Source: Persicimonas caeni (lineage in GTDB: Bacteria; Myxococcota_A; Bradymonadia; Bradymonadales; Bradymonadaceae). Taken from it: DNA of 64,000 nt. The stretch lies in NCBI RefSeq assembly GCF_006517175.1, contig NZ_CP041186.1, positions 3,933,074 through 3,997,073 on the forward strand, written 5' to 3'. Below the pieces are notes generated by a model. The model was given only the letters and a program-made list of their open reading frames with translations, made no database searches and was not told where the DNA came from. A program made the position numbers and the translations under genes. This document shows, in pieces, positions 1-64,000 of this stretch (positions within the stretch are counted from its first letter, which is position 1; the number at the start of each line of letters is the position of its first letter).

Positions 1-1
1 C

Positions 2-610
2 CAGGTCGCCACCGCCTCATCGAAGGGCGTGCTGCGCGCCAACCTGAACAAGCTTCTGCCCACCCGTCTCGTCTGCGGCCCGGCCTTCTTGGACGATCGC
101 GCCAACCGTCTGCGTGACGAGATCGAAGAGTCCACCGAAGTGCTGCAGGCCGACGGTGGCGCCGCCGGTGGGCTGACCGGACTCCTGGGGCGTGTGAGCA
201 AGGAGGCCGCCCGCCGGCTCTTCTTCGACCCGCTCAGCCGCCAATTCGGCGGCAAGCTCGACACCGTCTACCTGATCGGCGGAAGCCTCTCCGACGAAGT
301 CACCGACGTCATCGATCGCACCGATCTCACCTTGTTGGGCGTCTGGGGCACGCCCGAGTGCGGGATCAGCCACATCGAGCGGCCCGGCGCGCGACGCCGG
401 GGTTCGGTGGGACGCCCCGTGCAGGGCTACGCCTGCAAGATCGACGGCGCCAAGCGCGGCGAGCCCGGCGAGATCTTGATCCGCTCCGAGGTGCTCTTCG
501 AGGGCTATTGGGATGGCGACGGGCCACGCACCGTCGACGCCAAGGGATGGCTGCATACCGGCACGCGCGGTCGCATCGAGAGCGGGTACTTGTACCTCCT
601 TCCCGACTGA
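2..610 (+). CDS. C-terminal fragment of an AMP-binding acyl-CoA synthetase (partial at window edge, truncated 3' end)
   Basis: The reading frame is open to the left window edge, so the start lies outside. The visible ~202 residues resemble the end of the large domain of long-chain acyl-CoA synthetases (ANL superfamily). A GGKLDTVYLIGGSLSD segment matches the strand after the core, WGTPECG sits where the YGxTE motif is expected, and GEILIRSEVLFEGYW matches the late A7 region. In normal family members GWLHTGD is followed by a hinge and a ~110-residue C-terminal lid domain with the catalytic Lys. Here the sequence reads LHTGTRGRIESGYLYLLPD and stops, so the conserved Asp of TGD is replaced and the lid domain is absent. 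It may be a decayed gene or a lidless homologue with another role. Family recognition is solid; activity is doubtful. Confidence 0.75.
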   Translation, partial: QVATASSKGVLRANLNKLLPTRLVCGPAFLDDRANRLRDEIEESTEVLQADGGAAGGLTGLLGRVSKEAARRLFFDPLSRQFGGKLDTVYLIGGSLSDEVTDVIDRTDLTLLGVWGTPECGISHIERPGARRRGSVGRPVQGYACKIDGAKRGEPGEILIRSEVLFEGYWDGDGPRTVDAKGWLHTGTRGRIESGYLYLLPD

Positions 611-749
611 TACCTGCCATTTCCTGCCCAGTTCCCTTGCCATTGCTCAATTCGGGGTTTACAACTAGCCTCGACTTCCGCAGAATAGCGGCGGTTTAGA
701 CCGGGCGGATTCGCCCCTGTACGTAGAAGAGTTTTTGAGGTTGAGAACA

Positions 750-1001
750 ATGGCTGACAAGCACGAAGAGCACGAAGGACCGATCCACCAGGCTGGCTGG
801 GTTTTCTATCTCACCGTCGCCGTTTGTTACGCGGTGCTGGCCCTGGTCATGTTCGCCAAATGGTCGGCCGATAGTGCCGAGATCGCCGACATCGTCAACG
901 TCTTCGCCATCCAAGCGGGCGTGCTCGCGGCGTTCATCGCAGTGTTCGGCGGCACCCTCTACCTCGCTAACAAGCTCGTCGGCGCCACCAGCGGCGATTG
1001 A
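750..1001 (+). CDS. Small two-span membrane protein of unknown function
   Basis: An 83-residue protein starting MADKHEEHEGP. A purine-rich GAGGTTGAG stretch lies just upstream of the ATG, which supports this start over an upstream in-frame TTG. A His/Glu-rich cytoplasmic N-terminus is followed by two hydrophobic helices (about residues 15-37 and 45-75) joined by a short acidic loop. The layout recalls small accessory subunits of respiratory oxidases, but no diagnostic motif is present and no oxidase gene is nearby, so no function is assigned. It is followed by a large polypurine/polypyrimidine hairpin that probably ends transcription. Confidence 0.6.
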   Translation: MADKHEEHEGPIHQAGWVFYLTVAVCYAVLALVMFAKWSADSAEIADIVNVFAIQAGVLAAFIAVFGGTLYLANKLVGATSGD

Positions 1002-1007
1002 CGGCAG

Positions 1008-1258
1008 CGAAAGAGCGAAAGAGTAAAGAAGCGAAAGAGTAAAGAAGCGAAAGAGTAAAGAAGCGAAAGAGTAAAGAAGTAAAAAAGTGAAAGAGCAACA
1101 ACGGGCATTAGGCTCGCTGTTGCTCTTTTGCTTTTTCGCTCTTTTGCTTTTTCGCTCTTTCGCTTCTTCGCTCTTTCGCTTCTTCGCTCTCTTGCTTCTT
1201 CGCTCTTTTGCTTCTTCGCTCTTTTGCTTCTTCGCTCTTTTGCTTTTTCGCTCTTCTA
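1008..1258. repeat. Long polypurine/polypyrimidine inverted repeat, probable bidirectional terminator
   Basis: Left arm: tandem ~16-bp units of the type GCGAAAGAGTAAAGAA. Right arm: tandem CGCTCTTTTGCTT-type units, the complement of the left arm. The centre contains GAGCAACA and TGTTGCTC flanking a short loop. The whole could fold into a hairpin of roughly 100 bp per arm. It lies between the small membrane gene and the convergent pssA gene. A one-sided AAAAGAGC array of the same flavour lies at 43110-43165. Confidence 0.7.
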
Positions 1259-1266
1259 CCCGCTGC

Positions 1267-1950
1267 TCACGGCTTCGGGATTTTGAGCGTGCCGCTGATC
1301 ATCGCGCAACCGCTCAAAAAGTACATCGTCGACAGCGGGTGCCAGCCCATGCCCAGGATCTCGACCGAGCCGAACCAGAAGTTGGCGCCGACCGCGCCCT
1401 GCGAGAACGCGATGACGAGGACGATCACCAGCACGATGCTCGTCGGGATCGGGGTGCCCTCGTAGTACTTGACCTTGCCGGAGGTCTCCTCGGTGAGTTC
1501 GGCTGCGGTGGCGTTGTAGCGGGCCAGACGGCTGATGCCGCAGGCGACGAAGAAGATGAGCACCGCCATGTCGAGTCCGCCGCGCATGCCCAGCGCCCAC
1601 GCCAGGACCGCCGGGGCGACGCCGAACGACACGATATCGGATAGGCTGTCGAGGTCGGGGCCGAGCATCGACTGCGCGCGGCGCCAGCGGGCCACGTAGC
1701 CGTCGAAGAAGTCCAAGATCAGCGCCACGGGCAGCAGGGCGAACGACACCCACAGATAGCCCACCTCGTGCTCGGAGGCGTAGCTGAGCGCCAAGAAGAT
1801 CGACGCGGTGCCACAGCTGGCGTTGCCCAGCGTGATCAGGTCGGCCAGCGAGAACTCGCGCAGCATCGAGAAGCGTCTTTTCTTCGCCTTTTCGCTTTCG
1901 GTGAGGGTGTTCGTCGGTGATTGCGCTGATTCTGGAGTGGTCTCGGACAT
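1267..1950 (-). CDS. pssA: CDP-diacylglycerol--serine O-phosphatidyltransferase
   Basis: A 227-residue integral membrane enzyme of the CDP-alcohol phosphotransferase family. It would transfer phosphatidyl from CDP-diacylglycerol to L-serine, giving phosphatidylserine, the precursor of phosphatidylethanolamine. The signature DGx2ARx8Gx3Dx3D is complete: DGYVAR, then G, then DLDSLSD, at about residues 83-105. Several hydrophobic helices follow. The N-terminal ~28 residues are polar and include a Lys-rich stretch (EKAKKRR). Length fits the bacterial type II PssA group. It lies 17 bp downstream of the end of the winged-helix membrane protein gene on the same strand, so the two may be co-transcribed. 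Other family members (for example PgsA) use the same motif; the PssA call rests on overall similarity. Confidence 0.88.
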   Translation of the reverse strand: MSETTPESAQSPTNTLTESEKAKKRRFSMLREFSLADLITLGNASCGTASIFLALSYASEHEVGYLWVSFALLPVALILDFFDGYVARWRRAQSMLGPDLDSLSDIVSFGVAPAVLAWALGMRGGLDMAVLIFFVACGISRLARYNATAAELTEETSGKVKYYEGTPIPTSIVLVIVLVIAFSQGAVGANFWFGSVEILGMGWHPLSTMYFLSGCAMISGTLKIPKP

Positions 1951-1967
1951 AAGCCGTCCCGGTCAAA

Positions 1968-3494
1968 TTAACTACGACTGACCTCGGCGGGGGCAGCCTG
2001 TTCGAACTCCATCTCGAAGACCTCGCCGCCGAGCTCGCGCGACAGGCGCCGATCGAATTCCTCCATCTCAGCGTCGTCGAGGCTCTTCTCTTCCTCGTCG
2101 GACGAGAAGACCGTCTTGCCGAAGACGACCTCGTTGGCCGCCGACTCGCGCGCGTCTTCGCCGGCCTCGAGCTCCTCGGCCACGCGCGGAAAGCGAAAGA
2201 CGGTGATCCCATCGTCGGTCACTTCAATATCACCATCATAACCCACGAGGAAGCCATCTTGAAACTTCTCGGGCACTGACGAGTCGGGCACCTGGCGAGC
2301 TTCGCCGTCGCGGGCCGACTGGAAGACGATCGACAGCGCGTCGCGACGCTCGTTCTCGACGGCAGCCTGCTGCTTGCGCTTGTTGTGGGAGAACTTCCGA
2401 AGCAGCGGGATCGCAAAGAAGAGCGTGCTGAAGACGAAAGGCACCCAGCCGAGCGCAATCTGTGCTCCCAGCGGCAAGCCGATGACTGCAAAGAGGATAA
2501 ACGCCGACATGGCCAAGTTAAAGCCGTTGAGCACCGAGATCCAGGTGTTCGACGAGCCCTTGTTGCTCGTGAAATCGGGCACGGAGACCTTGCGCTGCCA
2601 GATGGGCGGCAGGTCTTCGTAGCTGTCTCCCTCTTCGGCGGTGACCACCAATTCGTCGAAGCGGTAGACGAGCACGCCGTCGTCGCTGACGTCGACGTCG
2701 CCGTTGAACCTCACGATGCTCGCGGTGAGCGCGTTTTCGGCTTCCTGGAGGGTCTGGCCGGTGCGCGAGGCCCACTCGGCGGCGGTGATGCGCCCGTTTC
2801 GGCTGCGCACGAACTGCGCGAATGCGCGCTCCGGGCCCAGCGGGTCGGTCTTGGCTTCTTCGGGGCCGAACAAGTAGTGGAAAATCTTCTGGTAAAACGG
2901 CTTCGACGGCTTTTTGCGCTCACGCTCGCCCATGCCCCCGAAGAGGCCGCGTCGGCGTCCGTAGCCGCGCCCGTAGCCGCGGTCGTAGCGAGGTCCGCTG
3001 AAGATATTCCACCAGAACATGAACTCGAGAAAGCGCGCCACGAGCAGAAACGGCAGGATGCCGATCTGGCCGCCGCCGTCGCGGTCGTCCGACTGCATGC
3101 TCGCCGCAAAGCCGGCGATGCCGACGGCGACCAGAAGCAGCACGAAGAGCACGGTGTAGCCGACGAGCATGACCATCGTCCACACCTTGAAGAAGGCGAC
3201 GAACGCCTTCCACAGCCCCTGCTTGAAGCTGCGCCAGGCCTTGCCAGGCTGGGCGCCGCGGCGCTGGAACTTCGGGTCGAACCGGTAGCGAAGGTTGCCC
3301 TCGTCGTCGACGTCGAGGTGGCTCTTGTACAGCGTGAGCATGTGCCGAAGCGCCATCTCGGTCTGGTCGTAACCCAGCCCAGTGTCCGCGGCCACGTCGC
3401 CGGCGGTGGCAACCCCGTCGCGCTTTTTGAGGCTGCCGAGGATGCGCTCCTCGACCTTGTGGTTGAGTTGGATGTCGTTGGACGTTTCGGTCAT
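1968..3494 (-). CDS. Membrane protein with three winged-helix-like repeats
   Basis: A 508-residue protein in which one module occurs three times. The module has a helical stretch resembling a winged helix and ends in a hairpin with acidic turn and YRF/FRF: DVDDEGNLRYRF (about residue 60), DVSDDGVLVYRF (about 270) and EVTDDGITVFRF (about 435). Hydrophobic spans lie near 105-133, 145-165 and 322-368. A Gly/Tyr/Arg-rich loop (PRYDRGYGRGYG) lies near residue 170. The C-terminus is strongly acidic. The repeat-plus-membrane layout reminds me of a plastid/cyanobacterial family loosely tied to iron-sulfur cluster metabolism, but that is recall, not a search result. It lies just upstream of pssA on the same strand. 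Function unknown. Confidence 0.65.
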   Translation of the reverse strand: MTETSNDIQLNHKVEERILGSLKKRDGVATAGDVAADTGLGYDQTEMALRHMLTLYKSHLDVDDEGNLRYRFDPKFQRRGAQPGKAWRSFKQGLWKAFVAFFKVWTMVMLVGYTVLFVLLLVAVGIAGFAASMQSDDRDGGGQIGILPFLLVARFLEFMFWWNIFSGPRYDRGYGRGYGRRRGLFGGMGERERKKPSKPFYQKIFHYLFGPEEAKTDPLGPERAFAQFVRSRNGRITAAEWASRTGQTLQEAENALTASIVRFNGDVDVSDDGVLVYRFDELVVTAEEGDSYEDLPPIWQRKVSVPDFTSNKGSSNTWISVLNGFNLAMSAFILFAVIGLPLGAQIALGWVPFVFSTLFFAIPLLRKFSHNKRKQQAAVENERRDALSIVFQSARDGEARQVPDSSVPEKFQDGFLVGYDGDIEVTDDGITVFRFPRVAEELEAGEDARESAANEVVFGKTVFSSDEEEKSLDDAEMEEFDRRLSRELGGEVFEMEFEQAAPAEVSRS

Positions 3495-3561
3495 ATGGAC
3501 TGCTCGACGTTAACTGTTGGGTGTTCGCGTCGAAGATAAACAAATGTCATTAGATTGAAAT

Positions 3562-4323
3562 TCAGTCTTCGAAGCTCCCACCACGCCCAGCCCCTTCTGC
3601 AAACCGCGTTGCCCCCTCGCGCGCCCCGGCGTCGAGCGACTCCAGCCCCCGCCGGAACTCGTTGGCCATCGCCTCGTCGAGCGTCATGCCGAATTGCTCG
3701 TAGGCCGACAGCCGGTCGTTATTCATGCACACCTGCGGGAAGTCGGCGATACGCCGGGCGAGCGCCTCGGCGGCTTCGCGAGAGGTGCCGGAGGGGACGA
3801 CGCGGTTGACGAGTCCCATCTGCAGCGCCTCGTCGGCCTCGACCGGCCGGCCGGTCACGATCAGATCGAGCGCGCGGCTCAGGCCGATGAGCCTGGGCAG
3901 CCGCACGGTGCCTCCGTCGATGAGCGGGACGCCCCAGCGCCGGCAAAAGACGCCCAGAATGGCGTCCTCGTCGGCCACGCGCAGGTCGCACCACAGGGCG
4001 AGCTCGAGCCCGCCGGCGACCGCGTGACCCGCGATGGAGGCGATGACCGGTTTGTTAAGGAGCATGCGCGACGGCCCCATGGGCCCGTCGCCGTCCGGGG
4101 CGAGTCGGTTGGGGTTGCCCTCGGAGAACGCCTTGAGGTCGGCGCCCGAGCAAAACGTGCCGTGCTCGCCGTGCAACACGGCCACGCGCGCCTCGTCGTC
4201 GGCCTCGAACGCGCGAAACGCGTCCGCCAGCGCCTCGGCGGTCTGCCGGTCCACGGCATTGCGGCGCTCCTTGCGGTCGAGCACCACGGTCCAAATTTGC
4301 CCATTCTTCTCTACATCAACCAT
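3562..4323 (-). CDS. Enoyl-CoA hydratase/isomerase (crotonase) family protein
   Basis: A 253-residue crotonase-fold protein. The first oxyanion-hole motif is FCSGADLKAF near residue 58 and the second is AGHAVAGGLELALWCDL near residue 100. The Glu in GGLELA corresponds to Glu144 of rat mitochondrial enoyl-CoA hydratase. The second catalytic Glu (Glu164, in FGQPE) aligns with Cys in LGVFCRRWGVPL, so classic hydration chemistry is unlikely. The protein could be an isomerase, a hydrolase or another crotonase. The downstream segment GVPLIDGGTVRLPRLIG is typical of many bacterial members annotated only as enoyl-CoA hydratase. Length is normal. It lies between genes on the same strand with gaps over 60 bp on each side, so it may be transcribed alone. 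Confidence 0.85.
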   Translation of the reverse strand: MVDVEKNGQIWTVVLDRKERRNAVDRQTAEALADAFRAFEADDEARVAVLHGEHGTFCSGADLKAFSEGNPNRLAPDGDGPMGPSRMLLNKPVIASIAGHAVAGGLELALWCDLRVADEDAILGVFCRRWGVPLIDGGTVRLPRLIGLSRALDLIVTGRPVEADEALQMGLVNRVVPSGTSREAAEALARRIADFPQVCMNNDRLSAYEQFGMTLDEAMANEFRRGLESLDAGAREGATRFAEGAGRGGSFED

Positions 4324-4444
4324 TCGATCCTCATTTGGGCAAGGGGCTCCTCCCTGCGGCGTCTAGCCGGGGGAGGTGCCGAGCGCAAGCTGCTGCAGGT
4401 AGCGACGCGCGAGGCGGAGGGGCCGCCTCAACAAGCAAGGGGCT

Positions 4445-5473
4445 TCACTTCTCGACCCGTTTCGCCATATCCACCGCCAGCTCGATCGCGTAGCGCATCG
4501 ACCCTGCGTCGGCCACGCCCCATCCGGCGATGTCGTAGGCGGTGCCGTGGTCGACCGAGGTGCGCACCACGGGCAGGCCCAGCGTGATATTGGCCGACTC
4601 GCCGAAGTGCATGAGCTTCAGTGGGATGAGGCCCTGGTCGTGGTAGATGCACACCACTGCGTCGAAGGGCTGGCGCCCGCCGCGGTAGCGCGCGAAGAGG
4701 GTGTCGGCCGAGTAGGGCCCGGAGAGCTCGACGCTGTCGGAGAGCTCGTCGGCCAGCTTGTTGACCACCGGCCGGATGATCTCGCCTTCCTCCACGCCCA
4801 TCACGCCCATCTCACCGGCGTGCGGGTTGAGCCCGCACACCGCGATATTGGGTTGCTTGACCCCGAAGAGCCGTTCGAGATCGGCGGCGGTGGTGCGAAT
4901 GACTGCCTCCAAGCGGGGCGGCCTGAGCTGCTCGCTCACCCGCGAGATGGGCACGTGCGTGGTCACCAGCGCCACGCGCAGGCGCGGGCCGGCCAGCATC
5001 ATGACGTGCTCGGGGGCGTCGAAGGCCTCGGCCAGAATCTCGGTGTGGCCCACCGGAGGCATGTCGATGGTGCGGAAGAGCTCTTTGGTCCACGGGGCGG
5101 TGACGATCGCGCCGATCTCACCCTCCTGGGCGGCGGTGACCACGCTGTGGAACGCAGCCAGTTGCAGCTGCGCCGAGCGCGCGTCGCGTTCGCCGAAGGG
5201 GATATGGGCGGCGTCGAGGTTGGGCAGGACGTCGATCACGCCGATGGCGCCCGGCTCGACGGTGTCGTCGGGGCCGTGCAGTGTGTCGAATTTGCTGATG
5301 AGCGGGGTGTAGCCGGTGACCGCCTTGACCAGCAGGCGGTCGGTGCGCTCGAGCACCTGACGGCTGCCGAAGACGACCGGCTCGATCCCGTCGGCCAGCG
5401 GCTCTTGGAGCGCCTTGAGGATGACCTCGGGGCCGATGCCTGCCGGATCACCGATTGTGATGCCGATCTTCAT
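4445..5473 (-). CDS. pdxA: 4-hydroxythreonine-4-phosphate dehydrogenase
   Basis: A 342-residue NAD-dependent dehydrogenase of the pyridoxal phosphate biosynthesis pathway. It oxidises 4-phosphohydroxy-L-threonine; the product condenses with deoxyxylulose phosphate through PdxJ. Family signatures are visible: an N-terminal TIGDPAGIGPEV, GLNPHAGEMGVMG with the metal-binding His, and YHDQGLIPLKLMHF followed by TSVDHGTAYDIAG. The ATG lies 23 bp after the surA stop, so it is very likely the third gene of the PPIase-surA-pdxA operon. The surA-pdxA neighbourhood is also found in Escherichia coli. Length is normal and no key motif is missing. Confidence 0.95.
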   Translation of the reverse strand: MKIGITIGDPAGIGPEVILKALQEPLADGIEPVVFGSRQVLERTDRLLVKAVTGYTPLISKFDTLHGPDDTVEPGAIGVIDVLPNLDAAHIPFGERDARSAQLQLAAFHSVVTAAQEGEIGAIVTAPWTKELFRTIDMPPVGHTEILAEAFDAPEHVMMLAGPRLRVALVTTHVPISRVSEQLRPPRLEAVIRTTAADLERLFGVKQPNIAVCGLNPHAGEMGVMGVEEGEIIRPVVNKLADELSDSVELSGPYSADTLFARYRGGRQPFDAVVCIYHDQGLIPLKLMHFGESANITLGLPVVRTSVDHGTAYDIAGWGVADAGSMRYAIELAVDMAKRVEK

Positions 5474-5496
5474 GGGGCCTCGTCAGTGGGCTCGCG

Positions 5497-6486
5497 CTAG
5501 TATCGGACCTGGACAAGCGAGCGCGCCCGCAGGTTCTGGAGGTAGGCTTGCAGCTGGCGCTCGACGGCCTTTTGTTGCAGCTCGGCGCGAAGCTGGGCTT
5601 TGCGCTCCTCGGCGGCGCCGTCTTCGCGGTACTCGACGTCTTCGACCTTGATGACGTGGAAGCCAAACTGGGTGCGCACGACGTCGGACAGCTCGCCCTT
5701 GTCGAGCGCGAAGGCCGCCTTCTCGAAGTCGGGGTCGAGGTCGCCCTGCGAGAAGGTGCCCAGGTACCCTCCCTGTTCGGCCGACGGGCCCTGGCTGTAC
5801 TTTTTGGCGGCTTCGCCGAAGTCGGTGCCGTTTTGGACGGCCTTCTGGGCCTCGATGGCCTGCTTGCGCGCCTTCTCGAGGGCCTGGGCGGAGTCGTTCT
5901 CGGGGCGCACCAGGATGTGGCGCACCTCGATATACTTGGACTGGGCGCCCGAGTTGCCGAAGCGCTTTTTGTAGAGCGCGTCGACCTCTTCGTCGGAGAC
6001 CGACACCTGGCTGCCGACCTTGACCTTGACCAGGCGCAGCTTGAGCAGGTTCTGGCGGATCATCTCGCGGTAGGCGTCGTAGGACATGCCGTACTGGCTG
6101 ATCATCTGGCGGAACTGCTCTTCGCTCATCTGCTGTTGCTGGCGCGTGTAGGCCAGCCACTGGTCGACCTGCTCGTCGGAGACGCTCAAGTCGAGCTTGT
6201 CGGCCTCCTGCAACAAGAGCTTACGCTCGACGAGATCGTCGAGGACCTTGTCGTAGATCTGCTCTCGCTGCTGGGGATTTTCGAGCGCGCTCGGATCGAT
6301 GCCGTTCTGGAGCATGAACGGCGTGGCGGCCTGCTTGAGCTCGTAGAACGTGACGATGTCGTTGTTGATGCGCGCCACGATGCGGTCGATGATCTCGGCG
6401 TCGGCCGTCGCCGGCGTGGCCACGGTCGCGAGGCCACCGGCGCTCAGGCAGGCGGCGATCAACAGGATGCGGGTCAACGTTTTCAT
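5497..6486 (-). CDS. surA: SurA-like periplasmic peptidyl-prolyl isomerase/chaperone
   Basis: A 329-residue secreted protein. A signal peptide (LLIAACLSAGGLATVATPATADA) precedes EIIDRIVARINNDIVTFYEL, the typical SurA N-terminal chaperone segment. A single parvulin domain follows: RHILVRPEND near residue 185, then FGEAAKKYSQGPSAEQGG and LGTFSQGDLDPDFEKAAFAL, ending in VRTQFGFHVIKVEDV. E. coli SurA has two parvulin domains; this protein has one, common outside gammaproteobacteria. The likely role is folding of outer-membrane proteins in the periplasm. The start overlaps the stop of the upstream PPIase lipoprotein gene by 4 nt (ATGA), showing translational coupling, and pdxA follows after 23 bp. 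Confidence 0.9.
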   Translation of the reverse strand: MKTLTRILLIAACLSAGGLATVATPATADAEIIDRIVARINNDIVTFYELKQAATPFMLQNGIDPSALENPQQREQIYDKVLDDLVERKLLLQEADKLDLSVSDEQVDQWLAYTRQQQQMSEEQFRQMISQYGMSYDAYREMIRQNLLKLRLVKVKVGSQVSVSDEEVDALYKKRFGNSGAQSKYIEVRHILVRPENDSAQALEKARKQAIEAQKAVQNGTDFGEAAKKYSQGPSAEQGGYLGTFSQGDLDPDFEKAAFALDKGELSDVVRTQFGFHVIKVEDVEYREDGAAEERKAQLRAELQQKAVERQLQAYLQNLRARSLVQVRY

Positions 6487-7550
6487 GGTGTCGGTTTCGT
6501 CTCGTCAGGAACCGTATCGCTTCGCAGATTCTTCGGCGTCTCAAACGCCTCTTCGGTGCGTAGCGGGATATCTTCTGCGCGTCGAGTGCCCAGCTTCTCC
6601 GGCGCTTCGACGCCCTCGGCCACCTTCGGGTGGCGCTCGATCGTTGCTTTTTGTCGAAGCTCGGCGACGTAGTCGTCGACGAGCTGTTGCTTTCGTTTCT
6701 CGTACAGCTTGTTTCGAATCTCCCCCGACGCCTCCGCCAGCGGCGTGACGTGCTCGTCGCGTTCATCGAAGAAGGTAGCCAGCGCCCAGCCACCGTCGAC
6801 CGCAAAGACCGGCGTCACCTGCCCCTGCTGGGCGAGTGCCCAGGCTTGCTCGGCGACGGCCGGGCGCTGCGTCTCGGTGTCCGGAGCCCCGACGAACCCG
6901 ATATCGCCGCCCTCGCGGGCGACCGCGCGGTCGGTCGAGTAGCGCGCCGCCGCCTTGCGAAATTCGATGATCGGCTCTTCGGCGGTGGCCATCTGCTCGA
7001 GGATGCGACCGCGCGCCTTCTCGGCGTTGTCGCGCGTGTCGAACTCGATGAGCGCCACGCGGCGCGCCTTCGGCGTGTGGAAATCGTCGCGGTGCGCCTC
7101 GTAATACTGCTCGACGGCCGCCTCGTCGATGTCCTCCATCGACAACCGCTCGTGGATGACCTCGCTCAGCAGGCGCTCGGCGAGTGTGTCCTTCATGGCC
7201 GAGAGGACCGCGGCGCGCGTGCCCAGGCCCTCTTCCTCGGCCACGTCGGCCATCACCTCGAATTGGGCGATGCTGTCGAGGTACTCCTTCTTCTTCTCGA
7301 TCGTCGCAAACCGCGCCCGCGCAAACTCGGGGAGCGCCTGCAAGCGCCGGTTGAACTCGCCGAGCGTGATCTCCTCGCCGTCAACGACGACGACCGGCTC
7401 CTTTTCGATCTCGGCAGTCGCCTTCGGCTGCTCGCTGCGGTCGATCTCGCCGCGAAGTTGCGCCTCCGAGGGCTTCTCGGGCGCGCAACCCGCCGAGGCG
7501 ATGAGGGCCAGCGTGGTGACTGCCAGGTATGTGCGAAACCGCGATTTCAT
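6483..7550 (-). CDS. Parvulin-type peptidyl-prolyl isomerase lipoprotein
   Basis: A 355-residue PpiC/PrsA-like protein. The N-terminus MKSRFRTYLAVTTLALIASAGC gives a lipoprotein signal peptide with Cys at the lipobox end. A SurA_N-like helical region (TLGEFNRRLQALPEFARARF, EYLDSIAQFEVMAD) precedes a parvulin domain beginning ARRVALIEFDT with AARYSTDRAVAREGGDIGFV and ending GWALATFFDERD. It probably acts as a membrane-anchored periplasmic foldase for envelope proteins with the coupled SurA. The 3' end overlaps surA by 4 nt. In several deltaproteobacteria this gene pair follows mfd directly; here mfd is about 3 kb upstream with an accessory island between. Confidence 0.85.
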   Translation of the reverse strand: MKSRFRTYLAVTTLALIASAGCAPEKPSEAQLRGEIDRSEQPKATAEIEKEPVVVVDGEEITLGEFNRRLQALPEFARARFATIEKKKEYLDSIAQFEVMADVAEEEGLGTRAAVLSAMKDTLAERLLSEVIHERLSMEDIDEAAVEQYYEAHRDDFHTPKARRVALIEFDTRDNAEKARGRILEQMATAEEPIIEFRKAAARYSTDRAVAREGGDIGFVGAPDTETQRPAVAEQAWALAQQGQVTPVFAVDGGWALATFFDERDEHVTPLAEASGEIRNKLYEKRKQQLVDDYVAELRQKATIERHPKVAEGVEAPEKLGTRRAEDIPLRTEEAFETPKNLRSDTVPDETKPTP

Positions 7551-7670
7551 AAGCTGAGGCGTCTACTTCGACGGGCGGGGTCTGCCCCGTCCCGTTCCAC
7601 CAACAGTGCTCGGGGGGCAATTGATTCCAAGCTATGGTCTAGCACCGATCGGCCGATCTGTGAAATGAAG

Positions 7671-7830
7671 GCAGGCTATTTGCGGCGAGGGCAAACGACG
7701 CCCCCGACAAACGACGAGTCGAGGGTCGACTCATCAACCACACGAGTTGCGAGGGATCGACCCTCAAATTGTCGTTTGCGCCGTCGTGCAGGCGCCTCTA
7801 ATAGCGAGCGCCAAAACCCCGCAAGGCCAC
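7671..7830. repeat. Palindromic dispersed element, copy A
   Basis: Left arm GGCTATTTGCGGCGAGGGC with CAAACGACG matches the reverse complement of the right arm (CTCAAATTGTCGTTTG, then GCGCCTCTAATAGCGAGCGC and GCAAGGCC). This is one of six related palindromes found at 7.7, 19.6, 35.9, 40.1, 48.3 and 55.2 kb, all outside genes. Confidence 0.7.
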
Positions 7831-7837
7831 GGTTTAT

Positions 7838-8300
7838 ACGCCTCGTCGGGGAACCCGCCTCGTCGGGGAACCTGGTTCCCTGACGCCCGGGTTCCCTGAC
7901 GCCCGGGGCGAGCGATATTACTTCGAGCCAGACCATCTTGGTCTGGGCAAGCGAGTGAAGCGAGCGCGCGCCGCGCCTTCTGCGGCGCCTCGGTAGCCCC
8001 GGGCGACGCGAAGCGAGTCCGGGGGAGGGCGCGCGAATCATCGAGGCGTGGGTGTCGGACGAGTTGCGACGTCTTGGGTTGTCCTATAGTTGCGTTTGGG
8101 GTGGTTGTGGCTCACCCGGGACTCCCTTCGCTACGCTACGGTCGCCCCGGGCTACCGAGGCCTCAGCAAACGACGCTTCGGCGCGGCTCCCGAGGGTCGC
8201 CTTAGGCTCGCAAACCCGAGGGGCGCCTTAGGCTCGCAAACCCGCACCAAATGGGCTTCGTCGGGGAACCTGGTTCCCTTACGCTGCGGGGCGCCTCAGG
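7838..8300. repeat. Mosaic of short GC-rich repeats without genes
   Basis: This stretch upstream of the PPIase operon holds only short repeats. CCTCGTCGGGGAACC occurs twice in tandem near 7845-7875 and a CTTCGTCGGGGAACC variant lies near 8258. GGTTCCCTGACGCCCGGG occurs twice in tandem near 7879-7904. The arms GGGAACC/GGTTCCC can pair. CTTAGGCTCGCAAACCCG is duplicated near 8200-8243. No supported coding frame is present; open frames here lack a ribosome binding site and family similarity. Confidence 0.6.
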
Positions 8301-8304
8301 CGCA

Positions 8305-8488
8305 CGAATGGGGTGTTGGCGACAACGGGAATCTACAGCCAACACGTGACATCGATTTCAGTGACCACGGATTTCCAGAAGGTCATCCCGTTCCTCATCA
8401 GCATAAGCTGACACCGAATAATCCCGAACTGGCACCGAAAGGCGGGATGAAGCGTGGAGAGCCCGAGCCTTTTGAGATGGACGAGTGA
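8305..8488 (+). pseudogene. C-terminal tail of an RHS/polymorphic-toxin-type protein (orphan fragment)
   Basis: The last ~60 codons of an open frame that enters from the repeat mosaic read WGVGDNGNLQPTRDIDFSDH, then a segment with HPVPHQHKLTPNNPE and ending KRGEPEPFEMDE. The pattern IDFxDHGxPxxHxxPHQHxxxPN is one I recognise from the extreme C-termini of RHS-repeat polymorphic toxins, where it forms part of the toxin tip. No RHS repeats, secretion signal or start with ribosome binding site precede it; the upstream in-frame sequence is repeat-derived. It is therefore called a displaced toxin-tip remnant. The following small gene is a candidate immunity gene. Confidence in the family is moderate. 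Confidence 0.5.
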
Positions 8489-8583
8489 CTGCAATTATCC
8501 GAGCGAGAAAGAGATGCAGACTTCACACCTACTAGCTAGTGCGCCGGCCGGATGAGTCCGCACAGGGCTTCCCGCTGTCGAGG

Positions 8584-8913
8584 ATGGCAGATGCGTTGAT
8601 TGAACTTGACTATCTGTCAACGAGTGACCAAGTGGAGCTCAGGCGGGTCTGGGGGGTTGGCGATACCGTATGTGAGTGGGAAGAAGCAACGGAAAGGTGC
8701 CCTTTATCCCTGCCGTTTTGGGAAGTCTTGGAAGTTATTCGTGACGAAAGCCAATGGTTTTATGACTTAGACGTCAGTCTTGCGTCTCGTCACTTCCGGT
8801 TCGGTGTTTTTGATTCTTCTTTTGTATATATCGAAGGCCCAGATCGCATGGTTCAGTCGCTGACCAGGTTCTTTCCCGGAGAGGAAAGCTTCAGTGGCGC
8901 GCTGCCGTTTTGA
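8584..8913 (+). CDS. Candidate immunity protein for the adjacent toxin tail
   Basis: A small acidic cytosolic protein, 109 residues from the ATG at 8584 (MADALIELDYL, preceded by GAGG). A GTG at 8539 would add 15 residues. It is rich in Glu, Asp and Trp (VWGVGDTVCEWEEATE, FWEVLEVIRDESQWFYDLDV) and ends with SLTRFFPGEESF. It has no signal peptide or membrane span. Immediate placement downstream of a toxin-tip fragment, small size, acidity and visibly AT-richer sequence than the flanks are the usual features of polymorphic-toxin immunity genes. No specific immunity family was recognised, so the call rests on context. The gene appears intact although the toxin is not. Confidence 0.5.
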   Translation: MADALIELDYLSTSDQVELRRVWGVGDTVCEWEEATERCPLSLPFWEVLEVIRDESQWFYDLDVSLASRHFRFGVFDSSFVYIEGPDRMVQSLTRFFPGEESFSGALPF

Positions 8914-8966
8914 ACAGTAATAGGTTTTATGCGTCCCAACCGGTACCGAGTGGATTGGAGACACCC

Positions 8967-10433
8967 TTGAAGTTGTTCGTCCGTAAGTGTTTTTGCTGCC
9001 TTTTTCTCGCCGTCTTCACAACCGCTTGCGGCGATGGCACTCCCAACCAAACCTCCGACGCCGGCGCATCCGTCGACGTCGACGCCGTCGACGTCGAGCA
9101 TGACGCAAACGACGTCGGCGACGCCGGCCACGCAGACGCCGACACAGAACCCGGCCCCGTCTTCGGCGAAACCGTGAGCGCGGGCACCTACCACTCCTGC
9201 GCCATTCTAAACGACGGAGAGCTTCGCTGCTTCGGGTTGGGTGACGTGTGGGGCACCCACGAAGGTCTGTGGGACCTCGACCAGTCGGTCGAGCCCGACG
9301 GGGAGTTTGTGCAGGTGAGCAGCGGGACGCTGCATTCGTGCGGCATCAAAGCCGATGGCGCGGTCGAGTGTTGGGGGCATGGGCGCCTGCCGGGTCGCGC
9401 GGAGGCGCCGTCGGACTACGACTTCGACCAGGCGGTGCCGCCCGAGGGGACCTTCCTCGCCGTCGACGCCGGGCCCTACGCGACGTGCGGGGTTCGCGAC
9501 GACCGCACCGTCAAGTGTTGGGGCTGGATGAGCGGGCCGGAGGACCTCGTCGACGGCGAGGCGCGGCAGGTAAGCGTGGGCTACGGCCACATGTGCGCAG
9601 TCATGAACAGCGGCGAAGTCGAGTGCGTCGGGTACGGCTCCGATGCCGAGGCTTCCGATGGGCAATACCACTTCGGCCAGGCGGCGCCGCCGGCCGGGGA
9701 GTTTGTGCAGGTCAGCGCCGGCCACTTTCACAGCTGCGGCGTAAGGCGTGACGGGACGGTGAGTTGTTGGGGGCTTGGGAGCGACGCGGAGGTTCGCGAA
9801 CACGATTTCGATCACGATCAGGCGGTCGCGCCCGAAGGACGCTTTCGGTGGGTCGCGGCCGGGCGGGCGCACTCGTGCGGCGTGCGCGAGGATGGCGACG
9901 TCGAGTGTTGGGGCTTTGGCGCCGAGCCCGGCCCCGCGGACCTGCGCGACAGGGGGCACGCCGACGCTCGGCAGGGGCCGTTCGTGGAGGTCTCCACTTG
10001 GAACTGGCATACATGTGGGCGGCGCGAGAGCGGCGAGGTCGAGTGTTGGGGCAACAACGGCCTCGGGCAGGCAGATCCCGATAGCGAGTACGGCGCCGAC
10101 GGCTGCGAGCGGGTCGACCACGGCGACTACGGCATCTATGGGTGCAGTCCCCTGTGCCAGACCGGCTGTGGCGAAGGCCAGGCGTGCATCCTGACGTGGA
10201 CGCACGACGTTGGCTACCTGACGAGGTGTACGTCACCCGGGATCAACGCTCCGGGCGAGATGTGCAGTCCCTCGGCTGGTCTCTGCGAAGCCGGGTCGGG
10301 GTGTATCACCGACGGGGGGCTCGAGGGGACGTGCCGTGCGTTTTGTCGCAATGACGGTGATGCCGAGCCGCAGTGTCCGTCTGGTTATCGTTGCACGGGC
10401 TCGGTGTCGATTGGGACGTGTCGGCCGAGGTGA
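8967..10433 (+). CDS. RCC1-repeat lipoprotein with a Cys-rich C-terminus
   Basis: The start is taken as TTG at 8967, which follows GGATTGGAG by 6 nt and gives MKLFVRKCFCCLFLAVFTTAC, a lipoprotein-like signal; the in-frame region further upstream has no such features. After an Asp/Ala-rich linker (~40 residues) come seven RCC1/BNR-type units of about 36-49 residues. They follow the pattern FVQVSAGxxHSCGVRxDGxVECWG and probably build a seven-bladed propeller. Almost every unit carries two Cys (HSC and ECWG), so one disulfide per blade is plausible. The last ~110 residues hold a dozen Cys in short loops (CSPLCQTGCGEGQAC). It is likely a surface or periplasmic protein, converging on mfd. The partner is unknown. 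Confidence 0.8.
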   Translation: MKLFVRKCFCCLFLAVFTTACGDGTPNQTSDAGASVDVDAVDVEHDANDVGDAGHADADTEPGPVFGETVSAGTYHSCAILNDGELRCFGLGDVWGTHEGLWDLDQSVEPDGEFVQVSSGTLHSCGIKADGAVECWGHGRLPGRAEAPSDYDFDQAVPPEGTFLAVDAGPYATCGVRDDRTVKCWGWMSGPEDLVDGEARQVSVGYGHMCAVMNSGEVECVGYGSDAEASDGQYHFGQAAPPAGEFVQVSAGHFHSCGVRRDGTVSCWGLGSDAEVREHDFDHDQAVAPEGRFRWVAAGRAHSCGVREDGDVECWGFGAEPGPADLRDRGHADARQGPFVEVSTWNWHTCGRRESGEVECWGNNGLGQADPDSEYGADGCERVDHGDYGIYGCSPLCQTGCGEGQACILTWTHDVGYLTRCTSPGINAPGEMCSPSAGLCEAGSGCITDGGLEGTCRAFCRNDGDAEPQCPSGYRCTGSVSIGTCRPR

Positions 10434-10503
10434 CGGGGAACGTGCTGTTTTGTCACACCACTAGAAGCGCTGCCTCCAAACGACATCCCTGTTCGCAGCG
10501 ACA

Positions 10504-13500
10504 TCACACCCCGGCGCGATACGTCAGCAGCTTCTCGACGAACGCGCGGGTCGTCTCCAGCGGGCGGGCCGACTCGTCGGGCTTGAGCGAGTAGATGAGC
10601 TTCATCTCGTCGGTGATGCGCAGGCGGCCGCGGGTCTCGTGGATGAAGTCGACGACCTTCTCGGGCGCCAGCGTGGTCGACTCGTCGAGCTCGACGCTGA
10701 TGGCGCTGGGGCCGGTGTCGAGGCGGCGGGCGCGAAGCTGGCGGCAGGCGGCCTTGACCGCGATGATGTCGCGCAGGTTGCGCACCGGCTCGGGCGGCTG
10801 GCCGAAGCGGTCGGCGAGCTCTTCGTAGATGTCGAACAGCTCGTCGCGGTCGCGGGCGAGTGAGAAGCGCTTGTAGAACATGAGCCTGAGCGAGGTCGCG
10901 TCGATATAGTCCGACGGGATATACGACTCGACGGGCACGTTGACCTCCGGCTCGATATCCTCCTGGACGTCGTCGCCGCGAAGGTCGTTGATCGTCTCCT
11001 CCAACAACTCCGTGTACAGATCCAAACCGACGGCCTGGACGTGGCCAGACTGGTCGTCGCCGAGCAGGCTGCCTGCGCCGCGAATCTCGAGGTCGTAGGT
11101 GGCGACCTGGAAGCCGCTGCCGAGTTCGGTGTGCGTCTGGATGACCTCCAGGCGCGCCTGGGCGTCCTTGGGCAGCGTGCGCGTGGGTGGAATCAGCAGG
11201 TAGGCGTAGGCGCGCTCGGTGCCGCGGCCGACGCGGCCGCGAAGCTGGTAGAGCTGGCTCAGGCCGAACAGGTCGGCGCGGTTGACGATGATCGTGTTCG
11301 CGTTGGGGATATCGAGCCCACTTTCGATGATCGCCGAGCAGACGAGCACGTTCACGTCGCCCTCGATATACGAGAGCATGACGTCCTCGAGCTTCTTCTC
11401 GGACATCTGGCCGTGGCCCACCGCAATCCTCGCCTCGGGGACGAGCTCGCCGATGTGGGCGGCCATCTCGTCGATGGTCTTGACGCGGTTGTGCACGAAG
11501 AAGACCTGCCCGCCGCGCGAGATCTCGCGCATGACCGCCTCGCGGATGACGCTGTCGCTGAATTTGGCGACGTGGGTCCTGACCGCCAGGCGGTTGTGCG
11601 GGGGCGTGGCGATGATCGACAGGTCGCGGATGCCCAGAAGGCTCATCTGCAGTGTGCGCGGGATCGGCGTGGCTGTGAGCGTGAGCACGTCGATGTTGTT
11701 GCGCATCTTCTTGATCTTGTCTTTGTGCTTGACCCCGAAGCGCTGCTCCTCGTCGACCACGAGCAGGCCCAGGTTCCGGAACTTGATGTCTTGCGACAAG
11801 ATCCGGTGGGTGCCGATGAGGATGTCGACCTTGCCCTCTTCGGTGGCCGCGATGATTTCCTTGGCCTCCTTGGAGGTGCGAAAGCGGCTCAGCGCCTCGA
11901 CGCGCACGCCGAACTCCTCGCAGCGCTCGCGGAAGTTCAGGCGGTGCTGCTCGCACAAAATCGTGGTGGGTACGAGCACGGCGACCTGCTTGCCGTCCAT
12001 CGCTGCCTTCATCGCCCCGCGGATGGCGACCTCGGTCTTGCCGAAGCCGACGTCGCCGCAGACCAGCCGGTCCATGGGCCGCTTGGAGACCATGTCGGAG
12101 AGGGTCTCCTCGATGGCGCGGGCCTGGTCGGGGGTCTCCTCGAAGGGGAAGGCGGCTTCGAACTCGCGGTAGAAGTCGTCGGGCGGGCTGAAGCTGTGGC
12201 CCTTGGCCATCTCGCGCTGGGCGTACAACTTGAGCAGGTCGCCGGCGATCGCCTTGATCTGATCTTTGACGCGCTCTTTGGTCTTGTCCCAGCTCGTGCC
12301 GCCGAGCTTGTCGAGGCGGATACTATCGACCGCCTTGCCGATATATTTCTGGACGCGCGCCAGCCGGTGGACCGGGATGTAGAGCTTGTCGCCGTCGTCG
12401 TACTCGATGTTGAGGAAGTCGTTGCCAATCCCCTCGACCTCGAGGTGGATGAGGCCGTGGTACTTACCGATACCGAAGTCGACGTGGACGACGTGGTCGC
12501 CGGGGGTCAGGTCGCGGAAGTGCGAGATCTCGGCGTGTTCGGTGACCGACTTCTTCGAGTGGGTGGCCACGCGTTGGCCGAAGACCTCTTCGCCCGACAC
12601 CAGGCACAGGCCGAGGTGCTCGGAGCGAAACCCGCCCGACAGGTCGGCCTTGTAGACCTCGATGAGGCCGGCCGGCGGCGGCACCGGCTCGGTGACGTCG
12701 ATGGGCGGCTCCAGGTCGAGGGCGTCTTCGCCGTAGGTCTTGAGCAGCGAGACGAGCCGGTCGACCTGGCCGGCGGTGCGGCAGGCAAAGCAGATACGCC
12801 CGTAGCGACCCTTCCACTGGCCGATATGCTCGACGAGCTTTTTGACGGTCTGCTCGACGCCGCGCTTTTCTTTGCGCAGGCGCACCACGTCGGTGTTCGG
12901 GCGGGCGCGAAACTCGAAGGAGTCGTCGTCTTTGGGCAGCCGGAAGGCGAGTTCGCTTTCGACCGGCTGCATCGCCACGCGGCGGATCTCGAGGCGCGTC
13001 GAGCGCTTGCGCACCCAGCTGACCATCGAGTTGGCCTGGCGAAAGTAGTCGTGCAGGTCGAAGACGAGTTCGCCCTTTTCGAGGGCGAGTTTGCGCTCTT
13101 CGCGCCGGTTTTCGACCAGGCGCTGGGCCTCGTCGAGGAGCGTGTCGGGGTCGACGACGACTACGATGGCGTCGTCGGGCACGTAGTCGAACAGGTCGGC
13201 GCACTCGTCGTGCAAGGCGGGCAACAGCGCGTCGATGCCGATGAAGTGCAGGCCGGCCTGCAGGTCGGCGACGACCTCGCGGATCTCACGGCTGGGGAAC
13301 TGCAGGTCGTTGCCCAGGTCGCGAAGCTTGCGTCGGGCCTGTTCGACCGACGTCTCGTCCAAGATCTCCTGGCGCACCGGAAAGATCTGGCAGTCGAGGC
13401 GCTCGTCGACGGTGCGTTGGGTCTCGGCGTTGAACGTGCGGATCTCGGAGATCTCGTCGCCCCAGCGCTCGATGCGCAAGGGGTGGGCCTCCGAAGGGAC

Positions 13501-14106
13501 GTACACGTCGACGATGTCGCCGCGAATGGCGTAGGTGCCCGGATCTTCGACCACCGGCACTTCGGTGTAGCCGCAGTCGGTCAGGTAGACGCGAAGCTCC
13601 TCGTTGGCGATCTCGTCGCCCAGCTCGAGGGTGCGCGACATGCGCCCGAGCGAACTTACCGGGATCGTCTTTCGCATCGCCGCCCCAATCGGGGCGACGG
13701 TGTAGCGCGGCGGGCGCTCGCCGGTGAGTTTGTGCAGCGTGCTGAGCCGGCGCATCATCAACTTGCGCTCCGGCGAGGCGTTGTGGAACGGGCCGACGTC
13801 GAACTCGGGGTAGTGGGCCACCTCGTCGGTAAACGGCGCGTCCTCCTCGATGATCCCGGAGGCGAACAGCTCGAGGTCGGTCGCCACCCGGCGCGCGTCG
13901 GCCGGCGCCGGGGTGAGCACCACCAGGGGGCGCTCGAGGCGACGGCTCAGGTCGGCCAACATGCACGCCTTGAGCGAGCCGGTCGCCCCGATGACCTGCA
14001 GGTGCGAGTGTCCCGCCTCGATGCGACCGACGAGCTCGGCGATCGGGTAGCGGCTCTCGAAATGCGCCTCGGCGCTCGCGGGAAGCGTTTGTTGTTCGTC
14101 GTTCAT
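10504..14106 (-). CDS. mfd: Transcription-repair coupling factor
   Basis: A 1200-residue Mfd. It displaces stalled RNA polymerase and recruits UvrA. The N-terminal UvrB-like region (about 1-350) is followed by the RNA polymerase interaction domain near residues 530-580 (LTPGDHVVHVDFGIGKYHGL, ending YIPVHRLARVQKYIG). The RecG-like helicase core has motif I GDVGFGKTEVAIRGAM near 682, motif II DEEQRFGVKHKDKI, and motif VI QLRGRVGRG. The C-terminal regulatory domain follows. Length is typical and all motifs are intact. The ATG at 14106 has no obvious Shine-Dalgarno sequence. It is transcribed divergently from the Flp pilin genes and converges on the RCC1 lipoprotein gene. Confidence 0.97.
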   Translation of the reverse strand: MNDEQQTLPASAEAHFESRYPIAELVGRIEAGHSHLQVIGATGSLKACMLADLSRRLERPLVVLTPAPADARRVATDLELFASGIIEEDAPFTDEVAHYPEFDVGPFHNASPERKLMMRRLSTLHKLTGERPPRYTVAPIGAAMRKTIPVSSLGRMSRTLELGDEIANEELRVYLTDCGYTEVPVVEDPGTYAIRGDIVDVYVPSEAHPLRIERWGDEISEIRTFNAETQRTVDERLDCQIFPVRQEILDETSVEQARRKLRDLGNDLQFPSREIREVVADLQAGLHFIGIDALLPALHDECADLFDYVPDDAIVVVVDPDTLLDEAQRLVENRREERKLALEKGELVFDLHDYFRQANSMVSWVRKRSTRLEIRRVAMQPVESELAFRLPKDDDSFEFRARPNTDVVRLRKEKRGVEQTVKKLVEHIGQWKGRYGRICFACRTAGQVDRLVSLLKTYGEDALDLEPPIDVTEPVPPPAGLIEVYKADLSGGFRSEHLGLCLVSGEEVFGQRVATHSKKSVTEHAEISHFRDLTPGDHVVHVDFGIGKYHGLIHLEVEGIGNDFLNIEYDDGDKLYIPVHRLARVQKYIGKAVDSIRLDKLGGTSWDKTKERVKDQIKAIAGDLLKLYAQREMAKGHSFSPPDDFYREFEAAFPFEETPDQARAIEETLSDMVSKRPMDRLVCGDVGFGKTEVAIRGAMKAAMDGKQVAVLVPTTILCEQHRLNFRERCEEFGVRVEALSRFRTSKEAKEIIAATEEGKVDILIGTHRILSQDIKFRNLGLLVVDEEQRFGVKHKDKIKKMRNNIDVLTLTATPIPRTLQMSLLGIRDLSIIATPPHNRLAVRTHVAKFSDSVIREAVMREISRGGQVFFVHNRVKTIDEMAAHIGELVPEARIAVGHGQMSEKKLEDVMLSYIEGDVNVLVCSAIIESGLDIPNANTIIVNRADLFGLSQLYQLRGRVGRGTERAYAYLLIPPTRTLPKDAQARLEVIQTHTELGSGFQVATYDLEIRGAGSLLGDDQSGHVQAVGLDLYTELLEETINDLRGDDVQEDIEPEVNVPVESYIPSDYIDATSLRLMFYKRFSLARDRDELFDIYEELADRFGQPPEPVRNLRDIIAVKAACRQLRARRLDTGPSAISVELDESTTLAPEKVVDFIHETRGRLRITDEMKLIYSLKPDESARPLETTRAFVEKLLTYRAGV

Positions 14107-14451
14107 GAGGAGGGATCGAGTGATCGAGGGACCGAATGATCGAGGTAACTACAACTGCGTCACGGCAACTGCCCAACTACGACGCTGTCAGGGGAGATCT
14201 GGACGATTTGGGCAGAAGTGTCAATTGGCAGCCTCATACGAAGGCGTGGGCGCGGCCCAAAATTTCCCGGCGGCGCGAAGCTTGCAGGCTTTCTGGGGCA
14301 GAGTAGAAGAGGAGTAGGCAGGCCCAGTGGTGTTGTGGGGACGTCGTTGTTGATCCTGCAAACCGTGTAGGGTATCTTGGCCATGGACACGATCCAACTT
14401 AGACAAGGCGAATCGCCCGGAGCTTCGGCGCCGGGAGAAGCCGGCTCGACT

Positions 14452-14667
14452 ATGAAAGAGACCAACAAGCTACAGCGAGTTCGCCAGACAGTGGTCGATG
14501 CACTCGACAGCTTCCACCGGGACGACTCCGGTGTGGCGATGACCGAGTACATCATCGTCTTTACGCTGATCAGTTTCGGGGCGACCATCGCCCTGATCGG
14601 CACCGCCGCCTATATCAAGGCCTACCGTGACTTCATGGTCTGGTGGCTGGGACACCCGGCGGTGTAG
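14452..14667 (+). CDS. Flp-family type IVb pilin, copy 1
   Basis: A 71-residue pilin from the ATG at 14452 (MKETNKLQRV); an in-frame ATG at 14383 would give a longer N-terminus and cannot be excluded. The processing site is DDSG/VAMTEY, with Gly at -1, Glu at +5 and Tyr at +6, the Flp signature. The hydrophobic stem IIVFTLISFGATIALIGTAAYI follows, and the C-terminus WWLGHPAV is short and aromatic. It would be cleaved by a prepilin peptidase such as the one at 15317 and assembled into Tad-type pili. It differs strongly from the second pilin after the stem, so it may be a minor subunit. No other Tad machinery genes lie in the window. Confidence 0.75.
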   Translation: MKETNKLQRVRQTVVDALDSFHRDDSGVAMTEYIIVFTLISFGATIALIGTAAYIKAYRDFMVWWLGHPAV

Positions 14668-14944
14668 GGATTGGGGTCGCTAGTCCTCAAAGGTGTGACA
14701 GCATGTCACACCGCGAGGTGGCGACTCGAATTTCCCCGGCGAAAAACCGGTCCTCGTGGCCGCCGCGCCGGGGAGATGAGCCGAATCCAAACTTTTTTCT
14801 AGAGTTGGATCGGAAGTTGCTTCATAACTGAGTGTACTGAGAACAGTCGCCTGCGGAGGCGGCAGATTAGGCAGAACGTCAACGGACACAGAGAGACAGC
14901 GCGCTCGCTGGGTCGATATTCACCCCCCTGGAGGAGGTAAGACA

Positions 14945-15133
14945 ATGGAAGCTCTCAAGAACCTGCTGGTCGCATTTCACAACGACGAAGACGGCGCTAC
15001 CGCTACCGAGTACATCATCCTTCTGATTCTCATCGCTTGCTTCGTCATCGCCATCGTCAAGGTGTTCGGTGAGACGGCCAGCTCGAAGTTCAACGAGGCC
15101 GAGAACGCTGTCGACACTCAGGTCACGTTCTGA
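14945..15133 (+). CDS. Flp-family type IVb pilin, copy 2 (likely major pilin)
   Basis: A 62-residue pilin with a strong ribosome binding site (GGAGGAGGTAAGACA before the ATG), suggesting high expression. The processing site is DEDG/ATATEY, with Gly at -1, Glu at +5 and Tyr at +6. The stem IILLILIACFVIAIVKVFG is followed by a polar tail ETASSKFNEAENAVDTQ typical of Flp1 major pilins. It lies 277 bp after the first pilin and is followed by a perfect 15-bp hairpin terminator, so it is probably its own transcription unit. The prepilin peptidase gene follows. Confidence 0.88.
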   Translation: MEALKNLLVAFHNDEDGATATEYIILLILIACFVIAIVKVFGETASSKFNEAENAVDTQVTF

Positions 15134-15223
15134 GTTAGGCTCGTAATCTACGAGCGCCTTCGCAAGGCGACAGAACACGGGCTCGCGTGCCTGTCATGAG
15201 CACGGCGAGTCGCGTGAAAGAGT

Positions 15224-15266
15224 GAGGCCGGGCAGCGCAACTGCGCGCTGCCCGGCCTCGTTTTCT
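15224..15266 (+). terminator. Rho-independent terminator after the Flp pilin gene
   Basis: Perfect 15-bp stem GAGGCCGGGCAGCGC, six-base loop AACTGC, complementary arm, then GTTTTC. It separates the pilin gene from the prepilin peptidase gene. Confidence 0.85.
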
Positions 15267-15316
15267 TGTCGCTCCTCCCTTTGATGCGACCGCTCCCCGT
15301 TGTATAACCACGAGCC

Positions 15317-15943
15317 ATGAAGACGATCGTCCAATCCGAGCTGTGGGTTCAACTCATCATCTTCGCCCCCTTGGGCGCCTTTCTCGTCACCGCGGCGATC
15401 ATGGACGCGGTCTCGGCACACAACGACGAGGAGGGCAAAGGGCGCATCCCCAACAAGTTGAGCTACTCGTCGGTGCTGGTGGGGCTGGTCTGCCACACCG
15501 CTGCCTTCGGCCTCGACGGCCTGTTGGCCGGACTCCTGGCGGTGGTGGTCACCTTCGTCATCGGCATCTTTCTGGCCGCCCCGGGCTGGCTGGGAGGCGG
15601 TGACGTCAAGCTGTTGATGGGCGTGGGCGCATTTATGGGGCTGTCCGGCCTGGGCGAGATTCTCTTCTACGCCGTCTTCGCCGGCTCGGCTCTCGGGCTG
15701 GTCAAGGCGCTGTTCACCGGCTACCTCAAAGACATGATCGTGCGTATGTTCCGCTTCCTGCGCGGGCTCTATCGCATGCTCGTCTACAAGACCTCGATGG
15801 TGCGCGAAGACCTGGAGACCGACCCGCGCTCGCGCATGCCCTTTGCGGTGCCGATTTTGGCGGGGGCGATTCTGGCGTATACCGAGGCAGTTTATGGCTG
15901 GCCGGGGTTGTTGAGTTGGTTTTTGAGGCCGTTTGGGGGGTGA
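15317..15943 (+). CDS. Type IV prepilin peptidase (A24 family, TadV/CpaA-like)
   Basis: A 208-residue polytopic membrane protease. The two catalytic aspartates of A24 peptidases are present: Asp30 in AAIMDAVS, followed by RIPNKLS (the usual IPN context), and Asp96 in the GxGD motif GGGDVKLLMG. The N-terminal methylase/zinc domain of PilD is absent, as in the short TadV/CpaA type that processes Flp pilins. A longer loop with GYLKDMIVRMFRFLRGLYRM precedes the last helix. It sits directly after two Flp pilin genes and is their likely processing enzyme. Confidence 0.9.
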   Translation: MKTIVQSELWVQLIIFAPLGAFLVTAAIMDAVSAHNDEEGKGRIPNKLSYSSVLVGLVCHTAAFGLDGLLAGLLAVVVTFVIGIFLAAPGWLGGGDVKLLMGVGAFMGLSGLGEILFYAVFAGSALGLVKALFTGYLKDMIVRMFRFLRGLYRMLVYKTSMVREDLETDPRSRMPFAVPILAGAILAYTEAVYGWPGLLSWFLRPFGG

Positions 15944-16060
15944 GGGCCTCACCCTCGGTCCCTCTCCACTCCACTTCGTTTCGTGGAAAGGGAGGCCTCT
16001 CCTTGGTCCTCTCCTTCCCTTGCTTCGCTGCGGGCGGAGAGGAGAACGCTGCCGAAGAGT
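15944..16060. repeat. GC-rich imperfect palindromes between genes
   Basis: Short complementary blocks (GTGAGGGCCTCACCCTC; CTCCACTTCGTTTCGTGGAAAG; GGTCCTCTCCTTCCCTTGC against GGGCGGAGAGGAGAACG) fill the gap before thiO. They resemble the GC-rich debris repeats at 29290-29460, 50740-50850 and 58430-58520. Confidence 0.45.
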
Positions 16061-16074
16061 CGGGAGTTCTGAGT

Positions 16075-17193
16075 ATGCAAACCACACAAATTGCAGTTGT
16101 TGGAGCCGGCATTGCCGGCTTGGGCGTGGGCCTCGAGCTCGTCGAGCGCGGCTTCGAGGTCACCATCTTCGAGCGCGATGAGGTCGGTCGCGGGGCGAGC
16201 TGGGCGGCGGCGGGCATGCTCGCGCCGACCGCGGAGGTCACCTTCGAGGAGGAGGCGCTTTTGAGGCTCGGCCAGAAGAGCCTGGCGATGTACCCCGACT
16301 TCATCGCGCGCCTCGAAGAAGCCAGCGGCATGGACGTCGACTACCGCGACGAGGGGACCTTGATGGTTGCCCTCGATCGCGATGACGCCGAGGAGCTCCA
16401 GCGCGTCCATGATTACCACCGCGAGCTCGGCCTCGAGGTCGATAAATTGAGCGCCGACGAGGCGCGCGAGCTCGAGCCGGGGCTGGTGCCCAACCTGCAC
16501 TCGGCGCTGTATATCCGCACCGACCACCAGGTCGACCCGCGCCGGATGACCCGCGCGATGGCCAAGGCCTTCGAGCGCGCCGGCGGCACGCTGCACGAGC
16601 ACACGGCGATTGCGCGCGTCGAGTGTGGCGAGCGCGTCGAAGCCGTGGTGACCGACGCGGGCGAGCGCATCGCCTGCGAGACGCTGCTCGTGGCCGCGGG
16701 CGCTTGGACGCGCGGGCTCGAAGGCATCCCCAGAGAGCTCTTGCCGCGCGTGCGCCCGGTGCGTGGGCAGATGCTCTCTATCGACCTGGGCGAGCCGCCA
16801 CTGTGTGAGCGTGTCATTCGCGCGCCCGACGCCTACCTGGTGCCCAAATCCGACGGCCGGCTCATCGTGGGCGCGACCAGCGAGGAGATGGGCTTCGATC
16901 CCCAGTTGACGGCCGGCGGCGTCTTCGAATTGCTGCGCGGGGCGTGGGAGACGCTTCCGGGCATCTACGACCAACACCTGCTCGACATGTGGACGGGTTT
17001 TCGCCCGGTGACCCTCGACAACTTGCCGGTGCTCGGCCCCTCCGAGCTCGACGGGTTGTGGTTTGCCACCGGCCACGGCCGAAATGGCATCTTGCTTACC
17101 GCAGTCACCGCCGAGTGCCTGGCCGAGGCGATCGCCACCGGCCATACTCCCGACGCGTTGCAGGGCTTTACACCCGCGCGGCTTGCGAGGTAG
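16075..17193 (+). CDS. thiO: Glycine oxidase-like FAD-dependent amine oxidoreductase
   Basis: A 372-residue DAO-family flavoprotein. The start at 16075 follows CGGGAG by 8 nt and places the Rossmann motif at the N-terminus (VVGAGIAGLGVGLELVERGF with the acidic FERDEV). The segment GASWAAAGMLAPTAEV is the ThiO hallmark after the dinucleotide site. Later motifs are VRPVRGQMLSI, DGRLIVGATSEEMGFD and FATGHGRNGILLTAVTAECL. ThiO oxidises glycine to iminoglycine (dehydroglycine) for thiazole formation in thiamin synthesis. No other thi gene is near, so a related amino-acid or amine oxidase role is possible. Confidence 0.82.
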   Translation: MQTTQIAVVGAGIAGLGVGLELVERGFEVTIFERDEVGRGASWAAAGMLAPTAEVTFEEEALLRLGQKSLAMYPDFIARLEEASGMDVDYRDEGTLMVALDRDDAEELQRVHDYHRELGLEVDKLSADEARELEPGLVPNLHSALYIRTDHQVDPRRMTRAMAKAFERAGGTLHEHTAIARVECGERVEAVVTDAGERIACETLLVAAGAWTRGLEGIPRELLPRVRPVRGQMLSIDLGEPPLCERVIRAPDAYLVPKSDGRLIVGATSEEMGFDPQLTAGGVFELLRGAWETLPGIYDQHLLDMWTGFRPVTLDNLPVLGPSELDGLWFATGHGRNGILLTAVTAECLAEAIATGHTPDALQGFTPARLAR

Positions 17194-17273
17194 CCGCCGT
17201 GCGAGGTAGTGTGCCGCCGCTGTACCCAGATTCTTTCGACCGCCTTTGCGAGCAAGAGACAGGAGTAGAACCG

Positions 17274-18170
17274 ATGGCGAAGCGAGTGGTAGCGATGTTC
17301 GCTGTCGCAGCAACGGTGCTTTGGGCCGGCCAGGTCCAGGCGCAAGAGCAGGCCGAAGCCCCCACCGGCGGGCCCACCTTCACCGAGGGCGTGCGCCCGA
17401 GCGGTATGGGCCTGGCGTATACGGGCGTGGCCACCGGGGCCTCGGCGATCTTCCACAACCCGGGCGGCATCGCCAGCCGCATGATGTATCAGGTCGAGGG
17501 AACCTACGAGTACAACCCGGCCGGGTCGGTGCTCAACGCCTCCATCGTCGACAGCAAGACCAACCCGGACATCGCCGCCGGCGTGAGCTACAGCTACTTC
17601 TTTGGCCGCGGCGACTACAGCAACTCGTCGGGGCACTCGGCTCGGCTGGCCGTGGCGTTGCCGGTGCTGCCCGAGCGCATCTCGGTGGGCCTGGCCGGAC
17701 GCTACCTGAACGTGCACGTCGAAGATGTGCAGGTCGTCCACACGGTGACCGTCGACGCGGGGATCTTGTTTCGGGCCACCGATCGCATCCAGATCGGTGT
17801 GGCCGGCCAGAACCTGGTCGACGTGTGTGACCGCGACGATCTCTGCGGCTCGGTCGCCCCGACCACCATCGCCGGCGGCCTGAGCTTCGGCGACGAGTCG
17901 AGCTTCATGCTCGCCGCCGACGGCGGCATCGACCTGACCTCCGATCCGGAGGAGGTCCAGCCCTTCTTCGAGGTGGGCGCCGAGTACTTCGCAGGCGGCA
18001 CCGTGCCCATTCGACTGGGCTTCCAGCGCCAGCAGTTCAGCGACCAGAACTTTTTGACCGGCGGCCTGGGCGTGCGTCTGCAGACCGCCGGCCTCGACGG
18101 CGGGTTTCGCATGGACCTGAACGACACGGACAACTTTTATGCCAACGGGTCGGTGTCGATTTACTTCTGA
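17274..18170 (+). CDS. Outer-membrane beta-barrel protein, PorV/FadL-like
   Basis: A 298-residue exported protein; ATG at 17274 is preceded by AGGAG at a 8-nt spacing. The signal peptide is MAKRVVAMFAVAATVLWAGQ ending in QAQ. The early segment GVRPSGMGLAYTGVATGASAIFHNPGGIA is the GMG...NPAG-type motif of PorV/UPF0164 and FadL-related barrels. Alternating amphipathic strands follow and the protein ends in SVSIYF, the aromatic C-terminal signature recognised by the BAM machinery. The substrate is unknown. It lies 80 bp after thiO on the same strand. Confidence 0.72.
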   Translation: MAKRVVAMFAVAATVLWAGQVQAQEQAEAPTGGPTFTEGVRPSGMGLAYTGVATGASAIFHNPGGIASRMMYQVEGTYEYNPAGSVLNASIVDSKTNPDIAAGVSYSYFFGRGDYSNSSGHSARLAVALPVLPERISVGLAGRYLNVHVEDVQVVHTVTVDAGILFRATDRIQIGVAGQNLVDVCDRDDLCGSVAPTTIAGGLSFGDESSFMLAADGGIDLTSDPEEVQPFFEVGAEYFAGGTVPIRLGFQRQQFSDQNFLTGGLGVRLQTAGLDGGFRMDLNDTDNFYANGSVSIYF

Positions 18171-18583
18171 AAAATTCCCCTCCTGCTGTAAGTCCGAACC
18201 CTCCACAATCGATCGTTGAGTTTTGCCCTCAGATCTCTAGAGTCGACTTCGCTACACGTCGCCGAGCACCACGGTGCTTCCCGCTCAGATGTGGTTCTGA
18301 GGGCGATGGTGGTTGACGGGCGGAAAAAGGTGAGCATTTTGCATTGATATGCCTGCATATCTTTGAAACCTGCCCACCGCCAATGCATCACATGGAATGC
18401 CAGAACTGCGTATGACGTTTCCGGCTATGTTGTATGTGATGGATTGTGACCGAGAGCAGTCCCACTCGTTGTACCAAATGTGAAAAGCAAATTAGCACGC
18501 GCATCCCCACAGGCGCTCCGCAGTGGAGCCGTGGCGATGGGTGGCGCTTTTCCTCCTTATCTCGAACGAGGGGCGTACCAGAC
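18171..18583. other. Intergenic leader without recognised gene
   Basis: This ~410-bp gap between an outer-membrane protein gene and a sigma factor gene contains no supported gene. An in-frame GTG at 18446 would extend the sigma factor by 46 residues including CTKC, but there is a better ribosome binding site at 18584. Regulatory elements of the sigma gene may lie here; none was identified. Confidence 0.4.
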
Positions 18584-19615
18584 ATGACAACCGAACGAAT
18601 TCCAACGAGCGAAGAAGCCAACGTCGAAGTGATCCTTGGTCAAGAGGATCAAGGCGTCGATATACGAAAGGAGCGCTTGGACGACGTCTCCAAGATCTTT
18701 GGTGACTTGAGCCTGCCCCTGATGAAGGGGAGCAAGGTACCGGAGATGACCGCCAAGACCGATCCGCTGACGGTGTATCTGGCCCGACTCAACTACGTCG
18801 AGCCGCTGCCGGCGGAAAAGCAACAGGAGTTGGCCGAACGCTTCGTCGAGCATGGCGATCTCAACGCCGCCAAAATGCTCATTTTGACCAACCTTCGGCT
18901 GGTGGTGAAGCTGGCTAGGGAGTACCAGCGCCGCTGGACGAACCTGCTCGACCTGATCCAGGAGGGCAACGTTGGCCTGTCCGAGGCGGTCAAGCGCTAC
19001 GACCCGTATCGAGGGGTCAAGTTTACGAGCTACGCGCAGTATTGGATCCGCGCGATGATCCTCAACTACCTGATGAACCACCTGCATCCGGTCAAAATCG
19101 GCAGCTCGCGCGCCGGACGCAAGTTGTTCTACAACCTCAAGAAGACGCGTCGACAACTCATCAAAAAGGGCCACGAGCCCACCCCGCAGCTGATCGCCGA
19201 CTACCTCGACGTCGACCCCAAAGAGGTCGTGAGGGTGGCCGCGCAACTCGACGCACCGCCGGTCTTCTTGGACGCACAGGCCCCGGGCCACGAGAAGACC
19301 ACCGTCGGCGAGTTGATGGAGTCGGACACCATCGACCCGGAATCGGCCTGCGCCGAGTACGATCTGTCGAGTCAGATCCGCGACGCCATCGAGTCTTTTG
19401 GTGCGAATATCGAAGACGATCGCGAGCGCGCCATCTGGCACGAGCGCATGATCGCCGAAGAGCCCAAGAGCCTGGTGTCGCTGGGCGACGAGTGGGGCGT
19501 CTCCAAGGAGCGCATCCGCCAGGTCGAGGTGCAGATCCGCGAGAACTTCAAGCAGTACCTGCTCGGCCGCCTGGGCGACGACGTCCAGATCGACTGGCTG
19601 GAGTCACTCGGCTAG
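18584..19615 (+). CDS. RpoH-like sigma-70 family sigma factor
   Basis: A 343-residue group 3 sigma factor. The start at 18584 has GAGGGG 10 nt upstream. Region 1.2 is DPLTVYLARLNYVEPLP, region 2 is NLRLVVKLAREYQRRWTNLL then DLIQEGNVGLSEAVKRYDP, with GVKFTSYAQYWIRAMILNYL for region 2.4. Region 3 contains KLFYNLKKTRRQL, the RpoH-box-like segment. Region 4 is SLVSLGDEWGVSKERIRQVE. The layout matches the sigma-32/SigB-SigC group of myxobacteria, which act in heat shock or development. A ~60-residue N-terminal extension precedes region 1.2. The regulon cannot be told from the sequence. Confidence 0.85.
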   Translation: MTTERIPTSEEANVEVILGQEDQGVDIRKERLDDVSKIFGDLSLPLMKGSKVPEMTAKTDPLTVYLARLNYVEPLPAEKQQELAERFVEHGDLNAAKMLILTNLRLVVKLAREYQRRWTNLLDLIQEGNVGLSEAVKRYDPYRGVKFTSYAQYWIRAMILNYLMNHLHPVKIGSSRAGRKLFYNLKKTRRQLIKKGHEPTPQLIADYLDVDPKEVVRVAAQLDAPPVFLDAQAPGHEKTTVGELMESDTIDPESACAEYDLSSQIRDAIESFGANIEDDRERAIWHERMIAEEPKSLVSLGDEWGVSKERIRQVEVQIRENFKQYLLGRLGDDVQIDWLESLG

Positions 19616-19628
19616 GAACTCAAAAGCG

Positions 19629-19812
19629 TAGGCCTTGCAGAGCTGCAACGCCTGCTACTAGGGGCGAGGGCTAGAAGACGCCCTCGCGGAACAGCCATTA
19701 GAGAGTCGTGCAAATAACCACATAAGTGACAACCGTACGGCTCCCTAGCGGTCCGCGCCGCAGTGCAGGCGCCCCTAATAGCAGGCGCCTCGCCTCTGCA
19801 AGGCGTCACTTT
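19629..19812. repeat. Palindromic dispersed element, copy D (complete)
   Basis: Left arm GGCCTTGCAGAG, CGCCTGCTACTAGGGGCG pairs with the right arm GGCGCCCCTAATAGCAGGCG, CTCTGCAAGGCGTC. About 180 bp in total, with an AT-richer centre. It fills the space between the sigma factor and the convergent TPR/PEGA gene and may also end transcription. Confidence 0.75.
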
Positions 19813-19831
19813 TCACAAAGTCCTCCCTCTC

Positions 19832-20818
19832 TCAAAACTCCCAAATCACCTGCACCGACGACCCATCCGCCCCGATCGCCGGCGTCACCGCAAAGGCCGT
19901 GTCGTCGTCCTCGACGGGCGCCTGCGAGTAGGCGTCGTCGTTGAGGTACCACAAGGTGGCGGCGGTCAGCCCGCCAATGGCTAGCGCGCCGCCCACCCAG
20001 GTCATCGCACCGTAGAATTGCTTGTTCTCGTGGGTGGCGTTGTAATCGGCCGGTCGCGGCTGCCCTTCGGCCTTCAGCGCGTTGTAGTACTCGAGCTGGT
20101 CACTCGCCTCGGAGTATTCGTCGTAGCTCAACCAGGCGCCCACGCCCGACAAGACGCTCGCACCGGCCAGGAGGAGCGGCCCGGTGGGAAAGAAGTAGTA
20201 GGCGTCGTCGTCCTCGAGCTTCGCCTCTTTGGCCAGCGAGTAACTCAGCGACAGGGTCTCGCCTTCGGCCACCTCGACGGTCTCCTCGACCGTTTTGTAG
20301 CCTTCCTTTTTGACGATCACTTTGTAGGTGCCCGGCGAAATGGGAACCTCCAGGGGCGTGGTGCCCGACGCACCGTTGACCGTCTCGTTGATGTAGACGG
20401 TGGCGACGGCCGGGTTCGACTTGATGCGCAGCACGCTCTGCTTGTCGGCCAGGCGCTTCTCGAGGACCTTGATCGTCTGCTCGATGCGCCCGCGCTTTTT
20501 GGTGTCGGGGCGCTCCTGCAAAAAGCTTCGGTAGAAGCTGATCGCGTCTTTGTCGTTGCCGAGCTTCTCGTGCGACAGCGCAATCCGGTAGAGCAGGTTC
20601 GGGTGGGCGTACAGTTCGTAGGCGTCCTGAAAGTAGCGCAGCGAGCGTTCGAACTCGCCGCGTTCGTAGGCGGCTTGGCCGGCCTCCATCAAGCTCGTCA
20701 GCTCGCGCTTTTCCGACGCCGACAGCTTTGGGGGCGACTGCGCGTAGAGGGGCCCCGGGCAGACCAACCCCGCAGCAACCGAGAAAACCAACATCGAGCA
20801 AAGGGTTTTGGGTACCAT
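19832..20818 (-). CDS. TPR and PEGA domain protein
   Basis: A 328-residue exported protein from the ATG at 20818; an ATG at 20833 would add five residues and overlap the upstream kinase gene. The signal peptide ends near PLYAQ. Residues ~40-130 form TPR-like helices (AGQAAYERGEFERSLRYFQ). A PEGA-like beta domain follows (LRIKSNPAVATVYINE, TPLEVPISPGTYKVIVKKEG). Two hydrophobic spans occur near 215-235 and 265-285, and the C-terminus is SSVQVIWEF. This architecture is common beside Ser/Thr kinases in myxobacteria. The gene begins 5 bp after the kinase stop, so the two are co-transcribed. Confidence 0.75.
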   Translation of the reverse strand: MVPKTLCSMLVFSVAAGLVCPGPLYAQSPPKLSASEKRELTSLMEAGQAAYERGEFERSLRYFQDAYELYAHPNLLYRIALSHEKLGNDKDAISFYRSFLQERPDTKKRGRIEQTIKVLEKRLADKQSVLRIKSNPAVATVYINETVNGASGTTPLEVPISPGTYKVIVKKEGYKTVEETVEVAEGETLSLSYSLAKEAKLEDDDAYYFFPTGPLLLAGASVLSGVGAWLSYDEYSEASDQLEYYNALKAEGQPRPADYNATHENKQFYGAMTWVGGALAIGGLTAATLWYLNDDAYSQAPVEDDDTAFAVTPAIGADGSSVQVIWEF

Positions 20819-20822
20819 TGGG

Positions 20823-22682
20823 CTACTCGGCATTCATCAAGTTCTGGAACTGCTGATCGAGGTTCGGCTCGGTCTCGGGTTTCGGCGCGGGCTTTGGTTT
20901 GGGTTTTGGTTCCAGCTCCGGCTCCGGTTTGGGTTCCGGCTCCGGCTTCGTAGCCGTGACCGTCTCCGTCTCCGGCTTCGTCTCCGGCTTCGTGGCCGTG
21001 ACCGTCTCCGTCTCCGGCTTCGTGGCCGTGACCGGCTCCGGCTCCGTCTCCGGCTTCGTGTCCGTGCCCGGTTCCGGCTCCGTGCCCGTGCCCGTGACCG
21101 TGACCGGTTCCGTCTCCGTAGCCGTGACCGTCTCTGTCTCCGTGCCCGTGACCGTCTCCGTGCCCGTGACCGTCTCCGTGCCCGTGACCGTCCCCGTCTC
21201 CTCACTCGACCGATTCAGACTCAAGTAGACTAGCACGCCCGCCGCGATCACCAGCACGACCATTATTGCCGCCGCAATCCTCGTCAGCGTTTTCGTCGAC
21301 AACGCTGACTTTCTGGCCGGGTCGGTCTCCGCCGCAGACGCCGCCTGCGCAAACTCCGCCGACGCCTCGACTTCGTCGGTGCGCCCGTCTGCGACCTGCG
21401 TGCGCACGCTGGGTCCGTCGGACGCGGGCGCCGCCTTCCCCGCGCCCACGGCCACCCGCTCGGCGTTCGGCTCGGTCGTGGCGCGCGTCATCGGTGTGGT
21501 CGGCGCGGCCTCCTCGAAGACGGTGTCGTGGGGCATCTCGTTGACCAATTCGTCACTGTCGAGCGCTTCGGTCGGGGCGAACTCGTCGCTGTCGGCGTTG
21601 GGAAAGAGCGCCGATTCTTTGACCAGCCCGAGCGTGTTGCCCGGGGTGCCGCCGGTGTTCATCGCCGGCAAGATCCAGGCATCGAAGTCCTCGGGCGTCT
21701 CGAGCTTGTGGTCGACACGCACCGGCTCGAGGCGCAACTGGGCACGCAGCGCGTCTATACGCTCGCGCACTTCGCGCGCCGAGGCAGGGCGCGCGCTGAC
21801 CTTTTTGGCCATCATCTCGATGACGAGCGCCTCGAGCTCGTCGGGCAGCGCCCCGCGCGGCACTCGCTCTAGCAGTGAGGGGGGCTCCTCTTGGATGTGC
21901 TTGAGCATCACCTGCAGGCTGCTGTCGCCGCGAAACGGCGGCTTGCCCGAGAGCATCTCGTAGAGGACGACCCCCAGCGAGTACAGATCGGTGCGCGCGT
22001 CCACCGGCTGCTCGCGCGACTGCTCGGGCGCCATGTAGGCGGGCGTGCCGCAGATCATCCCCGTCTGCGTCAGTCGAGTGTCGCCGCTGAGCGCCCGCGC
22101 GATGCCAAAATCGAGCACTTTGGCCTGCAGAGTGCCGTCACTTCGTGCGCCCAGCAGCAGGTTTTCGGGCTTGAGGTCGCGGTGAATGATGCCGGCGGCG
22201 TGCGGTTCGGTCAGCGCCCCCAACACTTGGTAGGCGATCTCGAGGGCGAAGTTGGCGCGCAGCCGGCCGAGCCGAAGCAGATCGCCCAGGCTGACTCCCT
22301 CGACGAGCTCCATGACCAAGTAGAGCAGGTCGCGCTGAGCGTCTTGGCCGAATTCGATGAGCCGCACGATATTGGGGTGGGTCAACCCGCTGATCAGTTT
22401 CGCCTCGCGGAAGAACCGCTCGATGGCGACTTCGCGCTCGACAAATTCGGCCTTGAGCACCTTGATGGCCACCTGGCGGCCCACCGAGAGCTGCTCGCCT
22501 CGGTATACTGCGCCCATGCCGCCCTGTCCGATGAGCTCGTCGATACGAAAGCGCTCGTCGAGGACGACCCCCAGCAGCGGGTCTTCGCCAGGGTCGAGCC
22601 GATACAAACGCGTGCCGTCATCAGGGCATACCCCCACCGAATTATCGTAGGTCGTGCGACACTCGGGGCAGTACATTTGCAT
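20823..22682 (-). CDS. Membrane Ser/Thr protein kinase with repetitive extracytoplasmic tail
   Basis: About 619 residues. N-terminal CPECRTTYDNSVGVCPDDGT is a zinc-ribbon-like CxxC...CxxD. The Hanks-type kinase domain spans about 40-310: GQGGMGAVYRGE, VAIKVLK, HRDLKPENLLL, DFGIAR and GTPAYMAPEQS, all intact. A linker of ~150 residues leads to one transmembrane helix near 467-490 (RIAAAIMVVLVIAAGVLVYL). The remaining ~130 residues are simple repeats of Thr, Glu, Val, Pro and Lys (TVTGTETVTGTE, then KPEPEPKPEP), followed by NLDQQFQNLMNAE. The tail is encoded by tandem 12-18-bp repeats likely to vary in length. The start is ATG at 22682 or 22676. The TPR/PEGA gene follows immediately. Confidence 0.88.
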   Translation of the reverse strand: MQMYCPECRTTYDNSVGVCPDDGTRLYRLDPGEDPLLGVVLDERFRIDELIGQGGMGAVYRGEQLSVGRQVAIKVLKAEFVEREVAIERFFREAKLISGLTHPNIVRLIEFGQDAQRDLLYLVMELVEGVSLGDLLRLGRLRANFALEIAYQVLGALTEPHAAGIIHRDLKPENLLLGARSDGTLQAKVLDFGIARALSGDTRLTQTGMICGTPAYMAPEQSREQPVDARTDLYSLGVVLYEMLSGKPPFRGDSSLQVMLKHIQEEPPSLLERVPRGALPDELEALVIEMMAKKVSARPASAREVRERIDALRAQLRLEPVRVDHKLETPEDFDAWILPAMNTGGTPGNTLGLVKESALFPNADSDEFAPTEALDSDELVNEMPHDTVFEEAAPTTPMTRATTEPNAERVAVGAGKAAPASDGPSVRTQVADGRTDEVEASAEFAQAASAAETDPARKSALSTKTLTRIAAAIMVVLVIAAGVLVYLSLNRSSEETGTVTGTETVTGTETVTGTETETVTATETEPVTVTGTGTEPEPGTDTKPETEPEPVTATKPETETVTATKPETKPETETVTATKPEPEPKPEPELEPKPKPKPAPKPETEPNLDQQFQNLMNAE

Positions 22683-22772
22683 CAAAGGAACTGGCTAGGT
22701 GGATGAGGTGTGGCTGGGTCATGCTATTACGCCCCTGCCGGCTGGGTCAATCTGGACGTCAGGTACCTTCCA

Positions 22773-22801
22773 TTGACCTTGTGTGTTGAAACGATTAACA
22801 A
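22773..22801 (+). promoter_or_regulatory. Candidate sigma-70 promoter for ahcY
   Basis: TTGACC, a 17-bp spacer, then TAACAA, about 100 bp before the ahcY start. This is a pattern match only. Confidence 0.35.
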
Positions 22802-22899
22802 AGTTGGCTGTTCACAGCACGGGGCAGTGAAATGTTGCCCCCCAGCGGCCCGTTTCTGGAAACGTGGTCGCGCGCAAAAGCTTCAAGGAGATCTCCGAT

Positions 22900-24414
<1,515 letters not shown>

Positions 24415-24442
24415 GTCGCAACGCGTCGGATAGAAGTTCGAG

Positions 24443-24477
24443 ACCCCGGGGGCCGGTCAGGCCTCCGGGGTTTTTTT
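24443..24477 (+). terminator. Rho-independent terminator after ahcY
   Basis: Stem ACCCCGGGGGCC paired with GGCCTCCGGGGT (one G-U pair), loop GGTCA, then seven T. Confidence 0.9.
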
Positions 24478-24628
24478 GTGGCGTAGTTGTTGTCGTGCCG
24501 AAGGCGAAGATGGGAAACAAAGCGCAGGGCATCACCGAAATGTTCTTCGCGTCTCGTTGTTACCCAGAGTAGACGTATGTGCTAGGCTTGGCACGGTGCC
24601 AAGCAGTCGCCGCCTGTGGAGTAAACGC

Positions 24629-26164
24629 ATGAAATTGGACAAGAAAAGCCTCCCTGCTGTCGCAAGCCTCGAAGATGGGGAGTCAGTACAGCTGCTGCAG
24701 GCTGTACAGGCGGCGGCGCGATTGGGCTACTGGATTTGGACGCCCGAGAGTGGAGAGGTGGTCTTGTCCTCCCACCTGTGCGAGATGCTCGGGCTCGAGC
24801 CGCGCGAGGTGGTGCTGAACGACCTCGAAAAGTGGCTCACCTTTGTGCATCCCGACGATGACGAGCGCGTGGCTCGCAGTCTCGAGAGCATCGTGGCAGA
24901 CGTGGCCGCACCGTTCGAGATCACCCATCGCTTGGCGAGTTCTGACGAGACGGAGTCACGCCACATCCGTCTGCGCGGATGGCAGACCTTTTCGGGCGCC
25001 GACGGCCAAGAGCGGTGGGTCGCATCGGTGCAAGACGTCTCCGAAGAGATGCGCGAGAGCGAATTGCTGCGCAACGAGCATTACTGGCTGGAGACGTTGA
25101 TCAACGCCGTGCCCGGCCTGGTCTGTATCAAGGATGCCCAGGGGCGTTGGATCTTGGCCAACGACTATGACCTCGAACTCTTCGACCTCGAGGGCGTCGA
25201 CTACAAGGGCAAGACCGACGCGGAGTTGGCTGAATACTCCGACTTCCATCGCGATGCCCTCCGCGGGTGCATTCGCACCGACGAGATCGCCTGGCAAAAA
25301 GGGTCGTTGAGTCGCGGGGTCGAGCGTATCCCTCGCAGCGATGGGACCACGCCGGTCTTCGAGACGGTCAAAGTGCCTGTCTTCGATGCCGAAGGACGCC
25401 GCAAAGGATTGGTCGTCGTCGGATACGACATCACCGAGCGTGAACAAACCGAGCGGCTCAAAGACGAGTTCCTCTCGATGGTCAGCCACGAGCTGCGCAC
25501 ACCGCTGACACCGATTCGCGGCGTGTTGGGCCTCTTACAGGCACACCCGCGTTGCACCGAGGAGCCCCAGCTCGCCGACATGATCGTGCTGGCCCAGCGC
25601 AGCTGCCAGCGCTTGCAGCGGTTGATCGAGCGTCTGCTGACTTTTCAGACGCTCTCGTCCGACGGGGAGCGCCTCGAGTGTCAGTCGTACAACCTCGATG
25701 ATGTGGTGCGAAGCACCATCGCAAAGAGCACTCATCTGCAGCGAAAATATGATTTCGTGCTGGAGCACCAGTGCAGTGAGCAGCCGGTGTGGGTTTGCGC
25801 CGATCGCCATTATCTCGAGATGGCTCTGGGCATCATTCTGGGCAATGCCGCAAAGTTCTCTCCACCCGGGGAGACGATCGAAATGACGGTCGGATGCGAT
25901 GACGATACCGCGTATGTGAGCGTGACCGATCGCGGCCCGGGCATTCCCGAGGAGGACCTCGAGCGGATCTTCGAGTCGTTCGTCCAGGTCGAAGGCGGCC
26001 CCTCACGTCCTTACGAAGGTACCGGCCTCGGATTGACGATCGCGAAGATGGTCGTCGAAGTACTCGATGGAGAGATCTGCGTCGACAGCGAGGTCAACCG
26101 AGGCTCGACATTCACCATCAAATTGCCTCTCATCGAAGCCCCTCCTCTGACCTTCGAGAAATAA
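24629..26164 (+). CDS. PAS-domain sensor histidine kinase
   Basis: A 511-residue soluble kinase; the ATG at 24629 is preceded by GGAG. PAS 1 spans about residues 20-145 (ARLGYWIWTPESGEVVLSSH, then PDDDERVARSL). PAS 2 spans about 150-270 (LETLINAVPGLVCIKDAQGR). HisKA holds the phospho-acceptor in MVSHELRTPLTPIRG near residue 288. The ATPase domain has the N box IILGNAAKFSPPGE, G1 DRGPGIPEEDL and G2 GTGLGLTIAKMVVE. No transmembrane helix or receiver domain is present. It lies beside a paralogous kinase at 26313, and no response regulator gene is adjacent. The signal is unknown. Confidence 0.88.
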   Translation: MKLDKKSLPAVASLEDGESVQLLQAVQAAARLGYWIWTPESGEVVLSSHLCEMLGLEPREVVLNDLEKWLTFVHPDDDERVARSLESIVADVAAPFEITHRLASSDETESRHIRLRGWQTFSGADGQERWVASVQDVSEEMRESELLRNEHYWLETLINAVPGLVCIKDAQGRWILANDYDLELFDLEGVDYKGKTDAELAEYSDFHRDALRGCIRTDEIAWQKGSLSRGVERIPRSDGTTPVFETVKVPVFDAEGRRKGLVVVGYDITEREQTERLKDEFLSMVSHELRTPLTPIRGVLGLLQAHPRCTEEPQLADMIVLAQRSCQRLQRLIERLLTFQTLSSDGERLECQSYNLDDVVRSTIAKSTHLQRKYDFVLEHQCSEQPVWVCADRHYLEMALGIILGNAAKFSPPGETIEMTVGCDDDTAYVSVTDRGPGIPEEDLERIFESFVQVEGGPSRPYEGTGLGLTIAKMVVEVLDGEICVDSEVNRGSTFTIKLPLIEAPPLTFEK

Positions 26165-26312
26165 GCGTAGCGGGCTGGCCTATTTTCTTGGCTTAGTGCG
26201 TGAAAACCGTCATACAATAGTAAATTTGATTAGAAGTTTGTTGACTATGAGGTACGTACGTGGTTGACTGCCCCCGATCCAAACAAGCTGTAGGAAAAAT
26301 GGGTGGTGGTCC

Positions 26313-27473
26313 ATGTCAAAAACTCCGGTCGACCTCGACGAGGTCATGTCGGGGGGGCGTAATTCGACCCGCAAAAAACTGTCTCTGAGCCAACAAATCA
26401 ACTCCCAGAATCAACGCCTCGGGCGTATTCTGGAAGATTCATACAACGAGATCTACATGGTGGATCCCCGCACGATGCGATTCGTGTGGGTCAACCGCGG
26501 TGCACGCGTCAACCTCGGCTATACGGTCGAAGAATTGTCGCACATGACGCCGGCCGATATCAGCGAAGACACCCTCGAGGGGATCTACGAGCGCGCCAAG
26601 CCCTTGGTGTACGGTGAGAAGCGCATGTTGAGCTTCGAGGGGGTTCATCTGCGCAAAGACGGCTCGCGTTATCCGGTCGAGATTCGCCTTCTACGCGCGG
26701 CCTCCGACGCCGACGCGACCGTGGTGGCCATTGTCCAAGACATCAGCGAGCGCAAGCGCAACGAGCGGATCAAAGACGAGTTCATCTCGATCGTCAGCCA
26801 CGAGTTGCGCACGCCGCTGACGCCCATCATCGGCGTCCTAGACCTGCTCGAGAGCGATCCGGTGGTCACCGAGGACGAGCATGTCGAGCAATTGGTCGGC
26901 GTCGCGCGGCGAAACGCGCTGCGGCTGCGTCGCCTGATCGACCAGCTTCTCGACTACCGTGACTTGTCGCAGGGAGACGCCTCGTTCGACCTGCGCAACC
27001 TCGAGCTCGGGGACGTCATCCTCGCCTCGATTCATGCCTGCCGCTACCTGCACCAGCGCTACGACTTCGAGTTGAACTTGCAGCTCGCCTCCGAAGAGCT
27101 CTGGGTGCTCGCCGATCGCGGCTACATGGTCCAACTCATGAGCATTCTGCTGAGCAACGCGGCCAAGTTCTCGCCGGTCGGCGCCGAGGTCACTGTGGCG
27201 ACCGAGACGCACGATTCACACGCGCTCATTTCCATCTCCGATTGTGGGCCGGGGATTCCCGAGGAGATGCGCGCGCACATCTTCGACCAGTTCGTGCAGG
27301 CCGACTCGACGGCCACGCGCCGATACGGCGGCACCGGCATCGGCTTGTCGCTGGCGCAGCTCATCGTCGAGCAATTCGACGGGCGAATTTTCTTCGAGTG
27401 TGGCGAAGAGGCGGGCACGACCTTCTATGTCGAGCTGCCGCTGTGCGAGAGCGCTGCCGATCTCATCGACTAA
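26313..27473 (+). CDS. PAS-domain sensor histidine kinase (paralogue)
   Basis: A 386-residue soluble kinase with one PAS domain (LGRILEDSYNEIYMVDPRTM, then GYTVEELSHMTPADI and VEIRLLRAASD). HisKA has IVSHELRTPLTPIIG near residue 163; the ATPase domain has ILLSNAAKFSPVGAE, DCGPGIPEEM and GTGIGLSLAQLIVE. The catalytic core and the RxKDEFxSxVSHELRTPLTPI stretch closely match the upstream kinase, indicating duplication with loss of one PAS unit. No regulator is nearby. The stop codon directly abuts the stop of recN on the other strand (TAATTA at 27471-27476), leaving no intergenic DNA. Confidence 0.88.
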   Translation: MSKTPVDLDEVMSGGRNSTRKKLSLSQQINSQNQRLGRILEDSYNEIYMVDPRTMRFVWVNRGARVNLGYTVEELSHMTPADISEDTLEGIYERAKPLVYGEKRMLSFEGVHLRKDGSRYPVEIRLLRAASDADATVVAIVQDISERKRNERIKDEFISIVSHELRTPLTPIIGVLDLLESDPVVTEDEHVEQLVGVARRNALRLRRLIDQLLDYRDLSQGDASFDLRNLELGDVILASIHACRYLHQRYDFELNLQLASEELWVLADRGYMVQLMSILLSNAAKFSPVGAEVTVATETHDSHALISISDCGPGIPEEMRAHIFDQFVQADSTATRRYGGTGIGLSLAQLIVEQFDGRIFFECGEEAGTTFYVELPLCESAADLID

Positions 27474-29171
27474 TTAGCCAAGCAATTCGCGCGCGGCGTC
27501 GCGTGTTTTGGCGGTCACGCGAGTGCCGCCGAGCATGCGGGCGAGTTCCTCGACGCGCTCTTCTTCGTCGAGCGGACGAATGCGCGACCGGGTGCGACCG
27601 TCTTCGAGCAGCTTTTCGACCAGGTAATGGTGGTCGCTGCGCGAGGCGATCTGCGGAAGGTGGGTGATGCACAGGACCTGGTGGCCGTCGGCGGTACCCT
27701 TGATCTTGGCGCCGACCACGTCGGCGGTCTGCCCGCCGATGCCGGTGTCGACCTCGTCGAACACGTAGGTCTCGACCGAGTCGCGCGCCACCAACACCGT
27801 CTTGAAGGCGAGCATGATGCGGCTCAACTCGCCGCCACTGGCGATCTTGGCCAGCGGACGCGGCTCTTCGCCGGCGTTGGGGGCGAGCAAAAACTCGACG
27901 GTGTCGAAGCCGGTGGGGCCGAGGCGAAGCTCGGCGTCGTCGAGCTTCTTTTTGGCCGGCAACTCAGCCGGCTCGAAGCTCGTCACAAATCGGGTATGCT
28001 TCATGTTCAGGTCGCCCAGCTCGGCCTCGAGGCGCTCTTCGAGCACCCGCGCCGCCGCGCGGCGCTGCTTGCTGAGCTTGTAGGCCAACTCGAGGGCCTT
28101 CGAGCGCGCTTCGGCGAGTTTGGCTTCGAGCTCGCCGCCGCGCTCCTCGGCGTTCTCCAGCTCGGAGAGCTCGGCGCGCATATCCTCGGCCTTGGCCAAG
28201 ATCATGGCCACGTCGGCCGCCCCATGCTTTCGCTTGAGCCGCTTGATCGCCTCGAGTCGCGCGACGATCTCGTCGAGACGCGCCGGATCGTTGTCGATGT
28301 CGCGGTTGTGCCCGGCCAACTCGCGGGCGACCTCTTCGACGCCGATGCGCGCCTCCTCGAGTCGCTCGGCGAGCTCGGCCAGCTGCGGCGCCCACTGCGA
28401 GGCGCGCGTCAGCTCGTCGATCGCCTCCGAAAGCTGCTCGGCGGCCGCCGTATTGCCCTCGTAGCACAGTACCGCGGCGGCTCGAGTCGCCTTGATGATC
28501 TTCTCGGCGTGCTTGAGCGTCTCCAGCTCGGCCTTGAGATTCTCGTCTTCGTCCTCTTCGAGCCCCGCCCCATCGATCTCCTGGAGTTGGAAGCGCAGAA
28601 AGTCGATGCGGTTGAGCCGCTCTTGGACATTCTCGTGGATGCTCGCCAGCTTGCGGCGAATGCGCGCCACCTCGGCGAAGCTTGCCTTCATCTTGTCGCG
28701 CAGCGCGCCCACCTCGGCGAACCCGTCGAGCATCTCGACGTGCTGAGTCACGTCGAACAGGCTGTAGTGCTCGTGCTGGCCGCTGATATCGACCAGGCCG
28801 TGGGTCACCTCGCCCAGCGCGGTGACAGTGGAGAGCCCGCCGTTGATGAAGACCTTGTTGCGCCCCGATCGGCTCACGATCCGGCGCACCACCAGATCGT
28901 TGCCCGTGTTGATCCCCTCGGCCTCGAGCCGCGCGTTGATCTGTTCGAGCTTGTCTTTGCGCGGCGCGAAGATCGCCTCGACGACCGCCTCGTCTTCGTC
29001 CGAGCGGATCACGTCGGTCGACGCTCGCCCGCCCAAAAGCAGGTTGAGCGCGTCGATGATGATCGACTTACCCGCACCGGTCTCTCCGGTCAGCACCGTG
29101 TAGCCCGCGTGCAGCGGGATTTCGAGGTGCTCGATGATAGCGAAATTGCGAATGACGAGGTGGCTCAGCAT
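27474..29171 (-). CDS. recN: DNA repair protein RecN
   Basis: A 565-residue SMC-like ATPase of double-strand break repair. The Walker A motif GETGAGKSIIIDALNLLLGG is at residues 30-49. A long central coiled coil (rich in Glu, Arg, Leu, with LERLEEARIGVEEVARELAG) spans about 160-370. The signature motif ASGGELSRIMLA and Walker B VFDEVDTGIGGQTADVVG come near 450-480, followed by CITHLPQIASRSDHHYLVEK. Length is normal. It converges with no gap on the histidine kinase gene. Confidence 0.96.
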   Translation of the reverse strand: MLSHLVIRNFAIIEHLEIPLHAGYTVLTGETGAGKSIIIDALNLLLGGRASTDVIRSDEDEAVVEAIFAPRKDKLEQINARLEAEGINTGNDLVVRRIVSRSGRNKVFINGGLSTVTALGEVTHGLVDISGQHEHYSLFDVTQHVEMLDGFAEVGALRDKMKASFAEVARIRRKLASIHENVQERLNRIDFLRFQLQEIDGAGLEEDEDENLKAELETLKHAEKIIKATRAAAVLCYEGNTAAAEQLSEAIDELTRASQWAPQLAELAERLEEARIGVEEVARELAGHNRDIDNDPARLDEIVARLEAIKRLKRKHGAADVAMILAKAEDMRAELSELENAEERGGELEAKLAEARSKALELAYKLSKQRRAAARVLEERLEAELGDLNMKHTRFVTSFEPAELPAKKKLDDAELRLGPTGFDTVEFLLAPNAGEEPRPLAKIASGGELSRIMLAFKTVLVARDSVETYVFDEVDTGIGGQTADVVGAKIKGTADGHQVLCITHLPQIASRSDHHYLVEKLLEDGRTRSRIRPLDEEERVEELARMLGGTRVTAKTRDAARELLG

Positions 29172-29560
29172 AACCTGTTAGTTCCCCAGTTCTGGACGCT
29201 GAAAGGACGGTCAGTATTTGTCATATTTTGGGCGGTGGGACAACTGGAGATTGAAATTTGGGGTGACGTTTTGTTGGCCTTGCAGGTCAGTCGCCTCAAC
29301 CCCTCCCCCCTCCGGGGACCTCCCCTAACGGCAAAAAGCGCCGTTGGGGAGGCAGTGATTGCCCCAACAACCACATGTGGTTTTTCGGCCGACCATTCGC
29401 CCCCCAGAGCCGAACGCGTGGGGGGCAGGAGCTCGTAGTTCAAGCTCCGGGGGGTGAGGTTCCGGATCAGCAAGGCCATCTGCCACACCCACTCGCGAAA
29501 TGCCCCACGTCCACAACTTGTTACACAAGCACCAAAGCACCCGCGAACCGGACAAGCACT
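29172..29560. repeat. Intergenic region with GC-rich nested palindromes
   Basis: Between the divergent recN and TPR genes. CCTCCCCTAACGGC and GCCGTTGGGGAGG (29322-29352) form a 13-bp stem with an A-rich loop, usable in either direction. Outer blocks CCTCAACCCCTCCCCCCTCC (29293) and CCGGGGGGTGAGG (29447) also pair roughly. The rest holds no supported gene. Confidence 0.5.
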
Positions 29561-30769
29561 ATGACTGATCCCTACAACGGTTCCAACGCCACCAACGTCG
29601 TCGAAGCACACCAGTGGCTCGCCGACACCATCGAGACGCTCATCGACGAGGGCAAATTCGTCGAGGCGATGCGCGCGCTGAGCCGACTTCGCTCGGTCGC
29701 CGACGACACGCCCACGCGGCTCTTTTGCTACGAGAACCTGGGCGTGCTCGCCTACCGCGCCGGCGACGTCGACGAGGCGCGCCAGGCCTTCGAGCGCGCC
29801 GCCTCCCTCAAGTCGAACGAACTCTCCGCCGGCGATCCCGGACTGCTCTACGCGCTGGGCCACTGCGCGGCGGCGCACGGCGAATGGTGGCGAGCGCTCC
29901 TGCACTACCTGACCGCCTTTCATAACGCCCGCGATCGCGTCGACGAAGCCGAGTTCATGCGCACCGGGGCGATCGCCATGCAGCAACTCGGCTTTCCGGA
30001 CACCGCCTTGTCGATGTTCTTGGGCGCGCTCGATCGCTCTCCAGACAACCCCTGGATCTTGGAGTCCATTTCCCATTTTTACGAGGGCGAAGGGCGCTGG
30101 TTCGAGGCCCTCGACGTCCAAGAGGCGCTCATCGACGTCTTGGCCGACGGGCTGCCCTCGGCGTCGAGCCGGTTGGCCGACCATGCGCAGGTCGATCGCC
30201 TGATCCGCCGGTTCATCTCGCTGTGGACGATCGACCGCCAGGCCGTCGAGAAACGAGTGCACGCGATCACCGATCGTCTGCGCGCCGAGATCGGGCTGGT
30301 GCGCGACGACGACCCCGGCGCTCCGATGGCCGACGCCGGGCTGATGTCGCTCAACCTTCCGGCGGGCCTTCATCTGCTGGTCGAGCAACTCGCCGCCCAC
30401 GAGCGCAACTTCTTGCTGCTCGAAACCGCCCAATCGCTGTGGGCACAGGCGCGCCACGACCGCTTCGACGTCCACCTGACCCCCTACACGCTCGCCGGCG
30501 CCATCCAGGCCGTCTGCGAGCGCCTGCACTGGCGCCAGGCGGCGAGCTTCGACGAGCTCGCCGAGATCTACGGCGCCGACGCCGACACCATCCAGGCCGC
30601 CACGCGCCTCATCGCCGGGCGCTATGGCGTGCGCTTCGTCCCCGAGCACGAGCGCTACGGGGGCTTGGACGCCGCCGAGAGCCGCCGGCTCGTCCAGATC
30701 CAACGCGCGATTCTGTACGGCGTCGACGTGCGCGAGCTCGAAGGCGCAGTCGCGATGCTCGGGGATTGA
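29561..30769 (+). CDS. Tetratricopeptide-repeat protein of unknown function
   Basis: A 402-residue soluble protein (MTDPYNGSNATNVVEAHQWL). Residues ~10-190 form TPR-like helix pairs (FCYENLGVLAYRAGDVDEAR, GLLYALGHCAAAHGEWWRAL, MQQLGFPDTALSMFLGALDR). The C-terminal ~110 residues are a separate helical domain, including LTPYTLAGAIQAVCERLHW, then ASFDELAEIYGADADTIQAA. This faintly recalls cyclin-fold/HTH segments where sequential helices bind DNA. That resemblance is weak. No signal peptide. The gene stands alone between recN and a lipoprotein gene. Confidence 0.55.
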   Translation: MTDPYNGSNATNVVEAHQWLADTIETLIDEGKFVEAMRALSRLRSVADDTPTRLFCYENLGVLAYRAGDVDEARQAFERAASLKSNELSAGDPGLLYALGHCAAAHGEWWRALLHYLTAFHNARDRVDEAEFMRTGAIAMQQLGFPDTALSMFLGALDRSPDNPWILESISHFYEGEGRWFEALDVQEALIDVLADGLPSASSRLADHAQVDRLIRRFISLWTIDRQAVEKRVHAITDRLRAEIGLVRDDDPGAPMADAGLMSLNLPAGLHLLVEQLAAHERNFLLLETAQSLWAQARHDRFDVHLTPYTLAGAIQAVCERLHWRQAASFDELAEIYGADADTIQAATRLIAGRYGVRFVPEHERYGGLDAAESRRLVQIQRAILYGVDVRELEGAVAMLGD

Positions 30770-30859
30770 GCTTCTTTGTGTGTAGGCCGTGCAGGGTTGT
30801 CGCGCCATCTTGCCGCGATCTGCTCATGCGCTCGGCTGGCGTAGGACCAGCTAGAACTG

Positions 30860-30970
30860 AGACGCCCTCCTCCTGTAGCCCGTAGGGCGAAACCCCTCTT
30901 CAATAGCCCCCTGCGTAGGGCGCCTTTCGCCCGAAGCTGGGGGATGGCGCTACGTTTCCCGCAAGGCCAT
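30860..30970. repeat. GC-rich palindromic intergenic repeat
   Basis: Contains CAATAGCCCCCTGCGTAGGG, then GAAGCTGGGGGATGGCG and GCAAGGCC. The AATAGCCCCC and GCAAGGCC blocks recall the ends of the palindromic elements listed at 7.7 and 19.6 kb, and the GATAGCCCCCAG debris at 58437-58470. The surrounding 290-bp gap has no supported gene. Confidence 0.4.
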
Positions 30971-31062
30971 CTCTGCCTCGAGCGAACGCCCTTGACCCGC
31001 ATGACCCACCGCGCCACCATACGCGGCGTGGTTGAATCGAGTGATTTTTACAAGGGGTAGAT

Positions 31063-33057
31063 GTGAATTATCGCAGAGTTGCATCGTCGTTATTTTTCAT
31101 ATTCTTGGCGCTCTCGCTGGGCGCGTGTGCCGGCTCGAAGGGAACGGACGACGACGCTCAGGCGCAGGGAAAACGCCTGCCCGCCTATTTTGAAGAGATT
31201 CCGGCCGACACCTTCTACTTCGTCGGCGGCAGCGAGCCGATTCCGGCCGCGCTGATCGCCAACGGCCTCGAGAAGCTCGAGACGTTCCGCAAATGGGGCG
31301 AGGAGCTCGACGCCGACATGCCGGTCGCCGGCCAGAGCCTCGAGGAGGCCAACCGTGCGGCCGCCGAGGCGAACAAGCCGCCCGAGCCGCCCGAGTTCCT
31401 GCTCGAAAAGATGGGCGGAGAGGTGAGCGCCGAGGGGCTCGAGAAGCTCGGCATCTCGTCGAGCCCGCGCGTAGCCAGCTACATGGTCGGCGTGGTGCCG
31501 GTGCTGCGCTTTACGCTGAGCGACGAGAAGAAATTCATGGCGCTCGTCGACGATCTCGAAAAGACCTACGACGAGCCGGGCACCGAGCTCGAGCACCAGC
31601 AAGTCTCCTACCGTCGCTACGGCGCCGGCGGCGACTACTTGCTGCTGCGCACGACCTCCGACGAGGCGGTCATGGCCGTGGTCGACGACGATGTCTTCGA
31701 GATCTTCTTGCCCTATTTCGTGGGCGCCAAGAAGCCCGCGAAGAGTCTGGCCGACGACAACGCATTCTTGCGCACCGTCGAGAATAACGGCTTCAAGCGC
31801 TTCGGCGCCGGCTACTTCGACTTCGAGAAGATGATCGCCTACGGCACGGGGACCGAGCAGCCCCAGGGAATCACCAAGGCGATCCTCGACAAGAGCAACT
31901 TCTACATGACCAAGTCGGAGCAGTGCAAAACCGAGTTCATGCGGATCGCGCGCATGATGCCCAAGCTGGTGGCCGGCTTCCGCGCCTACGACAAGACGAC
32001 CACCGATTTCGCCTTCGGCGCCGAGCTCGAAGACGGATTCGCCCGCGAGCTCGCCAAGACCGTGTCGGGCACCCCCGGCCACAACACCGCCTTCGCCCAG
32101 AAGTCGCTCATCGAGGTCGGCCTGGGGCTCGACATGGGCAAATTGCTCGACTTCGTGGTCGCCGAGGCCCAGAAGGTCCAGATGCAGCCGTTCCAGTGCG
32201 AGCAATTCCAGGACGCCAACCGCACCGCCAACAACATCATCGGCGCCGCCGGGCAGGTCCCGCCCGCGATGCGCAAGCTCGCCGGCTTCAACGTGCTGCT
32301 TCGCAACGTGGTGCTCGAGTGGAAGGCCGATAACACCAAAAACGGCACGACCGTCTGGATCCCGCGCGTGCTCGGCGCGCTTCGCACCGACCAGCCGCAG
32401 GCGTTCATGTTCCTCGTCGGCCAGTTCTTCCCGCAGGCCAAGCAGCTGCAGGCGCAGCCCGACGGCAATCCGGTGCCCATCCCGCAGGCCGCCGGCGTCT
32501 ACGAAGGCATCATCGACCCGCTGCTCGTGATGACCCAACGCGGCCTCGCCGTGACGGTGGGCCCGAAGATGGTCGACAACGGCAAAGAAGTGCTCGCCGC
32601 GGAACCCTCGGCGACGTCCCCGGCGCTGGTCCTGCGCCTGAACCTAGGCGATTCCGCCCAAGAACTCGTCACCAACATCAAGTCGCTGGTCGATAAGGCC
32701 GAGGCCGACAAGGACGCGCGCGGGCTGACCGCCGACGATATCACCAAGGCCCGTGAGGCGATTGCGACGATCGAGGCGTACCTTCCCAAGGGCGCGTGGT
32801 CGGCGACGTTCACCACCGAATTCAGCGACTTCGGCGTGCTCTTCGCCTACCGCGACCAGGGCGAGCTCGACATCGACTGGGATCGCGACCCGAGCCCCGA
32901 GGTCGAGGAGAATTTCGAGGCGCTGGGCAAGGTTTTGGGTGAGGATCCGCCGGCCACCGCCACGATCGAAGAGGAGGCCGTCGAGCCGGCCCCCAAAGAT
33001 TCAACCATCCAAATCCGCCGCAAGGGCGACGGTATGGGCACAAGAGGTGAGTTTTAA
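31063..33057 (+). CDS. Large lipoprotein, possibly DUF3352-like
   Basis: A 664-residue lipoprotein starting with GTG at 31063, preceded by AAGGGG at 5 nt. The signal is SSLFFIFLALSLGACAG with Cys at the lipobox. The mature part begins near LPAYFEEIPADTFYFVGGSE, a phrase like the LPADT opening of DUF3352 proteins, then alternates helices and strands without a recognisable catalytic motif. Three Cys lie near residues 288-390 (EQCKTEF, PFQCEQF). The C-terminus is acidic and Pro-rich and ends KGDGMGTRGEF. The HAD hydrolase gene begins one base after the stop, so the pair is an operon. Function unknown. Confidence 0.6.
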   Translation: MNYRRVASSLFFIFLALSLGACAGSKGTDDDAQAQGKRLPAYFEEIPADTFYFVGGSEPIPAALIANGLEKLETFRKWGEELDADMPVAGQSLEEANRAAAEANKPPEPPEFLLEKMGGEVSAEGLEKLGISSSPRVASYMVGVVPVLRFTLSDEKKFMALVDDLEKTYDEPGTELEHQQVSYRRYGAGGDYLLLRTTSDEAVMAVVDDDVFEIFLPYFVGAKKPAKSLADDNAFLRTVENNGFKRFGAGYFDFEKMIAYGTGTEQPQGITKAILDKSNFYMTKSEQCKTEFMRIARMMPKLVAGFRAYDKTTTDFAFGAELEDGFARELAKTVSGTPGHNTAFAQKSLIEVGLGLDMGKLLDFVVAEAQKVQMQPFQCEQFQDANRTANNIIGAAGQVPPAMRKLAGFNVLLRNVVLEWKADNTKNGTTVWIPRVLGALRTDQPQAFMFLVGQFFPQAKQLQAQPDGNPVPIPQAAGVYEGIIDPLLVMTQRGLAVTVGPKMVDNGKEVLAAEPSATSPALVLRLNLGDSAQELVTNIKSLVDKAEADKDARGLTADDITKAREAIATIEAYLPKGAWSATFTTEFSDFGVLFAYRDQGELDIDWDRDPSPEVEENFEALGKVLGEDPPATATIEEEAVEPAPKDSTIQIRRKGDGMGTRGEF

Positions 33058-33058
33058 C

Positions 33059-33880
33059 GTGAGCTTGGTACTTCTGGACATCGACGGCACGCTTCTGGGC
33101 GCCGACGGCGGCGTTGACGCCGCCATCTGGTCGGCCGCCGAACGGCTGCGCGACGCCGGGCTTCGCCTGGCCGTGTGCACGGGGCGCACCCACTCGGGCG
33201 TCGCCCTCGACATCGCCCGCCGGTTGGATGCGGGCGCGCCGCATATCTTCCACAACGGCGCGCTCGTCACCACCGCCGACGCCGAGCCGAAGCTGTTGCA
33301 CTCTGCGCCCCTGGGGGCCGACGTGCTACGCCGGCTCGTCGGCCACGCCCGCCGCCTCGAGGCGACGATCGAGTTCTATACGGCCGGCGAGGTCTACGTC
33401 GACCGCATCACCACCGAGTGCGCCCGGCACGCCGAGGTGCTCGACATCGCGCCTGTGGAGCGCGACTTGGAGGGGGTCTTGATCGACGAGGAGGTCATCC
33501 GCGCCCACTGGATCATCGACCCCGCACTCCTCGACCAGGCGCTCGCCGTCGACCTGCCGGCCTGCAACGCGTCCAGCGCCACGTCGCCGGCGCTCCCCAA
33601 AGACGCCTTCATCAGCGTGACGAGCGCCCACGTCTCCAAGGGCACCGGCGCGGTCTTCGCCGCCGAGCACCTGGGCGTCGACCTGGCCGACGTCGTCGGC
33701 GTGGGCGACTCGATGAGCGATATCCCGATGCTCGACGCCGTCGGCCACCCGTTTGCCATGGCCGACGGCGACCCGCAGGTATGCGAGCGATTTCGCACCT
33801 GCGGCCCCGTCGACCAGAACGGCGTCATCGAGGCGCTCGAGTTCGCGCTTCGTCGGTGCGGGGACTTGCAGCCGTCGTGA
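33059..33880 (+). CDS. HAD-superfamily hydrolase, Cof type
   Basis: A 273-residue phosphatase-like protein; GTG start at 33059 with AGAGGTGA upstream inside the end of the preceding gene. HAD motif I is LLDIDGTLLG, motif II Thr is in VCTGRTH, the motif III Lys is in HVSKGTGAVF, and motif IV is VGVGDSMSDIPML. A C2B-type cap lies between motifs II and III, as in Cof/YidA sugar-phosphate phosphatases. The last codons (ALRRCGDLQPS) are encoded by sequence matching the 35-bp repeat that follows the gene, so the native C-terminus seems to have been replaced or extended by a repeat unit. Substrate unknown. Confidence 0.85.
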   Translation: MSLVLLDIDGTLLGADGGVDAAIWSAAERLRDAGLRLAVCTGRTHSGVALDIARRLDAGAPHIFHNGALVTTADAEPKLLHSAPLGADVLRRLVGHARRLEATIEFYTAGEVYVDRITTECARHAEVLDIAPVERDLEGVLIDEEVIRAHWIIDPALLDQALAVDLPACNASSATSPALPKDAFISVTSAHVSKGTGAVFAAEHLGVDLADVVGVGDSMSDIPMLDAVGHPFAMADGDPQVCERFRTCGPVDQNGVIEALEFALRRCGDLQPS

Positions 33881-33883
33881 GAC

Positions 33884-34056
33884 GTCTTCGGTGCGTGGGC
33901 TTCTAGCCCTCGCAAAGAGTCTTCGGTGCGTGGGCTTCCAGCCCTCGCAAAGAGTCTTCGGTGTGTGGGCTTCTAGCCCTCGCAAAAAAAGCGAGGCCAA
34001 GATGGCCCCGCACCGAAGAAGAAAAGCGAGGCCAAGATGGCCCCACACCGAAGAAA
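33884..34056. repeat. 35-bp repeat array, three direct and two inverted copies
   Basis: Direct units with period 35 begin at 33884, 33919 and 33954 (GTCTTCGGTGCGTGGGCTTC, then TAGCCCTCGCAAAGA). Two complementary units begin at about 33991 and 34026 (GCGAGGCCAAGATGGCCCCG, then CACCGAAGA). The array can fold into one long hairpin. The unit shares its core with the 63-bp repeats in the methyltransferase gene at 59489. Confidence 0.8.
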
Positions 34057-34093
34057 AAGGCCGACCCGTATTGCCGGGTCGGCCTTTTTCTTC
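34050..34093. terminator. Bidirectional Rho-independent terminator
   Basis: Perfect 19-bp stem GAAGAAAAAGGCCGACCCG with loop TATTGC; A-run on one side and T-run on the other. It serves the convergent HAD hydrolase and the 199-residue protein gene. Confidence 0.9.
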
Positions 34094-34116
34094 TCGATCT
34101 CTCGCGCCCTACAAAA

Positions 34117-34716
34117 TCACTCTTGCGGTCGCGGCCCGATCTCTTCGATGACGTCCGACTCGTTGACCGCGTCTTCTTCGTGCTCGGCCTGATCGTCGTC
34201 CTTGGGAAGCGTCTCGCCGACGATCTTGCGGTAGACGTAGCGCGAGCCGATGGAGGCGCCCATGCCCACGGCCATGGCGGCCGGGCCCATCGAGCCGGTG
34301 ATCATGTAGACGGCGATGGTGCCGGCGGTGCCCGACGAGGAGGTCACGAACCCGCAGCCCGACTCGGCGGCGACGTGCTTGGCAGCCTGGGCGCCGTCGA
34401 TCTTGCCCTCGCGCATGTATTTGGCGGCGTTGAGCCCGCCCACCGCGCCGTCGACGATGGCCCCGGCGACGCCGGCGCGACCGCAGATATAGGCGACCTC
34501 TTTGGCCGGCCCGGCGATGGCCGCCGAGCGGACCACGCCCATGAATTGCTTGCCTTGTTTGGATTGAGCCGCGGCTTCGTAGGCCTGGCGCAGGCCCTGC
34601 TGGCTGCTCACCGCGCTGCGGCGCAGGCTGTCGGCCGACGCGCCGGCGGCGTGTCCGGCGAGTTTGCCGGCCTGGCGGCTCAATTGGGCGATGGCGTCAC
34701 TCAGAAAGCTGCTCAT
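34117..34716 (-). CDS. Gly/Ala-rich helical protein of unknown function
   Basis: A 199-residue protein (MSSFLSDAIAQLSRQAGKLA). The central part is rich in Gly and Ala with small-residue spacing like glycine zippers (GRAGVAGAIVDGAVGGLNAA, then GTAGTIAVYMITGSMGPAAM), suggesting two or three membrane-embedded helices or a tight bundle. One Cys pair of note is YICGRAG and ESGCGFV. The C-terminus is highly acidic (DDDQAEHEEDAVNESDVIEE). It has no signal peptide. It converges on the HAD hydrolase gene through a strong shared terminator. I do not recognise the family. Confidence 0.55.
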   Translation of the reverse strand: MSSFLSDAIAQLSRQAGKLAGHAAGASADSLRRSAVSSQQGLRQAYEAAAQSKQGKQFMGVVRSAAIAGPAKEVAYICGRAGVAGAIVDGAVGGLNAAKYMREGKIDGAQAAKHVAAESGCGFVTSSSGTAGTIAVYMITGSMGPAAMAVGMGASIGSRYVYRKIVGETLPKDDDQAEHEEDAVNESDVIEEIGPRPQE

Positions 34717-34887
34717 ATTTTGCTCGTCCGTTGGCGATGAGTGGTATTCGCGACCACTTCTAAGATAATCAACCGGGGTGGCCGTGACAAACGGTCTCTT
34801 TAATCTACAATCGGCCCTCGAGGCCCAAATGCAGTCAGGCAGTTCCGAAACCCCGAAACCCCGAAACTCCCAGACCCCGCAGTACCC

Positions 34888-35916
34888 ATGTTCCTCTTAC
34901 GCGAAGTCATCCCGACCGATCTCGAACAACTCCGAGATCTGGCTCGTAGACTAAACACGCTGAACCTGCCCAATGATTCCGCCCGGCTGCAGAAGCTGGT
35001 CGACGTCAGCCGCGGCAGCTTCGGCGGGGTCTACCGCGAGGCGAAGTTTCGCGACTATCTGTTCGTGCTCGAAGATCTGGCCGAAGACCGGCTCATCGGC
35101 TCGTGCCTGATCATCGCCCAGCACGGCACCTACGAGCGCCCGGCGGTCTACTTCAACGTGCGCGAGGAGCAGAAATACTCGACGACCCTGGACAAGCATT
35201 TCGTCCACCAGGTGCTCCAGCTCACCTTTAACTACGATGGGCCCACCGAGATCGGCGGGCTGATCTTGCACCCCGACTACCGCGGCCACCAGCTCAAGCT
35301 GGGTAAATTGCTCAGCTTCGTGCGCTTTTTGTTCATCGGGCTGCACCGCGACCTGTTCCGCGACCGCATCGTCGCCGAGCTGCTGCCGCCGCTCAACCCC
35401 GACGGCACCAGCGACTTGTGGGATTGCCTGGGCCAGAACTTCACGCACCTCGACTACCGCACCGCCGACCTTCTGAGCCGCGACAACGTCGAGTTTATCC
35501 GCAGCCTCTTTCCGTCGACGCCCATCTACACCTCGCTTTTGCCCGAGCACGTGCGCGACCTGATCGGCGTGGTCGGCAAGCGCACCCGCCCGGCCAAGCG
35601 CATGCTCGAGGGGATCGGGTTTCGGTGGGACCACTCCATCGATCCCTTCGACGGCGGGCCGACCTACGCGGTGGAGGCGAATCGCTGCGAGCCGGTCACC
35701 CGCACCAAGCGCGTCGCTTTTGCCGGCGAGTTCGGCGAGGATGAGCGCGCCGACGGCCGGGCGCTGGTGTCGGTGGAAGACGAGTCGCGCGAGGCGCGCT
35801 TTATGGCGTCTTTGTGCGAGTACCGCGAGGTCGACGGCGGCGTCGAGCTGCGCGGCGAAGCGCTCGAAAAGCTCGCCCCGGAGGGCGAGGTGGGTATGAT
35901 GCGGCTATCATGGTGA
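34888..35916 (+). CDS. astA: Arginine N-succinyltransferase family protein (AstA-like)
   Basis: A 342-residue acyltransferase with a GNAT-like fold. MFLLREVIPTDLEQLRDLAR opens as in AstA; later family features include SRGSFGGVYREAKFRDYLFV, GGLILHPDYRGHQLKLGKLL, RIVAELLPPLNPDG and the IYTSLLPEHVRDLIG region. Length equals that of AstA (~340). AstA starts the arginine succinyltransferase (AST) degradation pathway. No other ast gene (astB-E) is in the window, so it may be an orphan or act on another amine. The start has no clear ribosome binding site; a GAAACCCC triplet repeat precedes it. Confidence 0.8.
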   Translation: MFLLREVIPTDLEQLRDLARRLNTLNLPNDSARLQKLVDVSRGSFGGVYREAKFRDYLFVLEDLAEDRLIGSCLIIAQHGTYERPAVYFNVREEQKYSTTLDKHFVHQVLQLTFNYDGPTEIGGLILHPDYRGHQLKLGKLLSFVRFLFIGLHRDLFRDRIVAELLPPLNPDGTSDLWDCLGQNFTHLDYRTADLLSRDNVEFIRSLFPSTPIYTSLLPEHVRDLIGVVGKRTRPAKRMLEGIGFRWDHSIDPFDGGPTYAVEANRCEPVTRTKRVAFAGEFGEDERADGRALVSVEDESREARFMASLCEYREVDGGVELRGEALEKLAPEGEVGMMRLSW

Positions 35917-35917
35917 T

Positions 35918-36062
35918 TGAAACGACCCTCTAATTGTCGTTCCGCGAGGGCGTAGTTCGCCCTCGCCCCTAATAGCGGGCGTCTCTTGCCAGCAAGGCGC
36001 TCATTGAAACGAAGCGAAAGAGGCGGCCTTGCACAGGTCGTTTCTTGCCAGCAAGGCCTCCC
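35918..36062. repeat. Palindromic dispersed element, copy C (right half plus extra tail)
   Basis: GAAACGACCCTCTAATTGTC, then GCCCTCGCCCCTAATAGCGG, GCGTC and GCAAGGCG match the right arms of copies A and B. A second GGCCTTGC...GCAAGGCC pair follows at 36025-36057. Confidence 0.7.
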
Positions 36063-36165
36063 CCATGGAATATCCCCACCCCCGAGCGACCTTGATTGAA
36101 CCGGGTGAAAAAAGTTACGTGGTGGGTCCCTGTGCACGCGATCCACTCTCTTAGGAGCTTCAGAG

Positions 36166-37206
<1,041 letters not shown>

Positions 37207-37223
37207 TCTAGTTAAGGATGACG

Positions 37224-39161
37224 ATGCACCGCTTTCCTTTGATGAAATGTTTGTTTGCGTTGCCCGCTGCTCTCCTTCCGCTCGCCGCCTTGCCCGCCAC
37301 CGGCACGGCGGTCGAACTGGAGGACTCCACGATCGTGACGAACGTCGAGATCGGGCCGACAGGGCAGGACAACTTCTTCGACGTCCAGGACAACGGGCAG
37401 CTGGTCATCGTCGGGCAGGACGAGTGCATCAGCCTCTTCGAGCGCAAGATAGAAATCGCGTTCAAGTTTCAATTGTCGTCGCAGCCCGAAAGCGTCGTCG
37501 ACTTCACGCGTGTTTTCGCGGTGCCCACCGACCAGACCCCCGACGACTTCGAGTGTGACGAGGACAGCTCCGACGACTGCACCACCGCAGCAGTTGACAA
37601 CACCGACTTTACTGATCTCGATCCCAATACCGAATTCAACTTCGGCGCCAAGATCGAGTTCAGCGATCTGGTCTCCACGGCGGTCGAGGGCCAGGAGATC
37701 ACCGAGCAGGCCACCAACAACGAAATCGAGCTGCTGCTCAACAAGGAAGACTGCACCGAGCTCGAGGTCGACCAACAGTATTTCTACCGCATCGTCTTCA
37801 ACCCGACGACCACGGGGGATGTACAGACGCGCGTCGATCTTTTCGACGCGGTCGTCGAGCTCGACACCAAGCCGCCGACGCCGCCGACCGACATCAGCAG
37901 TGTGGTGGTCACCGAGGCCGAGGCGTCGCTGAACTGGAGGCTCGAGGGGGATCAGGACGTGCCGCTCGACGTCGACCGGCAGATCGACGAGCGTGCGGTC
38001 AACCCGTTCGTGCTGTTTTATTCGGAGCGCGATCTGTCGGAGTTGACCGTCCGCCAGGCGCTCGACGCCGACGATGTGTTCACCAGCCCGCTCATTCGCG
38101 ACAACCTGAACAACGATGGGCCCGATTTTTCGGGCAACGCCGACCTCGACGAGCTCGACTTGAGCGGCGAAGACTCGCGTATCTTCATCGCCATCGCTTC
38201 GCGCGACGACGCGGGCAATTACAGCGAGCTTGTCATCCCCGGCGCCGAGTTCGACCCCGAAGGCGACGGCTTCGCGCCGGTGCCTGTGATCGACTTTTGG
38301 GAGAATTACAAAGAAGCCGGCGGCGCCGAAGCCGGCGGCTGCAGCACCACCGGCGGCCCGCTGAGCGGCTCGGCGGCCGTGCTCGGCCTGCTCGGACTCG
38401 GCCTGTTCGGCTGGCGTCGACGGAGGCGTCTTCGGCAAGCTGCGCCCGTAATCGCCGCCATCGGCGCGTTCGGGTTGGTAGCAACCGCGTCGCCCGACGC
38501 CCACGCTCAGTCGCCCACCTGGGGGCTCGCCGAGCTGCGCATCGGCGGCTACTACCCGTCGATCGACGACGAAGCGGGCCTGCAGGGCGAGCCGTTTCGT
38601 GAAATCTTCGGCGGCGGCAGCCGCGTGCTCGTCGAGTACGAGCAGGGGGTTCATATCTACGACGGCTTCGGCGCGTTCGGCGCCAGCGGCTCGTTCGGCT
38701 ACACCCACTTCGGTGGCAAAGCGCTCGTCGACGAGAATAGCGGACTGACGCAAGACGACATCAACGCCGAGACCGGCATGATGGTCATCCCCCTGCGCGC
38801 CGGCCTTTACTACCAGCTCGATCAGCTCCAGGAGTACTGGGATATCCCGCTCGCGCCGATCCTCAAAGGCGGCGTCGACTACTTCTTGTGGCAAATCGAG
38901 GACTCCGCCGGCGACACCGCCGACGTCGACGGCCAAGATGGCGACGGCGGCACCTGGGGCTGGCACGTCGCCGCCGGCCTGCAATTGGGCCTCGACTGGA
39001 TCGACCCGAGCTCCTCGGGCGCGATGGATTACAACTGGGGTATCAATCACACCTACGCCTTCGCCGAGTACCAGATCATGGAGGTCGACGACTTCGGCGC
39101 GAGCGACAGTTTTATCCTGTCCGACGACCGTTGGGTCTTCGGGCTTGCTTTCGAATATTAA
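37224..39161 (+). CDS. Surface protein with internal MYXO-CTERM-like tag fused to a beta-barrel domain
   Basis: A 645-residue protein; the ATG at 37224 has AAGGATG 6 nt upstream (an ATG at 37218 is also possible). A signal peptide (LMKCLFALPAALLPLAALPATG) is followed by ~330 acidic beta-rich residues with a fibronectin-like stretch (DTKPPTPPTDISSVVVTEAE). Near residue 373 comes GGCSTTGG, a hydrophobic helix (SAAVLGLLGLGLFGW) and RRRRR, the pattern of a MYXO-CTERM sorting tag that normally ends a protein. Here it is followed in frame by a second signal-like segment (APVIAAIGAFGLVATAS, ending AHA) and then a beta-rich domain (WGLAELRIGGYYPSIDDEAG) that ends WVFGLAFEY, like an outer-membrane barrel. 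No internal start codon with ribosome binding site was seen. Confidence 0.7.
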   Translation: MHRFPLMKCLFALPAALLPLAALPATGTAVELEDSTIVTNVEIGPTGQDNFFDVQDNGQLVIVGQDECISLFERKIEIAFKFQLSSQPESVVDFTRVFAVPTDQTPDDFECDEDSSDDCTTAAVDNTDFTDLDPNTEFNFGAKIEFSDLVSTAVEGQEITEQATNNEIELLLNKEDCTELEVDQQYFYRIVFNPTTTGDVQTRVDLFDAVVELDTKPPTPPTDISSVVVTEAEASLNWRLEGDQDVPLDVDRQIDERAVNPFVLFYSERDLSELTVRQALDADDVFTSPLIRDNLNNDGPDFSGNADLDELDLSGEDSRIFIAIASRDDAGNYSELVIPGAEFDPEGDGFAPVPVIDFWENYKEAGGAEAGGCSTTGGPLSGSAAVLGLLGLGLFGWRRRRRLRQAAPVIAAIGAFGLVATASPDAHAQSPTWGLAELRIGGYYPSIDDEAGLQGEPFREIFGGGSRVLVEYEQGVHIYDGFGAFGASGSFGYTHFGGKALVDENSGLTQDDINAETGMMVIPLRAGLYYQLDQLQEYWDIPLAPILKGGVDYFLWQIEDSAGDTADVDGQDGDGGTWGWHVAAGLQLGLDWIDPSSSGAMDYNWGINHTYAFAEYQIMEVDDFGASDSFILSDDRWVFGLAFEY

Positions 39162-39169
39162 ACGACAGA

Positions 39170-39242
39170 TTCACCACGGGGAGCACAGGGGGCACGGAGG
39201 TTTCTTTTTTGCCTCTGTGTCCCCCGTGTTCTCTGTGGTGAA
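39170..39242. repeat. Inverted repeat with 31-bp arms around a T-rich loop
   Basis: TTCACCACGGGGAGCACAGG, then GGGCACGGAGG pairs imperfectly with CCTCTGTGTCCCCCGTGTTC, TCTGTGGTGAA across TTTCTTTTTTG. It may terminate the upstream gene. The arm sequence is of a type I recall seeing dispersed in other environmental bacteria. Confidence 0.65.
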
Positions 39243-39253
39243 ATAAGCAGTTC

Positions 39254-40063
39254 ATGAAAACGCATTACCGCATTCTCGTCGCCTACGACGGCACCGCCTA
39301 CCACGGCTGGCAGATCCAGTCGGTCGATCGCTCCGTCGAGGGGGATCTGACCAAGGCCGCCGCGCGCATCCTCAACTGCTCGCCCGATGACTTGAAAGTG
39401 CAGGGCGCGAGCCGCACCGATTCGGGGGTGCACGCGCTGGGGCAGGTGGCCCATATCGCCTACGACCTCGACGCGCCGCGCTCGACCTGGGACTTCGTGC
39501 GTGGGCTGAACGCGCTGACCGACGACGATATCTGCGTCGTCTACTGCGAGCCCGCCCCCGAGGGCTTCCACGCTCGGCACTCGGCGCGCGGCAAGATCTA
39601 TCGCTATAAGGTCTGGAATCACCGCTTCGCGCATCCCCTCTATGGGGACCAGCAGTGGAGGGTCAACGGCCCGCTCGACCTCGACGCAATGCGCGACGCG
39701 GCCGAGCGCCTGGTCGGCGAGCACGACTTCGAGGCGTTTCGCGCCGCCGACTGCGACGCCGAGACCACCGTGCGCGAGCTTCGCCGCGTCGAGGTCTTTC
39801 AAGACGGCCCCCAGCTGACCATCGAGGTCGAGGGGACGGCGTTCTTGAAGTACATGGTGCGCATCATCTCGGGCACGCTGGTCGACATCGGCGCCGGGCG
39901 CCACGAGCCGGCGGTCATCGACGAGATGTTCCGCACCGGCGACCGCGGCCTGGGCGGCATCACCGCGCCGGCGCAGGGGCTCACCCTCGTCGAAGTCTTC
40001 TACCCCGACTACCCGTGGCCCGGCGGGACTCCTCGCCTGGGTGGGCCGTGGCAGCCTTCTTGA
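39254..40063 (+). CDS. truA: tRNA pseudouridine synthase A
   Basis: A 269-residue TruA. It converts uridines 38-40 of the tRNA anticodon arm to pseudouridine. The catalytic Asp is in GASRTDSGVHALGQ near residue 57. Other signatures are ILVAYDGTAYHGWQIQ at the N-terminus, FHARHSARGKIYRY, HDFEAFRAADCDAETTVREL and FLKYMVRIISGTLVDIGAGR. Length is typical. It follows a hairpin and is followed by a palindromic element, so it appears to be its own unit. Confidence 0.95.
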   Translation: MKTHYRILVAYDGTAYHGWQIQSVDRSVEGDLTKAAARILNCSPDDLKVQGASRTDSGVHALGQVAHIAYDLDAPRSTWDFVRGLNALTDDDICVVYCEPAPEGFHARHSARGKIYRYKVWNHRFAHPLYGDQQWRVNGPLDLDAMRDAAERLVGEHDFEAFRAADCDAETTVRELRRVEVFQDGPQLTIEVEGTAFLKYMVRIISGTLVDIGAGRHEPAVIDEMFRTGDRGLGGITAPAQGLTLVEVFYPDYPWPGGTPRLGGPWQPS

Positions 40064-40150
40064 GGCGGCTATTGGGGCGGACAAACTACAATTTGAGGGT
40101 TGCGAATTGAGACGACGTTCCGATTCGCAACGCCTGCAAGGCGACCGCTT
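40061..40150. repeat. Palindromic dispersed element, copy E (short)
   Basis: GGCTATTGGGGCGGACAAAC, then TACAATTTGAGGGTTGCGAA matches the left arms of the other copies; CGCAACGCCTGCAAGGCGAC closes it. It overlaps the last bases of truA. Confidence 0.7.
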
Positions 40151-40154
40151 TCGA

Positions 40155-41765
40155 TTAGTTTTTCTGCAGAGTCCCGTACTTGACCCGCAGCGGCTCGAGG
40201 TCGAGGCGAGCGTCGTGCTCGTCCTCGTACTGGCTGACGAAGCCGGGCACGAGCTGGTTCTTGGCGCGTGCTTCGAATTGCTTTCGGAAGGCTTCTTTCT
40301 CCCGTTCGAAGTCCTCCTTGTCCTTCTCTTGCCGGTCGAGCACGCGGAACGTCCAGACCTTCTTGCGCGACAAGACCGGGGTGTCGACGACCGGGTCGTC
40401 GAGGTCCATGGTGAACGCCTTCTGGGCGACCTCTTCGGCCAGGCCCACCGTGGGGATGAAGCCGCGGTCGTTTTGGGGGAAGAGCGGCGTGCGGCGGACC
40501 TGATAGCCCTTGGACTTCATACGCTTTTCGAAGTCGGCGAGCGCCGACTCGGGGACCTTGCCGGTCTTGTCGGAGGGGAGTTTCTCCATCGCCTCGATGA
40601 CCTCCTTGGCCTGGGCGCGACGCTTGGGCGGGATGGAATTGCCCCCGAGTAGCTCGGCGGCGATCTCGCGCTGGAGCGCGGCGGTGAGCTCGGCTTCTTT
40701 GGAGTCGCGGTGTCCCTCGACCTTCCAGGCGTAGGCGCCGCGCGGGCCTTTGGTCTGAAAACCGGTGCTGCCCGTATCTGCGTCGAACGCCTTGGCGTTT
40801 TCGCCGCGCACCAAAAGCGCACCCGTCTCACTCTGGAGCCCCAGGTCGGCGGCGATTTTGTCGGGGGCGTCGCCTTTCTGGAGGCGATCGGCGGCCTTTT
40901 CGAGCTTGGTGGCGTCGACGTTGCCCGACGGCGTGGGCGACAGCATCGTCAGGCGGACCATCGACGGTTGTCGGTAGCGCTTTTTGTTCTCCTCGAAGTG
41001 CTTCCGGATGCGCTCGGGCTCCTCTTCGACGAGCGCGGAGATCTCCTCCATCGACGGGGTATTGCGCATGCCCACCAGGAGCAGCGCGATCTGGTTGTTT
41101 TGCTGCTTGTACGCCTGCCACAGGGCCTCGTCGGGGATCTCTTCGGCGAGCGCGTTGTGCAACTTCTCGCGGAGGACGATGTCGCGAGCGATCGCGTCGA
41201 GGTCGTCGAGGCTCAACCCGCGCTCGGCGAGGGCTTTGGCGTCCGCATCGCCCTTCTCAAAGATCGGCGCGTACGCCGAGAGACGTCGGCTTTCGGACAG
41301 GGCAGCGACCTTTTCATCCTTGCTGGCCTCGAGCCCGCGGTGTTCGGCCTCCGCTTCGATGATCTTGTTGCTCAGCAGGTTTCGCACCACGTTGATCTGC
41401 AGGTGCGGAGTGGCCAGACGCTCCTTGGGGATCTCGGTTTGGCCCTCGGGGGCGATGAGCATGCTGCGGCGCATCGAGGACTCGAAGTCCTCCAGGGTCA
41501 CCTCGATGTCGCCGGCTTCGGCGAGCACCGTCTCGGGCCCGGGTTGCTCGCCGTCGGCGTAGACGATCTTAGGCTCGTTAGGGCTCTTTTGGGCGATGGC
41601 ATCGCCCTTTTGGGCGCCGGACGCTTCCTTGGCGCCGGACGCTTCTTTGGCGGCGTTCGGAGCCGGGTCGCTCGGCTTCTTGTCGCAGCCGGTCGCCAGC
41701 GCGACCAACAGCGTGCAGAGGACGAGGGTCCATGGCGTTTGCGTCGATCCTACTTTGCTTGTCAT
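40155..41765 (-). CDS. Parvulin-like (PpiC/SurA) lipoprotein
   Basis: A 536-residue lipoprotein: LVLCTLLVALATGCDKKPSD with Cys at the lipobox, then a linker with duplicated KEASGAKEASGA. A SurA_N-like helical segment follows (EVTLEDFESSMRRSMLIAPE, then INVVRNLLSNKIIEAEAEHR). The region SMVRLTMLSPTPSGNVDATK to SETGALLVRGE resembles a parvulin domain, and a second degenerate one is possible near GFIPTVGLAEEVAQKAFTMD. It is the third PPIase-like envelope protein of the window besides those at 5497 and 6483. It likely assists folding of exported proteins; enzymatic activity is uncertain. Confidence 0.7.
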   Translation of the reverse strand: MTSKVGSTQTPWTLVLCTLLVALATGCDKKPSDPAPNAAKEASGAKEASGAQKGDAIAQKSPNEPKIVYADGEQPGPETVLAEAGDIEVTLEDFESSMRRSMLIAPEGQTEIPKERLATPHLQINVVRNLLSNKIIEAEAEHRGLEASKDEKVAALSESRRLSAYAPIFEKGDADAKALAERGLSLDDLDAIARDIVLREKLHNALAEEIPDEALWQAYKQQNNQIALLLVGMRNTPSMEEISALVEEEPERIRKHFEENKKRYRQPSMVRLTMLSPTPSGNVDATKLEKAADRLQKGDAPDKIAADLGLQSETGALLVRGENAKAFDADTGSTGFQTKGPRGAYAWKVEGHRDSKEAELTAALQREIAAELLGGNSIPPKRRAQAKEVIEAMEKLPSDKTGKVPESALADFEKRMKSKGYQVRRTPLFPQNDRGFIPTVGLAEEVAQKAFTMDLDDPVVDTPVLSRKKVWTFRVLDRQEKDKEDFEREKEAFRKQFEARAKNQLVPGFVSQYEDEHDARLDLEPLRVKYGTLQKN

Positions 41766-41950
41766 CGTCGAGGGGCTCTGCTAGAAGTGCGCGGCCGCCC
41801 ATCGGGGCGGCGTTTGTAAATATAACTGCTTTCCAGGCACCTGCGGGGTTGCTTCAGCGGAGCCGAATACAGGCCACGTGCCGATTCTCCTGAATCATTT
41901 GCGTATTCGATCCTCCCAAAGCGACACCACAGTAACGACAGGAGAAGATC

Positions 41951-42280
41951 ATGGCAAAGAAGAGTCCGCTGCAGCGTGTTCGCGAAGAGCATGGTTCCAA
42001 AGAAGAGCTGGCCGAAAAGGTCTTGGGCCTCCTCGAGAAGCCCGAAGACGAATGGGAGGCCGAGGACTTCGACCATCGCATCCGCACCCTGAGCAACCGC
42101 AAGCTCCTTCGCTTGTGGGAGTCGCACCAGAAGGTCCAAGAACAGTACGGTTCGAAGAGCGATCTGGTAGAAAAAATCGTCAAGGCCCGCTTCCCCGGCG
42201 GTAACGACGATTATGAGACCAAGATTTCTGGCTTCACGCTTCCGAAGCTTCTCGATCTGGCTCGCCGCTTCAAGGTCTGA
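41951..42280 (+). CDS. Conserved-looking 109-residue basic protein with an internal repeat
   Basis: A small charged cytosolic protein; the ATG at 41951 has AGGAGAAG upstream, predicting good expression. Two similar segments, EEHGSKEELAEKVLGLLEKP and EQYGSKSDLVEKIVKARFPG, occur about 43 residues apart, each starting a helix; they are separated by FDHRIRTLSNRKLLRLWES and followed by TLPKLLDLARRFKV. The helical, Lys/Arg-rich repeat layout suggests nucleic-acid binding (as in SAP/HeH-like motifs), which is inference only. It precedes carD by 325 bp on the same strand. Confidence 0.6.
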   Translation: MAKKSPLQRVREEHGSKEELAEKVLGLLEKPEDEWEAEDFDHRIRTLSNRKLLRLWESHQKVQEQYGSKSDLVEKIVKARFPGGNDDYETKISGFTLPKLLDLARRFKV

Positions 42281-42292
42281 GGCTTTGTGGTC

Positions 42293-42317
42293 GTCGGGGC
42301 GGATTCATCGCCCCGAC
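42293..42317 (+). terminator. Possible hairpin terminator after the 109-residue protein gene
   Basis: Stem GTCGGGGCG with loop GATTCAT and complementary arm; it is not followed by a T-run, so function is uncertain. The rest of the 325-bp gap before carD shows no gene. Confidence 0.45.
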
Positions 42318-42605
42318 ACCCACCCCTCATGGAATGAACCATAATTCATTTCGGTTCTATCCTACGCAGTCGACAGGTGTTACTCCGCGTCGACATATGC
42401 CCCCAGGCACCCTCAGGGCCCGAAATTTTCCACGTCGGCGTTGCTTGTAAGTTCGGGGAAAACACCATAGACTACTGAGGATTGAGAAGTGAGGACGGGT
42501 GCGTGGCGACATGCGGCACGCGCCCGTTCGCGCGTCAATTGGTATGCGTCGATTACGCGGGGACGCAGGTCGCTGCACTAGACGAAAAAATTCTCAAGGA
42601 GATCC

Positions 42606-43097
42606 ATGGCGACGGAGTTCGAGGTTGGAGACAAGGCCGTTTATCCTGCACAAGGCGTAGCGGAAGTTGTCGGGATCGACACCAAGGAGATCATGGGCAC
42701 CTCACAGACGTTCTACGTGCTGAGAGTGCTCGATTCTGACAAGAAAATTATGATTCCGGTCGACAACGTCGAAAATGTCGGCCTGCGCCAAATCATCAAT
42801 GATGAGGAAGTCGAGGAAGTCTACGACATTCTTCGCGAGCGCGATGTCGATCTTAACACCCAGACGTGGAACCGACGCTACCGGGCCTACGTCGAAAAGA
42901 TTCAAACCGGTAGCGCCTTTGAAATCGCCGAGGTCCTGCGCGACCTGAACCTGCTCAAGTTCGAAAAGACCTTGAGCTTCGGCGAGCGCAAGATGCTCGA
43001 CACTGCCCGGCGCCTGTTTGTGCAGGAGCTGGCGATCGCAAAGAGCACCACCGAGCAAGATATTCTCAACGAGCTCGAGCACATCTTCTCGGCGTAA
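42606..43097 (+). CDS. carD: CarD/CdnL family transcription regulator
   Basis: A 163-residue CarD_CdnL_TRCF family protein. The ATG follows AAGGAGATCC. The N-terminal RNA polymerase interaction domain (FEVGDKAVYPAQGVAEVVGI, then MIPVDNVENVGLRQII) matches the domain of the same family in Mfd (10504). The C-terminal helical DNA-binding part has WNRRYRAYVEKIQTGSAFEI, then DLNLLKFEKTLSFGERKMLD and LAIAKSTTEQDILNELE. It lacks the zinc-binding/HMGA extension of myxobacterial CarD proper, so it corresponds to CdnL, which stabilises the open promoter complex, notably at rRNA promoters. Confidence 0.93.
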   Translation: MATEFEVGDKAVYPAQGVAEVVGIDTKEIMGTSQTFYVLRVLDSDKKIMIPVDNVENVGLRQIINDEEVEEVYDILRERDVDLNTQTWNRRYRAYVEKIQTGSAFEIAEVLRDLNLLKFEKTLSFGERKMLDTARRLFVQELAIAKSTTEQDILNELEHIFSA

Positions 43098-43109
43098 CGT
43101 CGAGGAGAG

Positions 43110-43165
43110 CTGACGAGCAAAAAAGTAAAAGAGCAAAAGAGCAAAAGAGTAAAAGAGCAAAAAAG
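43110..43165. repeat. AAAAGAGC polypurine array
   Basis: Seven or so near-tandem 8-bp units of GCAAAAGA/GTAAAAGA type between carD and its terminator; similar in kind to the left arm of the hairpin at 1008. Confidence 0.6.
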
Positions 43166-43197
43166 AAGCCCGGCTCCGACGAGCCGGGCTTTTTTTG
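43166..43197. terminator. Rho-independent terminator between carD and a convergent gene
   Basis: Stem AAGCCCGGCTC, loop CGAC, complementary arm, then seven T; A-rich on the other side. Confidence 0.9.
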
Positions 43198-43227
43198 TGT
43201 GCTTCTGAGCTCAGTTAGCGCCTTCCA

Positions 43228-44592
43228 TCAGGGGGCGTCGTCGATACACGCGCCCAGGTCCTCTCGCTGCTGGTCGTACTGGTAGCAGTCCTGGTCGTCG
43301 CCGCAGTCGTCGTCGCCCTCGCTCAGGCGGCAGAAGCGGGTGCACTCGGGGTCCTGGAATTGTCCGCTGGGCACGCAGGTGACCGCGTCCTGGTTGCAGG
43401 CGCTGAAGACCTGGCGCTGGTTGCACTGGTCGCCCTCGGTCGCGTTGCCGGCGTCGGGGCGGCACATGCCCAGACGATCGGTGAGCGGCACGCAGTGGCC
43501 GTTGGCGCAGTCGGTGTCGCTGTTGAAGGCGTTGCTGAAGGCGCGACAGGCAGGCACGCAGCGTGCGCCGCGCTGAAGGTCGAGGCAGATGGCACCCTCT
43601 TCGCAGTCGAAGAAGGCGTCGGAGTCGCACGAGTCGCCGAGCCGGTTGTTCGGGTTGGTCGGCACGCAGATACCCTCGCGGTCGCTGCCGTCATAGGGCA
43701 GGCAACCCCAGCCGGGCAGGCCGCATCCCTGGCTGATCGTGCATCCGCTCAGGCACACGCCTTGCTCGCCGTCGCCGAAGGCGCACACACTGCCGGGGTT
43801 GGGGCATGTCGAGTCGGGGTCGTCGGCGTTTCGCTGACAGATGCCCAGGCAACGCATGTCGCCGCTGTTGTCGATGCTCGTGCAGTAAAAGCCGTTGTTC
43901 CAACCCTCTTGGCTGCAGGGCTGGTCTTGGAATTGGCAGGTGTTGGGATCGACGGGGGCGCACTGGCAGTTCGAGCAGAACTCGCCGTCGCCGCAGCCGC
44001 CGGGGCAGCACTCGGTGCAGTTTTCGTTGACCTGCCCGTCGCAGTTATCGTCGTAGGGTGTGTCGCAGCTCTCCATGATGCCGGGGTTGATGCTGCGGTC
44101 GGCGTCGTCGCAGTCCTCGTCGGCGCAGTAGCCGTCGCCGTCACGGTCCTCGCAGCCGCCGGGATCGACGCAGCGGCCGTTTTGGCACACGAGATCGCCC
44201 TCGCACTCGCGCTGGAAATAGCGCGTGCCGTCTTCGGAGCAGATCTCGAGGACTTGGCGTCCGCCACAGCGCCGCGAGCCGGGCTCGCAGACCATCTGGC
44301 CGGCGTCTTGGCCGACGTCGAGAAAGGGGACGTCGTCACCGGGAGGCACGTCGGTAGCGTCATCGGGCGTATCGACGTCCGCGTCGACACCGGCATCCGA
44401 TCCGGTGACTCCGGCTTGTGGCTTGCAGACGCGCTCGACGCAGAGCAGTCCTTCGACACATTGGTCGTCGGAGAAGCACTCCTGGCCGGCCAGTTGCGTG
44501 CGCTCGCCGGGCTCGAAGCTGCATCCAGCCAGGCTCGAGGCGGCGACAAAGAGGGCGAAAACGCTGGTGAGGAGTCTCAAACGGCTAATCAT
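43228..44592 (-). CDS. Cys-rich lipoprotein with MopE-like metal-binding motif
   Basis: A 454-residue lipoprotein; ATG at 44592 gives MISRLRLLTSVFALFVAASS, then LAGC lipobox. An Asp-rich linker (DAGVDADVDTPDDATDVPPG) leads to GCEDRDGDGYCADEDCDDAD, then INPGIMESCDTPYDDNCDGQ. This DxDGDGY...DCDD...P...DNCDGxxNE pattern is the MopE-type putative metal-binding motif. The rest is small Cys-framed modules (about 50 Cys in total) resembling those in myxobacterial surface proteins and in the C-terminus of the RCC1 lipoprotein at 8967. Likely exposed on the surface or in the periplasm with many disulfides. Convergent with carD. Confidence 0.75.
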   Translation of the reverse strand: MISRLRLLTSVFALFVAASSLAGCSFEPGERTQLAGQECFSDDQCVEGLLCVERVCKPQAGVTGSDAGVDADVDTPDDATDVPPGDDVPFLDVGQDAGQMVCEPGSRRCGGRQVLEICSEDGTRYFQRECEGDLVCQNGRCVDPGGCEDRDGDGYCADEDCDDADRSINPGIMESCDTPYDDNCDGQVNENCTECCPGGCGDGEFCSNCQCAPVDPNTCQFQDQPCSQEGWNNGFYCTSIDNSGDMRCLGICQRNADDPDSTCPNPGSVCAFGDGEQGVCLSGCTISQGCGLPGWGCLPYDGSDREGICVPTNPNNRLGDSCDSDAFFDCEEGAICLDLQRGARCVPACRAFSNAFNSDTDCANGHCVPLTDRLGMCRPDAGNATEGDQCNQRQVFSACNQDAVTCVPSGQFQDPECTRFCRLSEGDDDCGDDQDCYQYDQQREDLGACIDDAP

Positions 44593-44724
44593 AGCGCCGA
44601 TCCACACAAAAAGAGTGCCAGGTAGGTTGCAAACGACAGCCAAGGTTTTAGCTAAAATATCGCCGTCGCGCAAAGAAAGCTGTAGTGGACACACCTACAT
44701 TTGGCGCATACCGTTGAGCACGTG

Positions 44725-45588
44725 ATGCGCCTTTTGATTTTCTCCAACATCTTTATCGCGCTGGCGGCGGTCGCGCTGACCCACGCCACGTACTATCTGC
44801 TGGGGGCCGGCGCCGCTTCTTGGCTGCCGCCGTCGTGGGGGCTCTTGGCGCTCGTCTTCTTCGCCACACTCTTCGTCTACAACCTCGACCGACTCGTATC
44901 GATCTCGCGCGAAGACGCCGTCGCAGTCACCGAGCGCCACACCTGGATCGACGCGCACCGAAGCTGGCTGTGGGCCCTCGCGGCAGTGGGCGGTGTCGGC
45001 TCGGCGGCGAGTTTTTGGTTCGTTCCGCTCGACCTTTTGTGGGGGCTGGTGCCGTTGGGTGTGGTCACGCTGGCCTATTCGCTGCCGGTGTGGGCGCGGG
45101 ATGGCCAAAAGAGGCGCCTCAAGGACGTACCAGGGCTGAAGATCTTTTTGATCGCGCTGGTGTGGAGCTCGGTGACGGTGGTTTTGCCGGCGCTCGACGC
45201 CGGGGTCGAGGTTTTCGAGACCAATGCGGTTTTGGCATTCGTCGAGCGGATGATCTTCATCTTCGCCATCACCCTGCCGTTCGATGTGCGCGACATGAAC
45301 CGCGACGCCCAGGCGGGCATTTACACGCTGCCGATGACCTTGGGCGTCCACAAGACACGCTGGCTGGCCGTCGGGTTGATGCTGATCTTCGTGGGGCTGG
45401 TCGTCGCCCACTACGGGCTCACCGTGAGCAGCGCGACAATCCCGATGGCGTTGTCCGGGCTGCTCACCGCTGCGGCGTTGTGGCCGTCCCACAAGGTGCA
45501 CGGCGAGTTGTATTACGTGGGGCTGCTGGACGGGACGATGTTGTTGCAGGGCGTGTTGGTGGTGGGCTATCTGGTCGGGCTTCAATAA
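44725..45588 (+). CDS. UbiA-superfamily prenyltransferase-like membrane protein
   Basis: A 287-residue polytopic membrane protein from the ATG at 44725 (a GTG at 44722 is adjacent). Eight or nine hydrophobic helices are apparent. The two UbiA-type aspartate motifs appear in reduced form: YNLDRLVS near residue 55, where the family has NDxxD, and DVRDMNRDAQAG near residue 190, where it has DxxxD with a YTLP follow-up. The first motif lacks the usual second Asp, so substrate or activity may differ from UbiA, MenA or CyoE. Transcribed divergently from the MopE-like lipoprotein gene. Confidence 0.75.
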   Translation: MRLLIFSNIFIALAAVALTHATYYLLGAGAASWLPPSWGLLALVFFATLFVYNLDRLVSISREDAVAVTERHTWIDAHRSWLWALAAVGGVGSAASFWFVPLDLLWGLVPLGVVTLAYSLPVWARDGQKRRLKDVPGLKIFLIALVWSSVTVVLPALDAGVEVFETNAVLAFVERMIFIFAITLPFDVRDMNRDAQAGIYTLPMTLGVHKTRWLAVGLMLIFVGLVVAHYGLTVSSATIPMALSGLLTAAALWPSHKVHGELYYVGLLDGTMLLQGVLVVGYLVGLQ

Positions 45589-45917
45589 AGTTCGGGGCGC
45601 CGGAGGCACCCCGGCGGTCGAGACGAGGCCGCCGGGGTGCCGCCGTTTGGAGGCAGCGCTTCCAGCGCTGGTTGCAGGAGCGTGCGGTCTTGCTCACAGG
45701 GCAAGATGCCCTGCCTCCAAAAGCTTTTGCGACAGCCTCGAGACGACCGCGCCCCTTCCTTGCCGCGCGCACAACCCGGTCGGGGCGCGCGGCGTCCTCG
45801 CCCGCCCTGGGGCGTCACCGCCCCAGCTTGCGTGTCCCACGGCAAGGCGCACGCCCTGCGCGGACACGTGCGGGGCCCGAGACGGACCCCGGCGGCCGGG
45901 GACGACCGCGCCCCGGC
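45589..45917. repeat. Intergenic hairpins and GGGCATCTTGCCC-type repeat
   Basis: GGCACCCCGGCGG and CCGCCGGGGTGCC (45610-45645) form a 13-bp stem. GGAGGCAGCGCTTCCAGCGC (45650) and CAGGGCAAGATGCCCTGCCT (45700) follow; the latter carries the GGGCATCTTGCCC core of the methyltransferase repeat on the other strand. The remainder is very GC-rich with no supported gene. Confidence 0.55.
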
Positions 45918-47579
45918 CTAAATGAGCGCAAGAGCTATCTTCAGCTCACCCACGCCAAGCGACGTCTCATTATCAAACCGCACCCGAACCTCACGCCCAT
46001 CGCTCAGCAGCCGGCGAAGCTCGGTCGTCAGCACTCGCAACCTGTCCCACATCGCCAGATCGAAGAGCGCCTTGCGCTCGCCGGCCGTTCGCGCATGCCC
46101 CGGCGGCTCGTCCAACGCCTCACCCTCCCAGTCGCGCGCCTCGACCACCTCACCGGCCTCGAGCACGATCATGCGCCCGTTGCAGCCGTCGATCGATGGT
46201 CGCCAGGCGATCGTGGCGTCGGTCAGCCTGCAGAGCCAACGGGCGCGTCGGCAGGCGCGGTGGGCGCGCCGAAGCGCCGTCTCGAGGGCGTCGGCGACGA
46301 GCTCGTCGGTCCAGACGAGCTCCTCTTCCTCGAGTTGCTCGTTCTCGGCCTCGTCGTCGGCCCCGCTCTCCTCGTCGGCCAATTCCTTGGCCGCCAAGTA
46401 CTCCTCCCACAACACAAGCGCCAATGCGTCCAGGTCGCAGTCGCCGTGGCGGACGTAGAACGCGTCCACCCCCGCGTCGAGCCACTCGGCGGCGTCGGCC
46501 AAATACTCGGGCGCCTCCTCGGTGAGCCACTCGGCTACTGGCCCTGTGTCCTCGAGCGCGCTGGCCAGCCTCAGCGAGCGTGTCGAGCGCAACGGCCCCG
46601 TTGCGTGCTCGTCGTCGAATATGTCCGAAAAGCTCGTCCAGTCGGCATTCGCAAAGCGCAGCTCGCGGTGCTTTTGGCGAAGCCCCCAGTTGTACGGCGG
46701 GCTGTGGCGTTTGATCTCGTCGGTCTCGAGCAGCGCCGCTTCGAGCGGCGTGGGCACGGTGGTGACGTCCAGATCCCACACCTGCGTGACGAGTTCGAGC
46801 TTGCGCTCGCTCAGGCCGCGGCGCGTCTGGAAGTAGGTGTTGACGCGCTGCTTGAGCGAGGTCGCCTTGCCCACATAGAGCACGTCGCTCGTCTTCGAGA
46901 GCATGCGGTAGACGCCGGGCGTCTGGGGCAGCGACAGCCGCAGGTCACGGTCGATGGCGTAGTGGGTCTTCTTACTCGACGAGACCGGCGTCTGTTCGAG
47001 CCACTGGCGAAGCTCGTCGAGCGTCTCGACGCCGTGACCCAGGCGCAGGTCGCGCACGAGTTGGCGCCAGATCCAAGCGGTCGCCAGCGCGTGGTGCCCG
47101 GCGCGTTTTTGTTCGGGGAGCGTGTGGCCCAAATACCCTGCCAGCGCGCGGATGCCGCGGCGGGGCAGGTCGCTGAAGAGCCTGCGGGCGATGGCGTGGG
47201 TGCACACGATGTCGAGCGGGAAGGCGTCGTCGGCGCCGAATCGCCCGTGGGCGTCGTCCAAAAAGGCGCGCTCGAAGCGCGCGTAGTGGATGACCGAATG
47301 CGGCGTCTCGGCTGCCTCGCGGCGAAGTTTCTCCCAGACGCTTTCTGGAGGGACGGCCTCGGCCATCGCCTCGTCGTCGATGCCGGTCATGCGCTGGATA
47401 CGCCGCGGGATGGTGTCGCCATCGGGCAGTTCCAGCACAAAAGAGGCCACCTCCGGCGAGCTCTCGTCATCGGCGCACGTGCGGCACCAGGCGAGCTCGA
47501 GGAGGTGGCCATGTTTTGGAGAAGCGCCCGTCGACTGGCAATCGATGGCCAGCACGGGCAGCTCGGTGAGTCGTTGCAT
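45918..47579 (-). CDS. DEDD exonuclease-like plus GIY-YIG nuclease protein
   Basis: A 553-residue protein. Residues 1-190 are DnaQ-like: AIDCQSTGASPKHGHLLELA (Exo I), VIHYARFERAFLDD (Exo II) and KRAGHHALATAWI (Exo III). The usual DxE of Exo I is DCQ, so one metal ligand is missing and exonuclease activity is doubtful. Residues ~215-300 are a GIY-YIG domain (TPGVYRMLSKTSDVLYVGKA, then SLKQRVNTYFQ and ALLETDEIKRHSPPYN) like the N-terminus of UvrC or Cho. A ~250-residue acidic C-terminal part follows. Exonuclease/GIY-YIG fusions are known in actinobacteria. The start overlaps the stop of the outer-membrane protein gene by one base (TGATG). Confidence 0.82.
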   Translation of the reverse strand: MQRLTELPVLAIDCQSTGASPKHGHLLELAWCRTCADDESSPEVASFVLELPDGDTIPRRIQRMTGIDDEAMAEAVPPESVWEKLRREAAETPHSVIHYARFERAFLDDAHGRFGADDAFPLDIVCTHAIARRLFSDLPRRGIRALAGYLGHTLPEQKRAGHHALATAWIWRQLVRDLRLGHGVETLDELRQWLEQTPVSSSKKTHYAIDRDLRLSLPQTPGVYRMLSKTSDVLYVGKATSLKQRVNTYFQTRRGLSERKLELVTQVWDLDVTTVPTPLEAALLETDEIKRHSPPYNWGLRQKHRELRFANADWTSFSDIFDDEHATGPLRSTRSLRLASALEDTGPVAEWLTEEAPEYLADAAEWLDAGVDAFYVRHGDCDLDALALVLWEEYLAAKELADEESGADDEAENEQLEEEELVWTDELVADALETALRRAHRACRRARWLCRLTDATIAWRPSIDGCNGRMIVLEAGEVVEARDWEGEALDEPPGHARTAGERKALFDLAMWDRLRVLTTELRRLLSDGREVRVRFDNETSLGVGELKIALALI

Positions 47580-48166
47580 CAGATGCTGAAGTCTACGCCC
47601 AAAAAGAGCATCACACGGCCTTCGTTCACGCTGGCGGTCTCTTCGACGCCGTTGATCGAGAAGTCGACGTCAGAGACGTTCACGTACTGGCCCATCGCGC
47701 CCAAGTTGAGATCGATGAGCGGCAGGCCGATCAAGTCGTACTCGACGCCGCCGCCGACGTTATAGCCGAAGTAGTCGAAGCCGGGGCTGGTCGTGGGACC
47801 GGCCTCGGCGAAAAAGGCGATGTCAGTGGTGGGGATGCCCACACGCGCCATCAGGTTGATGTCGAGCTCCTCGAAGCGGTCGTCGCCGTCCGCGAAGGAG
47901 ATCGCCTGGTTGAAGTAGTTGAGCTTGAGCCCGATCGCAAAGATGTCGAAGCCAAGGTTGCCATGCGCGCTCACCCCGAAGCTCGCCAAGTCGTGGTCAG
48001 AGTCGAGCTCGGCGTTGGCCTCCTCGGTCTCGATATTCTGGAAGGCAAGCGGCATCCAGAGGCCGTCGGCGCCGAGTCGAAGCGCGGCGTCGGCGTCTTT
48101 GGGCGCGGCGGTGAGCACGAATCCAGCCGCGAGGAGCGCGACCATCCAAACAGAGTATTTTTTCAT
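47579..48166 (-). CDS. Small outer-membrane beta-barrel protein
   Basis: A 195-residue exported protein. The signal peptide is MKKYSVWMVALLAAGFVLTA ending near DADA. Amphipathic beta strands (LRLGADGLWMPLAFQ, FGVSAHGNLGFDIFAIGLKL, GGGVEYDLIGLPLIDLNLGA) and the C-terminal MLFLGVDFSI are typical of small outer-membrane barrels of the OmpA/OmpW size. No family-specific motif seen. Its stop codon overlaps the start of the exonuclease/GIY-YIG gene by one base, an unexpected coupling of an envelope protein and a nuclease. Confidence 0.7.
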   Translation of the reverse strand: MKKYSVWMVALLAAGFVLTAAPKDADAALRLGADGLWMPLAFQNIETEEANAELDSDHDLASFGVSAHGNLGFDIFAIGLKLNYFNQAISFADGDDRFEELDINLMARVGIPTTDIAFFAEAGPTTSPGFDYFGYNVGGGVEYDLIGLPLIDLNLGAMGQYVNVSDVDFSINGVEETASVNEGRVMLFLGVDFSI

Positions 48167-48233
48167 GGTAACTACCTCAAATTGTTAGCAGACAATTCGT
48201 CTACATTCTTTGTACCGATCTAGAGATCGAAAA

Positions 48234-48272
48234 GAAAGAAAAAGCCCCGGTCCTGTGAGTTAGACCGGGGCT
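48234..48272 (-). terminator. Rho-independent terminator downstream of kamA
   Basis: On the minus strand: AGCCCCGGTC, loop TAACTCACAG, complementary arm, then a T-rich run. It lies between kamA and the outer-membrane protein gene. Confidence 0.8.
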
Positions 48273-48310
48273 GATTCGTCGTTATTCAGATACGGCTGTT
48301 CAGGAGAGGT

Positions 48311-48520
48311 GGCCTTGCAGGGGCGTGGCGCCGGCTATTTAAGGAGTTAGGATTGAGGGGCGGACGATGCGTAGCGTTTGCGCGTGGCGGTGCGATTCGC
48401 CAATAGCCACGTGGCTTATCTGCTTTTTGATCGCCTCGCGCAAACGTGGCTGCTCGTCCGCCCATCAATGCTAGTTCCACCTCAATAGCGGGCGCCCTCA
48501 CCTGCAAGACCGTCATTCTA
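48311..48520. repeat. Palindromic dispersed element, copy F (long)
   Basis: Left arm GGCCTTGCAGGGGCGTGGCG, then CCGGCTATTTAAGGAG and GGGGCGGACGATGC pairs with the right arm (GCTCGTCCGCCCATC, CCTCAATAGCGGGCGCC, CTGCAAGACC). About 210 bp, the longest of the six copies. Confidence 0.7.
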
Positions 48521-49939
48521 GCGCGCGCCCTTTCTGGCTTTCGCCTCCGCAATCGCCTGGTCGCACATCTCCTTTTGCTTCTTCGGGTCCTGCCAGGCCT
48601 CCTGGATCTCCTCGGAGAGCTCGCGAAGCGGGTCGAAGTAAAGGAAGAACTCGCCGGGCTTGACCGAGGGGGCGGTGTAGACGCTCACGCCGGTCTCGCG
48701 GTTGTAGTACTCGTAGGAGTGCACGTCGCGCTTGCCGCCGCCGCCGGGGGCGTCGACCACGTGGCAGGCGGTGTTGAAGCCGGCGGTCACCCCGCGCACG
48801 TTCTTCTCGATCTCGATATTCTTCTGCACCGTGGTGCGAAGGTCCTCGACGCCCTGGACCATGTCGTGCTGGTAGACGTAGTAGGGCTGGACGTTGATCT
48901 CGCTGAGCTTCTTGGTCAGCTCGGTCATCGTCTCGGCCGAGTCGTTGACGCCGGCCTGCAGCACGCACTGGTTGCGCACGGTCATGCCGCGCTCGAACAA
49001 GACGTCCATGGCGCGCTTCGAGATCGAGGTGATCTCGTTGGGCGTGTTGAAGTGGGTGTGGATGCACACCTCCTTGTGCAGCTGGCGGCCGAGCATCAGC
49101 ACCTCGGTGATGGCGTCGAGCCACTTGTCGTCGCTCAAGACCTTCATCGGCATGACCGCCAGGCCCTTGGTTGCAAAGCGGATGCGCCGGATATTATCCA
49201 TGCGCAAGAGGCGCTCGCCGATCGCTTTGACGTGCTTGTAGGGCAGGTTGTAGGTGTCGCCGCCGCTGATGACGATATCCTCGAGCTCGGGGCGCGACTC
49301 GATATAGTCGAACGCCTTCTCCCAGCGCTTCGGGTCGACGCGCAGCTTGACCTTCTCGACGGTGTCGGTGTCGACGCCGATGGCGTAGCTGCGCGTGCAG
49401 AAGCGGCAGTACACCGGGCAGGTGTCCATGACCAGGAAAAGCGCCTTGTCTTGGTAGCGGTGCGTCAGGCCCTCGACGGGAGCGTCGGCCTGCTCGTGCA
49501 GGCTGTCGAGGGTGAGCATCGGGTGGTCGGGCTTGAGCTGGCTTGCCAGCGGGATGAACTGGCGGCGGATCGGGTCGTCCCAGGGGTTGTCCCAATCGAT
49601 GAGGCTCAAGAGGTACGGAGTGACACGCACCGCCATGGGCACCTTGCTAAAGCCCTCTTGGACGTCTTTGATGAAGTCGTCAGGGGCGACGCCCTCGATG
49701 AGGCCCACGAGCTTCTCTTCGCCGTAGGCCGAGTTGCGCATCTGCCAGATGTAGTCGAGGAATTGCTCCTCGTCGACGTCGGCGAACGCGGGCATCTCGC
49801 GCCACCACTCACCGTCCTTGAGGTTGCGGTGGGCGAGCACGGACGGATCGACCGGCGGCTTCTGGCGACGCTCTTTGGGCGGCGCGGCTTTAGCTTTTTT
49901 CGGAAGTTTTTCGGGGGTGATATTTTCGGCAGTGGACAT
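48518..49939 (-). CDS. kamA: Lysine 2,3-aminomutase family radical SAM enzyme
   Basis: A 473-residue KamA-like enzyme. The ATG at 49939 is preceded by AGGAGGAG. The radical SAM cluster motif CPVYCRFC lies near residues 171-178 in LVMDTCPVYCRFCTRSY. DIVISGGDTYNLPYKHVKAI, FNTPNEITSISKRAMDVLFE and NQCVLQAGVNDSAETM match the SAM and PLP-binding core; HSYEYYNRETGVSVYT lies late. A Lys/Pro-rich N-terminal extension (EKLPKKAKAAPPKERRQKPP) is unusual. KamA converts L-lysine to beta-lysine; related enzymes act on glutamate or other residues, so the substrate is not certain. EF-P-modifying EpmB is much shorter. Confidence 0.87.
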   Translation of the reverse strand: MSTAENITPEKLPKKAKAAPPKERRQKPPVDPSVLAHRNLKDGEWWREMPAFADVDEEQFLDYIWQMRNSAYGEEKLVGLIEGVAPDDFIKDVQEGFSKVPMAVRVTPYLLSLIDWDNPWDDPIRRQFIPLASQLKPDHPMLTLDSLHEQADAPVEGLTHRYQDKALFLVMDTCPVYCRFCTRSYAIGVDTDTVEKVKLRVDPKRWEKAFDYIESRPELEDIVISGGDTYNLPYKHVKAIGERLLRMDNIRRIRFATKGLAVMPMKVLSDDKWLDAITEVLMLGRQLHKEVCIHTHFNTPNEITSISKRAMDVLFERGMTVRNQCVLQAGVNDSAETMTELTKKLSEINVQPYYVYQHDMVQGVEDLRTTVQKNIEIEKNVRGVTAGFNTACHVVDAPGGGGKRDVHSYEYYNRETGVSVYTAPSVKPGEFFLYFDPLRELSEEIQEAWQDPKKQKEMCDQAIAEAKARKGAR

Positions 49940-50297
49940 CAGACTCCTCCTACGCACAACAACGGCGTGTTATCGGTTGTGTGGAACGGCTGTAACGGCT
50001 GATGAGTAAGGGCGATACAGCCGCACCACAAAACGAACGTTTTCTCGGCGCCTGTGCTTACAGGGCACCGAGTAGGTAAACGTATCGAACGTGGCGCGGC
50101 GGGCCGTAACCGCAACCGATTCCACACTCCCGTAAGAGGAGAGTCCGGCACCTCTAATTTTCGTGTTTTTGAGTGGTGTGTCAAGGAGGAGAAAGGAACA
50201 AGAAGTACCTGCACAGTCGCTCCGCGATTGACTCGTCGGCACTATTTAGGCACCATCAGCTCAAGTTTTTGACAACTTCTTTTCAAAAGGGGACGCG
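49940..50297. other. Intergenic region without recognised gene
   Basis: A ~360-bp divergent gap between kamA and the DUF5684 gene. Short open frames in it have no ribosome binding site or family similarity. It presumably carries both promoters; no clear promoter elements were identified. Confidence 0.4.
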
Positions 50298-50705
50298 GTG
50301 TATCACTGGTTAACTATTGCACAAGCTTCATCGTCGGATTTCGGCTTCATCGGAATGCTCTTCGGGTTGGTAGGCATGCTCTTCGGGCTGCTGGTCGCCG
50401 CGGTGATGATCGCGTCGATGTGGAAGCTCTTCACCAAGGCGGGCAAGCCCGGCTGGGCGGCGATCATTCCGATCTACAACGTGGTGGTCATGCTCGAGAT
50501 CATCGGGCGGCCGATCTGGTGGATCGTGCTGTTCTTCATCCCGGTGGTGAACTTCGCGGTCAGCGTCGTCATCTCCATCGAGTTCGCCAAGGCCTACGGC
50601 AAAGACATTTTGTGGGGGCTGGGGATCGTCTTCTTGGGCATCATCTTCATGCCGTTGTTGGCGTTCAGTGATGCGCGCTATCAGGGGCCGGATCCGTTGT
50701 TCTAG
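50298..50705 (+). CDS. DUF5684-like small membrane protein
   Basis: A 135-residue membrane protein beginning with GTG at 50298 after AAAAGGGGACGC. It has three hydrophobic spans (FIGMLFGLVGMLFGLLVAAV, WWIVLFFIPVVNFAVSVVIS, LWGLGIVFLGIIFMPLLAFS). The segment LFTKAGKPGWAAIIPIYNVV, then MLEIIGRPIWW is the hallmark of DUF5684 proteins, often found as membrane-anchor domains or next to signal peptidases. Its role is unknown. It ends in YQGPDPLF. Confidence 0.8.
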   Translation: MYHWLTIAQASSSDFGFIGMLFGLVGMLFGLLVAAVMIASMWKLFTKAGKPGWAAIIPIYNVVVMLEIIGRPIWWIVLFFIPVVNFAVSVVISIEFAKAYGKDILWGLGIVFLGIIFMPLLAFSDARYQGPDPLF

Positions 50706-50739
50706 CGCTTGTTCTAGAGCAAGGCGTAGCTTTTTGGGA

Positions 50740-50850
50740 CCCCCCATCCGCCTCGCGCGGCTGAACCACATTGCTTTTCGCAGGGGCATCCCTTCCCCTC
50801 GGGGAAGGTGCCCGTAGCGAAGCGGAGGGCGGATGGGGGGCGCCGCAAAG
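50740..50850. repeat. GC-rich palindromic debris repeat
   Basis: GACCCCCCATCCGCCTCGCG pairs with GGAGGGCGGATGGGGGGC; inside are CCTTCCCCTCGGGGAAGG and GTAGCGAAGCGGAGGGCG. Same kind as the debris at 58430-58520 (GCGAAGCGTAGCGGAGCTGG). Confidence 0.5.
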
Positions 50851-50890
50851 CAAGGCCTTGCTTAGTGGAGCTTCAAAGCTTAGTGGATCT

Positions 50891-51631
50891 TCAAAGATCC
50901 ACCCTCAACCCAATCCCCAGATCCCAGAACACACCATTCGTGTTCAGATCCCCCAGAGACGCCTCCTGCGTCTCGAAGCCTCCATTTCCCCCACCCTCGA
51001 GTTCATCCCACGTCGCGTTCGTCTGCGCCTGGTAGCCGAACTCGCCCAGAATGCTCAGTTGTACGCCGCCGAACATCTTCTCGGGCGTCGACACCTCGAA
51101 GCCCACTGAGCCTAACCCGACGATGTCGTGGGCGTAGTCGTCCTTGATGGATGTGGCCGTGTCGACCTCGAGGGCCTGCAGCGCGTAGCCGGCGCCCACG
51201 CGGGCCGAGGGCCGAAAGACGCCCCACAACTCGGGGCCCCAGTCGGCGGCGGCCATGAACAGGTTTCTCGTCCAGCTCAGCTCGAGATCGCCGTTGAAGC
51301 GCGACTGGTCGGCGCCGCCTCCCACGTACAGCAGGTAGGCGCGCAGCCCGGGCACGGTGAAGCTGCCGATATCGTAGCCGGCGCCGAGCATGCCGCCGGT
51401 GTAGTGGTCGTCGTCGCTAAAGGCGTCGAAGCTCGAGTCGGTCGGGTAGAACGACGGGACGCGCAGCTCGAACAGGAGCTCGGGTTCCTCGCTAAAGGCG
51501 ACCGGCTCGGGGTCGAGCTGGGCGCCGGCCTGGACGTCCGCGTTCTGGGCGAAGGCGCTCGTCGACAGGCATGCCGCGGCGACCAGGCAGCCAATCGCGC
51601 ACAATCGTTTGGTCAGTTGGGTCGAGTTCAT
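50891..51631 (-). CDS. Outer-membrane beta-barrel protein of the propeller-lipoprotein operon
   Basis: A 246-residue exported protein with a signal peptide (LCAIGCLVAAACLSTSAFAQ). Beta-strand-rich sequence (YTGGMLGAGYDIGSFTVPGL, VRVGAGYALQAL-like strands, LSILGEFGYQAQTN) ends with FWDLGIGLRVDL, typical of a barrel. Its ATG overlaps the stop of the preceding lipoprotein gene by four bases (ATGA), so it is translationally coupled and closes a four-gene cluster with three lipoproteins upstream. It is a plausible membrane partner for them. Confidence 0.72.
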   Translation of the reverse strand: MNSTQLTKRLCAIGCLVAAACLSTSAFAQNADVQAGAQLDPEPVAFSEEPELLFELRVPSFYPTDSSFDAFSDDDHYTGGMLGAGYDIGSFTVPGLRAYLLYVGGGADQSRFNGDLELSWTRNLFMAAADWGPELWGVFRPSARVGAGYALQALEVDTATSIKDDYAHDIVGLGSVGFEVSTPEKMFGGVQLSILGEFGYQAQTNATWDELEGGGNGGFETQEASLGDLNTNGVFWDLGIGLRVDL

Positions 51632-53244
51632 GGCAGCTCCTGTCCGAAGAGGTTCTCGAGGAAAATGTCGTTGAAAACTTTGGCGTTTTCCGGAATGGGG
51701 TTGGTCGCGTTGAGCAGCGTGAAACTGCCGGTGCGGTCGGCGTGCTGGACGACCAGAAGCTCGTCCTCGCCGTCGAGGTAGATGCGCTCGCCCTCTTTGG
51801 GCAATTCGAACGCAGTCGGGTGGCCGGTCTCCAGGTCGAACAGCCCGAAGTACGGCTCGCCGCGGAACACGCCGTAGGCGTAGACCTGGCCGAAGTAGAT
51901 GTCGCCCAGCGAGGCGCCCTGAATCGGCACCGCGCGGTTGGTGCGCAGGTTGAGCACGGTAAAGCCCGCGCCCAGGCCGGCGTGGTGGACGATAGCGCGC
52001 TCGCCGTTGGTCTCCTCGTCGAGCTGCACGCGACTCGGCGCGGCCTTGAGGCGAATCGCCTCGACGCTGCGACCCAGGGTGGGCGTGTCGTCGGAGATGG
52101 CGATGCTCTCGGGGCGGATCACCGACACCAGCGGGGAGCGCGACGACCAGGCGAGCACGCGCGTCTCGGGCTCACCGTCGACGCTGGTCTGGTAGACGAG
52201 CAGGTCTTCGGCCGGCGCGGTCATCGGCAGGTCGAAGGTCGAACTCTCGCCCGACTGCACGTCGATCATGGTGAATTCGGGGCGATTCTGGTCGATCGCG
52301 ATGATGCGCGAGCCCTGTTCATCGAGCTCCAACAACTTCATGCGCGCCGGGTTGTTGCCCGCGGCGAGTTGGTTGACGCTGATGTCGAATTTGCGGTTCG
52401 CGTCCTGCCGAATGCTCGGCTGGATCGCCACGTGGGTGATGTCCTGGCCGGTGTCGGTCAACAGGTACAGGCTGACCGTGTTCGGCATCGACTCCTCGGG
52501 CGTCACGTCGAAGATCGCCTGGGTGGGCGTGCGCACCTGGTCGGCCTGGCTGATCGTCAGCGGCACCTCACGCAGGCGGTTGGCCTCGTCTTCGGCCAGA
52601 AGGTCGATGATCGTGACCTCGCTCTCGGCGAGCGACGCCGCCAGGCGCTGCTCGGAGCCGTCGAGGGTGAACTTGGGCGCGAAGATGATGTCGCGTGGCC
52701 GGTTCGACAACGTCTGGAAGCTCGCCTCCTCGTCGTCGGCGATGCCGTCGCGCAGGTCGACGATGCCGAGCTCGTTGAGGTTTCGAGCCACGAAGTTTCC
52801 GCCGCCGCCGGTAAAGCTGAGCAGCAAGAATTCGCCCTCCGGGTCGACCGACAGCCGGTCGTAGGCGCTGTCGAGGCCGACGGTCTGGGCCGACAACGAC
52901 TCGCCTGACAGGTCGTAGACGCTCAACGACGCGCCTTGCTCGTCGAGTTCCTCGTTGACCACGAAGAGCTGCGACTCGTCGGCCGACAGCGCGCGAGCGC
53001 CGGGGTCGGCGCCGGTCGACGCGCGGTCGATCTCGAGGTCGATCTCCTCGCCGCTTCGCTTGGGCTGGAGTCTGACGACCTGCTGGAGGTTCTCGTTGAC
53101 GAAGAGCAAATCGCCGTTCGCGCGCAGCGGTTGGCCTACGCGCAGCGAGTTGTCCCACTCCTCGGAGTGGTCGTCGTCGCCGCAGGCGCCCAAAAGAGCC
53201 GCTGAGAGCAGCAGAACTGTGAGTTTTCGTATATTGGGGTTCAT
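51628..53244 (-). CDS. Beta-propeller-like lipoprotein, third gene of cluster
   Basis: A 538-residue lipoprotein from the ATG at 53244 (MNPNIRKLTVLLLSAALLGAC, lipobox LGAC). A short acidic linker is followed by repeated beta units with YVTN/WD-like character (GDLLFVNENLQQVVRLQPKR, SQLFVVNEELDEQGASLSVY, LGIVDLRDG, SEVTIIDLLAEDE), consistent with a seven-bladed propeller. It shares the start IRKLTVLL with the next gene upstream but lacks the NAGID end. It starts 13 bp after the preceding lipoprotein stop and overlaps the barrel gene by 4 nt. Function unknown; likely periplasmic or surface-exposed. Confidence 0.7.
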   Translation of the reverse strand: MNPNIRKLTVLLLSAALLGACGDDDHSEEWDNSLRVGQPLRANGDLLFVNENLQQVVRLQPKRSGEEIDLEIDRASTGADPGARALSADESQLFVVNEELDEQGASLSVYDLSGESLSAQTVGLDSAYDRLSVDPEGEFLLLSFTGGGGNFVARNLNELGIVDLRDGIADDEEASFQTLSNRPRDIIFAPKFTLDGSEQRLAASLAESEVTIIDLLAEDEANRLREVPLTISQADQVRTPTQAIFDVTPEESMPNTVSLYLLTDTGQDITHVAIQPSIRQDANRKFDISVNQLAAGNNPARMKLLELDEQGSRIIAIDQNRPEFTMIDVQSGESSTFDLPMTAPAEDLLVYQTSVDGEPETRVLAWSSRSPLVSVIRPESIAISDDTPTLGRSVEAIRLKAAPSRVQLDEETNGERAIVHHAGLGAGFTVLNLRTNRAVPIQGASLGDIYFGQVYAYGVFRGEPYFGLFDLETGHPTAFELPKEGERIYLDGEDELLVVQHADRTGSFTLLNATNPIPENAKVFNDIFLENLFGQELP

Positions 53245-53256
53245 TTTGGACCTCAT

Positions 53257-55146
53257 TCAATCAATCCCAGCGTTCAACTGGTATCCAGTAATCGTCTGTC
53301 TCGCTTCGGTCGCCGCGTCGACGAACGTCATGCGTCCCTGCGGGTGGCGCTGGCTGATGTAGATCTTGCCGGCGCTTCGAATCGGCCCGAGCCCCTCGGG
53401 CAGGCTCGGCACGCGGAAGCTATCGGTGCGAAAGCTGCGCAGGTTGATGGTCAAGACGTCGCGGTGCGACGGCTCGGCGGCCGAGAGGGCCTCGGGGGCT
53501 TCGAAGATCAAGAAGACCTTCGAGTCGGCGTCCTCCGGCGCCCACAGGGTCGCCTGGCCCGGCTCGTGCTTGGTGAGCACCAGGCGGCTCGCCGCCGAGG
53601 CGACGTCGACGACCGACACGCCCCAGCTACGCGCGATATATTCGGGGTCGGCCGGGGTCGTGCCCGGAAGGATCGACCCGTCGACCTTGGAGTGCAGCAC
53701 CAAGAAGGTATCTCCGTTGCGGTCGGAGATGGCCCCGCGCACGCCCTTTTCGAAGACGAGCGTGCGCTGCTCGTCGGTCTCCAGGTCGAACAGGACGGCG
53801 CGTTTTTCGGCGTCGAGCGTGGTGAAGAGCAGGGCGGTGTCGCCGTCGAGGGCGACCGAGGCGGCGCCCAGGCCGGCGACCTCGACGTCGAAGACCTCGA
53901 AGCCGTCGATGCCCATCGGGAAGGTGAACGGATCGGCCGATTGGCCCGTGTCCGCGTAGCTGCCCGTGTCGGTGCTGCCGACGTCCATGCTGCCGGTGTC
54001 CATGCTGCCGGTGTCCGTGCTGCCGACGTCCATGCTTCCCGTGTCGGCGCCTGTATCCACGCCGATGTCAGCGCCCGCGTCCATGCCCGCATCGGCGCCT
54101 GCATCCATGCCCGCGTCAGTCCCATTGGCCTGAATCTGCTGCGAGACGTCCATCGCCTCGGCGGCGGCCGTGAAGCCCTCGGGGATCGTCGCGCGCACGG
54201 CCTTGCCCTCGGCGCGCAGCATGATGAGCACCTCGAGGTCGTCGCCGTCGATCAGATCGATGTCGGTCGGGATCTCGGGCAGCGGCAAGAAGTGGTGCTT
54301 GCCGGTGTCGACCTCGAGCAAGACCGCTCCCTCGAAGCTCGCGCTGCGGGTGATCGCCCACTGGGCGTCGTCGGAGACGAGCACCTCGAGATCTTCGGGT
54401 TGGCTAAACTGGTATTCGGGCGGCACCACCGGCGTGGGCGGCGCGATCGCGTCGCCCGACAGGCTCGTCAGGTCGATGAGGCTCACGCCGTCGTCGCTCA
54501 AGACGAGCGCGCGCTCGCCGGCGTCGTCGAAGAAGACATCACGCACGTGGAAGCCGACCGAGAGCTGATACGACTCGCTTTCTTGGACCACCGACACCGA
54601 CGACAAGTCGCCGGCCGGGTCGCTCGCCTTGGCCTTCTGCGGGTCGTACCACACCACGCCGGAGGTGCCGGTCGGGTCCATCTCGATGGAGTTCGCCCGC
54701 GACATCACCGGCACCGTGACGACTTCTTCGCCGTCGGTCGCCAGGATGCTCACCGACTGGCTGCCCTCGTTGAGCACCATCACCCGCGCGTCGTCGGCGG
54801 GCTCGGCGCGCTCGGCGTCCGGCCCGACGATCTGGGTGGGCCGAAAGCCGACCAGGCGCGTCGAGATTGACAGGTTGCGGCTGTCGATGACAGCCACCGA
54901 GTTGAGCGTCTCGTTGGCCACGTAGACCTGGTCGCCGACGACGGCCGGCGCCGAGAACTCGAACTCCTCTTCTTGCTCGGGCACGTACGCGTCGCGGCTG
55001 CCTCCGCCGCCGTTGTTGAAGCCGGCGTCGGAGGTGTTCTGGTTATTCGTCGGCCCCGCGCCGTCGGATTCGAGGCTCTGGTCGGCGCAGGCGGTTAAGG
55101 CGAGCGCGGCCAGCAGGACTGTGAGTTTTCGTATATTTTGGGTCAT
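53257..55146 (-). CDS. Beta-propeller-like lipoprotein, second gene of cluster
   Basis: A 629-residue lipoprotein (MTQNIRKLTVLLAALALTAC). After an Asn/Gly-rich linker come propeller-like repeats (GDQVYVANETLNSVAVIDSR, ARVMVLNEGSQSVSILATDG, GVSLIDLTSLSGD). Between about residues 342 and 402 a tandem Asp/Gly/Ala/Met/Ser/Thr insert (TDAGMDAGADAGMDAG, then SMDVGSTDTGSMDTGS) splits the repeats; its coding DNA is itself repetitive. The C-terminus GRMTFVDAATEARQTITGYQ then LNAGID closely matches that of the gene at 55342 (RITFIDVATSSQRTVSGYEL, NAGID). IPTDIDL occurs in both as well. Paralogue of both neighbours. Confidence 0.7.
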   Translation of the reverse strand: MTQNIRKLTVLLAALALTACADQSLESDGAGPTNNQNTSDAGFNNGGGGSRDAYVPEQEEEFEFSAPAVVGDQVYVANETLNSVAVIDSRNLSISTRLVGFRPTQIVGPDAERAEPADDARVMVLNEGSQSVSILATDGEEVVTVPVMSRANSIEMDPTGTSGVVWYDPQKAKASDPAGDLSSVSVVQESESYQLSVGFHVRDVFFDDAGERALVLSDDGVSLIDLTSLSGDAIAPPTPVVPPEYQFSQPEDLEVLVSDDAQWAITRSASFEGAVLLEVDTGKHHFLPLPEIPTDIDLIDGDDLEVLIMLRAEGKAVRATIPEGFTAAAEAMDVSQQIQANGTDAGMDAGADAGMDAGADIGVDTGADTGSMDVGSTDTGSMDTGSMDVGSTDTGSYADTGQSADPFTFPMGIDGFEVFDVEVAGLGAASVALDGDTALLFTTLDAEKRAVLFDLETDEQRTLVFEKGVRGAISDRNGDTFLVLHSKVDGSILPGTTPADPEYIARSWGVSVVDVASAASRLVLTKHEPGQATLWAPEDADSKVFLIFEAPEALSAAEPSHRDVLTINLRSFRTDSFRVPSLPEGLGPIRSAGKIYISQRHPQGRMTFVDAATEARQTITGYQLNAGID

Positions 55147-55169
55147 TCTTTGTGTCTCCTTGGTTTTCG

Positions 55170-55335
55170 TCGCCCGCTATTTGAGGCGAGGACAAGCTAC
55201 GCCCTCGCAGAAAAGCGATTTGAGTGTTGCCTTCAAGAGCCACATGCGCTGCATCGTAGCGACACTCAAATTGTAGTTTGGCGCGTAGTTCAGCGCCCTC
55301 AAATAGCGGACGTCAAAAAGCAACGCCTTCCAAAC
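55170..55335. repeat. Palindromic dispersed element, copy B
   Basis: CGCCCGCTATTTGAGGCGAG, GACAAGCTACG and GATTTGAGTGTTGCC pair with the right arm (GACACTCAAATTGTAGTTTG, CGTAGTTCAGCGCCC, TCAAATAGCGGACGTC). It sits between two paralogous lipoprotein genes. Confidence 0.75.
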
Positions 55336-55341
55336 TCGAAC

Positions 55342-57024
55342 TCAATCAATCCCTGCGTTCAACTCATACCCACTCACCGTCCGCTGCGAGCTCGTCGCCA
55401 CGTCGATGAACGTGATGCGCCCTTCCTCGGACTCCTGGCTCACGAACACCTTGCCGGCGACCACGCCCAACTGGGTGGGCTGGCGGGCGAGGCTGAAGAA
55501 GTCGGTGCGATAGCTCTCCAGGTCGATGCGCGTGATGCCGCGAAAGTCGGGGTCGGGCGACTGCTGCATCACAAAGACGAGCGCGTTGCCCTCTCCATCC
55601 TGGGTCATCACCAGGTCGGCCGGCTCGCCCTGGAGCACGACCGGGCGGCGGTAGCCGGTCTCGATGTCGAAGAGCGTGATGCCGTGGTTGTATTGGAAAA
55701 ACGTCAGCGGGTCGGCGTCCGAGGGCGCCTGGCCCTCTTGTTTGCGGTGGACGACGACCGCGGTGTCGCTGTCGTTGGAGACGGCGACGCTTCGGATCTG
55801 ATTTCGCAGCGGGTAGGCGCGCAACGCACGCTCGCCCAGGTCGAGCACGCCCAGCATCGGCGTGGTCACCAGCGAGGTGTAGAGCAGGACCTGCTCGCCG
55901 TCGGGCGTCAGTTGAGCCAGCCCCGGTTGGGTGTCGCTCACGGCCAGAATTTCGGGCTCGGGCACGGCGTCCTCGGCGGCCTCGAGCGTCGCCTCGACGT
56001 CCAGAATCGCCAGCTCGTCGCTGTCGCGCAGCGTCGCCAGGACGCCCGGCGAGCCGTCCTCTTCGAGGAACAGGTCGATGTCGGTCGGGATCGCCGACAG
56101 CTCGACGAGCCGCAAGGTCGCCTCGGCGGCGTCGGTGGGCGGCCGGTAGAGGGCCGCGCCTGCGAACTCGGAGCTACGCGCGACCAAAAAGTCGCCGTCG
56201 GCGCTCACCTCGATCTCGAGGTCCTTGGGCGGAAATACCGTCTGCGACAAATCGAGCGGCAGCGGCGGCACGAAGCGGTCCGCGTCGACGTCGTTCAAGT
56301 AGATCCGGTTGATCCCCTCGCGCCCCACGATGAACGCCTGCTCGCCGTCCTCGGTGAACTCGATCTCGTCGATGAGTCGGGTGACCGACAGCTCGTAGGC
56401 GGCGTCGTCTTTGGGCTCGTCGCCCAGGCGCACCAGCGTGGCGGCCTGCAAAGAGGCGACGCTCGTGTCGGCGCGCAGTGGCTTGTCCGGGTCGATGTAG
56501 GCGAGCAGGTGGCGCCCGTCGGGGCTCAACGCCAGGGAGTTGACCTCCTCGGGCACGGTCAACAGGTTGACCTGCTGCTCGGGGCGGTCGACCTCCATGT
56601 CCGCGCGAATGATCGCCACGGTCGACGAGCCCTCGCATAGCACGTAGGCGACGTCGCCGACCCCGTCGACCGACGCCGCGCGCACCACCGTGGGCTCCTG
56701 GCCGACCGGAATCGGTTCGATCGAGAAGTCACGCCCGTCGATCTTGGCGACGGTGTTGCTCTCCTCGGAGCTGTTGGGAACGAAGACGTACGCCGAGGTC
56801 GTGGCGACCTCTCGCACCAAGAACTCCTCCTCTTCGGGCACGAACACATCGCCGCTGCCCGCATCGCTCGGCGCGGCCGCGCCGGCGTCGGCGTAGTTGT
56901 CGCTACCGCCGTTGTTGTACCCGCCGTTGGGGTCGTCGGTCGCCAGGCCGCCGCCGCCGTCGTCGGCGCCGCAGGCGGTCAGCGCGAGGGCGAAGAGGAG
57001 GGGGGGGAGTGATTTGATTTTCAT
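55342..57024 (-). CDS. Beta-propeller-like lipoprotein, first gene of cluster
   Basis: A 560-residue lipoprotein; ATG at 57024 gives MKIKSLPPLLFALALTACGA with the lipobox LTAC. The frame stays open far upstream, but that part is antisense to the FemAB-like gene and is not coding. A Gly/Asn/Asp linker precedes propeller-like repeats (SAYVFVPNSSEESNTVAKID, DVAYVLCEGSSTVAIIRADM, QAFIVGREGINRIYLNDVDA, DELAILDVEATLE). C-terminus RITFIDVATSSQRTVSGYEL then NAGID is shared with the gene at 53257. It heads the cluster. Role unknown. Confidence 0.72.
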   Translation of the reverse strand: MKIKSLPPLLFALALTACGADDGGGGLATDDPNGGYNNGGSDNYADAGAAAPSDAGSGDVFVPEEEEFLVREVATTSAYVFVPNSSEESNTVAKIDGRDFSIEPIPVGQEPTVVRAASVDGVGDVAYVLCEGSSTVAIIRADMEVDRPEQQVNLLTVPEEVNSLALSPDGRHLLAYIDPDKPLRADTSVASLQAATLVRLGDEPKDDAAYELSVTRLIDEIEFTEDGEQAFIVGREGINRIYLNDVDADRFVPPLPLDLSQTVFPPKDLEIEVSADGDFLVARSSEFAGAALYRPPTDAAEATLRLVELSAIPTDIDLFLEEDGSPGVLATLRDSDELAILDVEATLEAAEDAVPEPEILAVSDTQPGLAQLTPDGEQVLLYTSLVTTPMLGVLDLGERALRAYPLRNQIRSVAVSNDSDTAVVVHRKQEGQAPSDADPLTFFQYNHGITLFDIETGYRRPVVLQGEPADLVMTQDGEGNALVFVMQQSPDPDFRGITRIDLESYRTDFFSLARQPTQLGVVAGKVFVSQESEEGRITFIDVATSSQRTVSGYELNAGID

Positions 57025-57228
57025 ATTTTGACCAGTTGCCTTGGAGTCGTGCTGCTGCTTCACAAAGAAAGCAAGCGCTATGCCAGCGCATCGCAACACC
57101 CTGCAGATGCATCCTAAGGATGATTCGGGCCCACCCGCTCTGTTTGCTACACTGCAAAGCGTGACATCTTTGTCATGAGCGCCTGTGCCTACGTCAGATT
57201 TACGCGTCTCCGACCACGAGTAACGTCT

Positions 57229-58395
57229 ATGAGCCTCGACCTCCAATTTTTCGACGCCGTCGGTGCCCTCGATGCCTCCCAGTGGGACGCGCTGGTCGCC
57301 GACGCGAGCCCGTTTTTGGAGCACGGATTCTTGGTGACGCTCGAAGAGACCGGATGTGTGGGCGAGGGCACCGGCTGGTACCCGCAGATCTTGGGGGCGT
57401 TTCGCGACGGCGAGCTCGTCGGGGCGCTGCCTCTCTACCTGAAGACCGACTCGCGCGGCGAGTTCGTCTTCGACTGGAGTTGGGCCGACGCCGCCCACCG
57501 CGCGGGCATGCAGTACTACCCGAAGGCGGTCGTGGCCGTGCCGTTCACCCCCATCGAGGGCCGGCGCATCCTCGTCGACGAGTCGCAGGAGGACGCCGGC
57601 GCGATTCGCCGCGCGCTGGTCGAGGCGGCGATCGACTTTGCCCAGCGGGCACAACTGTCCTCGCTGCACTTCAACTTCGTGCTCCCCGAGGAGGTCGAGC
57701 TCTTCGAGGACCTCGGCCTGCCCATCCGCGAGGGCCTGCAATATCACTGGTACAACGGCCCTGACTTGGGTGTCGGGGACGACTATGGCGACTTCGACGA
57801 TTATCTGGCGCGTTTTCGCTCCAAAAAGCGCTCCAATATCCGCCGCGAGCGCCGCAAACTCGCCGAGGCCGGCGTGACCACCAAGGTACTCGTCGGCGAC
57901 GAGGTCACGCCCGCCCACCTCGACCGGATGTTCGACTACTACAGGGACACCATCGAGAAGTTCTACTGGGGCAAGCAATACCTCAACCGCGCCTTCTTCG
58001 AGCAGTTGGGCCAGGCGCTGGGCGACCGGGTGCACATGGTCGTCGCCGAGCACGACGGCCGCGAGTTCGCCGGCGCGTTCAACCTGTGGAAGGGCGACGG
58101 GCTCTACGGGCGCTACTGGGGCTGCCTCGACGAGATCAAATACGCCCACTTCGAGGTCTGCCTGTACCGCGCCGTGGAGTGGTGCATCGACCACGGCGTC
58201 CAGAAATTCGAGCCGGGCGCGCAGGGCGAGCACAAATACGACCGCGGGTTCATGCCCACGCCGACCTACAGCGCCCACTGGGTGCGCCACCCGGGGCTGG
58301 CCCGCGCGATCGCCGACTTCATCGCGCAAGAGAAGTGGGAGGTGGAGCGCCAGATCGAGGCGATGCGGGAGGATTCGCCGTATAAAGATGGGTGA
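57229..58395 (+). CDS. FemAB-like peptidoglycan-type acyltransferase (DUF482/COG3146)
   Basis: A 388-residue cytosolic protein of the GNAT-related FemAB-like family. Characteristic stretches are MSLDLQFFDAVGALDASQWD, ASPFLEHGFLVTLEETGCVG, LPLYLKTDSRGEFVFDWSWA, YYPKAVVAVPFTPIEGRRIL, FRSKKRSNIRRERRKL and FYWGKQYLNRAFFEQLGQAL. The end, KFEPGAQGEHKYDRGFMPTP, is conserved in the family. Members are annotated as peptidogalycan biosynthesis/recognition proteins; the reaction is not established. The start at 57229 is chosen from the family N-terminus; an in-frame ATG at 57175 would add a basic stretch. Transcribed divergently from the lipoprotein cluster. Confidence 0.85.
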   Translation: MSLDLQFFDAVGALDASQWDALVADASPFLEHGFLVTLEETGCVGEGTGWYPQILGAFRDGELVGALPLYLKTDSRGEFVFDWSWADAAHRAGMQYYPKAVVAVPFTPIEGRRILVDESQEDAGAIRRALVEAAIDFAQRAQLSSLHFNFVLPEEVELFEDLGLPIREGLQYHWYNGPDLGVGDDYGDFDDYLARFRSKKRSNIRRERRKLAEAGVTTKVLVGDEVTPAHLDRMFDYYRDTIEKFYWGKQYLNRAFFEQLGQALGDRVHMVVAEHDGREFAGAFNLWKGDGLYGRYWGCLDEIKYAHFEVCLYRAVEWCIDHGVQKFEPGAQGEHKYDRGFMPTPTYSAHWVRHPGLARAIADFIAQEKWEVERQIEAMREDSPYKDG

Positions 58396-58429
58396 GGAAA
58401 ACAAGCCGAGCCCGGAGGGCAAAGCCAAT

Positions 58430-58525
58430 CCTTTTGATAGCCCCCAGTTGATAGCCCCCAGCGAAGCGTAGCGGAGCTGGGGGAGCTGGGGGAGCTGGCG
58501 GAGGTAGGAGGTAGGAGGAAGGGCG
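58430..58525. repeat. GC-rich GATAGCCCCCAG debris repeat
   Basis: GATAGCCCCCAG occurs twice, then GCGAAGCGTAGCGGAGCTGG, GGGAGCTGG units in tandem and GGAGGTAGGAGGTAGGAGGA. Complementary CCCCCAGC/GCTGGGGG blocks can pair. Confidence 0.5.
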
Positions 58526-58596
58526 CGTTGACCGGTTCGAGGTGGCGACGTAGATTGAAGAGGCGTTATTTCACCTGTCCAGCACACGCATTCGCT

Positions 58597-58890
58597 ATGT
58601 CGACCATCCCGCCAGTCGAGCCTCAGAAGCACCGTTTCACGGTCGAGGAGTACCGTCGGCTCGGGCAAAGCGGCATTTTCGGGGAGGACGACCGTGTCGA
58701 GCTCATCGACGGGGAGATCTACGAGATGGCACCGGTTGGCGCTCGGCATATGGGTCACGTCAACCTGTTGACTCGCCTGTTCTACGCGCAGGTGGCCGAC
58801 GCGGCGACTATCAGCGTTCAAAACCCGGTACGCTTGGGAGACGACTCGGAACCCGACCTCGACATCGGCGTGGCCGAGATCTTCGCTTGA
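58597..58890 (+). pseudogene. Truncated Uma2-family (DUF820) protein gene
   Basis: 97 residues: KHRFTVEEYRRLGQSGIFGE, DDRVELIDGEIYEMAPVGAR, HMGHVNLLTRLFYAQVADAA and VRLGDDSEPDLDIGVAEIFA. This is the N-terminal half of the PD-(D/E)XK-fold Uma2 family, found in clusters in cyanobacteria and actinobacteria. Full members run ~180-200 residues with a later EVSDSSLxxDRxxK active-site stretch; here a stop falls right after PDL and the rest is missing. The break is followed by sequence leading into a copy of the 63-bp-type repeat. It is therefore listed as broken. Confidence 0.75.
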
Positions 58891-58988
58891 ACGTGCGCGT
58901 TGCTGCAGGGCGTTTCCATCTGCTGTATCGAGTTCGTTGCTTCCGATAGCGAACGCTCGTGAATTGACCGTCGTCGAACGAGCCGATA

Positions 58989-59058
58989 TCGGTGCGAAGG
59001 CATCTTGCCCTCGTATGCGAGAGCAGGGATGCACTCGCACCGAAAGTGGCGAGGGCAG
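58989..59058. repeat. Copies of the GGTGCGxxGGCATCTTGCCCTCG motif, direct and inverted
   Basis: TCGGTGCGAAGGCATCTTGC (58989) and, inverted, GCACTCGCACCGAAAGTGGC, GAGGGCA (59033). Placed between the broken Uma2 gene and the methyltransferase start. Confidence 0.65.
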
Positions 59059-59087
59059 CAAGTAATCGCAACGACGATGGAGCAGTC

Positions 59088-61292
59088 GTGGAGCTCGGTG
59101 ACATCGCATTCGCCCCCTACGTGCGCCGCTGGCGCACCGCCTTGGCCGACCTTCCCGCCGAAGGCTACGGCGTCTTGGTCGACGCCATCACCTGCCGCCA
59201 GGCCGAGCGTCTGGGCGTGGTGGTCGACGACTGGACGTCGAGCGACGCCGCCGCTCTCGAGCGCGCCCGTGCGCTGCTCGACGAGGTCGACTGCGACGGG
59301 CGCGAGGCGCTGTGGGACGAGCCACACACCCTCGGCTGGTTTCACCAGCATTTCGGTGAGGTCGAGCGCGACGCGAGCAATCGGGCGCACACTCGCGACG
59401 AGGAGAAGCACGCCTCGGGCACCGTCACCACCCAGCTCTACACCCCGCGATGGGTGGCCGATTTCCTGGCGAAAACCTGCCTCGACACGGTGTCAGACAC
59501 CGCGTCGACGCCCCGAGAACATCGGTGCGGGGGCATCTTGCCCTCGGACTCGGTGTCAGGCACCGCGTCGACGCCCCGAGAACATCGGTGCGGGGGCATC
59601 TTGCCCTCGGACTCGGTGTCAGGCACCGCGTCGACGCCCCGAGAACATCGGTGCGGGGGCATCTTGCCCTCGGACTCGGTGTCAGGCACCGCGTCGACGC
59701 CCCGAGAGCTTCGGTGCGGGGGCATCTTGCCCTCGTTGACTGTCTGCGACCCCGCCGTGGGCGGCGGACAGATGCTCCTCGCCGCCCTCGACGACCTGAT
59801 CTCGCGCGGCGTCGAGCCCGCCGACGCCGCCGCGCGGCTGTACGGCGTCGACCTCGACACTCGCGCCGTCGACGTCGCCCGCCGCGCGCTGGCGCTGGCC
59901 GTCGCCCGCCACCTGGGCCGGCGCGACGAGGCCGCCGAGGCGGCCATCCAGGCCAACGTCCGCGTCGCCGACGGGCTCTTCGACGAGCTCGGCGAGTTCG
60001 ACGTCGTGATCACCAACCCGCCGTATATGGGCTCGCGCTCGATGCCCGCCGCGCTCAAAGAGCGCATCCGCGCGACCTACCGGCCGTTTCACGCCGACCT
60101 GTACACTGCGTTCATCCGCCGCTGCCACGAGCTGTCGACCCACACCGTCGGCGTGCTCGCCCAGCAGACGGTGTGGTTCTTGAGTCGCTTTCGAAAAGCC
60201 CGCAGTTGGCTACTCGACCACGGCGAGCTGGTCGCGTTCATGCACCTGGGCGCGCACGCCTTCGCCAACCTGAACGGCGAGAAGGCCAACGTGGTCGCGT
60301 TCGTGCAGAGCCGGGCGGGCGCGGGTGAACCGACCGAGTTCATCGATCTTCGCGCCTATTCGGACGCCGCGGCCAAGCGCGACGCCTTCGTCGAGCGCCG
60401 CGACGAGCACACCCGCCGCGAGCCGGCGACCGCCTTCGACGCGCTCCCCGGCCGCGTGCTCGCCCACTGGCTGCCCCAACGCCTGCGCGCCCACTTCGAC
60501 GGCGGCCGCACACTCGCCGACCTCGCCGATATCCCCGGAAGCCAGAACAAGACGGGCAAGAATCGCCGCTACGTCAAAAACTGGCGCGAGGTCGACCCCG
60601 GCGAGCTGCGAAGCGCCCCCGAGATCGTCGGCGAGGCCGGCGCGGACGACGGCCGGTGGGTCTTTTACAGCAAGGGCGGGCGTTACGCGCCCTGGTGGGG
60701 CAACTGGCACAACGTGGTCGACTGGTCCGACGAGGCGCGCGCCTTCTACGCCGACAACCGCACCTCGAACCTGCTCGCCCAAAAGTGGTGGTTCCGCGAG
60801 GGCATCTGCTACACCGACTTCGGCGGGCGCACCTTCAACGCCCGCCTGATGCCCCGAGGATGCGTGTTCGACATGGCCGGCCCGGCGATCTTTCCGCACG
60901 ATCCCGACGACCTGTACGTCCTGCTCGCCGTGCTCAACTCGACGCCGGTGCGCGCGCTCCTGAACGCCATGAACCCGAGCCTGCACTACCAGGTGCGCGA
61001 CCTGCGCAACCTGCCGGTGCCCGAGTGGTCCGCCGACCTGGCCGCCGAGCTCGCCGGCCGCGCCCGCCGGCTTGTCGACGGGATGAAAGAGGTGGCGTGC
61101 TTCGTCGACGACAGCCCACGCAGCCTGTGTCGCGACACGGCGGACGCCGAGCAGGTGCGCGCGTTCGGCGCGGAGTGCGCGACCCTCGAGCGGGAGGTCG
61201 ATGAGATGGTGTGCGAGTTGTATGGGTGTTCGGAGTTGGTGGAGTCGGGCGAGCGGCCGGTGCACGATTATTTGGGGCGTTTCGAAAAGTAG
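59088..61292 (+). CDS. Orphan adenine-specific DNA methyltransferase (PglX/Eco57I type) carrying four 63-bp repeats
   Basis: About 734 residues from GTG at 59088 (GGAG 5 nt upstream; the frame is open further upstream but that part is repeat DNA). An N-terminal helical part leads to TTQLYTPRWVADFLAKTCLD. Then ~84 residues encoded by tandem repeats (TASTPREHRCGGILPSDSVS per unit) interrupt, followed by motif I VCDPAVGGGQMLLAALD and motif IV VITNPPYMGSRSMPAALKER. Target-recognition-like sequence includes WWFREGICYTDFGGRTFNAR, then FDMAGPAIFPHDPDDLYVLL. Both catalytic motifs are intact. It resembles PglX of BREX systems but is shorter, and no brxA, brxB, brxC, pglZ or brxL gene is nearby. No nuclease domain was seen. 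Confidence 0.82.
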   Translation: MELGDIAFAPYVRRWRTALADLPAEGYGVLVDAITCRQAERLGVVVDDWTSSDAAALERARALLDEVDCDGREALWDEPHTLGWFHQHFGEVERDASNRAHTRDEEKHASGTVTTQLYTPRWVADFLAKTCLDTVSDTASTPREHRCGGILPSDSVSGTASTPREHRCGGILPSDSVSGTASTPREHRCGGILPSDSVSGTASTPRELRCGGILPSLTVCDPAVGGGQMLLAALDDLISRGVEPADAAARLYGVDLDTRAVDVARRALALAVARHLGRRDEAAEAAIQANVRVADGLFDELGEFDVVITNPPYMGSRSMPAALKERIRATYRPFHADLYTAFIRRCHELSTHTVGVLAQQTVWFLSRFRKARSWLLDHGELVAFMHLGAHAFANLNGEKANVVAFVQSRAGAGEPTEFIDLRAYSDAAAKRDAFVERRDEHTRREPATAFDALPGRVLAHWLPQRLRAHFDGGRTLADLADIPGSQNKTGKNRRYVKNWREVDPGELRSAPEIVGEAGADDGRWVFYSKGGRYAPWWGNWHNVVDWSDEARAFYADNRTSNLLAQKWWFREGICYTDFGGRTFNARLMPRGCVFDMAGPAIFPHDPDDLYVLLAVLNSTPVRALLNAMNPSLHYQVRDLRNLPVPEWSADLAAELAGRARRLVDGMKEVACFVDDSPRSLCRDTADAEQVRAFGAECATLEREVDEMVCELYGCSELVESGERPVHDYLGRFEK
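59489..59735. repeat. Four tandem 63-bp units within the methyltransferase gene
   Basis: Units start at 59489, 59552, 59615 and 59678, the last one partial at its end. Each has the palindrome GGTGTCAGGCACC (or GGTGTCAGACACC), GCGTCGACGCCCCGAGAACA, then TCGGTGCGGGGGCATCTTGC and CCTCGGACTC. The units are near identical, and their length is a multiple of three. Confidence 0.9.
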
Positions 61293-61504
61293 TCGTCTTC
61301 AAATGGCAACTATGTAGATGCCCTTAATGCTCGTTGAGGTCATTTATGGGCGATATATCTTCCTGTTTGATGTCGATCTATGTCTTCATATGTCGACATG
61401 CCCCCCCTGTGTCTGCTAGCCTCCCGGGTGTCCAAACCAGCGAAGGATGACAGTAAATAACTCACCGCCACACGTTCGCTGGCGCTCCATATTCGAGAAA
61501 GAAG

Positions 61505-62095
61505 GTGTATGGCCAGGTCTTCTTCGCCGGGGCTGGGTTCAACTTGTTTGCGGTGAGCAGTTGTGGAGGAACCGACGAAAACTCAGACGACAAGGAGTGG
61601 GGTGAAGAGGCCGCTGCCAACCAGTGTTCGATCGCTGTTGATACGAACACGGGCGTTACCTGCGAGCCGGAACCCCTGGGCGTCGACTGCGGCCCGGCTC
61701 GTTGTGAGACGCTGGGTCACGAATACGCGACCACTGAGCTGATGACTGCTGATACGTTGAAGCGAATCGACAACGGGATTCGTTGCGTTGGAGACTGGAT
61801 CGACGGAGAGCTTCGGTGCCACCCCGAGGAGAGCAGGATCATTCGTGAGCGCGTGGTCGCCGACAGGTTGAGGCTCGAGACCTCCTTTTTCAACAACGGC
61901 AGCTTCGACAATGAACCAGAGCCGGTAGATAAGGATAAGACCGACAACGCGACAGAGGGCGTGCACAGCGACAACCTCGTCAATGGCGTGTGTTCGCAGG
62001 GGAGAGTCGAGCGAGGCGAAACCACCTTGCTGCTAAATACGAAAGACGGAGCGTATGACTCATCTGCTCCACGATGCAAAGAGGGTTTTAACTAA
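61505..62095 (+). CDS. Hypothetical Cys-containing exported protein
   Basis: A 196-residue frame beginning with GTG after GAAAGAAG. The N-terminus FFAGAGFNLFAVSSCGGTDE looks like a weak lipoprotein signal that lacks the usual basic residues, so the 5' end may be altered. The body is polar with about eight Cys (NQCSIAVDTNTGVTCEPEPL, DCGPARCETLGHEY, IRCVGDWIDGELRCHP, NGVCSQGR, PRCKEGFN), suggesting disulfide bonds. The region is AT-richer than neighbouring genes. No family recognised. A ~210-bp AT-rich gap without genes precedes it. Confidence 0.5.
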   Translation: MYGQVFFAGAGFNLFAVSSCGGTDENSDDKEWGEEAAANQCSIAVDTNTGVTCEPEPLGVDCGPARCETLGHEYATTELMTADTLKRIDNGIRCVGDWIDGELRCHPEESRIIRERVVADRLRLETSFFNNGSFDNEPEPVDKDKTDNATEGVHSDNLVNGVCSQGRVERGETTLLLNTKDGAYDSSAPRCKEGFN

Positions 62096-62279
62096 TTCTC
62101 TCCAGATCCATCTTTCAAGTTACTTGCCACCACGGGCATTCCGGCGCCCGAGTCAGAGTGCGGGGCGACCCGTGGTGGTGCACCTATTCACATTCATAGC
62201 AATCACACCTGCTGATTTTCTGATAGCGCGTGCAGTACCGTGATGTGCGTAGCAAGAGCGATATGGTCGGAGCGAAACG

Positions 62280-63635
62280 ATGTTGAAGGCGTTTGAACAA
62301 CGAGCACTCTTGGTAGTGATTGTCGTGGCACTCTTGGGCTGTGCCTCCTGCGAGTCCCCAATTTCGGGGACGGATGCTGCAACAGACGCTACAGCCATCG
62401 AGGACTCGGGTGATGGCGATGCGGATGCCGCCCGAGATACCGCCGAAGACACCGTTGAAGATGTCGTGTCACCACCCGATGTGCGCGAGGATGCTCAGGA
62501 CGTTGTCGATGGCGATGTCGAGGACGCCGACGAAGCTGCAGAGCCGGTCGAATTCGACGCCTCGCTGTGGCAGCAGGAGAATCCCTGCAGCGGTGAAGTG
62601 ACGTTTCCCGCGGACGACGAGGAGTTCTCACTTCCAACAGACGCAGTAACCCAGCAACGGCCGAAAATTACCCGCCAGGAGTTCATCGACGAGCTTGGTT
62701 TCACTCCAGGAATGGCGTTGTCGATACGGCCGGGGGAGGCTGTCTATCCGAATGGCGTACGCGCCTACAATCTCTACGGAGAACCCGGAACCGATGTTCC
62801 CATCCATGTCTATTCGTTCAACGACGCCGACGATTTCTCGCCATACCGCCTGAGCGTCACGGTGATGGTCGACTATGCCCCCGTCGAGGCGACCTACGAG
62901 CGATGGAACCCCAATCGCAGCCAGAAGCTCATGGAGACCACCGCGACCGGCGTCAACTTTGGCCTAGAGTCGGATTTTGAGATCCTCGATGTGACCATTC
63001 CCGCCGAGGTCTTTACCGAGCGGCGCATGTACGAGATCAGCGTAAGCTACAATATCACGTCCGCCGACGGTGTGAGGGGGGGCGAATCTCGGCGCTACGC
63101 CTTGTTCAACGGAGGTTACTCCCGGCCCTGGCGCCCGTGCGCCGAGCCGAGGCTCGGGGTGCCGCGAAGCGACTGGGAGGAGTTGCTCTACATCCGCGGC
63201 ACCTCCAGCGATCTCGGTCCCCTTTTCTTCGAGGGGATCACCAGTGAGTTGGACACTCAAGAGATCATCGAAGTCGAGCCTGGCGAGACCCGACGCATGT
63301 TCTTTTCGGTGCTACGAACCGCAGACCCGCCCGAGGGAAAGCCTACGGTGCTCGTGCCCATGCTCGACGCCGAGCCGCTTGGGCCGGTCTGGTGGGTGAC
63401 TCAGGGGGGCGATGAGTACCGCACGATCGTCGATGCCAGAAAGAGCTTCGAGGTAACCTTTCCCGAGGAGCCCGGCGTCTATGTGGTGCAGGTGGCGACC
63501 TGGGAGGACCCTTACGTGTTCTGGAAGACGCGCGATGGAGTGGAGGTCGACGGCGTCTCGTTTGGAAGCAGCCGTGGCCTGCACGAAAGCTCCAACCCTC
63601 TTCATTTTCGCGTCATCGAGCCATCGAGTCCCTGA
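62280..63635 (+). CDS. Unrecognised lipoprotein with Asp-rich linker
   Basis: A 451-residue lipoprotein: RALLVVIVVALLGCASCESP with the lipobox LLGC. An acidic linker of ~65 residues (DAATDATAIEDSGDGDADAA, then EDVVDGDVEDADEAAE-like runs) precedes a beta-rich globular part (ITRQEFIDELGFTPGMALSI, VPIHVYSFNDADDFSPYRLS, DVTIPAEVFTERRMYEISVS, GVYVVQVATWEDPYVFW). This has immunoglobulin-like character. Linkers of this type also occur in the lipoproteins at 8967 and 53257. Function unknown. The following 150-bp gap holds no gene. Confidence 0.65.
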   Translation: MLKAFEQRALLVVIVVALLGCASCESPISGTDAATDATAIEDSGDGDADAARDTAEDTVEDVVSPPDVREDAQDVVDGDVEDADEAAEPVEFDASLWQQENPCSGEVTFPADDEEFSLPTDAVTQQRPKITRQEFIDELGFTPGMALSIRPGEAVYPNGVRAYNLYGEPGTDVPIHVYSFNDADDFSPYRLSVTVMVDYAPVEATYERWNPNRSQKLMETTATGVNFGLESDFEILDVTIPAEVFTERRMYEISVSYNITSADGVRGGESRRYALFNGGYSRPWRPCAEPRLGVPRSDWEELLYIRGTSSDLGPLFFEGITSELDTQEIIEVEPGETRRMFFSVLRTADPPEGKPTVLVPMLDAEPLGPVWWVTQGGDEYRTIVDARKSFEVTFPEEPGVYVVQVATWEDPYVFWKTRDGVEVDGVSFGSSRGLHESSNPLHFRVIEPSSP

Positions 63636-63791
63636 TGCACGCGCACCGCGGGGCTGCACCGGCGCCCCAAACAACCGGGCGAGCTCCGCAGGCAGCAAGC
63701 AGCCGCTCCGCCTTGGAAGGGGATGCTCTGAGTGCTATACCTAACCCGAGAGCATTTTCTTCTTAGTGATAGTCCTTATGTGGAGGATTCG

Positions 63792-64000
63792 ATGAGTCGT
63801 CAGGCGTTTGCGAAGGTGCTGACGCTCGGGTTGCTGTTGCTGATGGCCGGCTGCGGCGTTCCCGAGGAGAAGCACAATGCGCTAAAGAAAGACTACGAGA
63901 ATCTCAAGATCGAGCTCGCCAACACCCAGCAGCAGGCGGCGAAGACCGAAGAGGATCTCAAAGCCCAGATCGCCGATCTCGAGGGGCGCATCGCCGCGCT
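63792..64000 (+). CDS. Lipoprotein with coiled-coil start (partial at window edge)
   Basis: The frame starts at ATG 63792, preceded by GGAGG, and runs out of the window after ~69 codons. The signal is LTLGLLLLMAGCGVPEEKHN with the lipobox MAGC. The mature part begins a heptad-like helix (LKKDYENLKIELANTQQQAA, TEEDLKAQIADLEGR). This opening is common in OmpA-family (Pal-like) lipoproteins of deltaproteobacteria in which an OmpA domain follows, but that part is not visible. Confidence 0.75.
   Translation, partial: MSRQAFAKVLTLGLLLLMAGCGVPEEKHNALKKDYENLKIELANTQQQAAKTEEDLKAQIADLEGRIAA

Follow-up and report, generated by a model that had tools for sequence, protein, structure and literature searches.

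An array of composite 63-bp units with REP-type palindromes in the coding sequence of a PglX-like methyltransferase of Persicimonas caeni

The methyltransferase gene and its array

Persicimonas caeni is a predatory marine bacterium. The window, i.e., the whole stretch of 64,000 nucleotides that was analysed (contig NZ_CP041186.1, positions 3,933,074 to 3,997,073), carries a gene for a putative DNA methyltransferase in which 63-bp units are repeated in tandem. Each unit is a composite of two palindromic repeats, here termed REP-A and REP-B. The features of the locus are as follows.

58990..59013, + strand: single diverged REP-B copy, ~75 bp 5′ of the methyltransferase start codon (REP-B scan)
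59088..61292, + strand: PglX/BrxX-like adenine-specific DNA methyltransferase gene (GTG start by coding score)
59439..59477, + strand: conserved TPRW helix region (YTPRWVADFLAKT), ahead of the insert (orthologue alignment)
59480..59735, + strand: 4.1 in-frame 63-bp units, REP-A + REP-B composite (Tandem Repeats Finder)
59488..59502, + strand: unit 1, REP-A palindrome in its canonical form, CGGTGTCAGACACCG (REP-A scan; the same form adjoins RAYT-A genes)
59523..59546, + strand: REP-B core of unit 1, exact (REP-B scan)
59551..59565, + strand: REP-A variant CGGTGTCAGGCACCG, unit 2 (REP-A scan)
59586..59609, + strand: REP-B core of unit 2, exact (REP-B scan)
59614..59628, + strand: REP-A variant, unit 3 (REP-A scan)
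59649..59672, + strand: REP-B core of unit 3, exact (REP-B scan)
59677..59691, + strand: REP-A variant, unit 4 (REP-A scan)
59712..59735, + strand: REP-B core of unit 4, exact (REP-B scan)
59748..59771, + strand: motif I (SAM site) DPAVGGGQ, intact (sequence; kept in orthologues)
60015..60026, + strand: motif IV NPPY (catalytic), intact (sequence; orthologue alignment)

The open frame extends from 58992 to 61292 and is free of stops also upstream of the GTG codon at 59088, which is the start preferred by a home-made hexamer-based gene caller. From this codon the frame comprises 734 uninterrupted codons. Pfam recognizes Eco57I (1.7e-16) and N6_Mtase (3.5e-8), the best NCBIfam model is BREX_1_MTaseX (E 4.5e-88, 296 bits, cut-off of 500 not reached), and PADLOC assigns the protein to PglX models. 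Both the sequence profile and the fold place it closest to the solved structures of PglX/BrxX (8c45, 9ewz, and 8zek), and Foldseek matches BrxX, CamA, M.BseCI, and M.TaqI. Motif I precedes the NPPY motif IV and the fold agrees, as in Gamma-type N6-adenine DNA methyltransferases. N309, P310, and P311 of motif IV fall in invariant alignment columns, and the residues of such columns are all present in the protein.

The closest characterised relative is BrxX/PglX of the BREX system (8c45, 9ewz), in which, according to the profile alignment, the TPxW helix and motif I are likewise widely separated in sequence. However, the window methyltransferase has ~734 residues versus ~1200 in BrxX/PglX, its score is far too low for the family cut-off, and its loop derives from repeats and is unrelated in sequence to that of BrxX. 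The neighbouring genes in the window (a truncated Uma2-like ORF and putative lipoproteins, judged by eye) do not look BREX-like. By sequence, the enzyme is apparently an orphan PglX-like adenine methyltransferase, shorter than PglX. The short ORF at 58528-58890, just 5′ of the gene, resembles by eye the N-terminal part of a Uma2-type protein and is probably truncated.

An earlier note on this DNA had described four nearly identical 63-bp units placed in frame ahead of motif I, and this description is borne out. Tandem Repeats Finder gives a period of 63, 4.1 copies, 97% matches, and a score of 477, against a best score of 65 in 30 dinucleotide-preserving shuffles of the window, and the ORF remains open. 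In the protein, the array lies between YTPRWVADFLAKTCLD and TVCDPAVGGGQ, and its four units are translated as TVSDTASTPREHRCGGILPSD, SVSGTASTPREHRCGGILPSD (twice), and SVSGTASTPRELRCGGILPSL. The palindrome GGTGTCAGGCACC, which had been attributed to every unit, is present in units 2-4, whereas unit 1 carries GGTGTCAGACACC. Units 2 and 3 are identical in their DNA; in unit 4, GAGCTTCGG replaces GAACATCGG. Per codon, the coding score drops from 0.50 ahead of the array to −0.27 inside it and returns to 0.51 behind it, and this fall points to an array that is foreign to the gene. The complete 63-mer matches the array site alone in the genome, and the other 106 among the matches listed correspond to the REP-B half only.

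It is extremely improbable that the array was produced by genome assembly. One paper on YN101 gives Illumina PE150 as the sole sequencing method (PMC7188933). Reads of 150 bases would by themselves leave the number of units undecided, since the two middle units do not differ and ~207 bp separate the bases that mark unit 1 from those that mark unit 4. A second paper of the same group, however, gives Illumina plus PacBio (PMC7460792), whose reads would span 256 bp; similar arrays also occur genome-wide, and units 1 and 4 have sequence differences of their own. There is no doubt that the array exists; its exact count of four is a little less certain. The two YN101 papers (PMC7188933, PMC7460792) disagree on sequencing method and accession numbers, and the published genome size of 8,047,306 bases (PMC7188933) exceeds by 100 bases the 8,047,206 of the one contig analysed.

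Two palindrome families and their linked transposases

REP-B (TCGGTGCGGGGGCATCTTGCCCTCG) has 444 matches in the genome at up to 3 mismatches, whereas its reversed control has 0, and none was found in 57 relatives. The repeat is 25 nt long, with positions −1 to 23 conserved over 161 copies, and its consensus is TCGGTGCG[G/T]GGGCATCTTGCCCTCG. The statement that the GGTGCGGGGGCATCTTGCCC core also occurs in intergenic copies elsewhere is confirmed by these matches, by the copy at 58990-59013, and by variants at 33853-34055. The latter region of the window is a mixed REP-B variant array with GGTGCGTGGGCTTCTAGCCCTCG forward and GGTGCGGGGCCATCTTGGCCTCG reverse and a period of 35 bp. Another part of the window, 1006-1255, holds two adjacent arrays of 16-bp units (AAAGAAGCGAAAGAGT and GCTCTTTTGCTTCTTC) which look mutually inverted.

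With up to 2 mismatches allowed, REP-A (ACACGGTGTCAGACACCGTGT) has 300 strand-wise matches versus 18 for the control, and its consensus, ACA[CT]GGTGTCAGACACC[GA]TGT, is a near-perfect palindrome. As single-stranded DNA, the two repeats are predicted to fold into hairpins of −7.0 kcal/mol (z −3.3) for REP-B and −9.8 kcal/mol (z −3.5) for REP-A. REP-B has the size (20-40 nt), palindromic form, and high copy number of a REP. The GTAG (or CGTC) end tag is absent from both: the REP-B consensus starts with TCGGTG before the stem, and REP-A is a near-perfect palindrome.

Both families are linked to Y1-type transposases, for which the genome gives 26 Y1_Tnp matches. RAYT-A (L060, L063-L077, and L080) is present in 17 copies encoding a transposase of ~330 residues. 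REP-A lies 5′ of all 17 ORFs, at a distance of ~1135-1149 nt from the point where the open frame ends, and an inverted copy follows ~244-281 nt downstream in 13 of them. RAYT-A looks like an IS-like family that was recently active. REP-B flanks exactly one Y1 ORF, RAYT-B (G000:5,453,013-5,453,792, 259 residues open), with five copies before it on the + strand and two after it on the − strand. A Y1 gene with inverted flanking repeats, the arrangement typical of REP/RAYT systems, is thus found for both families. The HxH motif occurs in the RAYT-type transposase, and the best NCBIfam match of both proteins is REP_Tyr_transpos (4.5e-18 and 65.5 bits for RAYT-B, 4.4e-19 and 68.8 bits for RAYT-A, with a cut-off of 80).

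The arrangement recalls the REPtron (Nunvar et al. 2010, PMC2817692), in which a Y1-type transposase ORF likewise lies between inverted repeats and hundreds of repeat copies are present in the genome. It differs in belonging to the Bradymonadales and not to gammaproteobacteria, in having no GTAG and many arrays in direct orientation, and in transposases that score under the REP_Tyr_transpos cut-off. Given the missing GTAG tag of REP-B and transposase scores under the NCBIfam cut-off, the label REP is used here on the basis of arrangement and presumed function.

Entry into genes and growth of arrays

The frequency of intragenic repeats was estimated in six contiguous stretches totalling 2.34 Mb, 85% of which is coding according to the home-made hexamer caller, a tool that may misplace starts and accept antisense ORFs. 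In this sample, 61 of 63 REP-B arrays are intergenic, one is at a gene edge, and one is within a gene; the window has three arrays, one of them intragenic. REP-B is thus strongly depleted in genes across the sample and, like known REPs, mostly extragenic. Its entry into genes is rare, not unique. Indeed, a pabB-like gene (Pfam Chorismate_bind; G000:C1:7722789-7724186; L257:2789-4186, − strand; L283) contains an in-frame pair of REP-B copies in opposite orientations, and its protein is longer than its relatives at this pair. A 705-residue ORF covering the array at G000:443,241-443,480 was not counted as an in-gene case, as by eye it looks antisense and spurious.

REP-A is less confined to intergenic DNA than REP-B: exact copies are found within predicted genes in 9 of 29 cases in the sample (stretches L083-L162, L246-L282). 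All nine are in the frame that reads [TM]VSDT. Two of them belong to a family-B DNA polymerase, polB (G000:C1:4394866-4395315, L297; L127:14206-18429, − strand), in the palm region right after SLYPSIIRTF, and this stretch is 18 residues shorter in the sole relative found (G004). Some of the remaining seven may be spurious or may leave the protein at its usual length. The copies in MobA-like and beta-propeller-like genes were not counted as insertions, given that no obvious lengthening of the protein was apparent by eye. Repeat-like matches to the methyltransferase insert in G081 were also set aside; they belong to an unrelated 21-residue DTDGDGICEDLDQC repeat, and the shared 63-bp period is coincidental.

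Intragenic REPs have been reported previously. In Thauera and R. conorii, clusters of REPs within genes encode 43-82 residues (Di Nocera et al. 2013, PMC3733652); their targets include DNA replication and repair genes, and it was proposed that flexible loops tolerate them (PMC3733652). The Persicimonas repeats share with these elements (PMC3733652) their nature of small palindromes which are mostly intergenic but also sit within genes without breaking the frame, either as single copies or as clusters. They differ in that the GTAG/CGTC tag was not found, two families are joined in one composite unit, the unit is amplified fourfold in tandem (84 residues), and the host is a DNA methyltransferase. 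Rickettsia palindromic elements (RPE; PMC3733652) are likewise palindromes inserted in frame in genes that are probably still functional; however, they are of other sequence and lineage, whereas the Persicimonas elements adjoin candidate cognate transposases and amplify in tandem. The methyltransferase array is a striking variant of a published phenomenon, the occurrence of REPs in genes.

The mode of growth of the arrays was deduced from 34 REP-B arrays with at least 3 same-strand units, in which spacers of equal length were compared. Spacers are 95% identical within an array and 49% between arrays, and their length is constant in 25 of the 34 arrays. Since the spacers are array-specific, it seems that arrays expand by local tandem duplication of the repeat and its adjacent DNA after a single entry. 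The methyltransferase array, whose 39-bp spacer contains REP-A, is another example of an array-specific spacer. The idea that a repeat was amplified in frame within the gene is thereby supported.

Origin and tolerance of the insert

Orthologous loci were retrieved from 17 relatives, 16 of which fully cover the insert site. The insert is missing in all 16, as the earlier note had anticipated for an acquired repeat; the seventeenth locus (L011) ends at a contig end just before the site, and there too the linker is short. From TPRW to DPA the window protein has 98 residues, compared with 21 in the closest orthologue, that of Bradymonas sediminis, which is 65% identical outside the insert; other orthologues with a countable pattern have 15-25 residues, mostly 18-25. 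The array does encode the 84 residues that had been estimated as its contribution, whereas the linker is longer than that of the closest orthologue by a net 77 residues. The loop before motif I had also been described as normally short. This holds for the close orthologues and not for the wider N6-MTase/PglX family: among 80 relatives from an alignment-based scan, 40 have a readable motif pair, and the linker measures 32-66 residues in 34 of these and 20-24 in the other 6, with a median of 51. The insertion site is naturally variable in length.

An AlphaFold model of the methyltransferase, built with 17 sequences, has a mean pLDDT of 81.8 and a pTM of 0.81. Insert residues 140-211 have a pLDDT below 50 (~26-34 in the insert), and the surrounding fold is confident. 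In this model, the insert is probably an unstructured and tolerated loop. In Rossmann-type methyltransferases, the loop before strand 1 and the glycine-rich loop that binds SAM leave the sheet on opposite faces; given this general feature of the fold, the nearness of the insert to the SAM motif is a weak concern.

Four copies might nevertheless impair the enzyme. It could be argued that the gene is being inactivated, the insert having abolished activity and the frame having yet to decay, as an 84-residue segment of low coding score lies few residues from motif I and the methyltransferase is an apparent orphan with no other BREX genes noticed nearby. This reading is unlikely: the 734 codons are open, motifs I and IV are intact, the residues of the invariant columns are present, and the fold predicted around the insert is confident.

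The evidence favours, with a probability of about 0.78, the view that two REP-type hairpins entered the loop of a PglX-like methyltransferase, that the composite unit was tandemly duplicated to four, and that it was kept as a tolerated linker. According to this mechanism, REP-A and REP-B, each with its own RAYT-type Y1 transposase, would have reached the loop before motif I through transposase-mediated entry. REP-A probably came first, as unit 1 still has the canonical palindrome, read as VSDT like the in-gene copies elsewhere, and REP-B would have settled beside it; the REP-B copy at 58990..59013 is a possible local donor. The resulting 63-bp unit would then have been duplicated to four, either by slippage during replication at the site or by unequal exchange. 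Retention of the array may be due to a unit length divisible by three, to the absence of stops in the reading frame of the gene, and to the flexible hydrophilic linker that is encoded, at a site where long loops are already accepted in the wider family, so that its effect on enzyme function would be near neutral. The earlier proposal of a mobile intergenic repeat that invaded a coding gene is thus largely right, considering the 16 relatives devoid of the insert, the dispersal of both halves in the genome, and the link of each to a transposase.

The earlier note had further suggested that copy number acts as a phase or length switch for methylation. A phase switch is unsupported: 63 bp correspond to 21 codons, a change by whole units never shifts the frame, and a unit without an in-frame stop leaves the gene open at any copy number. 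Frame-shifting phase variation was accordingly rejected on unit length. As a length switch, the gain or loss of 21-residue units in strains or cells would tune the activity or the target choice of the enzyme. In type I HsdS proteins of the EcoR124 family, specificity shifts with the number of short in-gene repeats, which provides a precedent, and the DNA identity of units 2 and 3 is what a recent change in copy number would leave; REP-B arrays elsewhere in the genome reach 11 units. Such tuning is very unlikely all the same. A single genome is available, with no copy-number variation on record, the unit belongs to a loop in the catalytic part that is predicted to be disordered and not to a spacer between recognition domains, on/off switching is impossible with 63 bp, and the repeats behave alike in intergenic DNA, where there is no protein to tune. 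More doubtful still is the notion of an in-frame minisatellite, fused from two transposase-linked hairpin families, whose copy number from cell to cell would tune methylation as a rheostat built from REPs.

A slightly smaller chance again is given to co-option of the array as a peptide domain or as a selected DNA or RNA regulatory element, e.g., a structure in the mRNA or an array of hairpins bound by proteins. The DNA hairpins are strong, and REPs and BIMEs are mentioned in PMC2817692 as known binding sites for several proteins, which would suit such a role; however, the array is absent in relatives, has a low coding score, and is predicted to be disordered, and REP-B is strongly depleted in genes.

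With the entry, duplication, and tolerance of two hairpins as the preferred reading, intragenic REP insertion is extended to a predator of the Bradymonadales, in which two transposase-linked families meet in one coding array. The spacer comparison provides a numerical demonstration that such arrays enlarge through local tandem duplication once inside. The polB, pabB, and methyltransferase cases make P. caeni a good organism for studying how hairpins enter genes and are tolerated there, and the methyltransferase in particular offers a clean test of the neutrality of a loop made by REPs.
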